From the NCBI RefSeq assembly GCF_000023225.1, contig NC_013173.1:374501-438500 (forward strand): a stretch of 64,000 bases of DNA. Direction: 5' to 3'. A program made the position numbers and the translations under genes. Positions 1-64,000 of this stretch are shown piece by piece. The DNA comes from Desulfomicrobium baculatum DSM 4028 (lineage in GTDB: Bacteria > Desulfobacterota > Desulfovibrionia > Desulfovibrionales > Desulfomicrobiaceae). The notes beneath the pieces are model-generated. The model ran no database searches. It saw only the letters and a program-made list of their open reading frames with translations, and was not told the origin of the DNA. Every line of letters begins with the position of its first letter. The first letter of the stretch is position 1.

Positions 1-729
1 CAGGATGGGCACGGCCTTTGGGCCGATACCGACCAGGGTCTTTTTGGCGTAGGTGCGCAGATGGGCGTAGTGGGAGCGCATGGCCTCATTGAGTTTGTCC
101 AGGGAGATGGAGTCCTGAACCTTGGCGAAAATGTCGAGGATCAAGAGATCGAGCTGGTTGTCCGTGCCCATGCGTTCGGCCAGCCGCAGCATGGCGGTGG
201 GCGTGGCCAGCTTGCCCAGAGCTTTGGTGGCGCTGATGATAAGAATCCTGTTGCCGGAATAGAGGAACTCGCTGACGGCGTTGGTGGCCTGCGGGTCGCC
301 GATTTCTCCCAGGGTGTCGAGGATCTGGTTGATCTCGCTCACGTCAGAGGCCGCGAGCAGGGCTTCGATCAGATTGTCGACCACTTCTTCCAGACGCAGC
401 TCTCCGGCCATGGCAATGTACATGCTGCGGCAAGGGGTTTGCGGGTCGCTTATGGCCTTGGCAAGCAGCTCCGGCTGGGCGAGAATCTTGACGGCCAGGA
501 TTTCCCGGACCAGCGGCAGGCCCGCGACCATGTCCCGGTGTTCGGCAATGAACCTGCACAGGACCGGCACGGCAAACTCGGGCGCAGCCTCCCGGAAAGC
601 GCCAAGCACCTGCTCACGGATTTTTTTATCCATGTTCTCCAGGTATCCCAGTACCAGGCGTGCCTTGATGGGGTCTTTTTGGTGGATGTTGTCCTTGATC
701 TCGGCGAGCAAATGGGCGTGATCAGCCAT
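1..729 (-). CDS. HEAT-repeat protein (3' end outside window)
   Basis: Translating the minus strand from the ATG at 729 gives an uninterrupted frame to the window edge, so at least 243 residues are visible and the C-terminus is missing. The protein is all-helical, built from repeated 30-40 residue helical pairs with buried Leu/Ile/Ala (for example the segment with VVDNLIEALLAASDVSEI followed by LDTLGEIGDPQATNAV), as expected of HEAT/armadillo scaffolds. No catalytic motif is visible. Its ATG lies inside the end of the nucleoside phosphorylase gene (8-base overlap, ATGGCTGA), so the two are translationally coupled. Function unknown; a protein-interaction role is inferred from the fold only. Confidence 0.8.
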   Translation of the reverse strand, partial: MADHAHLLAEIKDNIHQKDPIKARLVLGYLENMDKKIREQVLGAFREAAPEFAVPVLCRFIAEHRDMVAGLPLVREILAVKILAQPELLAKAISDPQTPCRSMYIAMAGELRLEEVVDNLIEALLAASDVSEINQILDTLGEIGDPQATNAVSEFLYSGNRILIISATKALGKLATPTAMLRLAERMGTDNQLDLLILDIFAKVQDSISLDKLNEAMRSHYAHLRTYAKKTLVGIGPKAVPIL

Positions 730-1558
730 GGCGGCCTCCCAGGTTGGGGATGAGGGCGGACAGGAGCGAACCCAGGGCGTCGGCGGATGCATTGGCCTGA
801 CTTAGGATTTCCGCATGCGATGTTTCGGCCATGCAATCCGGCAGGTTTTTGTTGGTCAGGCAGGAAATTCCCAGCACCTTCAGGCCCATGTGATGGGCGG
901 TGATGGCTTCGGGCGCCGTGGACATGCCGATGGCGTCGGCTCCCATGATGCGATACATACGAGTCTCGGCCGGAGTTTCAAGGCTCGGGCCGGCTACCGC
1001 CACGTACACGCCCTGCTCCAGGCGCTGTCCGCAGGCCAGCCCGGCCTGCATGGCCTGCTCCCGCAACGTGGGGCAATACACCTGGGACATATCGGGGAAG
1101 CGCGGTCCCCAGGCGTCGACATTGGGGCCGGTCAGCGGGTTGTGCCCGGTCATGTTGATGTGGTCGGTCAGCAGCATGAGCCCGCCGGTGGCAAAGAGGG
1201 GATTGAGTGCCCCGGCGGCATTGGTCAGAATCAGGTTGCCGGCCCCGAGCAGGGCCAGGCAGACAATGGGCAGAGTCACTTCCTGCGGACGATAGCCTTC
1301 ATAGAGGTGAAAGCGGCCGGAAAAGATGAAGACCGGCGTGCCCTTGATCTCGGCCACAAGCAGCGCCCCCGCGTGTCCTTCAACGGTGGAGACCGGGAAG
1401 CCGGGGATGTCAGAGTAGGGGATGCTTTTTTGAATCCACGCGGGCTTGATCCATTTCCCCAGGCCGCTGCCGAGCACAAGGCCGGTTTTGGGTGCGGACG
1501 GGCAGTTGTTTTTGATCCACTCGGTGGCGGTCAGGGCTCTGGTCTGTATATCGGTCAT
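722..1558 (-). CDS. punA: Purine-nucleoside phosphorylase (trimeric PNP family)
   Basis: Cytosolic phosphorolysis of purine nucleosides to base and ribose-1-phosphate (salvage). The 278-residue product has the class I PNP motifs in order: GSGLG near residue 24 (phosphate loop), GRFHLYEGY, NAAGALN, DHINMTGHNPL, then GPSLETPAE and GADAIGMST, with TNK near the C-terminus. This matches mammalian/PunA PNP better than hexameric DeoD. The frame is open upstream to 1885, but the start at 1558 is chosen because an AAGGA lies 7 bases before this ATG and the residues before it do not resemble PNP. A 5'-methylthioadenosine phosphorylase cannot be fully excluded, but the SLETPAE and MSTAPEA segments favour PNP. 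It is followed by an overlapping HEAT-repeat gene. Confidence 0.88.
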   Translation of the reverse strand: MTDIQTRALTATEWIKNNCPSAPKTGLVLGSGLGKWIKPAWIQKSIPYSDIPGFPVSTVEGHAGALLVAEIKGTPVFIFSGRFHLYEGYRPQEVTLPIVCLALLGAGNLILTNAAGALNPLFATGGLMLLTDHINMTGHNPLTGPNVDAWGPRFPDMSQVYCPTLREQAMQAGLACGQRLEQGVYVAVAGPSLETPAETRMYRIMGADAIGMSTAPEAITAHHMGLKVLGISCLTNKNLPDCMAETSHAEILSQANASADALGSLLSALIPNLGGRHG

Positions 1559-1903
1559 TGTCGTTATCCTTGTATTTTTAGTCTGGAAGCTCGTCGGCCC
1601 GTGAATCTGGACAGTTCTCCAAAGGCTGTTATAGGGTTTCCAGAAGCTGGTTTTTTTGAAATTTTGCAGCGTGTTTCGGGGCTGCCGCGATTTAAAGAAA
1701 TCATACTCATTTTGTATCTTTCTTGCGGATTGTTTCTGTTTTGGCAAGGATTCCGAAGAGTTTATTTCCATTTTCAGCGAGGATGGCCCCGCCGGCCGGA
1801 CTTGCCCCGATGCGATTATGGATATAAGCGGGTCCGGCTTTATGAAGGAGTTTCGTCTTTTTTCAACGCCCAACAGTTCATACAAGGAAAGGCTCTTTTA
1901 AAC
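1559..1903. other. Divergent intergenic region between punA and accC
   Basis: 345 bases separate two divergent start codons, so promoters for both operons must lie here. I see ribosome-binding sites for each gene (AAGGA on the minus strand before 1558, AAGGAAAGG at 1884-1892 on the plus strand) but no convincing -35/-10 pair and no strong hairpin. Open frames across it are extensions or short cysteine-containing frames without a usable ribosome-binding site. Confidence 0.5.
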
Positions 1904-3334
1904 ATGAAGAACCCTATCGAATTCAAAAAACATAAAGTTCTCATTGCCAACCGGGGTGAGATCGCCATTCGCATCATGCAGGCCTGCCGCAAGCTGGGTC
2001 TGGCATTTGTGGCGCTTTTCACCGAGCCGGACAAGGACAGCGAGCACTGCGTCCTGGCGCGCAAGCTCGGCGGGGAAGAGTCCCTGTACCGGGTCAGTTC
2101 ATATCTCGACGCCAACGAACTCTTTGCCGTGGCGGATGAGGCCAAGGCCACGGCCATTCATCCCGGATACGGCTTCTTTGCCGAAGATTACCGTTTCGCC
2201 CGCCGCGTGGCCCAGCGTGAGCATAAGCTCATTTTCATCGGGCCTTCCTGGCAGGTCATCCGCGAGCTTGGCGACAAGATCAACACCAAACGCCTGGCCC
2301 GCAAGCTCGGCGTGCCCACGGTGCCAGGATCGGACAAGCCCGTGACCGACGATCTCGAAGCCGAGCACATCGCCAAGTCCCTGTTCGATTTTCAGAAGGA
2401 ACAGGGGGTGGCCAAGCCCGTCATCCTGGTCAAGGCTTCGGCCGGAGGCGGCGGCATGGGCATCGAGGAAGTGGAGGATCTGGACAAGTTCCGCAGCGTC
2501 CTGCGCCGCATCAAGAGCTACTCCAAGCGCCAGTTCCGTGATGAAGGCGTGCTCATCGAGCAGCGCATCTTCGACTTCAACCATCTGGAAGTGCAGGTCG
2601 TGTCCGACCGCACGGGCCAGAATCCAGTCCATTTCGGCACCCGCAACTGCTCGGTGCAGTCCCCCGGGCACCAGAAGCGCATCGAGGTCGCGCCCGGATT
2701 CGACCCGTCCTCCCTGCGCTACGCCTTCGACGCCAAAAAGGTGCTCGAAGACATCACCGAATACTCCCTGCGCATGGCCCGCGAAGCCGGCTACGACAAC
2801 GTCGGGACCTGGGAATGGATCGTCAGCCCCACGGGCCAGCCGTTCCTGATGGAGGTCAACACCCGCATCCAGGTCGAGAACGGGGTTTCGGCCCGCATCG
2901 CCGCCATCAAGGGCAAGGGCGACGTGGACCTCATCGCCGAGCAGATCCGGGTGGGTTTGGGCGCGCCGCTCGGGTACACCCAGAAGGACATCACCCTGAA
3001 CGGCGTCGGCATCGAATACCGCATCATCGCCGAGGACACGGACAACAAGTTCTCTCCCTGGGTCGGCCGCATCACCTCCTTTGGCTGGCCGGGGCAGGAT
3101 TGGCTCAAGCTGCACAGTCAGGTCCCCACGGATCGGGAATACGAGATCCCGACGGATTTCGACCCCAACCTGGCCCTGGCCATCATCTGGGGCAAGGACC
3201 TGGCCGAGGCCAAGGCTCGTGGCGTGGAATTTTTGAATTCTCTGAACCTGCAGGGCGTGAACGCTTCCGGCGAGGCCTTGAAGTCCAATGTCGAATTCCT
3301 GAAGCGCAAGACAGAGGGCATCCTGGCTTTCTAG
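1904..3334 (+). CDS. accC: Biotin carboxylase subunit (acetyl-CoA carboxylase type)
   Basis: ATP-dependent carboxylation of carrier-bound biotin. The 476-residue protein has the ATP-grasp layout: N-terminal KVLIANRGEIAIRI, HPGYGFFAED, a glycine-rich ATP loop KASAGGGGMGIEE near residue 185, HLEVQVV, NCSVQSPGHQKRIE and a metal/catalytic segment MEVNTRIQVEN. The family normally has QVEH in that last motif; here the His is Asn, and the usual RDCS(I/V)QRR element is altered to RNCSVQSPG, so this is a divergent branch. The start at 1904 follows AAGGAAAGG; the frame is open upstream but that part resembles nothing. It heads an operon with the fused carboxyltransferase and a biotinyl-carrier-like gene, which supports acyl-CoA (probably acetyl-CoA) as substrate. 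Confidence 0.88.
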   Translation: MKNPIEFKKHKVLIANRGEIAIRIMQACRKLGLAFVALFTEPDKDSEHCVLARKLGGEESLYRVSSYLDANELFAVADEAKATAIHPGYGFFAEDYRFARRVAQREHKLIFIGPSWQVIRELGDKINTKRLARKLGVPTVPGSDKPVTDDLEAEHIAKSLFDFQKEQGVAKPVILVKASAGGGGMGIEEVEDLDKFRSVLRRIKSYSKRQFRDEGVLIEQRIFDFNHLEVQVVSDRTGQNPVHFGTRNCSVQSPGHQKRIEVAPGFDPSSLRYAFDAKKVLEDITEYSLRMAREAGYDNVGTWEWIVSPTGQPFLMEVNTRIQVENGVSARIAAIKGKGDVDLIAEQIRVGLGAPLGYTQKDITLNGVGIEYRIIAEDTDNKFSPWVGRITSFGWPGQDWLKLHSQVPTDREYEIPTDFDPNLALAIIWGKDLAEAKARGVEFLNSLNLQGVNASGEALKSNVEFLKRKTEGILAF

Positions 3335-3408
3335 AATTTGAGCCGGCTTCGGGATCAATTCCGCGCCGGGTATTGATTAAGCGCTCAAGCTACGCCGGTT
3401 CGTCCGGT

Positions 3409-3576
3409 ATGATAGTGAATAATTACCAATGTTCAGGCTGTTCAAAAATGGTGAAATGCGAGAAACAAAGAAAATCCAGGACCGAAGCGTACGTGTGCCC
3501 GCAAGGGTATTTTACAGACGCGAGGGTCCGGGTTTTCTGCAGTGACGAAGCAGATCTCCGTTTCGGGGCAGCCTGA
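3409..3576 (+). CDS. Possible 55-residue cysteine-containing small protein
   Basis: A short frame in the 275-base gap between accC and the carboxyltransferase gene encodes 55 residues with CSGCSKMVKC near the N-terminus and two more cysteines (VCPQG and VFCSD), which could bind a zinc ion. There is no clear ribosome-binding site before the ATG, and the gap may simply be a leader region. Not recognised as any family; listed as a possibility only. Confidence 0.2.
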   Translation: MIVNNYQCSGCSKMVKCEKQRKSRTEAYVCPQGYFTDARVRVFCSDEADLRFGAA

Positions 3577-3609
3577 TAACCCAAGCCTGCGAGGCAATCG
3601 CGAACTCTT

Positions 3610-5850
3610 ATGGATATCGAAAAACGCATACAAGAACTTCGGGACCGTCTGAAATATATTCTGGACATCTTCGGGCCCGATGAAAATACCAATGTCATCA
3701 TGCTGGAGGCCAAGCTCGGCGAGTACGTCGCCCGCGAGCCCGGCCTGCCCAAGCAGGAAGCCGTCCGGCAACTGGAAACCCTGGAAGAGCTGTTCCGTTT
3801 TCTGGAGAAGAAGCTCGAACGCGAACTGACCCCCATGAACAAGGTGCGCATCGTCCGGCATCCGCAGCGTATCTGTCTCAAGGATATTCTTGAGAACGTG
3901 TACGACAACTACACCGAGATCGGCGGCCAGGACGACTACAGCATCGACCCGAGCATGCTCATTGCGCGGGCGTACATCACCCGCAGACGGGGCAACAAGG
4001 TCCACAACCAGGCGGTTATGGTCATCGGCCAGGAAAAGGGCCACGGCCAGGAGTTCCGCAACGGCGGCTCGGTCAAGCCCTGGGGCAACGCCAAGGCCTT
4101 GCACTATATGAAGGTCGCGGAGACGGAAAACATCCCCATCCATACATATATCTTCACCCCCGGCTCCTACCCCATCGAGGATTATCCCGGAGCGGCCCAA
4201 CAGATCGCCAAGAATCTCTATGAGATGGCCGGTCTCAAGGTGCCCATCGTGGCCGTCATCTCCGAAGGCGGCTCCGGCGGAGCCGAGGCCATCGGCCTCG
4301 CCGACACGCGCATCATGATGTCGCACGGCTACTACTCGGTCATTTCCCCTGAGGGCGCGGCCGCCATCGAAGGCCGCCTGCGCGGCGGGCAACGGGCCGA
4401 ACCCAAACTCATCGAGCACTGCGCCAAGCAGCTCAAGATGACCGCTGACGACAACCGCGCCATGGGTTTCGTGGACTGGAAGATCAACGAACCCGAGCTT
4501 GGCGCCAGACCCGAGCATTACGATTTCTTCCGCAAGCTGCGCAAATCCGTGATTTCGTCCACCGACGAGATTGTATTGAACGTCCGGGGCATGCGTCTTT
4601 TCCGGTCGTTCGCATTGCGGCGACACAAGGGCGCGGACGTGTACGTGCGCTGGAGTCTCGACAGCCGGGCCAAGGAGCGCCTGCTCTGGACCCGCTACAT
4701 GAAATTCCGCCGCATGGCCCAGGACGCCTACCTGGACAAGCGCCACTGGTTCAGCCGGGGCAGCGAGTGGACCAGCGAGTTCTTTTCCTCCCTGTACTCC
4801 TATTTCCGCTACGACCTCTTCGGCAAACAGCACAAGAAGGTCACGGAGCTGGCCGAGGACGTGCACGCGGAGATGCAGGTCGTGGTCGGCCGTTCGACGA
4901 GGTATTGGAAGAACGTCATGTCCAAGCTGTCGTTCGGCAAGGCCAAGAAGGACGTGGACAAGGCCGGGCTGACCTCCCTGTCCGCTTGGGACGACGGTGC
5001 GCAGAACAGCGGCAAGTGGCAGTACGTCAGCCCCCAGGCCAAGTCCGACCGGGCCGTGGTCTGCCCCAACACCGCCGTGCATGGCTGCCTGGACCAGTGG
5101 GCTCCGGATCTCTTCGGGGAATGGGCCGGGGTATGCAGCTTCTGCGGACACCATTTTTCCATGGAATATCAGTGGTATCTGCACAACATCTTTGATCCGG
5201 GTTCCATCTACGAGGTCTTTAGCGAGATCGAGTCCACCAACCCCCTCAAGTTCGACGGGTTCGACCTGAAACTCGACGAAGCCAAGCGCAAGACCGGCCA
5301 CAAGTGCGGGTGCATGACCTTCGAAGCCCGCATCGAGGGCACGTCGGTCATGGTCGCCATGTTCATGGGCGCTTTTCGCGGCGGCAGCGTGGGCGCGGCC
5401 GAGGGCGAGAAGTTCATGCGTGCCATGGAGCGTGCGCGTAAAAAACAGCTGCCTTTCCTGTCCTATGTGCACGGCACCGCGGGCATCCGCATCCAGGAAG
5501 GCGTCAACGGCGTCATCCAGATGCCGCGTTGCACCATGGCCGTGCGCCGCTACACGGAAGCCGGCGGCCTGTACCTGGTGCTCTACGACACCAATTCCTA
5601 CGCCGGTCCGGTGGCCAGTTTTCTGGGGTGCTCGCCGTACCAGTTCGCGGTGCGTTCGGCCAATATCGGTTTCGCCGGTCCCGGGGTCATCAAGGAGACC
5701 ACGGGCATGGATATCCCGCCCAATTACCACAACGCCTATCAGGCGCTGTCTCGCGGGCATATCCAGGGCATCTGGGATCGCCGGGAAATCCGGGGCAACC
5801 TGGTCCAGTCCCTGCAGACCATGGGCGGCCGCAACCTTTATTACCGTTAG
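3610..5850 (+). CDS. accDA: Acetyl-CoA carboxylase carboxyltransferase, fused alpha-beta subunits
   Basis: Transfers CO2 from carboxybiotin to acetyl-CoA to make malonyl-CoA, the first step of fatty acid synthesis. One 746-residue chain carries both subunits in the order alpha then beta: the AccA crotonase fold spans roughly residues 1-330 (MVIGQEKGHG, then GGSGGAEAIG and the YYSVISPEG oxyanion region). A basic linker of about 150 residues follows, then the AccD half from about 480 with a zinc-ribbon region (Cys485, 493, 509, 512) and MGAFRGGSVGAAEGEKF. The first Cys pair is spaced C-x7-C instead of the usual C-x2-C. There is no strong ribosome-binding site before the ATG at 3610; the following gene is 10 bases downstream after an AGGAG. 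Confidence 0.9.
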   Translation: MDIEKRIQELRDRLKYILDIFGPDENTNVIMLEAKLGEYVAREPGLPKQEAVRQLETLEELFRFLEKKLERELTPMNKVRIVRHPQRICLKDILENVYDNYTEIGGQDDYSIDPSMLIARAYITRRRGNKVHNQAVMVIGQEKGHGQEFRNGGSVKPWGNAKALHYMKVAETENIPIHTYIFTPGSYPIEDYPGAAQQIAKNLYEMAGLKVPIVAVISEGGSGGAEAIGLADTRIMMSHGYYSVISPEGAAAIEGRLRGGQRAEPKLIEHCAKQLKMTADDNRAMGFVDWKINEPELGARPEHYDFFRKLRKSVISSTDEIVLNVRGMRLFRSFALRRHKGADVYVRWSLDSRAKERLLWTRYMKFRRMAQDAYLDKRHWFSRGSEWTSEFFSSLYSYFRYDLFGKQHKKVTELAEDVHAEMQVVVGRSTRYWKNVMSKLSFGKAKKDVDKAGLTSLSAWDDGAQNSGKWQYVSPQAKSDRAVVCPNTAVHGCLDQWAPDLFGEWAGVCSFCGHHFSMEYQWYLHNIFDPGSIYEVFSEIESTNPLKFDGFDLKLDEAKRKTGHKCGCMTFEARIEGTSVMVAMFMGAFRGGSVGAAEGEKFMRAMERARKKQLPFLSYVHGTAGIRIQEGVNGVIQMPRCTMAVRRYTEAGGLYLVLYDTNSYAGPVASFLGCSPYQFAVRSANIGFAGPGVIKETTGMDIPPNYHNAYQALSRGHIQGIWDRREIRGNLVQSLQTMGGRNLYYR

Positions 5851-5859
5851 GAGTCACCA

Positions 5860-6510
5860 GTGATCGACGTTAAAGAATTGTTGCGGGAGCTGCGCGAGGA
5901 GCCTTACGAGAAAATCTCCATCCGGGCTCCCCATAGCGGAAAAGTGGAATTCGTGGCCAAAGAGCCGGGAGTGCGGGTCGTCGGCCCCAGCGGCACGTGG
6001 AAAGAGGTGCCCGGGACGCTGCTGGTCCGCATGGAACGCGAGAATGTGAAAAAACCCCTCTTTGCCCCGCAGAAGGGCGAGGTCATGTCTCTGGGCGAGG
6101 TTAAGGACGGCCAGTTCGTGCAGGCCGGTCAGGAGCTCATGACCATCCGGCATTATCTGACCCGCGAAGAGGTCATCGCCCGCATCCTGCGCCGCTCCCT
6201 GTCCCTGTTTTTGGCTCCGGAGAAGGGGAAGTATTATTTTTTTCCCGACGTGGACATCAAGGTGAAGACCAAGGGCAGCCAGAGCGTGCATATCGAGGAC
6301 GGGATGGAGCTCTTTATCCTTTCGCGCATGAAGCGCGAGACCTCGATCCGTTACAGCGGTCCGGCCGGCATCATCTATGCCGTCTATTTCGAGACCAACG
6401 ATTCCGTGGACCGGGACAGCCCGCTTATCGGCGTTTGTCCTGAAAATCAGCTTGGCCAGATTCAGGAAGTCGTCAGCCGCGTGCAGAGCGACTGGGAGGA
6501 GAGAGACTGA
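5860..6510 (+). CDS. Tandem biotinyl/lipoyl-domain protein, probable carrier subunit of the carboxylase
   Basis: 216 residues, GTG start at 5860 with AGGAG 7 bases upstream, directly behind accDA. I read two biotinyl/lipoyl-type half-barrel units. Residues about 18-95 have APHSGKV, then LLVRMEREN followed by APQKGEV and G-x-x-L-M-T-I; the position of the biotin-accepting Lys (usually AMKM) is Arg57. Residues about 125-200 have a second unit with SRMKRETSI, SGPAGIIY and SPLIGV, where Lys158 sits at the acceptor position although the flanking AMKM is degenerate. Position in the operon argues for the carrier (AccB role); the motif departures leave open whether it is biotinylated. Its stop overlaps the next ATG (TGATG). 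Confidence 0.65.
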   Translation: MIDVKELLRELREEPYEKISIRAPHSGKVEFVAKEPGVRVVGPSGTWKEVPGTLLVRMERENVKKPLFAPQKGEVMSLGEVKDGQFVQAGQELMTIRHYLTREEVIARILRRSLSLFLAPEKGKYYFFPDVDIKVKTKGSQSVHIEDGMELFILSRMKRETSIRYSGPAGIIYAVYFETNDSVDRDSPLIGVCPENQLGQIQEVVSRVQSDWEERD

Positions 6511-6860
6511 TGGGCAAGGTCCTGCAAGTTCGAGTGTACGCCTACACCTACAACGAGGAAGATGTCCGCAAGACATGGCCACGGCTCTGGAGCCTGGCCT
6601 TCGAGGAGACCAAACCCGGATTTCCGTACGAGATGGCGGGGGTGCTCGAGCTTGTCAGGGCGCTTGATGACCTGTATCAGTTCGGAGTCATGCCTGAGGC
6701 CTTTCGCGCGGTTGTGGCCTCGGGACTTCCCAAGGTCGTGAAGGCGGTGGAGGACTTGCAGCGGCACCTTGCCGATTGGAATCCGCAGGCAGCCAACCAG
6801 GCCTCCGACCGGATCGAAGAGGGGCTTGGCGAGCTGGAAAGGCAGGTGGCCAATCCATGA
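6510..6860 (+). CDS. Small conserved-looking protein of unknown function in the carboxylase operon
   Basis: 116 residues, starting inside the stop codon of the carrier-like gene (TGATG) with a GGAGGAGAGA ribosome-binding site. The product is soluble, predicted mostly helical, acidic in the middle, with no cysteine, no signal peptide and no motif I recognise; the C-terminal half is an amphipathic helix rich in Glu, Gln and Leu. Tight coupling suggests a function connected with the carboxylase, or a gene simply co-transcribed with it. ssb follows 27 bases later. Confidence 0.7.
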   Translation: MGKVLQVRVYAYTYNEEDVRKTWPRLWSLAFEETKPGFPYEMAGVLELVRALDDLYQFGVMPEAFRAVVASGLPKVVKAVEDLQRHLADWNPQAANQASDRIEEGLGELERQVANP

Positions 6861-6887
6861 CCGAATCAACATACACGAGGAGACGAC

Positions 6888-7370
6888 ATGGCAGGTAGTC
6901 TGAACAAAGCAATCTTGATCGGCCGTTTGGGCCGTGATCCGGAGATGCGCTACACTCCGTCCGGGCAGCCGGTGGCCAATTTTTCCATCGCCACGGATGA
7001 GACATACACGGGCAAAGACGGCCAGAAGGTCGAGAAGACCGAATGGCACCGCATCGTTGTTTGGGGCAAGCAGGCGGAATTTTGCGGAAACTATCTCGCC
7101 AAGGGCCGACTGGTCTACATCGAGGGCAAGATCGAGACCCGCAAGTGGACCGACAAGGACGGCGTGGAAAAATACACCACCGAGATCAAGGCCGACCGCG
7201 TGCAGGGGCTTGATTCCCGTCCAAACGAAGGTGGCTACGCCGCAGCCCCGCAGTACCAGCAGCGGCCCCAGGCAGGACCCCAGAGCGGCAGCGCGAACGC
7301 AGGCTACGACGACGACATGGGCCCAGCCTTTCCCTCCGAGGCCAGCGGGATGGACGACGCGCCGTTCTGA
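6888..7370 (+). CDS. ssb: Single-stranded DNA-binding protein
   Basis: 160 residues, ATG at 6888 behind GAGGAG. The N-terminal OB-fold (about residues 1-110) has the bacterial SSB signature: NKAILIGRLGRDPEMRYTPSG, then FSIATDE, TEWHRIVVWGKQAE and YIEGKIETRKW. A flexible Gln/Gly/Pro-rich linker follows, ending in the acidic tail DDAPF, a variant of the usual DDIPF tip that recruits replication and repair proteins. Standard length. It ends the plus-strand operon and is followed by a strong terminator. Confidence 0.97.
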   Translation: MAGSLNKAILIGRLGRDPEMRYTPSGQPVANFSIATDETYTGKDGQKVEKTEWHRIVVWGKQAEFCGNYLAKGRLVYIEGKIETRKWTDKDGVEKYTTEIKADRVQGLDSRPNEGGYAAAPQYQQRPQAGPQSGSANAGYDDDMGPAFPSEASGMDDAPF

Positions 7371-7403
7371 GTTGGAACGGTTTTAACTGTGTTAATAATG
7401 AAG

Positions 7404-7433
7404 GCGAAGCCACTGAAATGGTTTCGCTTTTTT
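7404..7433 (+). terminator. Rho-independent terminator of ssb
   Basis: A 9-bp stem (7404-7412 with 7419-7427, one G-T wobble) and a CTGAAA loop, followed directly by six T residues, 33 bases after the ssb stop. Confidence 0.9.
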
Positions 7434-7952
7434 GTTATTGACACTTTTTTGTAGATGGGAGGCTCTTCTAGAGCTCTGAGTTAGAGCTTTTTAAAAAAAG
7501 TAACATACTAATATAAAACAGTTTTTCAATTTTGCACTTTCTGCACGAGAAATAGTATTATGACTGCTGTGTACCTAAAAATATGTCAACAAAGGTGATC
7601 CGATACATCATCTTTTACTTTACTGTGAAAGGACGGATTGGTTTGGCCCGATTCGTCCTTAATCGTTCATTTGGCCTAATCCGCCAGTGCAGGTCACATG
7701 TATAGCTGTTTCCTTGTGCGAAAATAATTCAGGCAATAAGTATTCTCAGAAATCCTCCGAGAGTTCAATATCATTCACGTTTCTTTTTCAAAGAAGATGT
7801 CATTGCAAAAAAGCGTCATCCGTTTCGCCCGGCTCGTAGAGAATGACGTTGGTGATAAGGGGGAGGGAAGGAATTGTTCCCGCACGCCACATCAATAATC
7901 CGATGCGGCGTGCGGTTCGTAAGAGCTGATTGAAATCAATGCGGCGCTGATG
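7434..7952. other. AT-rich gap between ssb and the pqi operon
   Basis: About 520 bases without a supportable gene, clearly more AT-rich than the flanks. Its only strong structure is the hairpin at 7629-7660. The two operons converge here. No tRNA-like or repeat structure was found. Confidence 0.6.
7629..7660. repeat. Imperfect inverted repeat, 13-bp stem
   Basis: Left arm 7629-7641 (AAGGACGGATTGG) pairs with 7648-7660 (CCGATTCGTCCTT) with two G-T wobbles and a 6-base loop. No T-run follows on the plus strand. It lies in the non-coding gap between converging operons and could be an extra terminator for the minus-strand operon, part of a small RNA, or chance. Confidence 0.4.
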
Positions 7953-8576
7953 TTATTTGCGTATCTCGGATATCGTTTGTGCAATAGCCTCGCCCAGTTT
8001 TTCGACATTGAGCTGCTGGGCCGCGACCCACTGGGCCACGTCCGGCCCGGCCGAAACTTCGCGCAGGTCGATGCGACGGGTGCTGGACCCCTCTTTTCCG
8101 GCCTTGTTTATGATGTTCCAGCGGGCGCTCAGTATTGCCTCTCCGCCTGGTTCGCCGCCCATGAAAAGCACGTCGACCAGCACCTGATACGTCGGCGTGA
8201 AGTCCTGGTCCCAGGGGAACACGGACACTCTCTGGGTTCCAAGCGCTTGGGCCAGATGCTCGGCCAAGGCCCGGGCCAGGTCCCGGTCCACATCCCCGCT
8301 CCAGCGGTGGTACTCGGTCAGGTCGTAGCTCCCGTCCGCTCCGCCCGTGGCAATGCGCGTCTGCTTGAGGATGTCCGGGATGATCACCGGGCCAACGCTC
8401 ACGGAGATGTCGCCGTCCGTCATGGAGGCCTCCGCGCCGTGAAGCGTCGGTGCGTAGAGGCTGTAGTAGACTGTCGGCGTCTTTGAACCGGCGCATCCCG
8501 CCAAAAGCGTCGCGCATGCCAAGGCGAGCAATGCCGTGAATCGGAACCGGCTATTTTTTCGTGTCATCTTTGTCAT
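7953..8576 (-). CDS. pqiC: PqiC-type lipoprotein (ABC-transport auxiliary)
   Basis: 207 residues with a lipoprotein signal peptide whose lipobox is LLAGC (Cys at about 28), so an outer- or inner-membrane-anchored periplasmic protein. The rest matches the PqiC/YmbA family: YYSLYAP after the lipobox, VSVGPVIIPDILKQTRI, and RWSGDVDRDLARALAEHL with VSVFPW. In E. coli, PqiC caps the PqiB channel at the outer membrane in intermembrane lipid transport. It is the last gene of the minus-strand operon; its start overlaps the end of pqiB by 26 bases (an internal Met at 8567 would shorten the overlap). Confidence 0.88.
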   Translation of the reverse strand: MTKMTRKNSRFRFTALLALACATLLAGCAGSKTPTVYYSLYAPTLHGAEASMTDGDISVSVGPVIIPDILKQTRIATGGADGSYDLTEYHRWSGDVDRDLARALAEHLAQALGTQRVSVFPWDQDFTPTYQVLVDVLFMGGEPGGEAILSARWNIINKAGKEGSSTRRIDLREVSAGPDVAQWVAAQQLNVEKLGEAIAQTISEIRK

Positions 8577-10209
8577 CTCCTTTTCCGAACAAGAAGGATT
8601 GCGGATGCCGATCGATGGCTCCGCTCAGTTCGCGCATGGCCCGCAAGGTCAGGGTCAATTCCTCAAGCGTCTTCTTGGCGTTGTAATTGAGCGCGGAATC
8701 CTGCCCAAGGGTTTTCTGCAGCTCTTCCAGGGTCTTTTGCAAGGCGATCAGGTTGGACTGCAAGAGGGGCGACGTCTCGCTGGTGAGGCTGCGGGCAAAT
8801 CCTCCGGCCTCCTTGACCGCGACGGTGATTTCCCTGATCGCGCCGGTAGTCTCCTTGAGCAGCGAATCAAGATTGTTCCCGATTTTCTCCAGCGGCACCT
8901 TTTCCAGGTTGCGAGTGATCTTGGCGATGCTGTCCTGGATCTGGTCAAGAGAACCGGGGACACTGGGGATGACCGCAAAGCCGTTTTCATATCCCATCAC
9001 GGCTTTGGGCTCCTGGGGATAAAATCCCAAATCGACGAGCATCTGTCCGGTCAACAGATTGCCGGATTTGAGCTGTGCCTTCATGTTGCGCTCTTCCACG
9101 AACCATTTGAGCACCGGCTCCCCTTTCATCGATTCAAGGTTGGGAACGGCAGTGAGAATGTTGGCGATTCGTTCCGGTTCGATGGACACGATCACCGGAA
9201 CACGCATTTCCTTGCGAGTCGTGTCATAGATCAGATCGATCTTGGCCACCTCGCCGATCTTGATCCCGTAGACTTCCACTGGTGCTCCAATGCTGAGCCC
9301 CCGGACCGACTGGTCGAAATAGATCAGCCAGTTCTTGCGCACGGTATAGAGCTGTTCATGAATACTGTCGAAGTCCTGATACAGCGAGAAGACGTGATCC
9401 TCGTCGACATCGCCGCCTGGCTCCGCACCTTCCGGAACATCAAAGGCCAGAGCCCCGGAAACGATGGAGATCAGCGACTGGGTGTCGACTTTGAGTCCCT
9501 CGGCGGACAGGGAGACATCTACCCCGCTGGCGTTCCAGAACCGGGTGTTTTGGGTGACCTTGGCATGGTGCGGGGCCTCGATGAAGATCTGGACGTCGAT
9601 GGCCTGCCCGTCCGGGGCAAAACCGAAGCTGACCACCTGTCCGACCTGAATCTGGCGGTAGTAGACCGGCATGCCGATGCTTAGAGAGCCGCGCTGCATG
9701 GAGCGCAGCCAGAAGTGGCGTCCCGGCAGACCCGTGGTCACGACCGGAGGAACCTCAAGACCGGTAAAATCCTTCGTTTGCGCTCCGCCGAGGGCGGGAT
9801 CGACGCCGATGAAGGCACCCGAGAGCAGGGTGTCAAGGCCCGAGGCCGTGCCGCCCCGTATCTGCGCCCGCGTGATCCAGAAGCGGGTCTTGTCGTTCAA
9901 AAAGCGCTCGAAATCCTTGGACAGATCCGCTGTGACCACCACGTGCTGGAGATCGTCGCCAAGGCGGATCTCGGTGACCTGACCCACGATCACATCCTTG
10001 AACTTGATCTTGGTCTTCCCGGCCTCCAGGCCGTCGGCCGAGGGGAAGGAGATGCTGATCACCGGCCCCTTCTCGCTGTAGGCCTTGAAAACCAGCCACC
10101 CGCCGATGACCAGGGCCACGAGAGGGACGATCCATACCAGGGGGATGCCGCTTTTTTTTCTGATCTGTGCCGGGGCCGCATACTGCTCGGCCTGATTGAT
10201 ATCGGTCAT
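8551..10209 (-). CDS. pqiB: PqiB-type MCE protein, three MCE domains
   Basis: 552 residues: an N-terminal cytoplasmic tail, one membrane helix (about 22-42, IPLVWIVPLVALVIGGW), then three MCE units beginning at about GPVISISFPSADGLEAGKT, LSIGMPVYYRQIQVGQV and LSIGAPVEVYGIKIGEV, and a long C-terminal helical region (about 420-552) that forms a needle in family members. This is the PqiB architecture of a periplasm-spanning lipid conduit. The start at 10209 (MTDINQAEQY) is chosen because it overlaps the upstream stop as ATGA. The frame continues open upstream to 10737, but that part lies over the PqiA-like gene. Confidence 0.93.
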   Translation of the reverse strand: MTDINQAEQYAAPAQIRKKSGIPLVWIVPLVALVIGGWLVFKAYSEKGPVISISFPSADGLEAGKTKIKFKDVIVGQVTEIRLGDDLQHVVVTADLSKDFERFLNDKTRFWITRAQIRGGTASGLDTLLSGAFIGVDPALGGAQTKDFTGLEVPPVVTTGLPGRHFWLRSMQRGSLSIGMPVYYRQIQVGQVVSFGFAPDGQAIDVQIFIEAPHHAKVTQNTRFWNASGVDVSLSAEGLKVDTQSLISIVSGALAFDVPEGAEPGGDVDEDHVFSLYQDFDSIHEQLYTVRKNWLIYFDQSVRGLSIGAPVEVYGIKIGEVAKIDLIYDTTRKEMRVPVIVSIEPERIANILTAVPNLESMKGEPVLKWFVEERNMKAQLKSGNLLTGQMLVDLGFYPQEPKAVMGYENGFAVIPSVPGSLDQIQDSIAKITRNLEKVPLEKIGNNLDSLLKETTGAIREITVAVKEAGGFARSLTSETSPLLQSNLIALQKTLEELQKTLGQDSALNYNAKKTLEELTLTLRAMRELSGAIDRHPQSFLFGKGDDKDDTKK

Positions 10210-10838
10210 GAATCCTCCTCGATGACATCCCAGATGATGCGCGGGTCGAAACTCTCTGCCGCGAGCATGGTCAGCACCACCACGCAGGCGAAATATACCG
10301 CGGCCGGTCCGGCCTCGATGCTGGCCACAGCGCCCAGCTTGACCAGGGCCACCAGGATGGTGACCACGTAAACATCGACCATGGACCAGCGTCCAGCCAG
10401 TTCCGTGATGCGGTACAGCACGGTGCGGTCCCTGGGTCGCCAGTGGGAGCGCAGCTGCACGCTCACCAGCAGGAAAATCAGAATGGCAAGCTTGGCTATG
10501 GGCACGAAAATGCTGGCAATGAAGATGACGGCCGCGATTTCCCACGATCCGCTGTGCATGAAATAGATGACCCCGCTCATGATGGTGTCGGCCTGTACGG
10601 AGCCGAGAGCCGAGGTGATGGTCATGGGCAGGACGTTGGCCGGAATGTACAAAATGGCCGCCGCCAGCAGCAGGGCCCAGGCCCGGGCGATGCTGCCGGG
10701 CTTGCGCGGGTGCAGGCTCGCGCCGCACCTCGGGCAACGGGCAGCGCCCGGGGCCGGCGGGTCTCCCTTAACAAGCAGATGGCAGTCGTGGCAGCTGACC
10801 AGACCAACGCTTTTCGCCGATGTCAGGCGGGCGGTCAT
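10206..10838 (-). CDS. pqiA: PqiA-like inner-membrane protein, second half unit
   Basis: 210 residues. An N-terminal zinc-ribbon-like segment (CHDCHLL ... CPRCGASL) is followed by about four membrane helices (LLLAAAILYIPANVLPM, IAAVIFIASIFVPIAKLAIL, and two more). E. coli PqiA is one protein of about 420 residues made of two such halves; here each half is its own gene. This one ends four bases into pqiB (ATGA) and starts four bases inside the upstream half. Start chosen at MTARLTSAKS on that overlap rather than the longer frame to 11018, whose extra residues are low-complexity and basic. Confidence 0.85.
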   Translation of the reverse strand: MTARLTSAKSVGLVSCHDCHLLVKGDPPAPGAARCPRCGASLHPRKPGSIARAWALLLAAAILYIPANVLPMTITSALGSVQADTIMSGVIYFMHSGSWEIAAVIFIASIFVPIAKLAILIFLLVSVQLRSHWRPRDRTVLYRITELAGRWSMVDVYVVTILVALVKLGAVASIEAGPAAVYFACVVVLTMLAAESFDPRIIWDVIEEDS

Positions 10839-11518
10839 CGGCGCGGGTCCAGCCGCTCCCACATGAGGGGCGGGTCGAGGGTGGTCATGGCGGCGGTCAT
10901 GACAATGGTCAGAAGACCCAGCGCCACGACCGCGATTCCGGGGATGATGGTCGCCATCTTGGCGAGTTTGACCAGCGCCACCAGAATGCCGATGAGAAAA
11001 ACCTCCATCATGGCCCACGAATCAAGATGGCGGATGACGCGGAAGATGAGTATGGAACCGGGCGCGCAAAGCTGCAATCGCAACGGAACGAGAATATACA
11101 TGAGCCCCACCAGCTGGGCCAGCGGAATGGCCACACAGGTCAGCAGCACCAGACCGCCAAGACCGTAGAGGTGCTGCTTCCAGAGTTCGAGGATGCCGGT
11201 CAGCAGCGTGCTCTCCTGCACGAACCCGCCGCTCTTCATGGCCAGGAAGGGGTTGGTCAGGGCGATGGCAAAGAGCACCACCCCGCACAGGGCGAAGGCC
11301 AAGGGCCGGTCGATGCAGTTTCTTTTCCGCCGGTACAGTACGGCCCCGCAGCGCGGACACAGCGAGGTCGATCCGGGCGGACCCGAGACCTCGGTCAGGA
11401 GGTCGCAATTGTGGCAGGCCAGCACGCGTTTCGGTGCTTCACACAGCGCCTCGGCATGCGTCACGTTGCCGTGGTCTTCTGTTTCTCCCCGCAGAGGATT
11501 TCCGTTTTCAAGGGTCAT
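10835..11518 (-). CDS. pqiA: PqiA-like inner-membrane protein, first half unit
   Basis: 227 residues; paralogous to the gene downstream. It has a cytoplasmic zinc-ribbon-like motif (CHNCDLL ... CPRCGAVLYRRK) and about four membrane spans (LAFALCGVVLFAIALTNPFLA, GLVLLTCVAIPLAQLVGLMYI and others), with the conserved SWAMMEVFLIGILVALVKLA segment shared with its neighbour (SMVDVYVVTILVALVKLG). Together the two half units supply the membrane part of the Pqi lipid-transport complex. The start at 11518 is the first plausible Met; the following gene overlaps by ATGA. Confidence 0.85.
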   Translation of the reverse strand: MTLENGNPLRGETEDHGNVTHAEALCEAPKRVLACHNCDLLTEVSGPPGSTSLCPRCGAVLYRRKRNCIDRPLAFALCGVVLFAIALTNPFLAMKSGGFVQESTLLTGILELWKQHLYGLGGLVLLTCVAIPLAQLVGLMYILVPLRLQLCAPGSILIFRVIRHLDSWAMMEVFLIGILVALVKLAKMATIIPGIAVVALGLLTIVMTAAMTTLDPPLMWERLDPRR

Positions 11519-11544
11519 TTGTCATCCTTGTTGCCAGCCATGCG

Positions 11545-11796
11545 TCAGTCGATGATTTCGGCGTCCCGGATGACCCCGTCCGGAAGGACATCCGGTTGCG
11601 GAGTGACCTGGATGTACTTGATGCTCGAAACAGGCATGACGATCAGGCTGCCTGCCGTCTCGACGACGATCTTGTCCTGCTCCAACGCCTTCTTGACCTT
11701 GGTGGCCAGGGTGGCGGTGTCCGTGACCTTCGGGTACCTGAAGGCGATTTTCGACCCGTCCGTGAAATGAACGTTCATAGTTGCCATTTGAGTCAT
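11545..11796 (-). CDS. Small unknown protein preceding the pqi operon
   Basis: 83 residues (77 if the internal Met is used), no signal peptide or membrane segment, alternating beta-strand pattern (MNVHFTDGSKIAFRYPKV, then DKIVVETAGSLIVMPVSSIKYIQV), which looks like a small beta-sandwich or LytTR/SH3-like fold; not a family I can name. It is 26 bases upstream of the first pqiA-like gene and on the same strand, with GGAGGAAAAG close to its ATG, so it is probably the first gene of the operon. Confidence 0.6.
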   Translation of the reverse strand: MTQMATMNVHFTDGSKIAFRYPKVTDTATLATKVKKALEQDKIVVETAGSLIVMPVSSIKYIQVTPQPDVLPDGVIRDAEIID

Positions 11797-12356
11797 GATG
11801 CTTTTCCTCCGGTGGAACGTTCACATCCCCGGCCTGACGGAATACGCCGGCAGGCCGGGGATGAAAAGTCAGGGTTTCTCGACGCTGAGGGTCGGCCTAC
11901 CGGCCGGCGTTGTATCCGATCTGAGGCGGCTTCCTTACTCCACATCGGCTGCTGCGCATAGAGCTGTACTCCAGCCTCCACAAATTGCATACCATGCCGA
12001 ACAGGCTAACGCCAATGTCCGCGCTGTGCCGCATCGTCCCCTTTTTCGACGACACTGGACCCATGAAACCCGGCGCACGTTTGACCCCGGGACGAAATAT
12101 CGTCTCGGATTACGCACTGGAGTTCCGGGGAAACGTTTGCCACATTCGATCATGCGTCGACCTGTCATGGGTCATGGTGCCGGTGTATGGGGTTGAATGT
12201 GAGAATTTTTCACTTTGCCAATAGTCGAAGCCACCGTGTTGATTCAGCTCCGCTTTCAAACGTATTGAAGTGAGATGTCGCGGACGTCTCCACGGACATG
12301 GTGATCCGGCTCGGCCACTTGTCCTGTTTCATTCAGTTCGGTGGCAAGGGCGACGG
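11797..12356. other. Non-coding gap between mscS and the pqi operon
   Basis: 560 bases on the 5' side of the pqi operon and the 3' side of the minus-strand channel gene. Frames of up to 133 codons on the plus strand lack ribosome-binding sites and are rich in Arg/Pro/His, typical of spurious frames. The one clear element is the inverted repeat at 11824-11863. A promoter for the pqi operon is expected here but I cannot place it. Confidence 0.55.
11824..11863. repeat. Perfect 13-bp inverted repeat upstream of the pqi operon
   Basis: CATCCCCGGCCTG (11824-11836) and its exact reverse complement (11851-11863) flank a 14-base loop. It lies 28 bases upstream of the 83-codon gene start, in the leader of the minus-strand transcript. 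There is no T-run after it on the minus strand. It could be a regulatory hairpin, an mRNA-stabilising structure or a REP-like element. Confidence 0.6.
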
Positions 12357-14678
12357 TCAGTCTTCTGGCGCTTTTGCCTTGTCGGCAGCAGCGGCCGCGA
12401 TACGGGCCTTCTCCTCTTCGTCCAGGAGCACGGCGGCAGCGGCGCCGCTGATGGCGGATCCGGCAGCGTTCTTTGGGCCGTCACTCATGGCCAGGATAGA
12501 CTGGACTTCAGGCGGTAGATATACGGTCACGTTGCGGTGCGCGAACTCGATCCCGTTCTTGTGGAAAGCTTCCTGGATGCGACGATAGACTTCCTTGCGC
12601 GTCACGAACTGGCGTCCGGGAACGGTCTTGAACTTGACTCGCAAGATCATGGCCGAGTCTTCCATGCCACGCACGCCGTTGGACTTGATGTCGCTCAGCA
12701 TCCCGCCTTTCAGTTCCTCGTTGGCCTGGATTTCCTTGTTCACGCGTTTGATGACCTTGCGTATTTTTTCGATATCGGCGTCATAGCGGATTCGGAAGTC
12801 GAGTTTGGTGATGATGTAGTCCCGGCTGAAGTTCTGCAGGATTTTGAGCCCACCGAAGGGCACCGTGTAGATCATGCCCCTGGGGTGTCGAAGTCTCATG
12901 GAACGCAACGAGATGCGCTCCACGGTTCCCTTGGCCGAACCGGTCTCAACGTAGTCTCCAACACGGAAGGCGTCGTCGATGAGAAAGAAGATTCCGGAGA
13001 GGATGTCTTTGACCAGGGTCTGGGCCCCGAAACCGATGGCCAGCCCAATCACTCCTGCACCGGCGATAAGGGGTGCGATGTCGACTCCCAGCGCGGAAAG
13101 GGCCATGAGCGTGCCCATGATCACCAGGACGGCCATGAGGAATTTGCGCAAGAGTACGAGTAGCGTCGCTTTGCGCGACCCCCCGGCGCCTCCGCCTTCG
13201 TCCATTTCCTCGAGATTGGCGCCCGACAGGGCCAACTCCTCCTGCAAGTGACGGTCGATCCTGATGCTGATGATTTCCCAGATGAGAAGGCAGGCCACGC
13301 CCACAAACAGTATGCCAAGCAGATCGCGCGCGAAAAGCCAGCCCATGGGGATGTTGACCCCCCATATCTTGAACATGAAAAAGACTGGGAAGACGATTAA
13401 AACCACCCGCAACATCTTGTGGACGACCGGATAGTATTCCTTGATGCCCTGCTTTTTCGGCAAGGGTTGAAATGCGGTCCGGGACAGCGCCGCGCCTGCA
13501 TCGTCAGCGTCGCCGTTCAGGGAAAACGACACGCGTTCGTCCCGGGAGGCCATTTCGAGCAGTTTGCGGCCCCAGAGATCCAGGCCGATGCACACGGGGA
13601 TCAGAAAAATTCCGAGGACCAGACGCACAAGGGATTCCTTGACCGTCAACGCTCGGATGCTCCAGAACACTCCTAAAAACAGGGCATACGCCAAGGCCGG
13701 ATAGTGCCAATGACGGACCAGCAGCGACTGTAACGAATGGGTGGAGGCAATTGTCGGCATGGCTTCCACAACGCGCCGCCTGTTGAAGAGGATCATGGCG
13801 CAGAGGAGAAGGCTTATCGTGATTCCGGCCGAAGCGTGCAGGATCGTACCCAGGGCTGCCGCTCCTCCGACATGCTCCAGGATCATGCTGAATACGCCGA
13901 GAACGGCCGCCAGCCAGGTCATCGCCATCAGCCAGCGGTACAGGCTTGATGCAGCGGCATCGGTCAAGGGAACCGGGCGCACCTCAGGCGAATCGGGGGC
14001 GAGAAGGATCTTGGCAAAAATTTGCAGGATGAGAGCGTATGTGAGTCCGATGAAGAAAATACTTCCCATGATCCGCTCTGGACCGGATCCTGGAAACGCA
14101 ACAAGCAGAAGAATGAAGAAAATCCCGAAATAAACTCCAAGGGAGAACACGTTGAGAATGATTCTCAAAATGAAGACGTTGATTACTCCAAACCCTTGCA
14201 CAGGATTTGAGCACATTTTCAGTTTCATTTTCTTATCAAAAAAAAGTCTAAGAATCAGAAGAATGAAAAGCGAAAATATTGTAATTCCCATTAAAGTGAA
14301 CGTGACGCTAAATAAATGCTCACGTCCTTGATTATTGCATAGGCGATTTTCGATTTCGCGCGAATTCGAAATTTCACGCAATGCTTCTGTTTTGAGGGAC
14401 TCTATACTCGATATGAAACCAAGGCTTTTATTTTCCATGGAGGAAAGCAGCATCTGGAGAGCATTGTTTTGAGCGGGAATGCGCTTGAGGCCTTGGAGCG
14501 TTTGCTCCGTTACGGGCAAGGACGAGGATGGGTTGGGATTAACACCCGTGAGCGTGCCGGCACGTCCTGCCGCATGGCTTTCCTGCACCACTGCGGCCTC
14601 TTCCGCTCCGTAACCGCATGAAAGGGACAGCAGCAGAAGAAAGACCGGCAGGAACCATCTGAAGCATAGGGACGGCAT
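12357..14678 (-). CDS. Large MscS-family mechanosensitive channel
   Basis: 773 residues with a signal peptide (start MPSLCFRWF at 14678, cleavage after about residue 24), a periplasmic helical segment, about ten membrane helices, and a C-terminal MscS core. The pore helix is Gly/Ala-rich (IAPLIAGAGVIGLAIGFGAQTLVKDILSG), followed by the MscS beta domain (YVETGSAKGTVERISLRSMRLR) and alpha/beta domain. This is the KefA/MscK-like large subclass that opens under membrane tension to release osmolytes. The longer frame to 14723 is not used because the signal peptide starts at 14678. A short Ala-rich cytoplasmic tail follows the alpha/beta domain. Confidence 0.9.
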   Translation of the reverse strand: MPSLCFRWFLPVFLLLLSLSCGYGAEEAAVVQESHAAGRAGTLTGVNPNPSSSLPVTEQTLQGLKRIPAQNNALQMLLSSMENKSLGFISSIESLKTEALREISNSREIENRLCNNQGREHLFSVTFTLMGITIFSLFILLILRLFFDKKMKLKMCSNPVQGFGVINVFILRIILNVFSLGVYFGIFFILLLVAFPGSGPERIMGSIFFIGLTYALILQIFAKILLAPDSPEVRPVPLTDAAASSLYRWLMAMTWLAAVLGVFSMILEHVGGAAALGTILHASAGITISLLLCAMILFNRRRVVEAMPTIASTHSLQSLLVRHWHYPALAYALFLGVFWSIRALTVKESLVRLVLGIFLIPVCIGLDLWGRKLLEMASRDERVSFSLNGDADDAGAALSRTAFQPLPKKQGIKEYYPVVHKMLRVVLIVFPVFFMFKIWGVNIPMGWLFARDLLGILFVGVACLLIWEIISIRIDRHLQEELALSGANLEEMDEGGGAGGSRKATLLVLLRKFLMAVLVIMGTLMALSALGVDIAPLIAGAGVIGLAIGFGAQTLVKDILSGIFFLIDDAFRVGDYVETGSAKGTVERISLRSMRLRHPRGMIYTVPFGGLKILQNFSRDYIITKLDFRIRYDADIEKIRKVIKRVNKEIQANEELKGGMLSDIKSNGVRGMEDSAMILRVKFKTVPGRQFVTRKEVYRRIQEAFHKNGIEFAHRNVTVYLPPEVQSILAMSDGPKNAAGSAISGAAAAVLLDEEEKARIAAAAADKAKAPED

Positions 14679-14764
14679 GTCGACTCCATTATTGTTTGAG
14701 GTAACGGGACCTCTCCTGATCACGACGTCACGCCGGGTCTATCATACTTCCCCCGCTCCAGTGC

Positions 14765-16009
14765 TCACTGCGTGGGAACATACCCGTAAAAATCGGGCAT
14801 CCAGAGAGGTTCGTGACCAGGACAAACCGCCAAGGGGGACCGCAGGGCGATCTTGTCTACACGGGAATTAATGACTTCGAACGCGGTCATGGGGAACGTG
14901 GCGAGCCGCTGTTCATACTGCGAACTGTTTTCCAGCAGGTGCACAAGTTTGTCGCGCATATCCTCGGCCGTGACCGTCTCCTGCGGAATGTATTCGAGAA
15001 GACCCTGCGCCGCGAAAATCTGCGCCCGCATGAGCTGCTCCCTGCGAGGGATGCTGCGGGGGATGATAAGCATGGGGCGCGCCGCGCAGATGAGTTCGCA
15101 CATGGTGTTGTATCCGCCCATGGAGACCACGCAGTCGGACGCGAGCATGATCTTCTCGATTTTGCGGTGGAACTTGACGATGCGTATTTTGAGTCTGCGG
15201 GCCCGGGAAGCCAGCTCATCGTAAAGGTTCGCTTTCAGCATCGGGCCGGTGACGATCATGGATTTGAAACCGCAGTCCGGCCTAGCCTCCAGCATGGACA
15301 GATACGTATCGATGACCTTGAAACCGTCGCCTCCACCGCCCGCCGTGACGAGGACGAATTTTTCCCCGTTGCAGAGCCCGAGTTCACGGCGGATGCCCGG
15401 ACGGTTTCTCAATCGTGGAATCTGCCTCGGGATGTATCCCGTGAAATGGGTTTTCGATTCGATGTTCTCCGGCATGGCGTATTGTCGGACGGCGTCGAAG
15501 ATATGCTGGCTCCCATATACCCATATTTCGGAGTAAAGTTGCTCAAAGACTGCGTACATCTTGCGCTCCTTCCACTCCTGGATGGTGCTTTCCGGAGTGT
15601 CCATGATGTCGCGCAAACCCAGTACGACCTTGGTTTTCGGAGAGTTTTCACGCAACCAGATCAGCGTGGCCGTGATCTCAAGCTTGAGGCCGAGGGGCGC
15701 CTTGTCGACCAGAAACAGGTCCGGTCTGAATGTCTGGGCTGTAGCCAGGATGATGTTTTGACGGATGGCCAGGATCAGTTGCGGGGCTATCTCCATGGAA
15801 TGCGGAACGTAGACCTCGTTGCTCTGCTTGATCATGCCCGGGATTCGCACGAAATCGATGCCCTTGGGGATGTCGAACCGCCCCACAATGGGCGAACCGG
15901 TCAGGATGAGAACCTGATGACCTTTGGCCAGCAGAGTCTGGGCCAACGTCATGGTTCGCCGGATGTGGCCCAAGCCATAGGTATCGTGTGAGTACATGAG
16001 TATTTTCAT
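14765..16009 (-). CDS. MurG-like (GT-B) glycosyltransferase, paralog 1
   Basis: 414 residues, GT-B fold. The N-terminus is MKILMYSHDTYGLGHIRR and the nucleotide-sugar side carries VLVTAGGGGDG at about 230 and SMGGYNTMCEL at about 305, the MurG-like donor-site motif. No signal peptide or membrane span, so a cytoplasmic or membrane-associated transferase. A close paralog lies at 50055-51230 (same N-terminus and same GGYNTMCE motif) as first gene of a glycosyltransferase operon. This copy has a unique C-terminal extension of about 25 residues (PLWMPDFYGYVPT). Sugar and acceptor unknown. Confidence 0.8.
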   Translation of the reverse strand: MKILMYSHDTYGLGHIRRTMTLAQTLLAKGHQVLILTGSPIVGRFDIPKGIDFVRIPGMIKQSNEVYVPHSMEIAPQLILAIRQNIILATAQTFRPDLFLVDKAPLGLKLEITATLIWLRENSPKTKVVLGLRDIMDTPESTIQEWKERKMYAVFEQLYSEIWVYGSQHIFDAVRQYAMPENIESKTHFTGYIPRQIPRLRNRPGIRRELGLCNGEKFVLVTAGGGGDGFKVIDTYLSMLEARPDCGFKSMIVTGPMLKANLYDELASRARRLKIRIVKFHRKIEKIMLASDCVVSMGGYNTMCELICAARPMLIIPRSIPRREQLMRAQIFAAQGLLEYIPQETVTAEDMRDKLVHLLENSSQYEQRLATFPMTAFEVINSRVDKIALRSPLAVCPGHEPLWMPDFYGYVPTQ

Positions 16010-16519
16010 ACGTATCTTGGATCAGGTATCATTAATAGCAACCGCTAGAAACAACAAACCGAGCAGCATGATACGGACAAATCAAATCCCACACCAAAAA
16101 TGCGCACAAAGCGATGATGTCAAAATATACTGAAGTTATTATTTTTTTCTATCTAGTCCCCTCTTGGAATGACTAGTCCCAACAAAATGTGGGTGAAATA
16201 TAAAATCCGGGTCGCAATATCGACCATTTCCTGTTCTTTTCACCGCTCAAAGTAACCTCATCCGAAACATTGACCACCAGATTGATCCGCTTGGTCTCCT
16301 GAAACGAACACATCGCCACGGAGCAAAATGCGGCATAAGCAAGAACATCCTGAAAGCCCGAGAAACGGCGGCATTTTTTTGGGCTTTGATTTTTTCAGCT
16401 CCGTGAGTGAAGAGAACAGGTATGTGATCGAGTGAAGGCGGGACAAGGACGTGATATATCCAGCAGATGCGCGTAGCGTCTTGTGCAATCAATACATTGG
16501 GAAGCAAAGGTGAGAGAAA
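16010..16519. other. Divergent intergenic region, glycosyltransferase / DUF362 gene
   Basis: 510 bases, AT-rich in the first half. Contains two direct copies of CTAGTCCC at 16153-16160 and 16173-16180 (20-base period). A TTGACA on the minus strand near 16125 could be a -35 element for the glycosyltransferase, but the matching -10 is poor. No gene seen. Confidence 0.45.
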
Positions 16520-17653
16520 ATGGAGAAAGCAAAGGTTTATTTTACCGATTTCCGCACTGTGGCTTTCGGAGACGGGCTGCCCACCAAGCTCAAGAAGATG
16601 ATCAGGAAGGCCGGGATCGGGGAGATCGACATGGATGGGAAGTTCGTGGCCATCAAGCTGCATTTCGGCGAGTTGGGCAACGTCAGCTATCTTCGTCCCA
16701 ATTACGCGAGGGCCGTGGCAGACCTGGTCAAGGAGCTGGGCGGCAAGCCCTTCCTGACCGACTGCAACACCATGTATCCGGGCAAGCGCAAGAACGCCCT
16801 GGAGCACCTGGAGTGCGCCTGGGAAAACGGGTTCTCGCCGCTGTCGGTCGGGTGCCCCATCCTGATCGGGGATGGGCTGAAGGGGACCGATGATATCGCG
16901 GTGCCTGTCGTGGGCGGGGAATATGTGAAGGAAGCCAAGATCGGGCGGGCCGTCATGGATGCGGACGTGTTCATCAGTCTGACCCATTTCAAGGGGCACG
17001 AGATGACCGGTTTCGGCGGGACCATCAAGAATATCGGCATGGGCTGCGGCTCCCGTGCCGGCAAGACGGAGCAGCACAGCGGCGGCAAGGCCTCCATCGA
17101 CGAGGCCAAATGCCGGGGCTGCATGGCCTGCCTGAAGGAATGCGCCAACGAGGGGCTCTTCTTCGATGAGGAAGCGGGGAAAATGCGCGTCAACGTCGAC
17201 AATTGCGTCGGTTGTGGCCGTTGCCTCGGGGCCTGTAATTTCGACGCCATCGCGTTCAAAAACTTTGCGGCCAATGAGCTCCTGAACAAGCGCATGGCGG
17301 AATACACCAAAGCGGTTGTGGACGGTCGACCACACTTCCACATCTCGCTTATCGTCGATGTCTCTCCCAACTGCGACTGCCACGGGGAAAACGACGCGCC
17401 CATTCTGCCCGATCTGGGCATGTTCGCCTCCTTCGACCCGCTGGCCCTGGACCAAGCCTGCGTGGACGCCTGCATGAAGGCGAGTCCCCTTCCGGGTAGC
17501 CAGCTCTTCGAAAACCTGTCGAAGCCGGATTTCCTTGACCAGCACGACCACTTCAAGAACTCCACGCCCCAGTCGGAATGGCGTTCCTGCCTCGATCATG
17601 CGGAGAAAATCGGCTTGGGCACCCGGGACTATGAGCTGATTTTCGTCAAATAA
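16520..17653 (+). CDS. DUF362 protein with two 4Fe-4S ferredoxin motifs
   Basis: 377 residues, ATG after AAAGGTGAGA. The DUF362 domain (about residues 1-185 plus 240-377) has KLHFGE, ITLTHFKGHEM-like (ISLTHFKGHEMTGFGG) and GMGCGSRAGK. Inserted in it are two complete four-cysteine cluster motifs, CRGCMACLKEC at about 198 and CVGCGRCLGAC at about 230, each followed by further ferredoxin-like sequence. Cytosolic, presumably an electron-transfer or iron-sulfur protein; substrate unknown. It is monocistronic with a strong terminator. Confidence 0.88.
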   Translation: MEKAKVYFTDFRTVAFGDGLPTKLKKMIRKAGIGEIDMDGKFVAIKLHFGELGNVSYLRPNYARAVADLVKELGGKPFLTDCNTMYPGKRKNALEHLECAWENGFSPLSVGCPILIGDGLKGTDDIAVPVVGGEYVKEAKIGRAVMDADVFISLTHFKGHEMTGFGGTIKNIGMGCGSRAGKTEQHSGGKASIDEAKCRGCMACLKECANEGLFFDEEAGKMRVNVDNCVGCGRCLGACNFDAIAFKNFAANELLNKRMAEYTKAVVDGRPHFHISLIVDVSPNCDCHGENDAPILPDLGMFASFDPLALDQACVDACMKASPLPGSQLFENLSKPDFLDQHDHFKNSTPQSEWRSCLDHAEKIGLGTRDYELIFVK

Positions 17654-17694
17654 GCCATGCGCATGAAGCGCAGGCACCTGTCGACAGCTGACCG

Positions 17695-17732
17695 CATAGC
17701 CGAAAAGATTTTTTTTCGGCTATGTTTTTTTT
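17695..17732 (+). terminator. Rho-independent terminator of the DUF362 gene
   Basis: Perfect 12-bp stem CATAGCCGAAAA (17695-17706) with 17713-17724, 6-base loop, then eight T residues. It lies 42 bases after the stop codon. Confidence 0.92.
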
Positions 17733-17980
17733 ACCCCGCCCCGAAACACGGCGCGAAATGCTCGAAGGTGCGCATCCGATGCCTCGGCCTGTTGGCCACG
17801 GCATGTTCCGGGCCCGACACGTGCGGTCATTATTCCGGTTGGCGCGGGCTCTCTTGACAGTCCCCGGATGATGATGCCTAGTCCACTGCATGCTCGGAGC
17901 AGAGTGCTCCTGGATTGCCATGGGTTTGTAATGTGTGCTGCTGTGCTTGAGCTTCGCTTTAAAAAAATGATGGAACCACC
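17733..17980 (+). promoter_or_regulatory. Leader region of the regulator-kinase-potassium operon
   Basis: About 250 non-coding bases before the response-regulator start. A TTGACA at 17854-17859 is the only good -35 hexamer; 17 bases later stands CCTAGT, a weak -10. No sigma-54 GG-N10-GC site is seen. GGA at 17969-17971 before the ATG serves as a weak ribosome-binding site. Confidence 0.3.
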
Positions 17981-19318
17981 ATGAACGAGCTGAAAATTTT
18001 AATTGTCGATGACGAAACCAACATTCGCAAAACCCTTTCCTATTGCCTGGCGGCGGAGGGCCATACGGTCATAGCCGTGAGCAATCCAGCCGATGCCATG
18101 GAGGAGAGTCGTTTGCGTGTCTTTGACATGGCCTTCGTCGATCTCAAATTGGGCGAAGAAGACGGAATGGATCTCATCCCTGCCTTGCTCGCGGATTCTC
18201 CGTGGATCAAGGTTGTCGTCATCACGGCTCATGCCTCAATCGAAAGCGTTGTCGATGCCATGCGGCGAGGGGCCGCTGATTATCTGGCCAAGCCGTTCAC
18301 GCCGAGCCAGGTCAAGTTTCTCACGGGCCGGATTGCCAAGGTTCGCGAATTGGAAACGCAGATCGTTGCCCTCAAGGAGAACATGCAGCGTCTTGGGCCG
18401 GAAGATAGGCTCCAGAGCAACAATGTCGGCATGCAGCGGGTCATGGAACTGGCCAGGAAGGCGGCGCCTTCGGAGGCGACCGTTTTGCTTCAGGGCGAAA
18501 GCGGGACCGGCAAAACCGTCTTTGCCAGAGCCATTCACAACTGGAGCGCCAGGGCCTTGAAACCGATGGCGGTTGTGCCGTGTCCGGCCATTCCGTCGGA
18601 GCTGCTTGAAAGTGAACTCTTCGGACATGCAAAGGGGGCTTTTACCGGAGCCGTTCGGGATAACCCCGGACGGATTGCCGCCTGTGAGAGAGGGACTCTC
18701 TTCCTGGATGAAATCGGAGATATGCCTCCAGCCGTTCAGGCCAAGTTGCTGCGCTTCATTCAGGACAAGGAATATGAGAGGCTGGGAGAATCGGTTTCCA
18801 GAAAGGCGGATGTGCGCATCATAGCGGCAACCAACGCCGAGTTGAAAGACCGGGTCGCGGATGGACGATTTCGGGAAGACCTTTTCTATAGACTGAACGT
18901 GATCAGCCTGACCGTTCCTCCGTTGCGAGAGCGTCCAGAGGACATCCTCGCTCTTTCGCTGGATTTTCTTTCCTACTTCAGTCGCGTCAATCGCAAAACG
19001 ATCCTCGGATTCACGGACGAGGCCACGCACGCGCTCACGCAATATGTCTGGCCCGGAAACGTTCGCGAATTGCGCAATGCCATCGAACGCGCCGTAATAC
19101 TGGGCAGCGGCGACAAGCTCGATAAAAATGATCTGCCCGAAAGCATCATCCCCGCCACCAGCACGCTGAAAATCGGTGACGCGGTATCACTCGCCACGAT
19201 CGAGGAGCTGCATATTCGTAGAGTCCTGGCCACGTCATCGTCGCTACAGGTCGCTGCCGATATCCTGGGTATCGACCAGGCAACGCTGTGGCGCCGAAGA
19301 AAGACCTACGGAATCTGA
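17981..19318 (+). CDS. Sigma-54-dependent response regulator (NtrC/AlgB type)
   Basis: 445 residues in three parts. Receiver domain: acidic pair Asp10/Asp11, phospho-acceptor Asp54, then ITAHAS and the Lys in AKPF. AAA+ domain: Walker A GESGTGKT at 172-179, the sigma-54-contacting GAFTGA loop at 219-224, Walker B LFLDEIGDM and an arginine-finger region FREDLFYRL. A short C-terminal helix-turn-helix (QVAADILGIDQATLWRRRK). It should activate a sigma-54 promoter when phosphorylated, presumably by the histidine kinase encoded next. The layout resembles AlgB-KinB. It likely controls downstream genes, but no sigma-54 site could be placed in this window. Confidence 0.92.
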   Translation: MNELKILIVDDETNIRKTLSYCLAAEGHTVIAVSNPADAMEESRLRVFDMAFVDLKLGEEDGMDLIPALLADSPWIKVVVITAHASIESVVDAMRRGAADYLAKPFTPSQVKFLTGRIAKVRELETQIVALKENMQRLGPEDRLQSNNVGMQRVMELARKAAPSEATVLLQGESGTGKTVFARAIHNWSARALKPMAVVPCPAIPSELLESELFGHAKGAFTGAVRDNPGRIAACERGTLFLDEIGDMPPAVQAKLLRFIQDKEYERLGESVSRKADVRIIAATNAELKDRVADGRFREDLFYRLNVISLTVPPLRERPEDILALSLDFLSYFSRVNRKTILGFTDEATHALTQYVWPGNVRELRNAIERAVILGSGDKLDKNDLPESIIPATSTLKIGDAVSLATIEELHIRRVLATSSSLQVAADILGIDQATLWRRRKTYGI

Positions 19319-19493
19319 TTAGAGTTCCATCGCGCCTCTTGCATTTTGCAAGGCGGCAGTTCCGCCCTCCTTTCAGTTTTCAAGCCTCGCATGTGTCGCT
19401 CCTTTGTAATATCCTGAAATATATATACATATAAATGGTCCAGCACTTGCTGTCCTGCTTGTGTGTGCACACCGCGTGGAGAGGTTCGCGATT

Positions 19494-21332
19494 ATGACTT
19501 TGAAAAAGAAAATCCTGATCGGCTATGGGCTGTCGTTTGCTTTCATGGGCCTTGTCGTGGCTTTGGCCGTGATCAATCTGGTTGCCCTGGGCAAGGCGAC
19601 AGATGCCATTCTCAGCGAGAACTACAGAAGCATTCTCGCAGCGGAAAACATGGTCGATGCGCTTGAGCGTCAGGATAGCGGCACTCTTCTTGTTCTCATG
19701 GGAGAAGTGGAAGAGGGCACGGCTCTTTTCCAAAAAAACGAAGCGATTTTTCTCGAATGGCTGGGCCGCGCCAAAGACAACATCACCATCAGCGGGGAAG
19801 CTGACCTGCTGTCTGCCATAGAGGTGGACTATGCATCCTATCAGCAGGTCGCCGCAAGTCTGGCCGCGCTGCAGGCAGATTCCGGCGGGTTGACCTACAG
19901 ACGGATGATATTCCCGATGTTCATGCAGGTACGCGAGGCCTGCATCAGCCTGCGCAATATCAATGAAGAGACGATGTATGCGGCCAGTGTGGATGCGAAG
20001 AAAGTTGCCCATAACGCCATCGGGTCCACTGTGCTGGTTGCATCCTTGGCATTGGTGGTCGCCTTGATTTTCAGCATGATCCTGGCGGAACGGATAGTTC
20101 ACCCGATCCGTCGCTTCATGGAGGCTTCGCGCCACATTTCCGCAGGCGACTATGATGTTCAGGTCCCAGTGGGAGGGTCCGACGAGTTGAGCCGTCTTGC
20201 AAGCGAGTTCAACCAGATGGCCACTCAGGTCGGTCGATACAACGCCATGAACATCGAAAAGGTCATTGCCGAAAAGAACAAGAGCGAAGCGGTGCTTGAA
20301 AGCATCGAGGACGGCCTGGTGATCTTCGATCTCGAACTCAAGGTCGCAGGCATCAATCCAGCGGCATGGAGGATTTTCGATCTGCCGCCGGTTGAAGATC
20401 CCGGTTTGCGTTGCGGCGACATAATTCCCGACTCCAGACTGTGCGACTTGATTCGAGACACCGTCGAGACGGGCTGGCCTCCGACCATGCCGGACGAACA
20501 GCGCGTTATCAGTTTTCAGCACGCTGAGGGCGCGGCACACTACCTGTTCTCGATCACGGTCATACGCGGGATTGAGCGCGACCTGTCAGGTGTTGTGTTG
20601 CTCCTGAAGGATATTACCCGCTTGAAGCAGGTCGAGCAGCTCAAGAGCGACTTCGTCATGGCGGCATCTCACGAATTGCGCACTCCGCTGACGAGTCTGG
20701 GGATGAGTGTGGACCTGCTGCTCGAACATGCCTCCCACAATCTTGCCGAGAAGGATCGCGAGCTGTTGCTGGCAGCGCACGAGGAAGTGCATCGGATGAA
20801 GTCCCTGGTCAGTGATCTGCTTGATCTTTCCAAAATCGAAGCCGGCAGGATCGAGATGGAATTCGAGGACGTCCCGGTGGCAACCTTTTTTGAACACATG
20901 CAGTCAGTTTTCAAAAGCCAGATGGAATTGAAGGAGGTCGCGTTTGTATCGGGAATCCAGGGGGATTTGCCGCTTGTCCGAGCGGACGCCAACAAGATCG
21001 CCTGGGTACTCAGCAATCTGGTTTCCAATGCGTTGCGCTACGTGAACAGGGGCGGTTGCGTGGCGCTTATGGCGCAGCAGTTCGGGGCGCATGTCCATTT
21101 GTCGGTCAAGGATGATGGTTTGGGCATCCCGGAGGAATATCAGGCCAGGATTTTTCATAAATTCGTGCAGGTAAAAGGGCAGGAAGCAGGCGGTTCGGGT
21201 CTGGGCCTTGCGATTTGCAAGGAAATCGTCCGCGCCCACGGCGGAACGATTTGGGTCGAATCAGTTCCCGGTCGGGGGAGCACCTTCACGTTCACACTGC
21301 CTGTGGTAGGCGCGGGGAATTTAATGACATGA
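19494..21332 (+). CDS. Membrane sensor histidine kinase (KinB-like)
   Basis: 612 residues: two membrane helices (about 8-30 and 175-198) framing a roughly 140-residue helical periplasmic sensor, HAMP (about 200-250), a PAS domain (about 265-370), then HisKA with the phospho-acceptor His393 in ASHELRTPL and an HATPase with NLVSNALRY, DDGLGIPEE and GSGLGLAICKEIV. Start taken at 19494 (MTLKKKILIGYG) because GGAGAG precedes it and the first helix begins immediately; the frame is open to 19461. Partner of the upstream NtrC-type regulator. Its stop overlaps the next start as ATGA, so it is coupled to the potassium-uptake genes, which suggests a cation, osmotic or envelope signal. Confidence 0.93.
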   Translation: MTLKKKILIGYGLSFAFMGLVVALAVINLVALGKATDAILSENYRSILAAENMVDALERQDSGTLLVLMGEVEEGTALFQKNEAIFLEWLGRAKDNITISGEADLLSAIEVDYASYQQVAASLAALQADSGGLTYRRMIFPMFMQVREACISLRNINEETMYAASVDAKKVAHNAIGSTVLVASLALVVALIFSMILAERIVHPIRRFMEASRHISAGDYDVQVPVGGSDELSRLASEFNQMATQVGRYNAMNIEKVIAEKNKSEAVLESIEDGLVIFDLELKVAGINPAAWRIFDLPPVEDPGLRCGDIIPDSRLCDLIRDTVETGWPPTMPDEQRVISFQHAEGAAHYLFSITVIRGIERDLSGVVLLLKDITRLKQVEQLKSDFVMAASHELRTPLTSLGMSVDLLLEHASHNLAEKDRELLLAAHEEVHRMKSLVSDLLDLSKIEAGRIEMEFEDVPVATFFEHMQSVFKSQMELKEVAFVSGIQGDLPLVRADANKIAWVLSNLVSNALRYVNRGGCVALMAQQFGAHVHLSVKDDGLGIPEEYQARIFHKFVQVKGQEAGGSGLGLAICKEIVRAHGGTIWVESVPGRGSTFTFTLPVVGAGNLMT

Positions 21333-21928
21333 CAGTTCAAATACGAAACGACGCAGGGTCGAGCACTGCACAAAAGGGTCGATGTCTGCTTTTGGATCCA
21401 AGTGGCGGGGCGGGGCGGAAATGTCAGAACGAGGAACGTGTGCTGACTCCCGCCCGCTGTCTGGAACGAGTGGGCGAGGGTGATGTGCGCGCCGTCGCGA
21501 TAGTGTTCGGCAGCGGTTCCGATACGCGACGAGCGATCTTGCTGGAGTTCGTCTCCATCTTGAAAAATAACGCCAAGACCGGCGATTTGACTGTTGTGGC
21601 CGTGGTACCCGCGCGTCATCGCCTTCTGCTTGAGGCACTCAAGCGTGAAGGAGCTGATTTTGTTTTTATTTTTTCTGAGAGCACAGCTAATTCATTTTGT
21701 GTTGACGATATGCTGGGCGGGTTGACGGCCAAAAATCGTCCGGAACATATTCTGAAAGAAATTTGTCCGCATCTCAATTACAGCGCGATTGATTCCCGTC
21801 GTGAAATTTCACTTTGCGGCGCGTACAGAAACAGAATGGTGCTGGGAGGATCACGGTTGCATAATATATGTGAAACAAATGAGCATATCGGATGCGAATA
21901 CTATCTCAATCCGAGGCCAAGTGCATGA
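21329..21928 (+). CDS. Unknown protein with C-terminal four-cysteine module, between kinase and TrkH
   Basis: 199 residues, joined by ATGA overlaps to the kinase gene before it and the trkH-like gene after it. Residues about 52-115 look like an alpha/beta domain with a receiver-like flavour (AVAIVFGSGSDTRRAILLEF, then LTVVAVVPARHR and GADFVFIF) but without receiver aspartates. The C-terminus has four cysteines, Cys146 (CPHLNYS), Cys163 (CGAYRNR), Cys181 and Cys189 (EHIGCEYYLNPR), spacing C-x16-C-x17-C-x7-C, a likely metal or iron-sulfur site. No signal peptide or membrane segment. I do not recognise the family; position implies a role in sensing for, or control of, potassium uptake. Confidence 0.72.
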   Translation: MTVQIRNDAGSSTAQKGRCLLLDPSGGAGRKCQNEERVLTPARCLERVGEGDVRAVAIVFGSGSDTRRAILLEFVSILKNNAKTGDLTVVAVVPARHRLLLEALKREGADFVFIFSESTANSFCVDDMLGGLTAKNRPEHILKEICPHLNYSAIDSRREISLCGAYRNRMVLGGSRLHNICETNEHIGCEYYLNPRPSA

Positions 21929-23295
21929 CGTTTCAGTCCAAGGTTCTAAAAATGCACCCTGCAACCCTCGTGCTTGCCAGTTTTCTATTGGTCATTTCTG
22001 CCGGGACAATACTGCTCATGCTTCCTGTGTCCACGCATGACGGGCACATACCCTTCATCGATGCACTCTTTACCGCTACATCCGCAGTTTGCGTGACAGG
22101 ACTTGTTGTTGTGGACACGGGAAGTTATTACACATTGTTCGGGCAGTGTGTGATTCTTGCTCTCATTCAGATAGGCGGACTTGGTTTAATGACAATCTCT
22201 GTTGCCCTTTTTCAATGGCTTGGGCGCAGTGTTTCTTTTCGGCATCGAATGGCCATGCAAGATCTCTTTGCGCATACTCCGCGCGAAGACATTTTTGTTC
22301 TCGTCAAGAGTATAATTTTGTTTACACTTGCAGCTGAATCAGTAGGCGCGATTTTTTTAACTTTGCATTGGATGAATGAATATTCAATAAAAGAAGCATT
22401 ATATATGGGGTTATTTCATTCTGTTTCAGCATTTTGCAATGCTGGTTTCGCATTGTTTTCTGACAGCATGGTTCGGTACAGTGATAGTATAATTTTGAAT
22501 TCCACGATATGTTTCCTCATTGTGTTGGGAGGGATCGGATTTCCAGTGCTTTATGATATTCAAATTTGGAGTGCCGGACGCAAGGGAGCCAGAGGCCGCT
22601 TGTCGATACAGAGCAAAACAGTGCTGCTGACCACGGTAGTGCTGATATTGTTTGGTGCAATCATGTTCGCATTTCTCGAACAGAGTGGTGAAAATTTGCA
22701 AACCTCGCTTGTACACAGAATTCTATCTCCGTTATTTCAGTCGATCACGTGCAGGACGGCGGGGTTTAACACTGTGGATATAGGATCTCTCAAGGATGCC
22801 ACGTTGACCATGATGATTTTTTTGATGTTCTTTGGTGCATCCCCTGGGTCGTGTGGAGGAGGAGTCAAAACCACGACTCTTGCACTATTGCTCGCTTTCA
22901 CCATTGGTCGGATTAAAAAAAGACGGCGAGTGAACATGTTCAAAAAAAGTATCCCCAATGAAACTGTTACTCGCAGTGTCTCGCTTGTGCTTGTTTCTCT
23001 CGTAGTGATTGGCGTCGCGCTTTTTTTGCTCCTCATTGGTGATGCAGTGGGCGGGCATGAAACAGGTGGGTCGAATGGAGCGTTTTTGTCCTATTTGTTC
23101 GAAACTGTTTCCGCTTTCGGCACGGTGGGGCTATCCATGGGTATCACTGCGGACCTTACCACTTGGGGAAAAATTATCATTATACTCATGATGGTGGTTG
23201 GCCGCGTTGGAGTTCTGACGTTTTCGTACATAATTGTAGGGTCCGTGGCGACGAAAGGTTTTGAATATTCTGAAGAAAATCTCATGATCGGATAG
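21925..23295 (+). CDS. trkH: TrkH/KtrB-type potassium (or sodium) transporter subunit
   Basis: 456 residues, about ten membrane helices arranged as four membrane-pore-membrane units with the pore Gly-containing loops seen in TrkH/KtrB: TSAVCVTGLVVVDTG, SAFCNAGFALF, CRTAGFNTVDIG and SAFGTVGLSMG, each with the family's Thr/Ala/Gly filter residue. Start at 21925, the ATGA overlap with the preceding gene. It should pair with the RCK protein encoded next. Length (about 450) fits KtrB/TrkH. GC is lower here than in the rest of the window. Confidence 0.93.
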   Translation: MTFQSKVLKMHPATLVLASFLLVISAGTILLMLPVSTHDGHIPFIDALFTATSAVCVTGLVVVDTGSYYTLFGQCVILALIQIGGLGLMTISVALFQWLGRSVSFRHRMAMQDLFAHTPREDIFVLVKSIILFTLAAESVGAIFLTLHWMNEYSIKEALYMGLFHSVSAFCNAGFALFSDSMVRYSDSIILNSTICFLIVLGGIGFPVLYDIQIWSAGRKGARGRLSIQSKTVLLTTVVLILFGAIMFAFLEQSGENLQTSLVHRILSPLFQSITCRTAGFNTVDIGSLKDATLTMMIFLMFFGASPGSCGGGVKTTTLALLLAFTIGRIKKRRRVNMFKKSIPNETVTRSVSLVLVSLVVIGVALFLLLIGDAVGGHETGGSNGAFLSYLFETVSAFGTVGLSMGITADLTTWGKIIIILMMVVGRVGVLTFSYIIVGSVATKGFEYSEENLMIG

Positions 23296-23312
23296 ATTTG
23301 CGGGGTGATTAT

Positions 23313-23969
23313 ATGAAGCGTTTCGCGGTAATAGGCTTGGGCAATTTTGGTTTTCATGCAGCCAAAGCCCTCTTTGAAGAGGGTAACGAAGTGCTCGCCA
23401 TGGATACAGACAGGGTAAGGGTTCAAGCCATTGATCCGTATTCTACCGAAGCAATGGTGATCGATGCTACCGACAAGGAGGTTTTGAAATCATTATGCTT
23501 GGAAGAGATGGATGCAGTGATTGTTTCAACAGGAACGAAAATAAGCAACAGCATTCTCATTTGCCTTCATTTGCTGGAGTCTGGAGTGAAGAAAATATTG
23601 GCCAAGGCTCTTGATGATGACCATGCCAAGATTCTCAAACGAATGGGAGCCACCGAAATCATTCATCCGGAAAGGGATATGGCGATCAGGGTCTCCCGTA
23701 ACCTTTCAAGACCGAATGTTCTGGATTTCATTCCGCTGGCTGAAGAGTTCGACATGATTCAAGTGGGCGCCCCCAGAGATTTCGTTGGGAAATCCTTGAT
23801 CGATCTGAACTTACGGGCGCGGTATAATGTTCACGTCATTGCGATAAAAGAAGTGGTTCCGGAAAATTTCATCCTCGTCCCCCCGGCGGATTACGTTCTC
23901 AAAGATAGCGATATCCTGGTCATGCTTGGCAGATCTGCGGATATAAGGAAGATCAAGGAGCTAAAATGA
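23313..23969 (+). CDS. trkA: TrkA/KtrA-type RCK regulatory subunit
   Basis: 218 residues: Rossmann NAD(P)-binding half with GLGNFGFHAA near the N-terminus and Asp in VLAMDTDR, and a C-terminal RCK_C domain (FVGKSLIDLNLRARYNVHVIAI ... DSDILVMLG). Single RCK repeat, as in KtrA rather than two-repeat E. coli TrkA. Gates the preceding channel in response to nucleotides. Start chosen at the Met beginning MKRFAVIGLG rather than 23298. Its stop codon is followed closely by the relic region. Confidence 0.93.
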   Translation: MKRFAVIGLGNFGFHAAKALFEEGNEVLAMDTDRVRVQAIDPYSTEAMVIDATDKEVLKSLCLEEMDAVIVSTGTKISNSILICLHLLESGVKKILAKALDDDHAKILKRMGATEIIHPERDMAIRVSRNLSRPNVLDFIPLAEEFDMIQVGAPRDFVGKSLIDLNLRARYNVHVIAIKEVVPENFILVPPADYVLKDSDILVMLGRSADIRKIKELK

Positions 23970-24358
23970 GACTCGTCATGCCTTGCAATACGCCACCATT
24001 TTAGAAATAACTGGAAGCGCAGGGGCCGTATCTTGCCGGACGGCAATGGGCCGCTGTGCGCGAAGACAATCCCGCCGAGGGCGAGATCTGGACATTCTTT
24101 CCAACAACCATGCAGGCAGCCGGGAAAAGGTTTCCAGCGGGTTATTTGGCCAGCAACGGCAGCAAAAATCTGGCCTTTTCGGATACGCTCGATGCTGATA
24201 ATCTGTTTGGCCGGGAGACGGTCAACACACGCGGCCGTTGGTCAGGTCAGGTTTTTTGAATCAAGGCATCGAGCAGGACGCCCCGGCGGTGATCAGCAAT
24301 CTTCTCTACAGTATCGACGCCAGGCGGGCCAAACACGAAATCGAAAGCCGGAGGGCAG
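23970..24358. other. Gap between trkA and gnd
   Basis: 389 bases. Apart from the glucosidase-like stub at 24011-24256, nothing coding is supported. An ATGA overlap at the trkA stop (ATG at 23966, preceded by AAGGAG) starts a frame of only 12 codons, ending in TAG. Confidence 0.4.
24011..24256 (+). pseudogene. Possible relic of an MGH1-like glucosidase
   Basis: The stop-to-stop frame from 24011 reads LEAQGPYLAGRQWAAVREDN and continues GEIWTFFP. From memory this matches the start of the MGH1-like glycoside hydrolase family, where the sequence is close to WGPYLSERQWGTVREDYS then AWDYFPHDHARSRA. After the FFP the similarity fades and the frame ends at 24256 without the rest of an enzyme of about 900 residues. 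So only an N-terminal stub seems left, without a Met at the expected position. The following gene is 6-phosphogluconate dehydrogenase, compatible with an old sugar-metabolism locus. A chance match is possible. Confidence 0.35.
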
Positions 24359-25816
24359 ATGAGCAGCGATACATTGGCGGACATCGGAATGGTCGGACTG
24401 GCGGTCATGGGCGAAAATCTTGTGCTCAACATGGAGGGCAAGGGCTTCACCGTGGCCTGCTTCAATAGGACCGTGGCCAAGGTTGATGCGTTCATCGAGG
24501 GACGCGGCGCGAATAAAAACATCATCGGCTGCCATAGCCTGGAGGAGCTGGTCGGGACGCTCTCCAGACCGCGCAAGGTCATGTGCATGATCAAGGCCGG
24601 TGAGGCGGTGGACGCGCTGATGGCATCCCTTATGCCCCTGCTTGAACCCGGCGACATCATCATCGACGGGGGAAATTCGCATTATCTGGATACCAGCCGC
24701 CGCGTCCGGGAAGCGCGGGCCCACCAAATACTGTTCGTCGGGACCGGCATTTCAGGTGGAGAGGAAGGCGCCTTGATCGGCCCTTCGATCATGCCCGGAG
24801 GGGCCATCGAAGCCTGGGACAGCATCCGGCCCATTTTTCAGAGTATCTGCGCGGTGACCCCGGACGGGGCGCCCTGCTGCGAATGGGTCGGCCCGGACGG
24901 GGCCGGGCACTTCGTCAAGATGGTGCACAACGGCATCGAATACGCCGACATGCAGCTCATCTGCGAAGTCTATCAGATGATGAAGGAGGGATTAAAGCTC
25001 TCGAACGAGGAGATGCACGGGATCTTCTCCCGCTGGAATAAAGGCCGGCTTGATTCATATCTTATTGAAATCACTTCTGAAATTCTCGGATTTCGCGACG
25101 AGGACGGTTCGTACGTGCTCGACTTGATTCTTGACTCCGCGCAGCAGAAGGGGACGGGAAAATGGACTGTGAACGCCGCCCTGGAGGCAGGTCAGCCCCT
25201 GACCCTGATCGGCGAGGCGGTTTTTGCGCGCAGTCTGTCCGCGCTCAAGGATGAGCGCGTCCTGGCATCGCGGGTTCTGGAGGGGCCGGTTCAGCCCGCA
25301 GGCGAAGCTGGCGGCATGGTCGATGATCTTCAGGAGGCGCTCTATGCCTCGAAAATCGTTTCCTACGCGCAGGGTTTCCAGATCCTTAGCGCCGTGAGCC
25401 ATGAAGAGGGCTGGGACCTGGATCATGGTGGCATCGCCAGGATGTGGAGAAACGGGTGCATCATCCGCTCCGTGTTTCTCGGCGACATCGAGAAGGCTTT
25501 CATCCGCGATCCAAAGCTTGCCAGCCTTCTGCTGGACCAGTTCTTCAAGGATGCGGTTCATCATGCCCAGGCGGGCTGGCGGCGGGTCGTCGCGGCGGGT
25601 GCGCTGCGGGGCATTCCCATGCCGACGCTTTCCGCAGGCCTGGCCTATTTCGACGGCTATCGCTCGGCCAGGCTGCCTGCCAATCTGCTGCAGGCGCAGC
25701 GGGATTATTTCGGCGCGCATACCTACGAGAGAATCGACCGGCCCCGAGGCCGGCATTTTCATACCAACTGGACTGGCCACGGAGGCTCCACGTCTTCCAC
25801 CGCCTACGAGGTTTAG
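24359..25816 (+). CDS. gnd: 6-phosphogluconate dehydrogenase, decarboxylating
   Basis: Converts 6-phosphogluconate to ribulose-5-phosphate with CO2 and NAD(P)H in the oxidative pentose phosphate pathway. 485 residues, the normal length for the long dimeric form. NADP site GLAVMGENLVLNMEGKG at the N-terminus, the substrate motif IIIDGGNSHY, GTGISGGEEGA, and GAGHFVKMVHNGIEY, with Lys and His of the active site. C-terminal HFHTNWTGHGGSTSS, the sugar-phosphate tail segment. Start: ATG at 24359 with GGAGG 9 bases before. No other gene of the pathway is seen within the window. Confidence 0.96.
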   Translation: MSSDTLADIGMVGLAVMGENLVLNMEGKGFTVACFNRTVAKVDAFIEGRGANKNIIGCHSLEELVGTLSRPRKVMCMIKAGEAVDALMASLMPLLEPGDIIIDGGNSHYLDTSRRVREARAHQILFVGTGISGGEEGALIGPSIMPGGAIEAWDSIRPIFQSICAVTPDGAPCCEWVGPDGAGHFVKMVHNGIEYADMQLICEVYQMMKEGLKLSNEEMHGIFSRWNKGRLDSYLIEITSEILGFRDEDGSYVLDLILDSAQQKGTGKWTVNAALEAGQPLTLIGEAVFARSLSALKDERVLASRVLEGPVQPAGEAGGMVDDLQEALYASKIVSYAQGFQILSAVSHEEGWDLDHGGIARMWRNGCIIRSVFLGDIEKAFIRDPKLASLLLDQFFKDAVHHAQAGWRRVVAAGALRGIPMPTLSAGLAYFDGYRSARLPANLLQAQRDYFGAHTYERIDRPRGRHFHTNWTGHGGSTSSTAYEV

Positions 25817-25903
25817 GCAAGGAACCGACACGTTTCACATTTCATTACACGCGTTGCGCCACAGGCGCCTGCCGGAAAAAATTTCATCGCAAGGAGCTTC
25901 AAC

Positions 25904-27445
25904 GTGTCCGAAAAATCAGGTCATTCCACCACGATCGAGCCGTGGGATGTGCACAACAAGACCCTCGTGTCCCATGTCCGCCCGTCGCAGTGGCCCAACC
26001 CCAGGCCGCAGCCCCGCTACAACCTGGTGGTCATCGGCGCGGGTACGGCCGGGCTTGTCTGCGCGGCCGGGGCTGCCGGGCTGGGGGCCAAGGTGGCCCT
26101 CATCGAACGGGATTTTCTCGGGGGCGACTGCCTGAACTTCGGGTGCGTCCCCTCCAAGGCGCTGCTGCGGGCAGGACGCGCCGCGGCGGCGGTGCGTGAT
26201 GCCGGGGAGTTCGGCGTGCACGTGCCGGACGGGACCCGCGTCGACTTCGGGCAGGTCATGGAGCGCATGCGCAGGCTGCGGGCCTCCATCGCGCCCAACG
26301 ATTCTGCGCAGCGCTTCCGGGACCTCGGGGTGGACGTGTTTTTGGGCGCGGGCCGTTTTGTGGATGCGCATACCGTGGAGGTCGGCGGTGAACGCCTGAA
26401 TTTCGTCAAGGCGGTCATCGCGACCGGCGCGCGCGCCGCCGCGCCGCCCATGGAGGGGCTAGAGCAGGTCCGCTATCTGACCAACGAGACGGTCTTCTCC
26501 CTGACCGAACTGCCCCGGCGCCTGGCCGTCGTCGGGACGGGGCCCATCGGTTGCGAGATGGCCCAGGCTTTCGCCCGTTTCGGGTCCGAGGTGCTGCTGA
26601 TCGAGTCCTCGCGTGGCCTCTTGCCCAAGGAGGACCGGGACGCCGCGGAGTTCGTCCGGCAGGCGCTGCTCAAGGATGGCGTGAAATTCCTGTGCTGCGG
26701 CAAGGAGGTCAAGGTCTCGGCTGCCGAAGGTGGCAGGATACGCCTTGTCGCAGGGTCCAAGGCCGGAAGCTACGACGAGGTCGTCGACGAACTGCTCATC
26801 GCCGTCGGCCGCAAGCCCAACGTCGAGGGGCTGGGGCTGGAGGAGGCCGGGGTGACGTACTCGGCCAAAGGGGTGCAGGTCGACGACAACCTGCGCACCA
26901 CAAATCCCGATGTTTTTGCCGCCGGGGACATCTGTTCCCCTTTCCAGTTCACGCACGCGGCGGACTTCATGGCCCGCACGGTCCTGCGCAACGCCCTGTT
27001 CAAGGGGCGGGCCAAGGCCAGCGCCCTGACCATCCCCTGGTGCACCTACACGGAGCCGGAGATCGCCCACGTCGGCCTCACCGAGAAGGACGCGGTGGAG
27101 AAGGGGATCGCCGTGGACACCTTCACCCGTGAATTGCGCGAGGTCGACCGGGCCATCCTCGAAGGCCACACCGACGGCTTGGTGCGCGTGCATGTGCGCA
27201 AGGGCACCGACACGATCGTGGGCGCGACGGTCGTCGCGGGCAACGCCGGCGACATGATTTCGGAAATCTCCCTGGCCATGACCAGCGGCCTCGGCCTCGG
27301 CAAGATCGCAAGCACCATCCACCCCTATCCGACCCAGGGCGAGGCCATCCGGCAGGTCGCCGACGCCTACAACAGGAGCCGGCTGACCCCGCTGGTGAAG
27401 ACCTTGTTTAAATACTGGCTTTCCTGGCAGCGCCGGGGGAAGTGA
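25904..27445 (+). CDS. Mercuric-reductase/dihydrolipoyl-dehydrogenase-like flavin disulfide reductase
   Basis: 513 residues with the class I disulfide oxidoreductase order: FAD-binding VVIGAGTAGLVCAAG after a 45-residue N-terminal extension, redox-active pair in GGDCLNFGCVPSKAL, NAD(P)-binding GTGPIGCEMAQAF, second FAD motif ATNPDVFAAGDI-type (TTNPDVFAAGDIC), and the dimer His-Glu pair in HPYPTQGEA. GTG start at 25904 after AAGGAG. The typical mercury-binding N-terminal domain and C-terminal vicinal cysteines of MerA are absent, and it lacks neighbours of a 2-oxoacid dehydrogenase complex, so the substrate is unknown. The family includes SthA-like and mercuric reductase-like proteins of unknown role. 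Confidence 0.85.
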   Translation: MSEKSGHSTTIEPWDVHNKTLVSHVRPSQWPNPRPQPRYNLVVIGAGTAGLVCAAGAAGLGAKVALIERDFLGGDCLNFGCVPSKALLRAGRAAAAVRDAGEFGVHVPDGTRVDFGQVMERMRRLRASIAPNDSAQRFRDLGVDVFLGAGRFVDAHTVEVGGERLNFVKAVIATGARAAAPPMEGLEQVRYLTNETVFSLTELPRRLAVVGTGPIGCEMAQAFARFGSEVLLIESSRGLLPKEDRDAAEFVRQALLKDGVKFLCCGKEVKVSAAEGGRIRLVAGSKAGSYDEVVDELLIAVGRKPNVEGLGLEEAGVTYSAKGVQVDDNLRTTNPDVFAAGDICSPFQFTHAADFMARTVLRNALFKGRAKASALTIPWCTYTEPEIAHVGLTEKDAVEKGIAVDTFTRELREVDRAILEGHTDGLVRVHVRKGTDTIVGATVVAGNAGDMISEISLAMTSGLGLGKIASTIHPYPTQGEAIRQVADAYNRSRLTPLVKTLFKYWLSWQRRGK

Positions 27446-27703
27446 AGCCAAGGCAAGGGGCATGCCCTGTCCGAATTTTTCATTTTTTAAAATCCGGTAA
27501 CAGTAATCTTTTACGCCTCTGTTCAGAAATTCCGTGGCATTTTGAGGAAAATATGGCTTTATGAAGCATGCATTGGCCCGCACGGACGTGCGGGTCCGTG
27601 CGGGCGCTGCAGGTTCGGAAAGCATGAAAAGGGGGGCGGGATCAATGAAACGAACGCAGATGGAGAGCGGTGGAAAATCGTCCGAAAACGTTCCGGTGCC
27701 GCG
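27446..27703 (+). other. 258-base leader of the solute-binding lipoprotein gene
   Basis: Apart from the hairpin pair at 27576-27605 nothing is seen. Upstream frames in phase with the lipoprotein gene (to 27542) precede its signal peptide and do not look protein-like. Confidence 0.5.
27576..27605 (+). repeat. Two overlapping, mutually exclusive hairpins
   Basis: A perfect 12-bp stem GCCCGCACGGAC (27576-27587) with its reverse complement at 27594-27605 closes a 6-base loop. The segment 27577-27583 (CCCGCAC) can instead pair with 27588-27594 (GTGCGGG) across a GGAC tetraloop. The two pairings share bases, so only one can form at once. It lies about 100 bases before the lipoprotein start; no T-run follows, so not a plain terminator. 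Confidence 0.6.
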
Positions 27704-28447
27704 ATGAAGTGGAGCCTGATCGGCGTGTTGCCGCTCATGGTTCTTTTTTTCGGGTGCGCCGCGCACGGGGAGCCGCTCAGGCTGGGCACGCTCGAATGGC
27801 CTCCTTTTGTTGGCCTGGAGCTTCCAGACCAGGGAACGGTCAGCGCCCGTGTGCGCAGCATCTGCGCCGCCGCAGGAATGGACCTTGACGTGTCCTTTCT
27901 GCCCTGGAAGCGGGTGCTCATGGAGGCACGCACCGGGATCGTCCAGGGCTACTTTCCCGAATATCGATCGGCGGAGAGGGAAAAGGAATTTTACTTCTCG
28001 CAGGCGGTCGGATGCAGTGTGGTGGGGTTGGTGCATCGGCGTGATATGACGCTGGACTGGACCCGTCTTGAGGATCTGGCCTCCTACCGGATCGGCGTCG
28101 TGGACGGGTACGTGAATACCGAGGAATTCGACCGCCTGGTGGATATGGGCGTCCTGTATCCCGTCAAGTGCAACTCCGATGAACTGGCCTTGCGTATGAT
28201 CGAAGCAGGGCGGATCGACGCGGCCGTCATGGACCGGGCCGTGTTCAGGCATCTTTCAGGCAGGGCGGCATCGTCGCAAACGTCATCCGGGCTGGTCTTC
28301 GGCGCAAACATCCTCGCCGTGCATTCGCTGCATGTCTGTTTTCCCCGGACTCCCGCCGGAAAGGCGCTGGTGGAACGCTTCAATCGCGCAATCGTGTCCG
28401 GTGGTCTTGCGCTGCTATGCGCCTCCGAGTTTGAGGCGGCTCCCTGA
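27704..28447 (+). CDS. Family 3 extracellular solute-binding lipoprotein
   Basis: 247 residues; start at 27704 gives a typical lipoprotein leader ending in LFFGC, with Cys at about 18, so the protein is lipid-anchored in the periplasm. The mature part has the SBP_bac_3 pattern: LRLGTLEWPPFVG, FLPWKRVLMEARTG, YFPEYRSAEREKEFYFS, then a hinge and the second lobe (MIEAGRIDAAVMDRAVFRH). No permease or ATPase is next to it, so the ligand and partner are unknown; such orphan proteins occur as sensors or transport components in deltaproteobacteria. Extending the frame to 27542 adds no signal sequence. Confidence 0.85.
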   Translation: MKWSLIGVLPLMVLFFGCAAHGEPLRLGTLEWPPFVGLELPDQGTVSARVRSICAAAGMDLDVSFLPWKRVLMEARTGIVQGYFPEYRSAEREKEFYFSQAVGCSVVGLVHRRDMTLDWTRLEDLASYRIGVVDGYVNTEEFDRLVDMGVLYPVKCNSDELALRMIEAGRIDAAVMDRAVFRHLSGRAASSQTSSGLVFGANILAVHSLHVCFPRTPAGKALVERFNRAIVSGGLALLCASEFEAAP

Positions 28448-28518
28448 ATTCCTGCCGCGCATCCTGCCCTGTACATGGTTTTTTCCGGATCGATGTAACG
28501 CGGAATTCGGCGGCTGTG

Positions 28519-28866
28519 TCAGCGCAGCCCCAGGATGCCGCGTTGTCCGAGTTGGCGGATGAACATGGCCACGGCTTGCTGCGCCTCTGCCGGAAGGCAG
28601 GAGTAGTGCTCCGCGACCTGATGCGCCAGATCGTCCACCGTGGCCGTGCCGTCGATGTTGTTCCAGACGAAGGTGCCCATGGCGTCAAGCTCCAGGGTGC
28701 GCAGGGGCAGCGCGACCGAGGCGGGCAAGAGGCGGGCCAGCCAGGGCTTCAAGGTGGCCGGATGGCTGATGCGGACCAGCCCCTGGTCCGAGACGGTGGC
28801 CCGTATGCCGGGCATGGGCACGGGCACGGCGCAGAGGGCGTCAGCCTTGGATTGCGGTTGTTGCAT
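28519..28866 (-). CDS. PqqD-like peptide-recognition protein (orphan)
   Basis: 115 residues from the Met at 28866 (122 if 28887 is used). The C-terminal 90 residues match the PqqD/RRE fold: LDAMGTFVWNNIDGTATVDDLAHQVAEHY with later QAVAMFIRQLGQRGIL. In RiPP and PQQ pathways such proteins hold a precursor peptide for a radical SAM enzyme. Here no radical SAM or precursor gene is near; it is the last gene of a three-gene minus-strand operon and overlaps the preceding gene by 26 bases. So the substrate is unknown. Confidence 0.75.
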   Translation of the reverse strand: MQQPQSKADALCAVPVPMPGIRATVSDQGLVRISHPATLKPWLARLLPASVALPLRTLELDAMGTFVWNNIDGTATVDDLAHQVAEHYSCLPAEAQQAVAMFIRQLGQRGILGLR

Positions 28867-29686
28867 ACGCCGAAAATGTCCTTTCAAAGTCCGGTGCCGG
28901 GATGAGGCGGCCGCGTTCGGTGAGAATCAGGATCCTGTTCCCGGCTTCGTCATGCCGGACGCCGCCCCGGACCTGCCCCGGGTTGAAGGGGAGCCTGGCC
29001 AGGATGCGCCGCCATGGCGAGACCGGGTCGGCAAAGCGCGCCTCCGTGGATCCGCTTGAGGTGATGCCAAGCTCGCGGCCGTGACCACGCAGGACATTTT
29101 TTTCAAGCCACGCTTCAAGCTTTGTTTCGGCCAGGAGCACGCTGGCCGGTGCCAGACGTTCAAAGACAAGAGTTGTGTGGCCGAGGCTGAACTCCAGCTT
29201 GAATGCCCCCGGCCGAAATGAAGCCTTGCCCAGGACCGCATGTGGCGGAGTTTCAAAACGCAGGTCGTAGCAGCGCCAGCTTCGCCATGAGTCGGGGGGC
29301 ATCCAGTCCAGTGACGTTACGATCGTGCGGAGCAGCGTTGCCGGCGGCGGAGCGGAAAAGAGTGCGGCGAAAACCGCCTTTTTTTCCGTCGAACGGAGCA
29401 CGAAAAGCCTGGCTTCGGCTGATGGGGCGGCCCAGATGTCGTCTCCCAGCCTGCCGGTCCAGGGAGCGCGAAAGGGAACCAGTCTGGCACCGCCGATCCC
29501 CGAGGCCTTGAGCAGCCGCGGTCCGTCCTTGTCCGGAGTGAAGGGCGCCTTTTCCGGTCCGAAGCGCAGATCAAGGACCGGGAGGTCCGGTCCGGCAATC
29601 CTCACAAAACCCCGATCCAGGATCATCGGCTCCATGTTGGCCGGGATATCCACCCGCAGTCCATCCCAACCGAGCGATTCGGTCAT
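28841..29686 (-). CDS. Unknown protein, partner of the PqqD-like gene
   Basis: 281 residues, no signal peptide, mixed alpha/beta, no catalytic motif I recognise. Segments such as PANMEPMILDRGFVRIAGP and EFSLGHTTLVFERLAP suggest a beta-rich N-terminal and middle part. Tryptophan and proline content are high and only one cysteine is present. It overlaps its upstream neighbour by ATGA and the PqqD-like gene downstream, which implies a common function. Not recognised. Confidence 0.75.
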   Translation of the reverse strand: MTESLGWDGLRVDIPANMEPMILDRGFVRIAGPDLPVLDLRFGPEKAPFTPDKDGPRLLKASGIGGARLVPFRAPWTGRLGDDIWAAPSAEARLFVLRSTEKKAVFAALFSAPPPATLLRTIVTSLDWMPPDSWRSWRCYDLRFETPPHAVLGKASFRPGAFKLEFSLGHTTLVFERLAPASVLLAETKLEAWLEKNVLRGHGRELGITSSGSTEARFADPVSPWRRILARLPFNPGQVRGGVRHDEAGNRILILTERGRLIPAPDFERTFSAYATTAIQG

Positions 29687-30285
29687 TGCGGGACGAGCAG
29701 GCGGTAGTCGAGCTTGTTCGCGGGAGTCGGAGCGCGATCGTTTTGAGCTCCGGAATCATTCTTGGCGTCCTGACAGGCGTCTTCGCGCAGCCACAGGGAG
29801 CGCAGGGTGATCTTCACGAAATTGCCGGTCTTGTAGTCTTCGTCCCTGCTGTGGGTCAGTTCTAGATTGACCTGCTCGCCTTCGGGGTTGAGGAAGCTCC
29901 ATTTCCAGGACATGACCGTCTGAAAGGGATCGCCGCGCCATTCGAGAGGCTTGCCGAACCGCGCCCGGTAACGTTGCAGCAGTTCGTCGAAGAACTCTTT
30001 GGTATTGTTGTCGAATTTGAGCTTGATGCGCACGATCCGCCCGATCTGGTCGCAGTTGGCGTAGGCCACGGTGCCGCTTTTGATGCCGGGGGCGTGATGG
30101 GGGATGAGTTGGACCTCCAGCAGATGACGCTCCTGGGAGAGAGGAATTTCCGTGTGCATGCGGCATATGTTGTGGATGCTCGAAATGTCTTCGCCCAGGG
30201 TGATGCCTCCAAGGGAGGTCGGAAAAACTTGGGCCTGGACAGAGGAGGCCATGAAAAGCCAAAGAAGAAACATGCAGTATTTCAT
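29683..30285 (-). CDS. Exported protein of unknown function
   Basis: 200 residues with a classical signal peptide (MKYCMFLLWLFMASSVQA, cleaved before QVFP). The mature domain has GGITLGEDISSIHNIC and RYRARFGKPLEWRGDPFQ, which resembles small periplasmic proteins of the type seen next to envelope or maturation systems in Desulfovibrio. Cysteines at the start of the mature domain, in the middle and near the C-terminus could form a disulfide. First gene of the operon 30285-28519; a divergent 65-base gap separates it from the phosphatase gene. Confidence 0.78.
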   Translation of the reverse strand: MKYCMFLLWLFMASSVQAQVFPTSLGGITLGEDISSIHNICRMHTEIPLSQERHLLEVQLIPHHAPGIKSGTVAYANCDQIGRIVRIKLKFDNNTKEFFDELLQRYRARFGKPLEWRGDPFQTVMSWKWSFLNPEGEQVNLELTHSRDEDYKTGNFVKITLRSLWLREDACQDAKNDSGAQNDRAPTPANKLDYRLLVPQ

Positions 30286-30350
30286 CTGGACATACTATTC
30301 CACCCGCAAGCCGATTGTCCAGTTTTACCGCCACGCGCAAGGAGTCTGAA

Positions 30351-31898
30351 ATGACTCGAATCCTGCTTTACTATTTTTTCATGCTGGTGGTGCTGACCTT
30401 TTACGGGGGCGAGGTCTGACCTCTGATCGCCACGCTTCCGGTCTGGAAGTTTTTCTTGGTGCTCGGCGCACATCTGGTCGGGGCCCTTTTTTTGCGGCAC
30501 GTCCTTGTGCGCCTCTTCGTCCGCCCTTTGCCTGTCCAGCGTCAAGCCACGCGTCTGCTGTTCCTTGATTTCATCGTCTTTGTGGGCACGGGCCTCGGCG
30601 TTGGAGTGTATCACAATCTGGTTTGGGGCTTTCCGGTTTCAAGCGGTCTGGAGGTCGTCATCGGTTTTGCCACCATCGGCCTTTTTGCCGCCCTGGATCT
30701 GAGCCTCGAATGGGAATATCGGATCATCAAACAGGCGCATTTTCTGGAACAAAGCCTTCCGGACTCGAAGGCGTTCTTCCCGCAGACCCGCAGGTTTGCG
30801 CTGCTGGCTTCCGGGATCATCATCTTTGTGACCATTGTCCTGCTTCTGCTTCTGGTGCGCGACATCTCCTGGCTCAAGGCGCAGGATCAGGCCGCTGCCC
30901 TGGGTTTGTCCTTTCTGCTGCGGTCCGTGGTGCTGGAGGTTCTGTTTGTCATGGGCGTCCTCTTGGTGCTGACCATGCTGCTCGTTTTTTCCTACGCCAG
31001 AAACCTGGACATCCTCTTCGAGAATCAGACCAAGGTTCTGGAGCGGGTCAGTCAGGGGCGCCTGGACAGCAAGGTTCCGGTGGTCACCAATGACGAGTTC
31101 GCGGTCATCGCCGGGCACACCAACTTCATGATCGATCGCCTCGTGGAGCGAGAGCAGATGGCGCAGGGACTTGAATTGGCCAGGCAGATTCAGACCAGCC
31201 TGCTGCCGACGTTCACCCCCTTTCTGCCCGGGGCGCGGATTTTCGGGACCAGCCTTTTCTGCGACGAGACCGGGGGGGATTTTTACGACTACATGGTGCG
31301 CGACGGCGAACATGGCCCGCAGCTTGTGATCATGATCGGGGATGTCACCGGGCATGGAGTGGGATCGGCCCTGCTCATGGCTTCAGTCAGGGCGTACATG
31401 AAAGCTCATTTGTTGCAGACGAGCGATCTGGCCGAGGTCATGAACCGGACAAACACGCTCATTTCCAGGGATGTCGCAGGCAGCGGTCATTTCGTAACGG
31501 TCTTCCTGCTGTCTTTCTGCCCGATCGGCCGCAGGGTCGAGTGGGTGGGCGCGGGGCATGACCCGGCGATCTTTCAGCCTTTTGACGGCGGCGAAGTCCG
31601 CAGCCTTGCGGGTCGGGATATACCGCTCGGCGTGGACCCGACCTGGCGGTATGGGGTAACCGAGGACCGGCTTGGCGAGGGCGTCCTGCTGATGGGAACG
31701 GACGGAATCTGGGAGGCGGTCGACGCGCGGAAGACCATGTTCGGCAAGGAGCGCATGCTCAAAGTGCTGCGTGAAAACGTCATGGCTTCGCCGCAGGAGA
31801 TCGCGGAGCGGATCTTGACGGCGGTGGATTCGTTCACGGGCAATGCCCGTGTCGAGGATGACCGGACCGTCGTTATTGCCCGTTTGACGGAGAGTTGA
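30351..31898 (+). CDS. Membrane PP2C (RsbU-type) phosphatase with in-frame TGA at codon 23, candidate selenoprotein
   Basis: Reading from the ATG at 30351 (AAGGAG six bases upstream) gives MTRILLYYFFMLVVLTFYGG, EV, then an in-frame TGA (30417-30419), then PLIATLPVWKFF and 480 further residues: 515 amino acids if the TGA is read as selenocysteine. There are about six membrane helices (4-19, 30-50, 62-80, 83-105, 140-165, 175-200), a HAMP-like linker (about 206-260) and a SpoIIE/PP2C domain (DETGGDFYDY, GDVTGHGVGSALLMA, GAGHDPAIF, GTDGIWEA, DDRTVV) with all metal-binding Asp residues. It would dephosphorylate the STAS protein encoded opposite. Without readthrough the first usable start is a TTG at 30456 (GGAAG six bases upstream), which removes helix 1 and cuts into helix 2. 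The 3' end overlaps the STAS gene by 26 bases (convergent). Confidence 0.75.
30417..30449 (+). promoter_or_regulatory. Candidate bacterial SECIS element
   Basis: The TGA codon is followed by 20 bases and then a GGTCT loop (30440-30444) closed by a perfect 5-bp stem CTTCC/GGAAG (30435-30439 with 30445-30449), extendable by a G-T pair. Bacterial selenocysteine elements are known to need an upper stem of at least 4 bp, a G among the first two loop bases and a loop 16-37 bases after the UGA; all three hold. The GGUCU loop is the SelB-contacting sequence of E. coli fdhF. Confidence 0.6.
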
Positions 31899-32226
31899 TG
31901 GACTCCAGCGCCTGCGCCGCATCGTGGCACATGATGAAAATGCGGTTGTAGCCGGAGATTTCAAAAATTTCGGCAATGTAGTCCCGGACTCCGCAGACCA
32001 TGACCTGGCCGCCTCGGGAGTGCAGGCGCTGGTAGCTCATGACCAGGATGCGCAGTCCGGCGCTGTTGATGTATTCGAGTTCCGAAAAATCCATGATCAG
32101 GTGCGTAACCCCTCGATCCAGTCTGAGCAGGACCTTTTGCTCCAGTTCTGTGGTGGAGGTGGCATCGAGACGTCCCTTGATGCGGAAAACGGTGGCCGTG
32201 GGGTGGTCTATTTCCTGGAGTTGCAT
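31873..32226 (-). CDS. STAS-domain anti-sigma factor antagonist (RsbV/SpoIIAA type)
   Basis: 117 residues. STAS fold with the phospho-acceptor Ser in the conserved segment DFSELEYINSAGLRIL (Ser at about 57). Start at 32226 (MQLQEIDHP) lies inside the upstream gene (19-base overlap); the longer frame adds Arg-rich sequence not seen in STAS proteins. In partner switching the unphosphorylated form binds the RsbW-type kinase and releases its target. Its likely phosphatase is encoded convergently. Confidence 0.92.
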   Translation of the reverse strand: MQLQEIDHPTATVFRIKGRLDATSTTELEQKVLLRLDRGVTHLIMDFSELEYINSAGLRILVMSYQRLHSRGGQVMVCGVRDYIAEIFEISGYNRIFIMCHDAAQALESINSPSNGQ

Positions 32227-32651
32227 TCCGGCTCCTGTGAGGCTTTGGCGAGGGTGATGCGGAGATGGTTGGACGACTGTCCGCGTGTGTAGACAAAGTC
32301 GGCAGCCAGATTGCGCACCAGGCACAGGCCCATTCCGCCGATGGCGGCGGGTCCTTTTTCGGGGCATCTGGAGATTGGATGCGTGCTTGGATCGAACCGT
32401 GGCCCGGTATCGATGATCTCGATCACGACTTTGTCTTCAAGGTCGGTGATGAAGACCCGGATGGTCGTATCCAGACCTGGAACGGTGCCGTGGGCTATGC
32501 AGTTGGAGATCAGTTCGTCCACCACCAGCCCCAGCCGGTAGCGCAGCGGCGGCAACAGCTTTCTCTTCTCGCCGAATCGTTCGAGGGCGGCAAGCAGCGC
32601 AGCCTGCTCTTCGGCCGGACGGGCTAGGGTAAAATCGAATGAAGCTGTCAT
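32208..32651 (-). CDS. RsbW/SpoIIAB-type serine kinase, anti-sigma ATPase
   Basis: 147 residues, GHKL ATPase: N box VVDELISNCIAHG, G1 box IIDTGPRFDP, G2 box GGMGLCLVRNLAADF. Start at 32651 is preceded by AAAAGGA; other Met codons lie at 32672 and 32696. The kinase would phosphorylate the STAS protein downstream and hold some output, usually a sigma factor; no sigma gene is present here, so the target may be the neighbouring transporter or elsewhere. Confidence 0.92.
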   Translation of the reverse strand: MTASFDFTLARPAEEQAALLAALERFGEKRKLLPPLRYRLGLVVDELISNCIAHGTVPGLDTTIRVFITDLEDKVVIEIIDTGPRFDPSTHPISRCPEKGPAAIGGMGLCLVRNLAADFVYTRGQSSNHLRITLAKASQEPECNSRK

Positions 32652-32724
32652 GGCGTCCTTTTCTCTTTTCATAGAGTAGGGTAGGCGGGAGGTCAAACTG
32701 CGACAGGTGGGAAAGGATCAGTTC

Positions 32725-35211
32725 ATGGTGACCAGGCGGACCCTCTATTCATGGGTTTTGAAAAAAAACGTGCGCTGGCAGCTCCTTCTCGTGCTGCTGG
32801 TCGTGGTCACCGTGGGCATCCGCGTCGCTCCGCTGGAGTTGCAGAAGCGCATCGTCAACCAGGCCATCGGCCTCGGCGACATGGATCTGCTGGTTTTCTA
32901 CTGCCTGCTCTTTCTCGCTTCCGTGCTTACGGCCAGCACCCTCAAGTTCTGCATCAACCTTCTCCAGGCCTACATCGGGCAGCGCACCCTCAAGCGCATG
33001 CGCACCAGTCTTTACGAGCACATCCTGAGCCTTCCGCTGTCCTTTTTTCGTACCATCCAGCCCGGCCAGGTCATCAACTCCCTCATCAATGAGCTGGCGT
33101 CCATTTCGGGCTTCGTCGGCAGCGCGGTGTCCGTCCCGCTCATCAACGTCTGTACTCTTTTGGCCATGGGCGGATACCTCTTCTACCTCAATCCCCTTCT
33201 GGCGGGCCTGAGTTTCGTCATCTACCCTTTGCAGATCGTCGTCGTGCCGCGTCTCCAGAAGCGCGCCAACGAGGCCAACCGGCATCGGGTCAATGTCAGC
33301 CGCGCCATCTCCGGCAGCATCGGCGAGGTCATCACCGGTGTGCACGAGGTGCACGGGCACGCCGGTTTCGGCCTGGAAAACGAGAAGTTCTCCGGCCAGG
33401 CCGGGCAATTGCTGCAGGCCAACGTGCGCATGAACGCCTACCGCTACGGCATCAAGTTTGCCAACAACTTCTTCGAGCACCTTGGCCCCTTCATTCTCTT
33501 CCTGGTCGGCGGCAGCATGACCATTCGCGGCCTCTTCGACCTCGGCGCCCTGGTGGCCTTTCTGTCGGCCTATTCGAGCCTGAGCGAACCCTGGCGGGAG
33601 ATGATGGATTTCTACCAGCTCAAGGAGGACAGCCAGGTCCGCTACAAAAACGTCATGGCGGCCTTCGATCTGGCCCCGGAGCATCGCCTCGTACCCGTGG
33701 ACCGTGACCTCTACCGCTTTCGCGGAGAAATCGAGCTGCGGAACGTGTCTTTCCGCACCCCCGAAGGCGCGAGGCTGATCGAGGACATTAACCTGCACGT
33801 CAGGCCGGGGGAAATGGTCGCCCTGGTCGGCTATTCGGGCAGCGGCAAATCGACTCTGGCCAAGGTCGTGGCCCAGCTCATGCCGTACACCGAGGGGCAG
33901 GCGCAGCTCGACGGTCACGATATCCGCGACCTGACCAAGCTCGACGTGGCCGAGAACCTGGGCATGGTTCCCCAGCACCCCTTCATCTTCAGCGGCACGG
34001 TCCACGACAATCTCTTGTATGCGAGCCATTCCAGCGTAATGAACCGCGTCCCGGGCTTCACGCCGCCTGACCTGGACCGCGTCATTGAGGTCGTGCAGCA
34101 GGTGGGGCTTTTCGCGGACATCCTCAAGTTCGGAAGCCAGGCCGTGATCTCGCCCGCCGAAAGGCCGGAACTGGCCGAACGCTTCCTGGCCATGCGTCGC
34201 CTGTTCCGTGAGCGTTTCGAGGCCGGCTTCGAGGGCGACATCGAGTTTTTCGATCCCAAACGTTACCTGGATTTCGGATCCATTGCCCAGAACATCGTCT
34301 TCGGGGATTTCACGGACCGCCTGGCCAGATTCGAGGATGCCTTTCGCAACAAGCGCTTTCTGGCCTTTCTGAACCAAACGGGCCTGGACCGGATCCTGGT
34401 CGATTTCGGGGCGGTTGTCGCCGCCGCCACGATTCCCATCCTGCGCTATGCGGCGCAGACGCCGGAACTCTACGCCGATAGCCCCATCGCCCGAGAGGAC
34501 ATGGATGCGTACACGCAGGTCGTGGCCGAAATGACAACCCGCAGTGAGACGGAATTTAAAGCCGCGTCCCGGAGCCTGCTTCTGCGCCTGGCCCTGAAAT
34601 TCGTCCCCGGCCGTCACAAGACCGTGCGCATGCCGGAGCAGCTCAAGGAGAGAATCCTTTTGGCCCGGGCGGAATTTCCCGAGCATCTTGCGCGTTCGGG
34701 GCCGTCGACGCTGCAGTTCTACAAAGAAGACCGCTACATCGAGTCGCGCAGCATCCGCGACAACATCCTTTTCGGTCAGCCCCGGCCGGGCCGCGGCGGA
34801 GCGCTGGAGCGCATCAGCCAGCAGTTGATTCAACTGCTCATCGAGGAGGGGGTGCTGGAGAGCATCGTCGAGCTTGGCCTTGGCTTCCAGGTCGGGAGCA
34901 TGGGCGAGTATCTCTCGGGCGGCCAGCGTCAGAAGATCGCCCTGGCCCGTGTCTTTCTCAAGCAGCCCGCCATATATGTCCTCGACGAAGCCACGTCCGC
35001 CCTGGACAACGCCTCCCAGGCCCGGGTCCAGAATTTCCTGAGGACCGTGCGCGGCAAGCACACGGTCATCTCCGTGGTCCATCGACTGGACACGGTGTCA
35101 CACTACGACCGCATCGTGGTCATGAAAGCCGGTAAGATCGTGGAGAGCGGTCCGTACGACGAACTCATGGCCGCCAAGGGGGTGCTCCATGATCTCGTCG
35201 GAACAGTCTGA
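32725..35211 (+). CDS. ABC exporter with permease domain and abnormally long ATPase insertion
   Basis: 828 residues. ABC_membrane domain (about 1-310, six helices), then an ATPase domain with Walker A GYSGSGKST at about 369, Q-loop MVPQHPF at about 415, the signature LSGGQRQ at about 731, Walker B IYVLDEATSALD at about 750 and the H-loop VHR at about 786. In normal exporters Q-loop and signature are some 60-70 residues apart; here about 315, so about 250 extra residues lie between. The insertion contains two further copies of the post-Q-loop element (SIAQNIVFG and SIRDNILFG, after SGTVHDNLLYAS), as if parts of the domain were repeated. Start at 32725 follows AAAGGA. The cNBD gene overlaps its end. 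Confidence 0.88.
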   Translation: MVTRRTLYSWVLKKNVRWQLLLVLLVVVTVGIRVAPLELQKRIVNQAIGLGDMDLLVFYCLLFLASVLTASTLKFCINLLQAYIGQRTLKRMRTSLYEHILSLPLSFFRTIQPGQVINSLINELASISGFVGSAVSVPLINVCTLLAMGGYLFYLNPLLAGLSFVIYPLQIVVVPRLQKRANEANRHRVNVSRAISGSIGEVITGVHEVHGHAGFGLENEKFSGQAGQLLQANVRMNAYRYGIKFANNFFEHLGPFILFLVGGSMTIRGLFDLGALVAFLSAYSSLSEPWREMMDFYQLKEDSQVRYKNVMAAFDLAPEHRLVPVDRDLYRFRGEIELRNVSFRTPEGARLIEDINLHVRPGEMVALVGYSGSGKSTLAKVVAQLMPYTEGQAQLDGHDIRDLTKLDVAENLGMVPQHPFIFSGTVHDNLLYASHSSVMNRVPGFTPPDLDRVIEVVQQVGLFADILKFGSQAVISPAERPELAERFLAMRRLFRERFEAGFEGDIEFFDPKRYLDFGSIAQNIVFGDFTDRLARFEDAFRNKRFLAFLNQTGLDRILVDFGAVVAAATIPILRYAAQTPELYADSPIAREDMDAYTQVVAEMTTRSETEFKAASRSLLLRLALKFVPGRHKTVRMPEQLKERILLARAEFPEHLARSGPSTLQFYKEDRYIESRSIRDNILFGQPRPGRGGALERISQQLIQLLIEEGVLESIVELGLGFQVGSMGEYLSGGQRQKIALARVFLKQPAIYVLDEATSALDNASQARVQNFLRTVRGKHTVISVVHRLDTVSHYDRIVVMKAGKIVESGPYDELMAAKGVLHDLVGTV

Positions 35212-35683
35212 AAACCACGAATGCGAACTGGATTGCAATCTGCGCGTGCTGCGGGACCTGCCGTTTTTCTCCGGTCTGCCTCAGGAGCTGCTGCGGGTCA
35301 TGGCCTACCTGTGCGAACGGGAGACATTTGCCACGGGGCAGGCCGTATTCGAGGAAGGCCAACTGGCCGAAGGGGCGGTGGCCGTCATCGGCGGGTCCAT
35401 GGCCATCGAGCGCGAGGGGCGCAAAGTGGGCGCCGTGACCACGGGGATGTGCGCGGGCGGCCTTGCGCTTCTCGGCCATTACCGCTGGCTCTATACCCTG
35501 CGGGCCGAAAGCGAGACCGATTGCCTGTTCTTGCACCGGCGCAGACTCCTGCCCCAGCTCGTGGCACAGCCCGCGTCTTTGTCTGCCGTGGCCCGGGAGC
35601 TTGTGGAGAGCGTCGTCTTCTGGGATTTGCAACGCCTTGAACGTGGCCTCGACGGGAACGTGCATGGACCCGGGGTGTTGTGA
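35189..35683 (+). CDS. Cyclic-nucleotide-binding-domain protein
   Basis: 164 residues; Crp-type beta-roll (about residues 20-130: LRDLPFFSGLPQELLRVMA, ATGQAVFEEGQLAEGAVAVIGGSMAI) but no C-terminal helix-turn-helix; the tail is a short helix. The phosphate-binding cassette is not well conserved, so nucleotide binding is uncertain. It begins 23 bases inside the ABC exporter gene, so it likely senses a signal for that transporter. It converges on the OPT-like gene with a 9-base gap. Confidence 0.82.
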   Translation: MISSEQSENHECELDCNLRVLRDLPFFSGLPQELLRVMAYLCERETFATGQAVFEEGQLAEGAVAVIGGSMAIEREGRKVGAVTTGMCAGGLALLGHYRWLYTLRAESETDCLFLHRRRLLPQLVAQPASLSAVARELVESVVFWDLQRLERGLDGNVHGPGVL

Positions 35684-35692
35684 GGACACGAG

Positions 35693-37651
35693 CTAGTACG
35701 GCAGCCTGTTCAAAGACTTGAGTATCAGCGTGCATCCCATGGCGAACATTCCTGCCAATCCCATGCCGCAGGAAAATCCCGCCAGCAGGACCGGGGCGTA
35801 CTGACGCCACTTGGTCCCGAATTTTTTCAGGAAATAGTACCGCCCCAAGAGGGCTCCCGCCAGTTCCAGGATCAGCCCGTGGGGCGTCGACTGTCCCAAT
35901 CCCCGTACCACTCCGTAGATGAGGAGCACCGGCAGCCCGGCAACGCTGAGCAGGCCGTAGATCACCACGCCGAAAAACACCCCGCACGACACGTACAGCG
36001 AATTCAGGGCCTGAAAGAAGAGGGAATTGCCTTCCAGGGTGGCCGTCTGCATGAGCAGCGAGTTGAGCGCCTGCAGATGCCAGAGTTCCTGGGCATAGGG
36101 GTAGCTGGCCGAGGGGATGGGCGCGAGCTGCCACAGGAACTGCGAAAAGAGCAGGGAGGCGATGAGCACGATGGGCAGGGTCACGAACTCGGCCTTGATG
36201 ATGCCGCGCAGGCTGGTGCCGGTCAGCTCGATCTGGCGGAAGCTGACCGTGGCCTCTCCGTAGTTGTGGATGGGGATGGGGGCGTACCAGATTTCGATGC
36301 CGTGGTAGCCGAAGTATTTGGCCCCGGCGATGAAGCTGGCCTCGCGCACCAGGGGCAGGCTGACGTACTGTCCGGCGATGCCCTCCATGCGGGCCGTGAT
36401 GTAGGACAGGATCGGCGTGTAGATGAATCCGTAGATCAGGAAGAATATCCACGGAAAGCTGGGCACCAGCCACGCGCAAAACGCCACGTAGGACAGGGTG
36501 GAGAACACGTAGATGCCGAGCGACAGCCAGATGGAGATGTCTCCCCGGCCAGGCGGCGGGTTGAAGAGGACGCTGAAGTCCAGGCGATGGCCGGTTTGTT
36601 TGCGGAAGGATTGCCCAACGTGCCAGAAGCCGATCAGCCCGATGGCTAGGCCCAGGCCGATGCCGAAGCTCATGTAGAAGTCGAAGCTGTTGGAAAAGAC
36701 CGTGTCCACCGTGCCCATGCCCGGATGCCAGCGGTGCAGGATGCCGTTCTCGTACAGGATGGGGTTGGCCACGATGGTGATCAGAAGCCCGACGAAGCCG
36801 CCGATGACGGCCCAGAAGGGCAGAACCATGCCGATGAAGATGAGCCCCAGATCAAGCTGGATGCCCGTGGCCACGGCGGGCAGAAAGCTCTCCGTGTTGC
36901 GGGTCAGGTCGAGCCAGGGAATGGGGATGAGGCGGATGGATTCGGTGAAGAAGAGGCCGGACAGCGCCGGCAGCAGGACGTACACAAAGCCGAAGGCCAA
37001 CCCGATCATGGCCCCGATGGAGAAGACCCGCCATTTCCAGCTTTCCTTTTTGTCCTCGGTGGATTCGGCCAGGGCCATGGTCCCGAGCGCGGCGACGGGG
37101 GCCATGGGGAAGGGCAGCTTCTCCACGTCCGAGGTCAGGCGGTACAGGGCGTATCCCAGCCCGAACTGGTCGATGCGCTGGATGATCATGGCCCCGCACA
37201 TGAGCAGGATGGGGATGAGCCAGTCCCGGTGCAGGAAGGTGCGCTCGACATAGGACGCGGAATCCAGTGCCGGGGCCACCCAGGAGGGTATGAGCTCGGT
37301 CAGTCCGAGCATCTGCGCCGCGTCGGACTGGATCAGGTACTGGCTCCAGAGCAATCCCTGAAAGGGCGAGGCCAGAGCCGCTCCGGCCATGTAATAGAGC
37401 AGGAATATCTCCTGCTGCTTGAGTTCGGTGTACGAGCGTTTGGCGATCTCCGCGAAGAGGATGATGGTCACCCATCGCGCGGCAGGGCCGATGCCCGTGC
37501 CCAGCACGAGTTGCAGGTACATGGACCCCGGCATCATCAGGAAGCCTATGAATATGGCTCCGACAACGGTTTTCCAGTCAAAGCCTTCCTCGAATTTGGC
37601 CGGGGGCTTCAGGAGGTCCCGATATTCTTTGAGTTCGCGATCGTCGTACAT
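35693..37651 (-). CDS. OPT-like multispan membrane protein (DUF6784/DUF6785 type), second copy
   Basis: 652 residues with about 14 hydrophobic helices and few soluble loops. The first residues (MYDDRELKEYRDLLKPPAKF) are cytosolic, followed by KTVVGAIFIGFLMMPGSMYLQLVLG. The fold and length resemble the oligopeptide-transporter (OPT) superfamily; I believe this is the DUF6784 type but cannot search. Start at 37651; the frame before it is open for 23 codons. Its own gene starts 8 bases after the stop of the upstream paralog, so the two probably form a pair. Last gene of the operon starting at 45799. Substrate unknown. Confidence 0.75.
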   Translation of the reverse strand: MYDDRELKEYRDLLKPPAKFEEGFDWKTVVGAIFIGFLMMPGSMYLQLVLGTGIGPAARWVTIILFAEIAKRSYTELKQQEIFLLYYMAGAALASPFQGLLWSQYLIQSDAAQMLGLTELIPSWVAPALDSASYVERTFLHRDWLIPILLMCGAMIIQRIDQFGLGYALYRLTSDVEKLPFPMAPVAALGTMALAESTEDKKESWKWRVFSIGAMIGLAFGFVYVLLPALSGLFFTESIRLIPIPWLDLTRNTESFLPAVATGIQLDLGLIFIGMVLPFWAVIGGFVGLLITIVANPILYENGILHRWHPGMGTVDTVFSNSFDFYMSFGIGLGLAIGLIGFWHVGQSFRKQTGHRLDFSVLFNPPPGRGDISIWLSLGIYVFSTLSYVAFCAWLVPSFPWIFFLIYGFIYTPILSYITARMEGIAGQYVSLPLVREASFIAGAKYFGYHGIEIWYAPIPIHNYGEATVSFRQIELTGTSLRGIIKAEFVTLPIVLIASLLFSQFLWQLAPIPSASYPYAQELWHLQALNSLLMQTATLEGNSLFFQALNSLYVSCGVFFGVVIYGLLSVAGLPVLLIYGVVRGLGQSTPHGLILELAGALLGRYYFLKKFGTKWRQYAPVLLAGFSCGMGLAGMFAMGCTLILKSLNRLPY

Positions 37652-37658
37652 GGCTTTC

Positions 37659-39632
37659 TCAGGATGGCAGAACCAGGTAGCTGATTCCTGTTTTAAGGCT
37701 GACCAGCGCCCAGAAGGCACCCATGCAGAAGTCTCCGATGATCAGCCCGATGAAGATGAGGCGAACGCGACGGTACAAAAAGGTGCCTCCGTAACGCAGA
37801 CAGACGGCGTTGCAGGCCCATCCCACCAGAAAACTGAACCACAGCACGCGCATGGAGGCGCTGTAGGCCAGCAGATACCCGATGGGATGGATCGGCCACC
37901 AGGGAAAAAGATAGTAACACATGACCAGCATGAGCATGACCGCGGCGCCTGCCAGAACAAAGAAGAGAACCCAGTTGTCGGGAGTCTGTACCGTTTCGAG
38001 CAGGCGCTGGGAATTTGCGTAGACGGTCTGGGTCGTGCGCGTGGCCCAGTCCATGTCAAGCTCCTGGATGCCGTAGCGGTAGCACAGGTAGAGCATGCTC
38101 AGAAACGATACGGCCACGGCCAGGACCAGGCTTGCCCCGATGGTCAGGGCCATGAGTTTGCGTGCGCGCATGCGCTCCGTGATTTTTCCGGCATGCAGCA
38201 GCGACGGCAGCAGGGCTTCGCGCACATCGACAAAGAGCATCTTCTGTAGGCTCATGCCCAGCACCAGCCCGATGCTGCCGAAGGGCTTTGATCCGAAGAG
38301 GCTTAAAGCCGCGTCGGAGGGTGCCGCGTTCAGGGACGCAAAGGGAATTCCGCCCTGGCAGATCAGCTTGGCCACGACCAGCATGGCCGCAAAGAAACAG
38401 GCGTAGAGCAGAACCGCGGTGCCGAGCCCCATGCCCCAGAAGGTGGACCAGGCGCACAGGGCCGCAAGGCCGAAGATGGCTCCCAGCATGGAGGCGCGGG
38501 CCGATATCCAGCCGGCTTCCTGAAAGTTCGGGTCGGGGCTCAGGCACTGCCGGGCGACACCAACGATGTATTCACGGGCCAGCCAGATCATGAATCCGAA
38601 AAAGACCAGACTCGCTCCGATGCTCTGGGTTTCCTCGGGCCGGGAAATGACCGGGCCGAAGAGCGTGCCGAGGGCCGAGTCGGGAATCTGCAGTCCCGAT
38701 GTCTGCAGCACTCCGGCCAGCAGTCCGGCCAGCAGGAAAAAAAGCCAGAAGCTTAAAGACACCTGCCGGGTGGTGATGAAGGCAAAGCCGATGAAGGCAG
38801 GATACAGGAAGATTTTGAGCTTCTGGAAGCCGGACAGAAAGCCCGTGGACGGAAAGTAGGAGCCGGCCAGGATTTCTGTCGGCAGGGCCGGGATGGACGG
38901 GATGTGCGCGGAGAGTCCGCCCAGCAGATGGAGCACCACGGGGATGCACAGGCCGCAAAGCAGGAAGGGGTCCGCCAGAAAGGAGAAGAGCCTCTGTTCG
39001 TCATAGGCCTCGGCCAGGAGCTTCGGCATCTGCAACAGGGGGAAATTGATGCGTTCGTTGACCACCCATTGGGCGGTGAAGAGATTGGCCAGACAGAAAA
39101 GCGTCGCATACGTCAGCAGGATGAAGACGCTCCATGCTCCGAGCACTGGCAGCCAGAAGGACCACGGGATGAGTTCCCAGGCCTGTACGAAGGACAGTCC
39201 GGATTTTCCGGACAGCCCGTTGTAGAGCGCTTCCAGGATCGCCGGGTCGCGCGGGTACAGGGCCTCGGGCAGGAGCGGCAGCAGGCTGTCCGCCCAGCCG
39301 TTGGTGCTGTCCGCGAACTGGGCCGGGGCCGTGATGTTGATGAAGAAGGTCCGCACCAATCCGGTGAAGCTGATCCCGGAGACCACGATCATGAGCGCCC
39401 AGGCCGTGAGCAGCTCCATGCCGCTCAAAAGCGGCGCTCGCCGGGAAACCCTGGCCACCAGGGTCAGCACCACGGCCGATGCGAAAAAGACGAAAAAGGC
39501 CGCCAGGGGGAAATGCCCTCCGGCCAGGGGCGTGGTCTTCAGGTAGCTGTTGGCGAAAGGGGTCACGGCGCAGATGGCCAGGCCGGACAGCATGCCGCTC
39601 AGAAGCGCCCTGGGGCGTATGGAATGCATCAT
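37659..39632 (-). CDS. OPT-like multispan membrane protein (DUF6784/DUF6785 type), first copy
   Basis: 657 residues, about 14-16 membrane helices; N-terminus MMHSIRPRALLSGMLSGLAI. Motif-like segments include WGMGLGTAVLLYACFFAA and FASLNAAPSDAALSLFG; the C-terminal part (PIHPIGYLLAYS) is similar in both copies. Overlaps the upstream 1584-residue permease gene by ATGA and precedes the second copy by 7 bases. OPT-family members move peptides or metal-siderophore complexes, but here the substrate is not known. I see no extra domain. Confidence 0.75.
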   Translation of the reverse strand: MMHSIRPRALLSGMLSGLAICAVTPFANSYLKTTPLAGGHFPLAAFFVFFASAVVLTLVARVSRRAPLLSGMELLTAWALMIVVSGISFTGLVRTFFINITAPAQFADSTNGWADSLLPLLPEALYPRDPAILEALYNGLSGKSGLSFVQAWELIPWSFWLPVLGAWSVFILLTYATLFCLANLFTAQWVVNERINFPLLQMPKLLAEAYDEQRLFSFLADPFLLCGLCIPVVLHLLGGLSAHIPSIPALPTEILAGSYFPSTGFLSGFQKLKIFLYPAFIGFAFITTRQVSLSFWLFFLLAGLLAGVLQTSGLQIPDSALGTLFGPVISRPEETQSIGASLVFFGFMIWLAREYIVGVARQCLSPDPNFQEAGWISARASMLGAIFGLAALCAWSTFWGMGLGTAVLLYACFFAAMLVVAKLICQGGIPFASLNAAPSDAALSLFGSKPFGSIGLVLGMSLQKMLFVDVREALLPSLLHAGKITERMRARKLMALTIGASLVLAVAVSFLSMLYLCYRYGIQELDMDWATRTTQTVYANSQRLLETVQTPDNWVLFFVLAGAAVMLMLVMCYYLFPWWPIHPIGYLLAYSASMRVLWFSFLVGWACNAVCLRYGGTFLYRRVRLIFIGLIIGDFCMGAFWALVSLKTGISYLVLPS

Positions 39633-42600
39633 GTCCGGGCTCCCTGTTTGGCGCTAAGCCGCGTCTGCATGCTGGTGGCGAAGAGTTCCTTGTCCGTGGA
39701 GTCGAGGGATCGCCAGATGAGCAGCTGCTTGCGCAGGTCGTTCAGGAAGGACCGGCACAGCCGCTGCCACGCGTTCTTTTCTCCGGCTTCCCGGGTCAGG
39801 GTGATGCGCATCTCCAGAAATTTGGGATAGTCCGGCGACGGGCACGACATGATGTGCACCCGCTGGCGGATGCCGAAGTCAAAGGGCGCGAGCCAGGCCC
39901 GAAAGGAAATGTTGAAGCAATCCGGATGCTCCTTGCTTGGCGCGTCCAGCGGGCAGGCATATTCCACGTCAAGCTCGTCGGTGGAGAAGAGTCCGTGGGA
40001 GATGTCCGCGTGGGCCTGGTAATACTCGGCCAGAAAGCCTCCGGCGCAGTCCTGTTCGTGAAACTTGATCAGGAAGGGCAGGGTCACGACCATGGTCGCG
40101 CCGTCGGTTTTGGGCAGATTCCAGGTCCGGGTCACGTCGGGGATGGCGATGCGGGAGGCCACCCGTGAGGGGTAGATGACCGACAGAAGCACCACGACCA
40201 TGACCATGAGCATGGCCCCGACTCCGGCCAGGGAGGAATAGTTGGCGGTCATCCCGGCCCACAGCGCCGTCCCTGCCAGGAAATGCGAGGCGATCTGGGC
40301 TGCAAGATAGCCGGTCACGGCGCTGATGACTCCAAAGGCCAGGGCTTCGGCGATGAAAAGGGAGGACACGTGCGGCGGGGCCAGTCCGACCGAGGTGTAG
40401 ACCGCGATCTCGCGTTTGCGCTCGACCACGCTGCCGACCATGGTGTTCAGGACGATGAGGATGGCGATGACCGACGGGATGAGCACGTTGCCCATGCCGC
40501 TGTAGGACAGGGCGCTGGACGAATAGTGCAGCCATGTACTGTTGCCGCTGCCGTGGAAGAGAAGCAGCTGGTAGCGGTCGGCGAGCTGGGCCGAGATATT
40601 GCCGTGATGCAGTTCCGTGCCGGGGACCAGGGCCAGGCTTTTCAGGCTCCCGCCCATCTGCAGGAGGGTCTGGGCCGGGATGACGAGGGTCTGGTCTCCG
40701 CCGACATGCTGGTAGCGGCTCGACATGCTTGCGATGTCCTGACCCGATTCCGCGGCTTCGGCTTCGGCTTCGCTGAGTTCCGAGGACGTCTCGTTGGGGT
40801 AGACCACGGGCGTAAGCGGTTCTCCGTCCAGGTCCAGGGACTGGTCATGCGCATTGCCCCGAAATATTCCCTGCACCCTGAAGGGGATGCCCCAGATGAG
40901 CACGCGCGGGGACTCGTCCAGGGTCCGTATGCCCAATTCGGCGGCAGTCTTTTCCGATAGCAGGACCTGATGGGCCTCGGCGCCGTCCAGCCAGGCCCCT
41001 GCCAAAAGCTCGGTCCCGTGCGCTGCGAGCCGTATCTCTTCGGCATCCAGGCCGATCATGCCCGAAGCCACGGCGAGCTTGTTTTCGAAGGTGACGGTTA
41101 TGGCCGGGGGGCGCGTGCGGTCCTGGGTTTCCCACCACACGCGGCGGGTCAGCAGTCGGCTGTCTGGATGGGTGGTGAGGATCTCCGTGCCGAGCCCCAC
41201 GGGCAGGGATTTCCATTCCAGGGCCTTGAGCATGACGCCCTGATAAGGGGCGTGGGACGTGTAGCGGGTCGCTCCCTGGTCCAGGGAGTGCCGGACCGAT
41301 GTGAAATTGAGCAGGGTGTAGGTCAGGATGACCAGCGTGGTGCAGGTCAGGGCCGTGCGCACCTTGCGTCGCCGCAGGTTGGTCACGCCGATGGAAAAGG
41401 CGGCCACAAAGGCGCCCCAGAGGGAGATGGACTGATCGCGGGTGATACGGGCGCGACGCTGCAGGTTCTTCATTTCCTGCTCGAAGCGCGTGAACAGAAT
41501 GAGCGAGACCAGCACGGACAGGCCGAGGATGAAGAAGGCCAGGACCACGACCATGGGGCTGTAGGTCAGCTCGAAGGCCGGATGCACGTTGTAGATGATG
41601 CCGATGACCACGGCCAGGAGGCCGAGAAAGGCCGCGATGCGCTTGTGGATGGAGACGTAGGCGAAAAAAAGCCGCTCCAGGCAGTAGGCAAAGGGCACAA
41701 ACAGGGCGATGTAGAAAAGCACTCCGCCGAGCACGTCCTTCTGGGTGCGTTCGACGTCGTTGTAGACCCGGGCGATGACGGACAGACTGGCCCTGGCGTG
41801 CTGGTCCGCCACGCTGTGGTTCAACGCGTCGCGGGCTTCAAGGGACTGGCGCAGATGGTCCTGGCCCTGTTGCAGCAGGACCCGGATGCGCTGGTTGATG
41901 ATGGAGTGTTCTTCGAGGTTTTCCACGCGCGGCACGACTAGGTGCATCATGTCCTGCGCCGCCTGGATGGACGTGTTCAGTATGGCCGGCGTGGCCGAGG
42001 CCAGATATCCCTGCCCGAGCATGTCGTCTTCGCTGTTGCCGAGCAGAAGCAGTTTTCTTTGCAGAACGGTGTCGGACAGGGTCACCTTGACCGGCGTCTC
42101 CGGCTCCAGAAAGAGGCTGCACAGGGTCGATTCCCTGGTGTCGATACGGCTGTACCAATAGCGTAGCGGATCGGTCTCGGTTCGCGCGTCGATGAGGCTG
42201 ATGCGGGTCAGGTGATTGAGGCTGCGCGCGTCCCGCAACTGAAACAGGGTGGTCTGGGTGCATCCGAACATGATCAGATCCGTTTCCGCCGTGTCCCGGT
42301 TGAGCTTGACCCGGTAGCGGTCCTTGCCCGTAGCGGGTTTGTCGATGGCCCAGCTGGCGCTGTTGGCGCCGGGTTCGAAACGGTAGCCTTCGATGATGGC
42401 CTTGCCGAAGGAGTTTTTCTTGTTGGCCAGGCCCGGCAGGCGGAACTCGCCCAGGCTGTCCACCCAGGTCAGGGAGAATTGCTGGTCCTGATAAACCTGC
42501 AGCAGGGCGTTTTCGGCTTTTTGCTCCGGAAACAGCTCTCCCTGTCGCAAAAAATTGGCCCGTCCGGACAGGGTGGAGAAGCCGCTGACGGCCTTGTAGG

Positions 42601-44383
42601 GCGCGTTTGGCAACTCGGCGCGGTCCAGGGCGCGAAGCATGGTCGTGACCAGATCGGCCTGAACCCGGACCCGTTCCATGTCGACCCTGTCCAGGGTGTC
42701 GTAGGGGGTGCCCCAGGCGGAACGCATGTCGTTCAAGGTCGCGAGGGTGAACCCGGGCATCGCGGCCAGAGCCGTCAGCTCTCCGCCCATGGCCGGTTGA
42801 TCCGGAAAATGGTTGAACCATTGCTGCCGCCCAGTGCCGCCGAGCAGGTCGTCGTAGGGCAGGCTGTGGCCCCTGGCCGCCGCATTCAGGACAGGGCGGA
42901 TGTGCGTGTATAGCTTGGCTCGGTTCAAGGTCGGGATGAGCTTGAACATCCAGCCGTCACCCACGCTGCCCACGGCATTGCCATGGGAGGAGAGGTGCAG
43001 GGAGACGGCGGCGGCCATGCGCCTGCCCTCTGCCAGCGCGTTCACGTGCAGGGCTGATTCGAGACTTTCCACCCGCTCCGCGATGTCCGCCTCGATCCGT
43101 TTGGCCCGGGTCAGGGCCAGGGGCACAACCCGTTTCACGGCCTCCAGGGCATCCGCGTCCAGGGCGTCGTAAGCGGGTTCCCAGCCCACGCGCCGCAACA
43201 AGAGCTTCTTTTGCGCCAGTTCCTTGATGCTCGAGGCATTGGCTTTGGCGTCCTTGCGGGCCAGACGCAGGGCGGTGTTTATGGTCTCGATTTCATTGCG
43301 CAGTTCGGTCTGTATGGCCTGCAGGATGAGCTTGTCGTGCTCCGGATTCTGCGTGGCGAGGTCGCCTTTGTTCAGCAGTTCCAACGTCATTCGGGCAGCC
43401 TGACCCCGTTCGCGCATGTCGCCAAGTTCCTCGGTCAGATCCTTTTTTTTGCTACTGAGCGCCCAGACGGCTTCGCGCATTCCCGCCAGGTTATTGCCTC
43501 GGCCGGTGCTGGCCAGAAGCAGGATGGAACGCTCCGGAGGCGCTGTCGCGAAGCCTTGCGCCAGATGCAGCAGTGTCGCCAGGGATGTGCCTTCATCGGC
43601 ACCGGGGGCATGTTGCGGCACATAGCGGCTGGTATCCAGAAAGGCCTCCACCAGGAGCAATTCGTCGGCACGCTTCGGGTTTTGCCCGGGAATGAAGCAG
43701 TAGACATTGCTGGCCACATGCTTGGCCCATTCCGTCCGTCCTTCCAGACGCGCGGCGCGGCCCTGGATTTCTTCAACCGGCGCGATGCGGGACTCGAATT
43801 TGTCAAGGGGGACCCAATATCTGGGGAAGTCGACGGGGGTGAGCTCTTCCTTGTCCCGGAAGCGCAGCCTGGGCGCGGCCGTGTCGCCCCGGTCAAGATA
43901 GACGAGGGCCCGTGCGCCGAGATTGGCCGCGTTTTGCCAGCCTCGGCCGGAGTCCAGGTTCATGAGTACGATGTTTCCGGCGATGCGCTTGCCGTCGAAG
44001 TCTTCGAGCCGTCCTTCGCCAACATAGATCAGTTCGCCGCTCAGCCCTTCGGGCGGGACGGTTTCAGGAGAGAGTGCGTTGGCATAGAATGGATGAAGGG
44101 GGGTTTCGCGCCCGTCCATGGTCAGGGACGCGGAGGTGAATTTCCGGACCGGCGTGGTGAACTGCTGGCGTCCGGTCACGGCGTGCAGTTCCTCCGGCAG
44201 GGCTGCAAAGACCGACTGGACATAGTCGGCCGTGAGCGTTTCTCCGGCAGCGCCCAGAGCCCTGTCGGCAGTGCTGCCGATGGTCTGCATATGCTCCTCG
44301 ATTCCTGCCTGGGCGGCGCTGCAGGTCAGTACCAGACAGAGCAGCAGCGCGGAGCGCAGAAGCTTATGAATGCGCGGACTCAT
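39629..44383 (-). CDS. Giant permease: degenerate M28-like periplasmic domain fused to FtsX-type membrane domain
   Basis: 1584 residues from the Met at 44383 (signal peptide [19 protein letters not shown] to about 26). Residues about 110-190 resemble a protease-associated domain (GRGWQNAANLGARALVYLDRG). Residues about 240-310 resemble the M28 aminopeptidase core (EAFLDTSRYV with GADEGTSLATLLHLA at 261-275). In active M28 enzymes the first segment has His before Leu-Asp and there is a later Glu-Glu pair; here Phe248 replaces His and the EE region reads STGRGNNLAG, so it is probably inactive. A helical linker follows, then membrane helices and an FtsX/MacB core (about 1000-1400). The remaining C-terminus is cytosolic. 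Works with the ATPase just upstream. Confidence 0.8.
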   Translation of the reverse strand: MSPRIHKLLRSALLLCLVLTCSAAQAGIEEHMQTIGSTADRALGAAGETLTADYVQSVFAALPEELHAVTGRQQFTTPVRKFTSASLTMDGRETPLHPFYANALSPETVPPEGLSGELIYVGEGRLEDFDGKRIAGNIVLMNLDSGRGWQNAANLGARALVYLDRGDTAAPRLRFRDKEELTPVDFPRYWVPLDKFESRIAPVEEIQGRAARLEGRTEWAKHVASNVYCFIPGQNPKRADELLLVEAFLDTSRYVPQHAPGADEGTSLATLLHLAQGFATAPPERSILLLASTGRGNNLAGMREAVWALSSKKKDLTEELGDMRERGQAARMTLELLNKGDLATQNPEHDKLILQAIQTELRNEIETINTALRLARKDAKANASSIKELAQKKLLLRRVGWEPAYDALDADALEAVKRVVPLALTRAKRIEADIAERVESLESALHVNALAEGRRMAAAVSLHLSSHGNAVGSVGDGWMFKLIPTLNRAKLYTHIRPVLNAAARGHSLPYDDLLGGTGRQQWFNHFPDQPAMGGELTALAAMPGFTLATLNDMRSAWGTPYDTLDRVDMERVRVQADLVTTMLRALDRAELPNAPYKAVSGFSTLSGRANFLRQGELFPEQKAENALLQVYQDQQFSLTWVDSLGEFRLPGLANKKNSFGKAIIEGYRFEPGANSASWAIDKPATGKDRYRVKLNRDTAETDLIMFGCTQTTLFQLRDARSLNHLTRISLIDARTETDPLRYWYSRIDTRESTLCSLFLEPETPVKVTLSDTVLQRKLLLLGNSEDDMLGQGYLASATPAILNTSIQAAQDMMHLVVPRVENLEEHSIINQRIRVLLQQGQDHLRQSLEARDALNHSVADQHARASLSVIARVYNDVERTQKDVLGGVLFYIALFVPFAYCLERLFFAYVSIHKRIAAFLGLLAVVIGIIYNVHPAFELTYSPMVVVLAFFILGLSVLVSLILFTRFEQEMKNLQRRARITRDQSISLWGAFVAAFSIGVTNLRRRKVRTALTCTTLVILTYTLLNFTSVRHSLDQGATRYTSHAPYQGVMLKALEWKSLPVGLGTEILTTHPDSRLLTRRVWWETQDRTRPPAITVTFENKLAVASGMIGLDAEEIRLAAHGTELLAGAWLDGAEAHQVLLSEKTAAELGIRTLDESPRVLIWGIPFRVQGIFRGNAHDQSLDLDGEPLTPVVYPNETSSELSEAEAEAAESGQDIASMSSRYQHVGGDQTLVIPAQTLLQMGGSLKSLALVPGTELHHGNISAQLADRYQLLLFHGSGNSTWLHYSSSALSYSGMGNVLIPSVIAILIVLNTMVGSVVERKREIAVYTSVGLAPPHVSSLFIAEALAFGVISAVTGYLAAQIASHFLAGTALWAGMTANYSSLAGVGAMLMVMVVVLLSVIYPSRVASRIAIPDVTRTWNLPKTDGATMVVTLPFLIKFHEQDCAGGFLAEYYQAHADISHGLFSTDELDVEYACPLDAPSKEHPDCFNISFRAWLAPFDFGIRQRVHIMSCPSPDYPKFLEMRITLTREAGEKNAWQRLCRSFLNDLRKQLLIWRSLDSTDKELFATSMQTRLSAKQGART

Positions 44384-45113
44384 GACGCTCCTGGATGGTG
44401 CCGATGGAGATGCTGAGTTCGTCACGGTGTTCGATCTTGTCGATGCGTCCGTCCCGGATCCAGACCACCCGGTCGGATACGTTGAGCATCTTGAAGTCGT
44501 GGGTGGCGGAGATGACCGTGACCTGCCGCTGCTGACTCATTTTCTGAAGCAGGGCGATGATCTCCCCGCCCGTGGAGGAATCGAGATTGCCTGTTGGTTC
44601 GTCGGCCAGGATGATGGCCGGGTCGTTGGCCAGGGCGCGGGCAATGGCCACCCGCTGCTGCTGGCCGCCGGAGAGCTCCGAAGGCTTATGCTGAAACCGC
44701 TCTCCAAGCCCGACCAAGTCTAAAAGCCCTCGCCCCTTTTCCACCGCGTCATCGCCGGACATGCCGGCGAAAATCATCGGCAGGGTGACGTTTTCCAGCG
44801 CGCTCATGACCGGGATGAGATTGAAGGTCTGAAAAATATAGCCGATCTTGCGGTTCCTGAGCCAGGCCAGTTCGTAGGCGTCAAGCTGGGAGATATCGAC
44901 CTCGTCGATGAACACGCGGCCGCTGGTGGGCTTGTCCAGTCCGCCGATCATGTTGAAGAGGGTGCTTTTTCCAGAACCGGAAGGGCCCATGATGGACAGG
45001 TATTCCCCGGCCTCGACCTCAAGGTCCACCCCTTTTAAAACCTGCACCGGCATCTTGCCCAGAGAGAAGGTCTTGGTCACTGCGACCACGCGGACGATAT
45101 GGTGGATATCCAT
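44364..45113 (-). CDS. LolD/MacB-type ABC transporter ATPase
   Basis: 249 residues. Walker [11 protein letters not shown]-loop [10 protein letters not shown], signature [15 protein letters not shown], Walker [14 protein letters not shown] with the LolD/MacB-specific NLDS, H-loop SATHD. Starts in the stop codon of the FtsX-like gene (TGATG at 45111-45115) and its stop overlaps the next start by 20 bases. A C-terminal extension of about 20 residues follows the normal fold. Powers export or lipoprotein movement through the two permeases encoded on either side. Confidence 0.95.
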
Positions 45114-45799
45114 CAATATTCTTCCTTCATGACAATGATCGGTTGCAGCTTCGCAGCCAGGATAGCCGGATACAACACGCCCAGGATCGAGAGCCCGATG
45201 CCCGTTCCCCAAGCCTTGGCCGCCTCGGCAAGCAAAGGCAAGATATTCATCTGGCCGTAGTCCAGTGCCCCGAAATGCAGAAAAGAGCTGGCCCAGGCCA
45301 CGACCAGGCCGAGCACGGCGCCTGCCCCGGCGCCGAACAGGCCCAGAGCCAGGGCTTCAAGCAGAAAGAGACGCAGGATCATGCGATCCAGGGCGCCAAG
45401 GCATTTCATGATCCCGATTTCACGGAAACGCTCGGTCACGGACATGAGCTGGGCGTTGACGATGCCGACAGTGCAGACCAGCAGCGAGAGGACCATGAGC
45501 CACAGCTCCTTGGGACCGGCCGTGATGCCGGTGCCGGTGGAATCAAGGGAATAGCCGGCTTCGATCAAAAGGGGCATGGCCGCGTCACCGTGGATGCGGA
45601 AAAGTTCCCGGGCGATGGCCGAGCCGGTCAGGGTGTATCCGAGAAAGGCGATGGCCAGCACCAGACTGAAGGTGGTGATGAGTGAACGGAAGAATCGAAT
45701 GCGCAGGCTGTTCATGGCCATGCTCAGGGATTTGCTCCAGGGCAGTACGATCTGCCGCGAGATTGCCAACCCTTTGGAGCGGCCTGCCGGTTCAGTCAT
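45113..45799 (-). CDS. FtsX-like permease, small form
   Basis: 228 residues, four membrane helices around a periplasmic loop; core has MNSLRIRFFRSLITTF at the first helix, then VTERFREIGIMKCLGALDR at the coupling region, the hallmark of FtsX/MacB permeases. The periplasmic loop is only about 60 residues, unlike the normal MacB one. Start MTEPAGRSK at 45799 follows AGGAG; a longer frame exists to 45814. It is the first gene of the operon whose ATPase, giant permease and OPT-like proteins follow. It probably pairs with the giant permease as heterodimer. Confidence 0.88.
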   Translation of the reverse strand: MTEPAGRSKGLAISRQIVLPWSKSLSMAMNSLRIRFFRSLITTFSLVLAIAFLGYTLTGSAIARELFRIHGDAAMPLLIEAGYSLDSTGTGITAGPKELWLMVLSLLVCTVGIVNAQLMSVTERFREIGIMKCLGALDRMILRLFLLEALALGLFGAGAGAVLGLVVAWASSFLHFGALDYGQMNILPLLAEAAKAWGTGIGLSILGVLYPAILAAKLQPIIVMKEEY

Positions 45800-45954
45800 G
45801 GGACTCCTGCGCATGGCGCGGGGATGAGGACGCAGTTGATAATAATTCTTGTCTACAGATCCGTCCTAGCTTCATACGGCCTGAAAAATCAAGGAAGAAC
45901 AGGGTGCGTCATCTCCGCGACACGAATTTTCCGATCCGGAGGCAGGCGCTTCGC

Positions 45955-47115
45955 TCAGGGCCGCGCGGCGGCAAGGCGGCGGATGATGTCCGCGCTCTCA
46001 TTGTCGCCCTGCAGGCGCAGACGTCCGAGCGGCCCGCGTTGCTCTCGAAGGGCCTGTTCCATGACGTCGGCCAACCGGGACGGCTCCAGGTCGCGGTCCT
46101 CCAGCAGGCCGATATGGCCGAGGGTCTCCAGGGCCTCCAGGCGCATGCGTTGTTCGCGGTCGTGGCCGTAGGGGTGCATGAGTCCTCTGGCTCCGCAGGC
46201 CAGCAGGTTCATGGTCGTGTTGTAGCCTCCCCGGCTGACGGACAGGTCGCAGGCCAGGACGTGGTCGGGGAAACGCGGGGTGAACTCCTGGACCGTGGCG
46301 TCGGGATGGGCCCGGCTGCGGTCCTCCAGGCGTCGCCGCTCCTCAAGGGGGGCATTGGGGCCCGTGAACATGATGAGCTTGTGGGGCAGACGGTCGCCAA
46401 GGAGGATGGCGGCCTCCATGATGGGGTCCAGGAGGTCGCGGATGATGGTCCCGCTGCCCGCGCTGGCCAGGATGATGGTCCCGTCGGGGGGCAGTCCCAG
46501 TGCTTCCCGCGCTGCGGCCCTGTCCGGCAGGGTCGGCCCCTCGGCCACATAGCCCGTGTACCAGACGGGGCACGCGATGTCGGCCACGCGCGAGAACGTC
46601 AGGTCCAGCCGGATGAGGTCCGGGTCGGAGTGGACCAGGACTCCGTCGAACCAGGGGTTGAGCCAGCCCAGGACGCGCTTTTCGAATTTGGCCTGGTCCT
46701 TCTTCTCCACGAGGATGTCGCGAACGCTGCACAGGACCGCGGCCGGGCGCGGACGGCGGCGGTTGCATTCAAGCAGCGGCAAAAGTTCCCGGGCGAAGAC
46801 CCGGCGGCCGAAGGGGAACATCTCGATGAGCAGCACGTCGGGTTCCAGATCGCGGAAGAGGTCCAGGAGCATGGCCTCCCGTTCCCGCCACGTGTTTTCG
46901 AGTTCGCCGTCCACGGCCAGGACGCTGCCGTAGTTTTCGTCCATGCGGATGGCCGGCATGGCATGATGGCGCACGTTGTCCGGCATGGGGATGGGCACGT
47001 CCGCGCCGCCCGTGACCAGGTCCACGGTCAGGGGGGCCAGGGCACGGTCGATGGCCATGCTGCGGAAGAGGTGACCGATACCGAAAACGTATTGCGTATA
47101 GTGCAGGATTTTCAC
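45955..47115 (-). CDS. MurG-like glycosyltransferase with GGYNT donor motif
   Basis: 386 residues. GT-B fold: N-terminal VKILHYTQYVFGIGHLFRSMAI, second domain TIILASAGSGTII, and VSRGGYNTTMNLLACG, the donor-side motif shared with the two paralogs at 14765 and 50055. GTG start at 47115 overlaps the phosphatase stop (GTGA). Last gene of the operon from 51230. Donor and acceptor unknown. Confidence 0.82.
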   Translation of the reverse strand: MKILHYTQYVFGIGHLFRSMAIDRALAPLTVDLVTGGADVPIPMPDNVRHHAMPAIRMDENYGSVLAVDGELENTWREREAMLLDLFRDLEPDVLLIEMFPFGRRVFARELLPLLECNRRRPRPAAVLCSVRDILVEKKDQAKFEKRVLGWLNPWFDGVLVHSDPDLIRLDLTFSRVADIACPVWYTGYVAEGPTLPDRAAAREALGLPPDGTIILASAGSGTIIRDLLDPIMEAAILLGDRLPHKLIMFTGPNAPLEERRRLEDRSRAHPDATVQEFTPRFPDHVLACDLSVSRGGYNTTMNLLACGARGLMHPYGHDREQRMRLEALETLGHIGLLEDRDLEPSRLADVMEQALREQRGPLGRLRLQGDNESADIIRRLAAARP

Positions 47116-47702
47116 GAAAGCCTCACATTGGTGCAATGGACGCGCAGGCCCACGCCGTCCAGGATCAGCAGGTGCAGCGCCCGCTTGGCCACGTCGGCCG
47201 AAGCGCCCGGCAGGAAGGGGGAGCCCTCAAGATGGTTCAGCAGAATTTTGATGACGCCCAGGTGGGTGATCATGAGGATGCGCTCGCCGTCGCGGCCGCG
47301 GACCGTCTCATCGATTGTGGCCAGGGCCCTTTTCAGGACCAGGCGGCGGCTTTCACCGCCTGGAGGCGTGAAATCCCAGCCCAGGGCCTCCTGGGCTTCG
47401 ATCAGGCCTGGGTGGTCCCGGCGCAGGCCCGCCACCGTGAGTCCCGTCCATGCGCCCCAGTCCTGCTCGCGCAGGCCCGGGGCGATTTTGGGGGTGTGCT
47501 CGGAAAAGAGCAGCCGAGCCGTTTCCCGCGCCCGCAGCAGAGGGCTGGTCACGACACGGTCCCACGGGCCGTGGGCGGCCAGGGCGTCATGCCAGCTGCG
47601 CGGGTCGAAGTCCGGGTCCAGGGGTGTGTCGCTCACTCCCTGGATGCGCTTCTCCCGGTTCCAGGCCGTGGGGCCGTGGCGCAGCAGGCCGATGACGTTC
47701 AT
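47112..47702 (-). CDS. Histidine phosphatase (phosphoglycerate-mutase superfamily)
   Basis: 196 residues. RHG motif with catalytic His in LLRHGPTAWNREKR, proton donor region REQDWGAWTG, Arg in VTSPLLRARETARLLF and the C-terminal His in ITHLGVIKILL. Between glycosyltransferase genes, so probably dephosphorylates a sugar-phosphate intermediate or a mannosyl-type lipid product; similar enzymes include alpha-ribazole phosphatase and GpmB-like proteins. The substrate cannot be read from the sequence. Overlaps both neighbours by four bases. Confidence 0.9.
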   Translation of the reverse strand: MNVIGLLRHGPTAWNREKRIQGVSDTPLDPDFDPRSWHDALAAHGPWDRVVTSPLLRARETARLLFSEHTPKIAPGLREQDWGAWTGLTVAGLRRDHPGLIEAQEALGWDFTPPGGESRRLVLKRALATIDETVRGRDGERILMITHLGVIKILLNHLEGSPFLPGASADVAKRALHLLILDGVGLRVHCTNVRLS

Positions 47703-48820
47703 GGCCGCCTCCCGGCGCAGACCTTTTCCATGACGGCGAGCATCTCCCGGTAATTGGCGGCGATGTCGTGAACGCGCAGCACGCGTTCGCGGGCCTGCCT
47801 GCCCAGCCGCCTGCGCCGGTCCGCGTCGCGCAGCAGTTCGCTCACTGCCGAGACGAAGGCCTCGGGGGAAAAGGGCGGGACGATGATCCCGGCCTCTCCG
47901 TCGGCCACGACCTCGGGGGCGCCGTCATGGCTGGTGGCCACCACGGGCAGGCCGCAGCACTGCGCCTCCAGATAGACCATGCCCAGGGCCTCGCCGATGC
48001 CGGGGAAGGCAAAGAGGTCGCCGGCCTGGTACCAGGCGTGCATGTCCTGCGGCGCGATGCGGCCGGCGAAGGTGTGCGCCTCCGGCAGGGCCCGTAGCGC
48101 CCGATCTTCGAGGCGGGCGCGCCCGGCGCCATCGCCAAGGATCAGCAGGTGCAGTTCCGGGAACTCCGGCTTCAGAGCCGCGCAGGCGTCGATGACGAAG
48201 GCGACGCCGTCCTCCTTCAGGCCGGGCCGCATCATCGCCGCCGTGACAATGATCAGTTTTCCTTCCAGCCCCAGGCGCGCACGGGTGGCGGCAGCCAGGT
48301 CCGAGTTCAGGGGGAAATTCTCCGTGCGAATGCCGGGGCGGATGTAGACAATGCGCTCCGGCGGCAGCAGCCGTCCGAGGTTCTCCACGTCGCGCAGCTT
48401 GTTGACGAAGACCACGTCGGCCCGCTCCAGGGCCATGCGGTTCAGGTGGAACCCGGCCCAGGTTTTCAGGCGCTTGCGGTACTTAGTGGCGTAGGAGCCC
48501 GCCAGGATGAAATAGGGCAGGCGGTGGCGGGCGGCGATGAACGGCCCGAAGGGGTCCGGGCCGCGATAGTAGGTGTGGTAGGTGAACCAGCAGTCCGGGC
48601 GGGCGCGTCGCACGGCCCTGTCGGCCTTCCAGACTTCAGCGAAGGCCCCGGGCCACTCTTGCGGGCGCAGGAAGATCCATTCCGTTGTCCGGCTCAAGGG
48701 CACCATGACCTCGTGTCCCTCGGCCTCCATGGCCGCGACAACGTCCCGGGCGATGGACACCAGGCCCGACGACCGGGGGTGGTCCAGGGCACGGAATGTA
48801 GGGTAATAGGCGATGCGCAT
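47699..48820 (-). CDS. Glycosyltransferase family 4
   Basis: 373 residues, GT-B. N-terminus MRIAYYPTFRALDHPRSSG with the second domain motif GEALGMVYLEAQCCGLPVVATSHDGAPEVV, the E-x7-E donor site of GT4 family. Charge-rich middle (RKRLKTWAGFH) may contact the membrane. Stop overlaps the phosphatase start; upstream 5-base gap to the next GT4 gene. Confidence 0.9.
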   Translation of the reverse strand: MRIAYYPTFRALDHPRSSGLVSIARDVVAAMEAEGHEVMVPLSRTTEWIFLRPQEWPGAFAEVWKADRAVRRARPDCWFTYHTYYRGPDPFGPFIAARHRLPYFILAGSYATKYRKRLKTWAGFHLNRMALERADVVFVNKLRDVENLGRLLPPERIVYIRPGIRTENFPLNSDLAAATRARLGLEGKLIIVTAAMMRPGLKEDGVAFVIDACAALKPEFPELHLLILGDGAGRARLEDRALRALPEAHTFAGRIAPQDMHAWYQAGDLFAFPGIGEALGMVYLEAQCCGLPVVATSHDGAPEVVADGEAGIIVPPFSPEAFVSAVSELLRDADRRRRLGRQARERVLRVHDIAANYREMLAVMEKVCAGRRP

Positions 48821-48825
48821 AACGC

Positions 48826-50058
48826 CTACAGGTTCGTCAGATTGCGGTACAGGGCGACGAGTTCGACAATGAGCTTTTGGTTGTCGAAGACCTCGGTCAC
48901 TTTCCGCCTGGCCGCCGGGATGATTTTCGCGCGCAGCGCCTGGTCCGTGACAATTCGTTTAAGGGCTGCGGCCATTTCTTCGGGCCGCGTGGCGTCGACC
49001 AGGAGCCCCGTCTCCTCGTGCTCGACCAGTTCGGGAATGCCCGAAACCCGCGTGCCGATGACCGGTACGCCCAGCGCCATGCTCTCGGCCAGGACGTTGG
49101 GGATGCCGTCGCGGTCGCCGCTTTTGGCGATGCGGCAGCCGAGCACGAAGCAGTCGGCGGCCTGGAAGCGCTCCAGGACCTGTTCGTGGGCCATGGTGCC
49201 CGGCATCTCCACATGCCCTTCCAGCCCCAGTTCGCGCACGCGCGCCTTGACGGCATCCTTTTCGTCGCCGCTGCCGATGAGCACGTAGCGGAAGGGGAAA
49301 TCCTCCCTGGCCAGCAGCGCCAGGGCTTCGAGGATGTCGGGGATGCCCTTCTTCTCGACGATGCGGGCGATGGTCAGGAAGGTGTAGGGCGGCTCGGGCG
49401 TGCGCGTCACCGCGTGGGCGAAAAAGAGCTCAAGGTCGATGCCGTGGTATACGCAGTGCACTTCGCGACGCCCCTGCACGAGATTTTCCAGGAAGGCCTT
49501 GTTGAATTTCGTGCAGGTCACCACGAAGCGGGCCTTGTCTATCTTCTCGGCCAGCTGCGTGGCGTCGGAGGTGTAGATGTCCTTGGCGTGGGCCGTGAAG
49601 CTGAAGGGCACGCCGCAGATCTCCGAGGCGAACATGGCCACGGAGGTCGGGCTGTGGGCGAAGTGGGCGTGCAGGTGGGCCAGGTTCAGGCCACTGGCGT
49701 GGTGCACCAGATAGCCGGCCTGGAAAAAGTGCTTGAAGGTCATGAAGTTGCGGTTGTGCAGGAATCGCTTGCACGCCAGCCGGAAACTTTTCGCGTACCC
49801 TGCGGGGTGGGACAGCAGGGTGCGCAGGTTCGGCCACACGAAGCGGTGCAGACTGATCCAGAACTCGGACGGCAGGTAGGTCACGCGGGCCCGTATGGCC
49901 TCCACGGACTTGTGGGTGAAGCTCTCGCGGGGCTGGCGCATGGAGAATATGTGCACCGTGAGGCCCTGCTCTTCGAGGAGGCGGATCTCGTTGGAGATGA
50001 AGGTCTCTGAAATGCGGGGATAGCCCTTGAGGACCATGCCCATGACGGGTGTGTTCAT
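48826..50058 (-). CDS. Glycosyltransferase family 4
   Basis: 410 residues, GT-B. N-terminal domain MVLKGYPRISETFISNEI is the Gly-x-x-Pro-x-x-Ser-Glu-Thr-Phe signature of colanic-acid/WcaL-like transferases; GDRDGIPNVLAESMALGVPVIGTRVSGIPELV is the donor site. It overlaps the upstream gene by ATGA. Such WcaL-like enzymes add sugars to lipid-linked oligosaccharides of exopolysaccharides. Confidence 0.92.
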   Translation of the reverse strand: MNTPVMGMVLKGYPRISETFISNEIRLLEEQGLTVHIFSMRQPRESFTHKSVEAIRARVTYLPSEFWISLHRFVWPNLRTLLSHPAGYAKSFRLACKRFLHNRNFMTFKHFFQAGYLVHHASGLNLAHLHAHFAHSPTSVAMFASEICGVPFSFTAHAKDIYTSDATQLAEKIDKARFVVTCTKFNKAFLENLVQGRREVHCVYHGIDLELFFAHAVTRTPEPPYTFLTIARIVEKKGIPDILEALALLAREDFPFRYVLIGSGDEKDAVKARVRELGLEGHVEMPGTMAHEQVLERFQAADCFVLGCRIAKSGDRDGIPNVLAESMALGVPVIGTRVSGIPELVEHEETGLLVDATRPEEMAAALKRIVTDQALRAKIIPAARRKVTEVFDNQKLIVELVALYRNLTNL

Positions 50059-51230
50059 GCCTGTGCTCCGAAGCTCTGGATTCGCTGGTTGATGATCTCA
50101 AAGGCGGTCATGGGGAAGTCGGCCAGGGCCGCTTCGTAGGGGCCCGGCTCGTGCAGGAGTTTTACGATGCGTTCGAGCATGGGGGCCGGTTCGACGGTCT
50201 CCCATGGGATGTATTCCAGCAGCCCCCTGGCGGCGAAGAGCCTGGCCCGGATGAGCTGCTCCTCGCGCGGGACGCTGCGCGGGATGATGAGCGACGGGCG
50301 GGCCGCGCAGACGATTTCGCACATGGTGTTGTAGCCGCCCATGGATACGACGCAATCGGCGGCCAGGATGGCCTTTTCCATCTTGCGATAGAATTTGCAA
50401 ATGCGCACCTTGAGCTTGCGAGCCCTGGCCGCAAGTTGATCATAAAGGTTTTCCGCCAGCATCGGGCCGGTCACGATCATGGATTTGAACGGCGGGTGGG
50501 GCAGGGTCTCAAGCATGGTCAGGTAGGTGTCCACGACCTTGTATCCGTCTCCCCCTCCGCCGGCAGTGACCAGCACGAGTTTTTCACCCGGCGCTATGTT
50601 CATGCCGTGGCGGAGGCGCGGACGATGCTGGAAGCGCGGGATCTGCCGGGGGATGTATCCGGTGAAATGCATTTTTGGGGCGATGTGGGCAGGAATGTCG
50701 TATTCCCGGACAGGATCGTATATGTCCCGGCTCCCGTAGACCCAGATCTCTGAATAGAGGGTGTCCAGGGCTTCGTAGATATTTTTTTTGCGCCACTCCG
50801 TGATGGTGCTCTCGGGACTGTCCATGATGTCGCGCAGGCCGAGCACGACGTGAGTTTGCGGACAGTGTTCGCGCAGCCAGCGCAGCGTCGGGACCACCTC
50901 GCGCTTGAGACCCAGCGGTGCCTTGTCGACCAGAAAGAGGGATGGCTTGAAGGCCTTGGCCGTGGCCAGGATGATGTTCTGACGAATGGCCAGGGCCATT
51001 TCGGGAGCGACCTTTATCGAATGGGGGACGTAGAGGTCGTTATTCTGTTTGATCATGCCCGGAATGCGCACGAAATCGATGCCGTGAGGAAAATCGAAAC
51101 GACCGACAATGGGTGAACCCGTCAGGATGAGGATGTTGTGTTCCTCGGCCAGGATGTTCTGCGCCAGCGCCATGCTCCGGCGGATATGTCCCAGGCCGTA
51201 GGTGTCGTGGGAGTACATGAGAATGTTCAC
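50055..51230 (-). CDS. MurG-like glycosyltransferase, paralog 2
   Basis: 391 residues; first gene of the operon to 45955. Almost same N-terminus as the 14765-16009 gene (MNILMYSHDTYGLGHIRRSM), same VLVTAGGGGDGYK and SMGGYNTMCEI motifs and the conserved RQIPRF core. Cytoplasmic GT-B; no signal. Two copies in 36 kb are evidence of duplication, perhaps for sequential sugar additions. Confidence 0.85.
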   Translation of the reverse strand: MNILMYSHDTYGLGHIRRSMALAQNILAEEHNILILTGSPIVGRFDFPHGIDFVRIPGMIKQNNDLYVPHSIKVAPEMALAIRQNIILATAKAFKPSLFLVDKAPLGLKREVVPTLRWLREHCPQTHVVLGLRDIMDSPESTITEWRKKNIYEALDTLYSEIWVYGSRDIYDPVREYDIPAHIAPKMHFTGYIPRQIPRFQHRPRLRHGMNIAPGEKLVLVTAGGGGDGYKVVDTYLTMLETLPHPPFKSMIVTGPMLAENLYDQLAARARKLKVRICKFYRKMEKAILAADCVVSMGGYNTMCEIVCAARPSLIIPRSVPREEQLIRARLFAARGLLEYIPWETVEPAPMLERIVKLLHEPGPYEAALADFPMTAFEIINQRIQSFGAQA

Positions 51231-51549
51231 GGGAGGTCCTGCTGGGGATGACGCGTTTTAAGAGGGCTGCCCCGAAAAAAGGTGGAGTGGAAAAGGACTG
51301 GCATTATGCGCAAAAGATTTCCTTGTTGATCATAAATCCTAATTGATGCAGCCAGAGTGTGCAATTCAAATAGTGGGCTTTCGAAAGGATCTGCATGAGA
51401 ACTCCTGAAGTATGTCCGGTTCCGCCTGAATTGACAAACATGACTCCATTGGTTTTGATGCGCCCGCCTGCGCAGGAGTAAACGTCGGATGCGCGGATGG
51501 CTTTGCCAAACGGTCCCGTGGCGCGGGACAAACATGGGTGGTGCGGGAT
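51231..51549. other. Divergent gap between the glycosyltransferase operon and acpS
   Basis: 319 bases with lower GC. A minus-strand frame at 51304-51531 (75 codons, Gly- and Asn-rich) and another at 51227-51535 have no ribosome-binding site and are not recognised. No promoter placed. Confidence 0.4.
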
Positions 51550-51921
51550 ATGATTATCGGAGTGGGTGTCGACATTGCGGAGCTGGAGAGAATCGCGCGA
51601 TCGTATTCGCGGTTCGGCGATAAATTCAGCTCACGAATTCTGACTCCGGCGGAGATGGCCCTTGTCCCGGCCAATGCGGTCCCTTTTCTGGCCTCCCGCT
51701 TCGCGGCCAAGGAGGCGGCGGTCAAGGCCCTAGGTACGGGCTTCAGCGGGGGAATCACGTTCCAGGATATCGAGATTCGTTCCGATGCGCTCGGCAAGCC
51801 GCTGATCTTTTTTCACAACCAGGCCCAGCTCAGATGCCGGGACCTGAAGGTTCGGACCGCGCACATCACCCTGTCCCACAGCCGTGAAAACGCCGTGGCC
51901 ATGGTCATCCTCGAAGGATGA
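51550..51921 (+). CDS. acpS: Holo-[acyl-carrier-protein] synthase
   Basis: Transfers phosphopantetheine from CoA to apo-ACP. 123 residues, standard for AcpS. Motifs IIGVGVDIAELERI (Mg-binding Asp) and FAAKEAAVKALGTGF, C-terminal HITLSHSRENAVA. The start at 51550 is the conserved MIIG; a GTG at 51538 exists but adds only four residues. Ribosome-binding site weak (GGTGGTGCGGG). Confidence 0.95.
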   Translation: MIIGVGVDIAELERIARSYSRFGDKFSSRILTPAEMALVPANAVPFLASRFAAKEAAVKALGTGFSGGITFQDIEIRSDALGKPLIFFHNQAQLRCRDLKVRTAHITLSHSRENAVAMVILEG

Positions 51922-52000
51922 GATTCAAGCCGAGGCCCATCCCGTTCACGACCGCGCCGATGCATGCGGGTCTGCCGTTTGAGGGCGCCCCGCAAGGTTG

Positions 52001-55000
52001 CTACTGCTGAATTTCAACCGTCGCCTCGTGCGCGCCGGACAGGGCCTGGGGCCCGCTTTTGCCCAGAAAGATGCGGCCGGCATCCACTCCGAGCTCCTGC
52101 ACAAGGTGATTCTTCACAAACTCCGCCCGGGTGGCGGCCAGCCGCACGAGATCGTCGTCGGTGATGCGGATGAGCTCCCTGAGCTTGGCTTCCTGCACTT
52201 CCCGGGGGACTTCCTTGTGCATGCCGAAGGCGCCTTTTTCCTTTTCCACCGGTTCTTCCTTGTAGGCGTCCCAGAGCAGTTCCGGGTATTCCTCGTCCGT
52301 GATTTCGAGCTCTTCAAGGTTTGTTTTTTCCCGTTCCCTGCGTGGCAGGTCATCAAATTTGATGACCTGCAGCTTACGCATGAACTGTCTCTCGGCCAGG
52401 GCCTGCCGGTCGGCGGCAGTATCGGAGTGTCCATGGATGGATATCTTGATCCCCGGGCGCTGGGCCAGAATGTCGGCCAGGGCCTGCATGTTCGGCATGG
52501 TCTCGGGCGCGGGCACGGCTAGGCCGGGCGGGAAGGGGAGCTTGTTCAAGTCTTCGCCGCCCCCGTCAGGGACCAGGCTTGCCAGCAGCGAGAAGGGGGA
52601 GGCGATGGCCTTGACGATGAGGCCCAGGAAGGCCTGCATGACAATGCCGCCGATGCTGAATTTCGGATCGGTCAAATCGCCCTTGACCGGAAGGTTGATG
52701 GTGATGTTGCCGGACATGTCCCGTAAGAGGGCCAGGCCCAGCTTGATCGGGACGTCGGCTGCGTCCGGGGACTCGACCTTGTCGCCCAGTTCGAGCTGGC
52801 GGGCTTTTATGGCGTTGCCCATGGACAGTTTGTTTTCCGAGGTGTCCACGCTTATTTCCCAGTCCAGCTGACCGCTCGCGACAGGGTAGGCGATGAATTT
52901 CGAGGAGTACGACGACAGCGCGACCAGATCCAGATTGCGCAGGGTCACGATGCTGCTGGCCTCCACAGGGCTCTTGAGCGGCGAGACCCATCCTTTGGCG
53001 GTGATGGGCGCGGAGCCGTCGATGATGGCGGTCAGGTCCAGCTCCGTGCGTTTTGCCGGGTCCAGGGAGAATCCGGTCACGGTCAGATCCAGCGGGAATA
53101 CGATTGACTCGAACTGCGGCGAAAGTGATTTGTCCGCAAAGGAGAATCGGCCTTTTTTGAGGTTCACCGCGCCTATTTCAAGGGCTGTGAGCCCCTCGGA
53201 TTTTGCGGATGTTTTTGTCGGAGTCTTTTTCTTGGCGGTCGGAGCAATGCGTTCCAGACTGGTTTTGCCCTGCCCGTCGATGACGAAATTGCCTCGCGGT
53301 TCGTCCAGGTCGACCTGCGCGATTTTCAAGGCAAGGGGGGAGAGTTGCAGCGCAAGCCTGTTTACGTCCAGGGTTTTGAAGCCGAACAGTTCGGTTCGTG
53401 ACCTGCCTTCCGTGACCCGCAATCCGTCAACCTGCAGGGAGCCGGAGATCTGGTCCGGGGTTTTGCCGCCCATCCTCCAGTCCAGCTTGCCGCCGAGCCT
53501 GCCTGCGGGAATGTCGATGAGGGCAACGTCCGCGGCATAGGCCGAGGCGACGGCCAGGGGTATCCTGGACAGCGTGAGGCTACCCTTGCTGCTCATGGTG
53601 GCCGGAACGATATCACCGGAGGCTTTCACTGTCCCCGTTTCCTCCACGCGGCAGGACAGGGTCAGGGGGACGGCCTTGCCGAGGTCAGAGGACAGGCTCT
53701 TGGCTGTGAGGGTGATCTGGTCCAGGTCCAGGCGCACGGGTTTTGCCAGAGTCTGGTCTGTGATCGAGACACTGGTTCCGGCCAGGGAAAACTGCTCCAC
53801 GGCCACCGTCCAGGCTGGCGCCGTAGCTTTGGCCGGGGCTGCCGTCTTGGCAGGCGCTGTCTGTCCGGGCGCAAACAGTTTGGCCAGGTTCAGGTCGCCG
53901 TTTGCTTGCCTGACCAGATCAACGGCCAGGTTCAGTTCCACAGGGCCGACCTGTACGGATTGTGCTTTTGTGTCCGCCGTCACCGGTCCCACCTGCAGAG
54001 AGGAGATTCTGATCGGAGTCGGAGCGGCCTTGTCCCCGGTCGCCAGGTCAACGCCTTTGAGCGACGCCCCTGCCATGGCGATATTCCAGGCGGCGGGATC
54101 GGATTTCGTCTGGCCGGACGAGTCGCTTTTTTTCTTGGCGGGAGCGCCCATGGCGTCCAGCAGTCTTGCCCTGCCCGCCTTGTCGAGGGCGGTGGAGAAG
54201 GTCGCTCCGTCCAGGGTCAGCATGCCCGTGCGCATGCTGTTGTCGGCCAGGTTCAGGAAAATATTGTCCAGAGCCGCGCGGCCGAGCTTGATTTCCCCGG
54301 CCCCGTCCGCCGCCTTCAGACTCAGGTCGCGAATTTCAAGGGACGAATCTTCAAGGCGCAAAGCCCTGTCCTCGCCATCGATGGCAAAGCGGATACCGGC
54401 GTCGGCCTTGGCCGTGGCCAGGGTCAGGGGCAGCGCATCCTTGAAATAGGATGCATAGGAAGGAATATCCAGGTCCCGGACTTCGATCAGGGCCAGCACA
54501 CGGAAGGGTGAAACGGAAAAAGTCGCGTTGGTGTCGATGGCCTCTCCGTCAGCAGTGCGCATCTGCAGTCCGGCCACAGAGGTTGCATTGAGCGAGGTGT
54601 CCAGATCTGTGATGGTCAGGTCCAGCGACTCGATCTCCTTGGTGAAAGAGGTGGTTTCGTCCCTGAAGTGGACGCGGCCGTCCACGAGGCGGATTGTGGG
54701 TACCTGCAACAGCAGGGTCCTGGCAGTGTCGCGTCTGGCGGCCGTGGCGTTGTCGATCTCCAGGGCTTCGTTCATGGATGCGTTGCCGGTCACGGCGGCA
54801 ACTGTCGTGTTGGCGTTAGCGGCGCTGGCATTAGCCGCGTTGGGATCGCCCCCTGCGATGTTGCCGTCCTCCACAGTGATTGGGGCGGACGCGTTTTGCG
54901 CTATCGGCGTGCTTGGGGCCGTGGCGTTGGCTGGTGAATCCACCGGGGCATCCGGGGGCACGAAGTAGTGCATCCAGTTCAGGCTCCCGTCCTTGTGGCG

Positions 55001-55993
55001 CACGACGCGCAGATACGGTTGCTCCAGGACCACGGAGCTCAGCCCGAGCCGCAGATTCAGGATGGAGATGTCGTCCATGACGGCCTCGGTCCTGGCGGCG
55101 GTGAGCACGGGTTCCCCGTCGTCGACCAATTCGATGTCGCGTCCCGTGATGGTGCCCTGCAGGGAAAAGGTGGGCAGCGCGTCTTCGAACTGTTCAAAAG
55201 CCAGTTTGCTCTCCAGGTTGAGAAAGCCTTTGGAAAGCTGGAGATTTTCTCTGGCCATGGCATAGGCCCAGTATTGGGGCAGCGCGAGGTCGATGACGTT
55301 CAAGTCAAATTCGGTTTTGAGAGAGTTGGAAAAGGGGGTGGTCCGCCCTTCGAGGTTGAACGGCGCGCCGTTGGCCCTGAAGGACAGGGTCGGCGTCATG
55401 AAGGTTTCCCAGTCTTTTTTGCGTGAGGAAAAGCGGGGCAGGTTGAACTGGATCTGATCCACGACATGGCTCACCCCCCTGGCCTGGTCTTCGAAGGTCA
55501 GGGTGCCGTTGCCGATGGTGAAGGGTTCAACGATAAGGGGCAGGAGCATGGGTTCGCCCGTTCTTTCGGGCCCCGGTTCTGCGGATCCGACGGTCAGGTC
55601 GGAAAAATTGGTTTGCCCGTCCTGGCCGAGGCGGATATGAATGCGCGGACCATCCACCCGCGCCTCGCGCACGACCAGGGCCAGACGCGGGATGGAACTG
55701 AGTTCCAGGTTGGCGTGCAACCTGTCAAAAGCGACAAATTCGCCGGATTCGTCAGGTTCGCGGATGACAAAATCGCTGACATCCGCGGTCATGGCAAAAG
55801 GATTGACGCGAATCTCCCCGACGCTGATCTGACGGCTCAAAGCCGGAGCCACTTTCTCGACAAGAACATAGCTGGCGATGCGCGGCAGAAGGAGAAATCC
55901 GATGGCGGCATAAAGGGCGACGCAGCATGTTGTTATGGCGAGGGTTTTTTGCCACCAGATTAGATTTTTCCAGGATTCGCGTATGATTTTCAT
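52001..55993 (-). CDS. AsmA/DUF748 family envelope protein with OmpA-like tail
   Basis: 1330 residues. One N-terminal membrane helix (about 18-40) then a long repetitive beta-rich AsmA-like body (VGEIRVNPFAMTADVSDF, ... ALDLRIPLAVASAYAADVALIDIPAGR-like stretches) with Ala/Thr/Asn-rich linkers. From about 1170 a C-terminal OmpA-like domain carries IKISIHGHSDTAADRQALAERQF and ends in GDARIFL-like (VDAGRIFLG). In DUF748 proteins the OmpA-type fold is interrupted, as here by about 80 residues. Start at 55993 with GGAG 6 bases upstream. Likely anchors to peptidoglycan and the inner membrane and may move lipids. Monocistronic. Confidence 0.85.
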   Translation of the reverse strand: MKIIRESWKNLIWWQKTLAITTCCVALYAAIGFLLLPRIASYVLVEKVAPALSRQISVGEIRVNPFAMTADVSDFVIREPDESGEFVAFDRLHANLELSSIPRLALVVREARVDGPRIHIRLGQDGQTNFSDLTVGSAEPGPERTGEPMLLPLIVEPFTIGNGTLTFEDQARGVSHVVDQIQFNLPRFSSRKKDWETFMTPTLSFRANGAPFNLEGRTTPFSNSLKTEFDLNVIDLALPQYWAYAMARENLQLSKGFLNLESKLAFEQFEDALPTFSLQGTITGRDIELVDDGEPVLTAARTEAVMDDISILNLRLGLSSVVLEQPYLRVVRHKDGSLNWMHYFVPPDAPVDSPANATAPSTPIAQNASAPITVEDGNIAGGDPNAANASAANANTTVAAVTGNASMNEALEIDNATAARRDTARTLLLQVPTIRLVDGRVHFRDETTSFTKEIESLDLTITDLDTSLNATSVAGLQMRTADGEAIDTNATFSVSPFRVLALIEVRDLDIPSYASYFKDALPLTLATAKADAGIRFAIDGEDRALRLEDSSLEIRDLSLKAADGAGEIKLGRAALDNIFLNLADNSMRTGMLTLDGATFSTALDKAGRARLLDAMGAPAKKKSDSSGQTKSDPAAWNIAMAGASLKGVDLATGDKAAPTPIRISSLQVGPVTADTKAQSVQVGPVELNLAVDLVRQANGDLNLAKLFAPGQTAPAKTAAPAKATAPAWTVAVEQFSLAGTSVSITDQTLAKPVRLDLDQITLTAKSLSSDLGKAVPLTLSCRVEETGTVKASGDIVPATMSSKGSLTLSRIPLAVASAYAADVALIDIPAGRLGGKLDWRMGGKTPDQISGSLQVDGLRVTEGRSRTELFGFKTLDVNRLALQLSPLALKIAQVDLDEPRGNFVIDGQGKTSLERIAPTAKKKTPTKTSAKSEGLTALEIGAVNLKKGRFSFADKSLSPQFESIVFPLDLTVTGFSLDPAKRTELDLTAIIDGSAPITAKGWVSPLKSPVEASSIVTLRNLDLVALSSYSSKFIAYPVASGQLDWEISVDTSENKLSMGNAIKARQLELGDKVESPDAADVPIKLGLALLRDMSGNITINLPVKGDLTDPKFSIGGIVMQAFLGLIVKAIASPFSLLASLVPDGGGEDLNKLPFPPGLAVPAPETMPNMQALADILAQRPGIKISIHGHSDTAADRQALAERQFMRKLQVIKFDDLPRREREKTNLEELEITDEEYPELLWDAYKEEPVEKEKGAFGMHKEVPREVQEAKLRELIRITDDDLVRLAATRAEFVKNHLVQELGVDAGRIFLGKSGPQALSGAHEATVEIQQ
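52345..52370. repeat. Perfect 26-bp palindrome inside the DUF748 gene
   Basis: GCAGGTCATCAAA followed immediately by its exact reverse complement TTTGATGACCTGC. It lies in the region encoding LQVIKFDDLP, within the insert of the OmpA-like domain. It could be coincidence in coding sequence or a protein-binding site. Confidence 0.5.
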
Positions 55994-56141
55994 ATCGTTC
56001 TCCTTTTTGCTATGTCGATACATTTTTATCTAGGCTTTTGGCAAGGACAGGTCGATATAGTAGTAAAGTATGTCTAGATAACCCGGCGCAGAGAAATATT
56101 GGAAGTAACAATAAACGAGTAATTTTTAGGTATTCTGTATT

Positions 56142-57011
56142 ATGTTTAGAAATATGCCATTTTTGTATTTGAAAAGAAAAGAGTTTCAAGTGATGTTAAA
56201 GGCTCATTTCCTCGCATACGTGCACGATGTGAACACGATTGATAAATTAGATATTAAAAGATATAAAACTTCAGATACAATATTTATTTTAGGATCAGGA
56301 AGTTCTATAAATAATATTTCTGATAAGCAGTGGGATTTAATTTCTAAGAATGATAGTTTGGGGTTAAATTTTTGGATTATTCATGATTTTATTTCAACAT
56401 TTTATTGTTATGAAGAACCGAATAGTTCCGGTGATCGGAAAAATATTTTTTACGATATCTTAAATAAAAAAAAGGATTTGTTGTCTGAAAGGCCATTTAT
56501 CATCAAAGATTTACTGCCATCTAAAATTTCTTTTGACCGCATTCCTGAAGAATTGAAAAAAAATATTTATTTATCTTTTGATTTTGATATTCCAGCTAAA
56601 GGTGATGATGCAGTCATGATGAAATATTTATGGGTTTTGAAAAGTTTGGGGCGACTTCGATACACAGGGAAGATTCGTTGTATTTATAGTATAACTGCAT
56701 CTCTTTCCTATGCAGTATTTTTTTCTTTATTTATGGGATATAAGAAAGTCGTTTTTTGTGGGATTGATCTTTCTGACTCTTTGTATTTTTATGAAGAAAA
56801 AGAAGATTACTATAAAAATAAGGGGATAATTGTTCCGAAAAGCATGCAAAATCCAGGTGTTCATTCGACGGAGGCTAGGAGCCATAAAAAAATTCCGATT
56901 TCACATGTTCTTAAGGCTATATACGATTTAGTATCCAAGGAAAATGATATTGAATTGTACGTTGCACAAAATGTTGGGAAACTTTCCAAATATTTTAAAG
57001 TTTTTTTTTAA
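56142..57011 (+). CDS. AT-rich gene for a probable CST-like (GT42) sialyltransferase-family protein
   Basis: 289 residues, strikingly AT-rich compared with the flanking genes, so likely acquired. The layout resembles CST-I/CST-II sialyltransferases: an N-terminal glycine-rich nucleotide loop ILGSGSS (50-55) after an aromatic segment, a hydrophobic core with MGYKKVVFCGID (198-209), a His (241) in PGVHST, and a helical C-terminus with NDIELYVAQNVGKLSKYF. The family uses CMP-sialic acid. With a legionaminic pathway alongside, it could be the transferase for that sugar. A DUF115/MAF-like flagellin glycosyltransferase is the alternative. No signal or membrane helix; no good ribosome-binding site. 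Confidence 0.5.
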   Translation: MFRNMPFLYLKRKEFQVMLKAHFLAYVHDVNTIDKLDIKRYKTSDTIFILGSGSSINNISDKQWDLISKNDSLGLNFWIIHDFISTFYCYEEPNSSGDRKNIFYDILNKKKDLLSERPFIIKDLLPSKISFDRIPEELKKNIYLSFDFDIPAKGDDAVMMKYLWVLKSLGRLRYTGKIRCIYSITASLSYAVFFSLFMGYKKVVFCGIDLSDSLYFYEEKEDYYKNKGIIVPKSMQNPGVHSTEARSHKKIPISHVLKAIYDLVSKENDIELYVAQNVGKLSKYFKVFF

Positions 57012-57141
57012 TGTGGTGTATAGATATATTTTTTAAACGTGATTATTGGTATCTGATTAGGTTTAGAGGTCTTACAAAATTGCGGTGTGGCAGCCAAAGA
57101 ATGGGCTAATGCTGGCTCCGATATGGGGTAGCTTGAACAAT

Positions 57142-57846
57142 TTAGCGATTTTTAATCGCAGTTGATGTTAAAAAAAATTCCGCTAACATCCAATCATTCT
57201 CCGTATCAATATCCAGGGCCTCATATATCGACTCCATGACGAAGGGTACTGTGCGTTCGGGCAAAAAGCTGTGTCCACTTCTCAACATTTGCGGTGATAT
57301 CAGGTAAATGGCTCCGTTAAGGGCGTACGCCGCTTCAAGGTCTTGAGATCGCCTTTCGATGCCTTCCCGGCCGAGATAGGGTTCCATACCGGACTTCTTG
57401 AGTCGAAAGCACCACGCTGGGTGGACAGGCGCTTTACTGACGCTGACCACCGCGTTGTGCCCCTTCGTCATTTCGTAAAGGGTGACGGCTTTCTTTATGC
57501 TTTCGGCAGTACGAAAGGGAGACGTGGGTTGTAGAAGCAGCAATCCGTCCACAGCTCCATATGCCTCTTCATGTCTGTCCAGTTCGTAGAGCGCGACGTC
57601 CACGCTGGTTGCTACATCTGTAGCCAGTTGTGGGGGCCGCAAGCCGGGAACGGTTGCTCCGAATTTTTCAGCAGTTGCTGCTATGTTCACATCATCCGTT
57701 GAGACGACAATATGAGAACATGCGTTGCTGACGAGTGCCGCACGAATAGTCCAGGCAATGAGGGGTAAGCTGCCAAGAAGCTTTACATTTTTTCCATGGA
57801 TTCGCTTGGATCCGCCGCGGGCCGGAATGAGTCCCAGAATTTTCAT
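57142..57846 (-). CDS. legF: CMP-nonulosonate cytidylyltransferase (NeuA/LegF type)
   Basis: 234 residues. Activates a nonulosonic acid with CTP. N-terminal IPARGGSKRIHGKN is the CTP site; HIVVSTDD, LLLLQPTSPFR and the C-terminal ALDIDTENDW match the family. Short form without a C-terminal esterase domain, as in PseF/LegF. Start taken at 57846 because family members begin MKxxxxIPARGG; the frame also has a Met at 57867. The protein sequence alone does not separate LegF from NeuA, but the pathway around it points to legionaminate. Confidence 0.88.
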   Translation of the reverse strand: MKILGLIPARGGSKRIHGKNVKLLGSLPLIAWTIRAALVSNACSHIVVSTDDVNIAATAEKFGATVPGLRPPQLATDVATSVDVALYELDRHEEAYGAVDGLLLLQPTSPFRTAESIKKAVTLYEMTKGHNAVVSVSKAPVHPAWCFRLKKSGMEPYLGREGIERRSQDLEAAYALNGAIYLISPQMLRSGHSFLPERTVPFVMESIYEALDIDTENDWMLAEFFLTSTAIKNR

Positions 57847-57943
57847 GACAGTGTAAGAAAGCTCCATAGTAGAATTTTCATCATCGTCGGGTGAGTGAAC
57901 AGCTTCAGGTCGTCTGCCACGGCTTAGTCCTCTTTATCGTGTT

Positions 57944-59011
57944 TTATTCGCCGGATTCAGGACGCATCTCATTGCGCACTTTTTTGAGATCATCCGGGCG
58001 GCCTACGTCCGTCCAGATTTCATGCATAGGATAGGCAATAATCCGCTCGTCGCGGAGTCGGAGCAACTCGAAGATGTCCGGCATGTCGCTGGGTTTTCCG
58101 GACGGCACGAGTCGCAGTGCTTCCGCACCAAGAACATAGATGCCTGCATTGACATGAGTTCTGAATACGGGTTTTTCCTCGAAGCCAACAATACTCACGC
58201 CATTGGTCTGCACCACTCCAAAAGGGTGCTGCCATTCATGCATGCGAACGGCCATGGTGGCCGCAGCCTGATGGTATATGTGGAAATCGACGATTTCTCC
58301 GTAGCGTACATCGGTCAGTACATCTCCGTTGGTGACAACGACGGGTTCCATGGGTTTGGGGTCGAGCAAACCCAAAGCGCCTGCTGTGCCGAGAGGCGTA
58401 TCCTCGTGCAGGTAGCTTATGCGCACGTCCCATTTTGCCCCATCGCCAAAATAGTCTTCGACCACATGCGCCAGATAGCGGACTGCGAGGACGAAATGCC
58501 TGAAACCTTCGTTTTTGGCCCGCTCGATGATGTGTTCGAGCATGGGCTTGCCGGCCACGGGAAGCATTGGCTTAGGGCAGTCTTCCGTGTAGGGAAGCAG
58601 TCGGGTACCCATGCCTCCGGCCATGATTACCATGAGGTTTTTCCGCTCCGGTTGCGCGATGATATCGTTCCAGAGGTGCAGCCCCACCACTTTGTGCTGA
58701 CCGTCGACAACAGGCATTTGTAGCAGTCGGTTCACCCGCATCAGGTGCAGGATCATTTCCCGGCTCATTTCCGGAGGGGCTACCAGCGGGTTGGTGAAGA
58801 GAATTTGTTCGATCCCGGTGCGCAGGTCCAGGCCGCGTAGCAGGCCTCGCCGGATGTCGCCGTCGGTGACGGTTCCAAGCAATTTTCCGTGTTCGTCAAC
58901 AACCATAACTATTTGCAGGGTTGATGCATTCAGGCTCTGGATGGCGTCCTGGATGGTGGAATTTATTGAGAGCAGGGCACTGGACCATGCATGTTTATCC
59001 GGATTGGGCAT
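57944..59011 (-). CDS. ptmE: Sugar-1-phosphate nucleotidyltransferase with N-terminal CBS pair (PtmE-like)
   Basis: 355 residues. Two CBS motifs (about residues 1-120: GKLLGTVTDGDIRRGLLRG and VVGLHLWNDI) then a nucleotidyltransferase domain from about 125: MAGGMGTRLLPYTEDCPKPMLPVAGKPMLEH and VTNGDVLTDV. In Campylobacter PtmE, the same architecture makes GDP-glucosamine for legionaminic acid. This gene sits within the cluster between the acetyltransferase and legF, consistent with a GDP-sugar-based route. Glucose-1-phosphate uridylyltransferase activity cannot be excluded from motifs alone. Confidence 0.82.
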   Translation of the reverse strand: MPNPDKHAWSSALLSINSTIQDAIQSLNASTLQIVMVVDEHGKLLGTVTDGDIRRGLLRGLDLRTGIEQILFTNPLVAPPEMSREMILHLMRVNRLLQMPVVDGQHKVVGLHLWNDIIAQPERKNLMVIMAGGMGTRLLPYTEDCPKPMLPVAGKPMLEHIIERAKNEGFRHFVLAVRYLAHVVEDYFGDGAKWDVRISYLHEDTPLGTAGALGLLDPKPMEPVVVTNGDVLTDVRYGEIVDFHIYHQAAATMAVRMHEWQHPFGVVQTNGVSIVGFEEKPVFRTHVNAGIYVLGAEALRLVPSGKPSDMPDIFELLRLRDERIIAYPMHEIWTDVGRPDDLKKVRNEMRPESGE

Positions 59012-59018
59012 AGGCAGG

Positions 59019-59681
59019 TCACTTCCTGTCGGGGTGTCGGGTGTTTTTGCGGATCGGGGCGGCCATGACGCATTCGTTGGCGGCCAAGTTTCGTACCAAG
59101 GCTGTGCAGGCAGCGACCACAGAGCGTCTGCCTATGCGGATGTTTTGAATGACGGTCGCGCCGCTGCCGACAAAGGCCTGGTCTTCGATGACCACTCCCC
59201 CGCATACGGTTGCTCCAGGCGCGATATGCACATGGGCTCCCAGATTGCAGTCATGGTCTACGCTGGCGTTGGTGTTGATCACTGTATTTTCGCCAACGCG
59301 GCAGCCTGGTTGTATGACTGCGCCCGCCATGACCTGTACGCCTTCAGAGAGGGTGACGCTTTCGTCGACCCAGGCTCGTGGATGGACCAGCGCTGGGAAA
59401 CGATAGCCTCTCCGGCGAAGCGACATATGCAGCTGCAAGCGGATTTCGTCATCAAGGCTTGGCCCCACTCCGTTCAGAAGCAGACAACCCTCAGGGCTCC
59501 AGTGGCGCAGGATTTCGTCTCCTCCCAGCACGTTCAGCCCGTGCCTCGTCCTGATCTTTTGTTCCGCCAAAACGGGGTCACACAGGCCATGGACCATCAG
59601 GCCCAGGGCCCTGGCCAGGGACAGCACGACCTTGGCATGGCCACCAGCCCCAAGCAGGATGTGGGGCCTAAGTTTACTCAT
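59019..59681 (-). CDS. PglD/NeuD-type left-handed beta-helix acetyltransferase
   Basis: 220 residues. Rossmann-like N-terminus (HILLGAGGHAKVVLSLARAL), then hexapeptide repeats (VHPRAWVDESVTLSEGVQVMAGAVIQPG and NTNASVDHDC, with catalytic His in that motif). The family acetylates UDP/GDP-amino sugars (PglD, NeuD, LegH role). Overlaps the end of legI by 8 bases. The start MSKLRPH at 59681 is the first that fits the family; the longer frame to 59912 overlaps the synthase. Confidence 0.85.
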   Translation of the reverse strand: MSKLRPHILLGAGGHAKVVLSLARALGLMVHGLCDPVLAEQKIRTRHGLNVLGGDEILRHWSPEGCLLLNGVGPSLDDEIRLQLHMSLRRRGYRFPALVHPRAWVDESVTLSEGVQVMAGAVIQPGCRVGENTVINTNASVDHDCNLGAHVHIAPGATVCGGVVIEDQAFVGSGATVIQNIRIGRRSVVAACTALVRNLAANECVMAAPIRKNTRHPDRK

Positions 59682-60756
59682 GAGCGAGCGCCTCCCCTGC
59701 TGTAAAGTGTCTTTTAGCCCGAGTTCCGACGAGACTCCAGAGCTCGTTGGCCTCAATTCCGTGTCCACATCGTGCCGTGGCCAGATCTTCGCGGGTGATG
59801 ATGGATTCTGCGGGAATGTCCCTGGCTGCGATGACTTGTTGCCTGGCGGCGCGCCGGGTGTCCCACTCGCCAGGTTGAGGAGTCTTGCGGCCACTGCCCA
59901 TGGCGAGTTCAAGGGCCCGGATGTTCGAAATCATTTGCGTGAGCTCGCTAGGCTCTAGCGAAGCCTTGTGGTCCGGCCCGGGCAAGGTCCGATCAAGAGT
60001 GAAGTGTTTCTCGATGATGCACGCTCCCCGGGCCACCGCCGCGACGGGGATGAGCCAGCCTTCGGTATGGTCCGAGTAGCCCACTGGCAGGCCGAAAGAG
60101 GTTGCAAGGGTGTCCATCGCCCGCAGATTAACCTCTTCAGGTGGAGTGGGGTATTGAGATGTGCAGTGCAAAAGGCGGATGTGTCCTTCAAGCACCTGTC
60201 TGCTCTCCGGTCTACTCCAGTTTTGCCAGATTTCTTCCAGGCTGGATGGCTCCGTCGCATGCATCAGCCCGTGCGCTATGATGGCCAGCGCCCCTTCCAC
60301 CTCGGCCAGAGTGCCCATGCCTGTGGAAACGACAAGTGGTTTGCCGGTGCGGGCGAAGCGCCAGAGCAGGGGCCCGTTGGTGAGTTCGCCTGAAGGGATC
60401 TTGTACAGAGGCAGATCCAGGGTGGTAAGAAAATCGAGGCTTCCGGCATCAAAGGCCGTGGAGAGGAATTGAATGCCTCTGCTCTTGGCATGTGCGTGCA
60501 ATTCCACGTGCCACTCGCAGGGCAACTCGAGCTTCTTCAGCATCTCGACCTGGGTTTCCGTGGTTCCGGTATTCGCCTTCTGGTAGCCAGCCTTGGGCGC
60601 AGAGGACGAAGCCAATTTTTCGGCCTTGAAGGTCTGAAATTTAACGGCATCAGCCCCGGCATCGGCAGCGGCATCGACCAGGGCAAGGGCAAAGTCGCGT
60701 CTGCCGTTATGGTTAACTCCGGCTTCCGCAATGATGTATACGTGTTCAGTATGCAT
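59674..60756 (-). CDS. legI: Nonulosonate synthase (NeuB/LegI type)
   Basis: 360 residues. Condenses phosphoenolpyruvate with an acetamido-hexose. TIM barrel with IIAEAGVNHNG, AVKFQTFKAEKL, KIPSGELTNGPLL and STGMGTLAEVE, HCTSQYPTP and the C-terminal SAF (antifreeze-like) domain (AARDIPAESIITREDLATAR). Start MHTEHVYIIAEAG at 60756; the frame is open for another 136 codons, but these belong to legG in another frame. Overlaps legG by 11 bases. Sialic versus legionaminic substrate is set by neighbours. Confidence 0.9.
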   Translation of the reverse strand: MHTEHVYIIAEAGVNHNGRRDFALALVDAAADAGADAVKFQTFKAEKLASSSAPKAGYQKANTGTTETQVEMLKKLELPCEWHVELHAHAKSRGIQFLSTAFDAGSLDFLTTLDLPLYKIPSGELTNGPLLWRFARTGKPLVVSTGMGTLAEVEGALAIIAHGLMHATEPSSLEEIWQNWSRPESRQVLEGHIRLLHCTSQYPTPPEEVNLRAMDTLATSFGLPVGYSDHTEGWLIPVAAVARGACIIEKHFTLDRTLPGPDHKASLEPSELTQMISNIRALELAMGSGRKTPQPGEWDTRRAARQQVIAARDIPAESIITREDLATARCGHGIEANELWSLVGTRAKRHFTAGEALAHE

Positions 60757-61909
60757 GTTCAAGATTGAAAAAGGCTTTCGGTTTAAAGAGGTCTGCGCGT
60801 TTGAGCACCTGGGCAATTTGCCGGGCCGTGCGGCCTTGTCCGTAGGGGTTGGACTTTTTGGCGGAAAGCGAGATGTGTTCGGCGGAAAGCGCCTGACTGA
60901 TGCAAGCGGTGATGGATTGAGCCTGCGGTGCGCAGTGCAGCACCGAGTTTGCCGCCAGCCTGCCCTGCTGCCGTGTTCCGATGTTGACTGTAGGCACGCC
61001 AAACGAAGGCGCTTCAATGATGCCGCTGGATGAATTTCCGATAACCGCTGCGGACTCCGCCAATGCGGAAAGGTAGCGCTTGGAGCCCATGGATTGGATG
61101 GCCACAACTCTTTCGGGATTGTTGCGGGCATACTCGTTGAGCATGGGGATGAGTGCGCGCCCACCGTTGTCGGCGTTGGGGTATGTCAGAATCGCCTGAT
61201 GCTCCGGGAAGTGATTGAGGGCGGCCAGGATTTCACCCATGCTCTGCCGAGGGTCCTCATCCAGCAGCGTGACCGGATGGTAGGTGACCATAAAGAAAGG
61301 CTTGAGCAGCGGGAAGGAGAGTTCCCGCGCCAGTTCGTCCAGGGAAAGGCGGGGGGTGCGCAGCACGTGCTCAAGTCCCAGCGCACCGACATTGAATACG
61401 GTGGAGGGTGCTTCGCCCATCTGAATCACGCGCTTGCGGTATGGCTCCGCAGCCACGAAGTGCAGACTGGACATTTTTGTGATGGCATGGCGAATGGTGT
61501 CGTCATAAGCGCCTTCCGTGATCTCACCCCCGTGCAGATGAGCGATGGGGATGCCCAGAATCATCGCGGCTTGCGCTGCGGCCAGCGCTTCAAAACGGTC
61601 TCCGAGTATGACCAGAATGTCCGGATTGAGGTTTTGCAGCGAGTCGGCAAGGCCGATGGTGCCGAGTCCCACTGACTTGGCGGTGCCCACCGGGGTGTCC
61701 GATGACAGGAGCATTTCCACCTTCGAGTCGATGGAAAAGCCGTCGGCCTCAATATGCCGCCATGTGTCCCCGAATTCTTTGGAAAGATGCATTCCACTGA
61801 CAATAAGCTGAAGCGTGACAGCCCGGCATCCTTTGAGCTCTTTCAAGAGCCAGTAGAGCAGGCCGTATTCGGCTCTGGAACCGGTGAAAACGGCGATGGT
61901 GCGTTTCAT
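60746..61909 (-). CDS. legG: NDP-sugar 2-epimerase, hydrolysing (NeuC/LegG type)
   Basis: 387 residues, GT-B-like epimerase fold: TGSRAEYGLLYWLL at the N-terminus, VILGDRFEALAAAQAAM, AHLHGGEITEGAYDDTIRHAITK with the catalytic residues, and VIGNSSSGIIEAPSFG near the C-terminus. Hydrolysing class releases the free sugar that the synthase condenses. It overlaps legC by ATGA and legI by 11 bases. Confidence 0.92.
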   Translation of the reverse strand: MKRTIAVFTGSRAEYGLLYWLLKELKGCRAVTLQLIVSGMHLSKEFGDTWRHIEADGFSIDSKVEMLLSSDTPVGTAKSVGLGTIGLADSLQNLNPDILVILGDRFEALAAAQAAMILGIPIAHLHGGEITEGAYDDTIRHAITKMSSLHFVAAEPYRKRVIQMGEAPSTVFNVGALGLEHVLRTPRLSLDELARELSFPLLKPFFMVTYHPVTLLDEDPRQSMGEILAALNHFPEHQAILTYPNADNGGRALIPMLNEYARNNPERVVAIQSMGSKRYLSALAESAAVIGNSSSGIIEAPSFGVPTVNIGTRQQGRLAANSVLHCAPQAQSITACISQALSAEHISLSAKKSNPYGQGRTARQIAQVLKRADLFKPKAFFNLEHAY

Positions 61910-63075
61910 GGTATTCTATCCAGTGGCGCGCTGCTCGGCAGGTTGACGATTCTGGCCGAGAGCCATTGCGTCATAGTCAGGTCGTCACGGGGACATTCCT
62001 TGAACATGGGTAGCAGGTGCATCGGTTGCCAGACGGGCCGCGTCATGACCCCGGCTGCGGCAGTGGCGTCAAGCAGTGAGTTCCGCTCTTTCTCATCCTC
62101 GCAGACAACAGCATTGAGCCAGTAATTCGATCTACAGCCTTCTGGTTCGGTGACAAAGATCAGGCCACTGTTGCTGCTTAGATATGCTGCGTACCGACCA
62201 GCCAGTGCCCGTTTGGCGTCCACGAATTGTTCCAGTTGTTCAAGTTGGGCGCAGCCAAGGGCGGCATTGATGTTGGGCAGGCGATAGTTGAACCCTACCT
62301 CGTCGTGGAAGAACGCAACGGGGTGGGGCAGCTTGGCTGTTGTGGTCAGATGCTTGGCTCTGGCACCCAACCCCGTTCCGGCCAGAATCATTCCGCCACC
62401 GCCTGTGGTGATGATTTTGTTGCCGTTGAAACTCAATGTCCCCAGCAGGCCAAAGGTGCCGGTATGACGCTCATGGTAAAGGCTGCCCAGCGATTCCGCA
62501 GCGTCTTCCACGAGGGCAAGACCCCATTGCGCGCAGATGGAGCTCAATCCGTCCAGATCGCACGGATGCCCGAAGGTATGCATGGGCACGCAGGCCCGGA
62601 TGACGCGCTGCCCGTGTTTTGTTCTGCAGACGCCGTCGCTGTCGAGTCTGGCGTGTTCATCCAGCCAGTTCCCCAAAGCCTTGGGGGAGAGCCCCAAGGT
62701 ATGTCGATCCACGTCCACAAAGACCGGCTGAGCTCCGCAGTAGCTGATGGCGTTGCAGGTCGCGACAAAAGTAAGCGCCTGCGTGACAACAAGATCGCCC
62801 TCAAGGACCCCGGCCAGAATCAGGGCGGCGTGCAGGGCCGCCGTGCCGTTGACCGTGGCCACGGCTTTAGGGCTCCCGGTGTACGAGGCGATATCGTCTT
62901 CGAACCGGTTCACAAAAGCGCCGACACTGGAGACAAAGGTCGATTCGATGGTCTCGCTGACGTACTCCTTCTCACGGCCATGAAAAATGGGCGCGTGCAA
63001 GGGGATGAAGTCTTTGGATCGATACTGATCGCGGATGAATGTGATGAGTCCGCGAAAAGCCAGGCTGTCAGACAT
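61906..63075 (-). CDS. legC: PLP-dependent sugar aminotransferase (LegC/DegT family)
   Basis: 389 residues, DegT/DnrJ/EryC1 fold. Start MSDSLAFR at 63075 (eight bases inside the dehydratase end). Contains FVSSVGAFVNRFE, the PLP-Lys motif SFNGNKIITTGGGGM, DVDRHTLGLSP and the N-loop for the cofactor (NGTAALHAAL). In the legionaminic route it aminates the 4-keto sugar made by the dehydratase. Overlaps legG by four bases. Confidence 0.92.
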   Translation of the reverse strand: MSDSLAFRGLITFIRDQYRSKDFIPLHAPIFHGREKEYVSETIESTFVSSVGAFVNRFEDDIASYTGSPKAVATVNGTAALHAALILAGVLEGDLVVTQALTFVATCNAISYCGAQPVFVDVDRHTLGLSPKALGNWLDEHARLDSDGVCRTKHGQRVIRACVPMHTFGHPCDLDGLSSICAQWGLALVEDAAESLGSLYHERHTGTFGLLGTLSFNGNKIITTGGGGMILAGTGLGARAKHLTTTAKLPHPVAFFHDEVGFNYRLPNINAALGCAQLEQLEQFVDAKRALAGRYAAYLSSNSGLIFVTEPEGCRSNYWLNAVVCEDEKERNSLLDATAAAGVMTRPVWQPMHLLPMFKECPRDDLTMTQWLSARIVNLPSSAPLDRIP

Positions 63076-64000
63076 TGTAGATGTTCGCCTTGTATTTCGC
63101 CAGGTTTCCGGTTTTTTCAAACCAGTTGATGGTTTCCTGCAGGCCTTCGCGCAGGGAATGCCGGGGCGTGAAGCCGGTCAGTTCCCTGATTCGGGAGTTG
63201 TCGCAACAAAGGCGGAAAACCTCGGATTTCTCCGGTCGGATGCGTTTGCCGTCCGTGATGAACTCCACGTCGCTACGCATCAGTTCCTTGATCAGATTGA
63301 GGGTTTCCTCAACGGACACTTCAGTGCCGGACCCGATGTTCACGGTTTGCCCAATGGTTTTTTCGCTCCGGGCCAGCGCAAGAAAACCCAGGCACGTGTC
63401 TGTCACAAAATTGAAATCGCGCGTCGGGGTCACGTCACCCAGCTTGATTTTTTGAACGCCGTTCGCGATCTGCGTGATGATGGTGGGAATGACGGCCCGG
63501 GCCGATTGTCTGGGCCCATAAGTGTTGAACGGGCGCGCAATGGTCACTGGGAGGCTGAAGGCGTTGAAAAAACTCATGGCCATGGCGTCTGCCGCGATTT
63601 TGGTCGCGCTGTAGGGGGATTGCGCCTGCAAGGGATGATTTTCGTCGATGGGGACATACTGGGCAGTACCGTATACCTCGCTGGTCGATGTGTGCACCAC
63701 TCTGCCAACGCTGTTTTCCAGCGCGGCCTGGCAAATATTGAGAGTCCCCTTGATGTTGGTATCGACGTAGCTGTCCGGAGCGACATAGGAATAGGGGATG
63801 GCAATCAGCGCGGCCAGATGGAAAACCGTATCGACGCCTTGGGTTATTTTTTTGCAAAAGTGGGGATCGCGGACATCTCCGCTCAATACTTCGATGTCGT
63901 TGCGGCAGGCGACATCTTCAAGCCAGCCCCAGTAATTGAAGGAGTTGTATTGCGAGAGGGCTTTGACCTTGTAGCCTTCATGGACAAGCAACTCCACAAG
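63068..64000 (-). CDS. legB: NDP-sugar 4,6-dehydratase (LegB type), 5' end outside window
   Basis: SDR-type dehydratase; about 311 residues visible, missing the N-terminal GxxGxxG cofactor loop because the gene runs off the window end. It has TSTSEVYGTA with YSATKIAAD (catalytic Tyr-Lys), FNTYGPRQ, and RDFNFVTDTCLGF. It makes the 4-keto-6-deoxy intermediate of legionaminic acid. A start inside the visible part would lose the cofactor loop. It overlaps legC by 8 bases. Confidence 0.9.
   Translation of the reverse strand, partial: LVELLVHEGYKVKALSQYNSFNYWGWLEDVACRNDIEVLSGDVRDPHFCKKITQGVDTVFHLAALIAIPYSYVAPDSYVDTNIKGTLNICQAALENSVGRVVHTSTSEVYGTAQYVPIDENHPLQAQSPYSATKIAADAMAMSFFNAFSLPVTIARPFNTYGPRQSARAVIPTIITQIANGVQKIKLGDVTPTRDFNFVTDTCLGFLALARSEKTIGQTVNIGSGTEVSVEETLNLIKELMRSDVEFITDGKRIRPEKSEVFRLCCDNSRIRELTGFTPRHSLREGLQETINWFEKTGNLAKYKANIYNV

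Follow-up and report, generated by a model that had tools for sequence, protein, structure and literature searches.

Does the in-frame TGA at positions 30417 to 30419 of a 64,000-nucleotide stretch of Desulfomicrobium baculatum DSM 4028 DNA (the window) encode selenocysteine (Sec) in a membrane-bound signaling phosphatase, and, if so, what might that residue do there? The host genome is a single contig of 3,942,657 bases. The first-pass annotation had described an AAGGAG sequence, an ATG at 30351, 22 codons rich in hydrophobic residues, the TGA, and then a phosphatase in the same frame; all of these elements were found on re-reading, and the frame stays open behind the TGA up to the terminal TGA stop at 31896 to 31898. 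The locus contains the following features.

30339 to 30344, forward strand: ribosome-binding site AAGGAG, read directly; the spacer to the ATG is 6 bases
30351 to 31898, forward strand: predicted selenoprotein gene, MASE10–HAMP-like–SpoIIE/PP2C phosphatase, 515 residues with Sec at residue 23
30372 to 30947, forward strand: MASE10 membrane sensor domain (PF20970), residues 8 to 199 (Pfam, 1.2e-34), six long helices predicted in the region
30417 to 30419, forward strand: TGA read as Sec23, where helix 1 ends in the predicted models; TGA/Cys/Ser, 51/35/3 in 89 genes
30434 to 30450, forward strand: SECIS-like hairpin G-CTTCC-GGTCT-GGAAG-T, with 5 Watson-Crick pairs and an outer G-U pair
31320 to 31886, forward strand: SpoIIE/PP2C phosphatase match (PF07228), residues 324 to 512 (Pfam, 2e-41)
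31873 to 32226, reverse strand: convergent gene for a STAS-domain protein of the anti-anti-sigma type (Pfam STAS, 9.7e-19), the likely substrate
32208 to 32696, reverse strand: gene for a HATPase_c_2 protein, an RsbW/SpoIIAB-like kinase (Pfam, 1.7e-20), overlapping the STAS gene

With the TGA read as Sec, the MASE10 match scored 120.3 bits (gathering cut-off, 27) and the SpoIIE match 142.5 bits (cut-off, 25); a HAMP match of 17.1 bits stayed under its cut-off of 25. The translation contains the motifs GGDFYD (just ahead of the SpoIIE match), GDVTGHG, TDGIWE, and DDRT, which we take to be the metal-ligand motifs of PP2C phosphatases. The protein had at first been called an RsbU-type phosphatase, a loose term: its output is a PP2C phosphatase of SpoIIE type, but its N terminus is MASE10, and Pfam found no RsbU_N domain up to an E value of 0.1. 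Pfam likewise returned no PAS or peroxiredoxin domain for the window protein, and none of the NCBIfam selenoprotein models matched it.

When the window protein and 53 others of the 89 collected genes were scanned with Pfam, all 54 matched MASE10, 37 matched SpoIIE, 25 HAMP, 10 guanylate/adenylate cyclase, 7 HD_5, and 7 HD. Comparison with reference outputs from three members of the family assigned a PP2C output to 48 of the 51 genes with a TGA at the site; L040 and L093 are truncated, either where a contig ends or by a premature stop, and the output of L131 is nearest to a cyclase. All four PP2C motifs were found in their strict form in 28 of these 48 phosphatases, the strict second motif being missing in 17 and the strict first motif in 3; inspection by eye of L015, L106, and L115 showed variant motifs in which the Asp residues are kept.

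Decoding of the TGA in relatives

Replacement of the TGA by Cys in homologs had been set beforehand as a test of selenocysteine coding. MASE10 genes were gathered from 61 genomes (the organism's own and relatives), from 297 genomes of the class (74 with a match), and from 395 genomes of the phylum (10 with a match), leaving aside copies with identical DNA around the site, a second L117 segment with a gap at the site column, and a short match of 30 bits (G071:C79). In the resulting 89 distinct genes, this one column held TGA in 51, Cys in 35, and Ser in 3 (L042, L109, and L132), and TAA, TAG, or Trp in none; the TGA genes come from six family codes within a single phylum. A TAA or TAG codon at the site would have appeared as a gap row, and the sole gap row was the second L117 segment; in addition, no in-frame stop other than TGA was found among the MASE10 matches listed for the class and phylum genomes. 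A locus search with a narrower alignment yielded 8 further loci, of which six have TGA and two have Cys in this position; they were kept out of the 89, as several belong to genomes already represented there. L139, one of the two Cys loci, is labeled as coming from a gammaproteobacterial metagenome bin.

The distribution of the TGA was mapped on a quick maximum-likelihood tree of the MASE10 domain, built with the Sec/Cys site masked. The TGA label required 11 changes on this tree, at least 7 of them forced by well-supported branches, versus 28.9 changes on average for shuffled labels on the same tree, and Sec and Cys have therefore been exchanged repeatedly.

A genome check for selA, selB, selC, and selD, also proposed in the first-pass annotation, found all four over the family cut-offs (tRNA-Sec, 86 bits; SelB, 362 bits; SelA, 625 bits; SelD, 324 bits), which, together with the exchange of TGA and Cys in homologs, supports the claim that the TGA encodes Sec. 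Among 14 well-known genomes used as controls, over-cut-off matches numbered 5 for tRNA-Sec, 1 for SelA, 2 for SelB, and 2 for SelD; selB matches under the cut-off were uninformative, as at an E value of ≤0.001 they were found in all 14. An over-cut-off selB was present in 80 of the 83 MASE10 genomes tested, and the remaining three (G003, G094, and G277) are drafts of 470 to 510 contigs with tRNA-Sec matches of 77 to 86 bits, two of which, G003 and G094, bear a TGA gene. Since selB is also common in the group at large (over the cut-off in 251 of the 297 class genomes and 350 of the 395 phylum genomes), its presence says little, and we regarded it as support and rejected it as proof. Its frequency in MASE10 carriers was 71 of 74, compared to 180 of 223 in other genomes (Fisher P = 0.0013, a value that ignores kinship and assumes the same set of 297 genomes). 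The SelD match of the host genome (G000:C1:3136326-3137243; L144) contains one in-frame TGA, in keeping with the Sec-containing form in which SelD is known to occur.

Among the alternatives, the one that survives best concedes Sec and concerns its role, and it is weighed with the sensor below; three others dispute the recoding itself. According to the first of these, the TGA is an ordinary stop that ends a 22-codon leader or short peptide, and translation of the phosphatase begins farther downstream, perhaps at the TTG at 30456, from which an ORF of 480 codons does indeed run. This is very improbable in view of the mix of TGA, Cys, and Ser codons, and no TAA or TAG, in the 89 genes, and a start at 30456 would delete helix 1 together with the most conserved motif of the domain. 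The codons ahead of the TGA also speak against it: across 15 pairs among six genus members, pairs that are not independent of each other, pN/pS was 0.29 in frame, compared to 1.23 and 1.08 in the two alternative frames. Judged by this codon comparison, the 22 codons 5′ of the TGA evolve as coding sequence under purifying selection.

SECIS-type hairpins behind the site

The hairpin of the window gene had been placed 20 bases after the TGA, which is correct for its loop; the stem begins already at 15. Its GGTCT loop had further been described as identical to the apical loop of the SECIS element of Escherichia coli fdhF. The sequence is indeed the same, lying at +19 to +23 after the TGA in fdhF, but "identical apical loop" is slightly too strong because the predicted fdhF fold has a 4-base loop, GGUC, closed by an A-U pair. 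The window holds 1,987 TGA triplets on its two strands (1,068 plus 919), of which 163 precede a hairpin of at least 5 bp at 16 to 37 bases with a G in the first two loop bases, and only that at 30417 to 30419 is followed by a GGTCT pentaloop. As a SECIS-type hairpin thus arises by chance behind about 8% of TGAs, tests on a single sequence are weak; for the window gene alone, neither the synonymous-shuffle test (P = 0.071) nor the folding energy (P = 0.09) reached significance. The hairpin of the window gene taken alone is suggestive only, and its folding energy was rejected as proof of a SECIS element.

The single-sequence tests being weak, the strong evidence comes from the relatives. A fixed search rule found a hairpin with a G in the first two loop bases in 50 of 51 TGA genes (58% expected from synonymous shuffles), compared to 15 of 35 Cys genes (47% expected), and the shuffle P value was ≤0.05 in 31 of the TGA genes and in 1 of the Cys genes. 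GGTCT at +21 to +25 occurred in 28 of 51 TGA genes and in 0 of 35 Cys genes, and the core of a second design, CCCCCCGTG, in 16 of 51 and 0 of 35, respectively. Mean folding-energy z scores were −1.31 for TGA genes and −0.27 for Cys genes (Mann-Whitney P = 9e-5).

The hairpins were divided into two types, a split drawn up after inspection of the sequences, unlike the counts of 50/51 and 15/35, which come from the fixed rule. Type A (33 TGA genes) most commonly has the form G-CTNCC-GGTCT-GGNAG and spans +15 to +31, and its five pairs are kept in all 33 genes. Type B (17 TGA genes) has the form G-CCCCC-CGTG(5 bases)-GGGGG-C, with six pairs, from +18/+38 to +23/+33, that are likewise kept in all 17. 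The type A pair +18/+28 varies in composition (C-G in 22 genes, T-A in 8, T-G in 2, and G-C in 1) and forms a pair in every one, even though it joins a silent position of a Leu codon to the opening base of a codon for Glu, Lys, Arg, or Gln; among the 35 Cys genes, these two positions are paired in 21. Type B shows one compensatory exchange of C-G to T-A. By its position and loop, the hairpin after the site fits the bacterial SECIS criterion in 50 of the 51 TGA genes.

Two Cys genes that adjoin TGA genes on the tree, L058 and L068, keep SECIS-like hairpins with the loops GGCCT and GGTCC, the latter of which also occurs in the TGA gene L085. SECIS remnants in Cys genes descended from Sec genes have been described earlier, according to the accessible part of that report (PMC1794560), and the hairpins of L058 and L068 are likely such remnants of a change from Sec to Cys. 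The one TGA gene without a hairpin under the fixed rule, L131 (G406:C41), fits neither type A nor type B; it combines a TGA at the MASE10 site with a cyclase-like output, and its nearest rows on the tree carry Cys (L133) and Ser (L132).

A second reading that disputes the recoding would have a general suppressor or near-cognate tRNA decode the TGA as Trp or Cys without selenium; near-cognate tRNAs are generally known to read through TGA. We consider it still less probable than an ordinary stop: Trp does not occur at the site in the 89 genes, the Sec machinery is present in the genome, and the SECIS-type hairpins, in two designs, track TGA and not Cys. Least credible of all is a sequencing error or decaying pseudogene, for although TGC and TGT each differ from TGA by a single base, 51 genes, drawn from many assemblies, share a TGA at this position, and the frame is open and under selection. 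With these three readings rejected on the evidence of the relatives, the TGA at 30417 to 30419 is almost certainly a Sec codon, and the gene very probably encodes a MASE10-phosphatase that acts in signaling and into which Sec is inserted by recoding.

The Sec23 site, its possible role, and known selenoproteins

In two AlphaFold2 models (computed from nine-row alignments; mean pLDDT, 83 and 84), helix 1 comprises residues 2 to 22, a loop follows at 23 to 30, and the next helix begins at 31, and the earlier placement of the site between helices 1 and 2 is borne out in these predictions. The pLDDT at residues 21 to 30, near the site, is 70 to 72, the weakest part of the helix 1-2 region. Lys and Arg are absent from loops 1 and 3 (stretches 23 to 30 and 90 to 98), four are found around each of loops 2 and 4, and two lie around loop 5, also presumed outside. 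By the positive-inside rule, the N terminus and phosphatase would lie inside and Sec23 outside, and we presume from the models that Sec23 sits on the periplasmic side at the end of helix 1. A Foldseek search of "pdb" with the sensor fold gave no match at an E value of ≤0.001. A SemiSWEET match at an E value of 0.42, from a profile search of PDB sequences, was taken as chance.

The site lies in the motif YGG-x-V-U-P. Sec or Cys occupies position 23 in 86 of the 89 genes, a degree of conservation shared with Y18 (87 genes), P24 (88), R49 (86), G99 (85), L119 (85), and D171 (80). Among the 89, a level of 80% is attained by no further Cys column. In this alignment, position 23 is the only near-invariant thiol/selenol position of the MASE10 domain. 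At least one further Cys is present in the sensor stretch of 30 of the 51 TGA genes, at unconserved positions (the window protein has none), and Ser stands at the site in 3 of 89 genes, so that a single selenol may not be the whole story everywhere.

The recoding, the SECIS element, the domain make-up, and the gene neighbors rest on comparison with relatives. From these elements, we propose that SelB and Sec-tRNA, guided by the hairpin 15 bases past the TGA, would insert Sec at residue 23 of a 515-residue inner-membrane protein, predicted to carry a MASE10 sensor of six helices that a HAMP-like linker connects to a SpoIIE/PP2C serine phosphatase in the cytoplasm. Oxidation of the Sec23 selenol, or formation of an adduct with it, would alter the packing of helix 1, possibly by way of a bond to a partner subunit, and the HAMP-like linker would relay the signal to the phosphatase. 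Because of the chemistry and position of Sec23, we moderately favor a mechanism in which this residue senses redox state or electrophiles at the periplasmic face; a Sec23 bond between subunits is a doubtful refinement of it. For MASE10 as a whole, the chances seem to us evenly balanced that it acts in the cell envelope as a dedicated redox sensor based on selenium or thiol, its one Sec or Cys at the outer end of helix 1 reading the periplasmic redox state and driving a partner switch; on this reading, MASE10 would drive cyclases in other members, including the TGA-bearing, cyclase-like L131.

The main rival to redox sensing is that Sec23 is a ligand of a metal, heme, or other cofactor, the phosphatase reporting ligand occupancy, or that it is catalytic, for example, in a membrane peroxidase or persulfide step. 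The strong conservation of Sec or Cys at 23 together with P24, R49, G99, and D171 would suit a binding site equally well. However, the alignment offers no conserved partner for a metal or heme site, since His, Met, and a second Cys all stay below 80% in every column, and the 54 scanned members have no further Pfam enzyme domain beyond their output domains, and we regard this rival as unlikely, though with a real share of the probability. If Sec23 is instead the sensing residue, as we prefer, selenium would be used in signal reception, and Sec would serve as the sensing residue of a transmembrane receptor family rather than in an enzyme active site; repeated exchange of Sec and Cys would then tune the sensitivity of the sensor. 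The natural series of Sec, Cys, and Ser forms offers a ready test of what selenium contributes. With a presumed Sec at the outer end of its first membrane helix, in a family in which Sec and Cys replace each other at that one position, the window protein is a promising candidate for redox sensing by selenium.

Most characterized selenoproteins bear a redox motif on a thioredoxin-like fold, and most uncharacterized ones are expected to serve redox functions, according to a 2026 review whose Table 1 holds 119 bacterial selenoprotein families and subfamilies (PMC13188914). The window gene has in common with these families an in-frame UGA, a downstream SECIS element, and Cys homologs; the words MASE10, SpoIIE, PP2C, HAMP, GGDEF, phosphatase, and sensor are absent from the review. 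Here, Sec would stand in a membrane sensor that controls a signaling phosphatase, without a second conserved thiol. No phosphatase or sensor appears in the accessible part of a 2022 selenoprotein review, and no phosphatase or SpoIIE in that of the deep-Sep paper; among the papers searched, the name MASE10 was met only inside locus tags of the form MASE_10.... To the first-pass annotation, no selenoprotein phosphatase of this type was known. A peroxiredoxin-PP2C fusion is in print, listed among selenoprotein domain fusions from the Global Ocean Sampling metagenomes in the accessible text of PMC2398784, yet it is a different protein: it, too, joins a selenoprotein family to a PP2C_SIG-type phosphatase, but that family is peroxiredoxin, whereas the window protein has a membrane sensor and no peroxiredoxin match. 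A selenoprotein histidine kinase of marine Deltaproteobacteria, given in one line of a prediction list (PMC8318568, accessible part), is similar in being a predicted selenoprotein of signal transduction, a comparison made by description and not by sequence. Judged by the openly readable papers searched, the genes analyzed here form a new selenoprotein family in a signaling role, defined by the MASE10 sensor. Gene callers probably cut MASE10 selenoproteins at the sensing residue, and the key site is probably missing from many database entries.

Neighboring genes and the putative partner switch

The window protein resembles the SpoIIE/RsbU/RsbP PP2C phosphatases of partner switches in its SpoIIE domain, in the family motifs, and in the adjacent genes for STAS and HATPase_c_2 proteins, and it differs from them in its sensor, a membrane domain whose coding sequence includes a Sec codon. 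In the flanking DNA, a STAS gene again adjoins MASE10 genes in three family codes, namely, in the same genus, in f4/g7 (L015 to L017), and in several members of f5 (L064, L068, L072, L082, L085, and L103). The HATPase_c_2 neighbor was found in same-genus relatives, and the HATPase_c_2 family occurs near STAS in L150, L152, and L160. As the STAS neighbor recurs in part of the family, it is likely the partner-switch target of the window phosphatase, and we consider it probable, from this gene order, that the STAS protein is its substrate here. The phosphatase would dephosphorylate the neighboring STAS protein, which would then capture the HATPase_c_2 kinase/anti-sigma protein and thereby release the target of the latter.

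Seventeen larger loci (15 TGA and 2 Cys) were surveyed with mechanical gene picks. The first downstream gene encodes a STAS protein in only 4 of them (L148, L150, L152, and L160) and is another or an unmatched gene in the remaining 13, and the target gene is therefore not always next door. A second SpoIIE phosphatase, convergent to the MASE10 phosphatase, stands beside HATPase_c_2 and STAS in L148, L150, and L152, and in L148 it is fused to HATPase_c_2. This second phosphatase has PDC/Cache-like sensor matches, over the cut-off only in L150, so that two phosphatases with different sensors may feed one switch.

Two further genes flank the locus. Directly upstream, on the reverse strand, lies a divergent gene (29683 to 30285) for a protein of 200 residues whose N terminus is signal-like and for which Pfam gave no match. 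On the forward strand, positions 32707 to 35211 encode an ABC exporter of 834 residues, in which Pfam matches the ATPase domain in two stretches, suggesting a long insert inside this domain.
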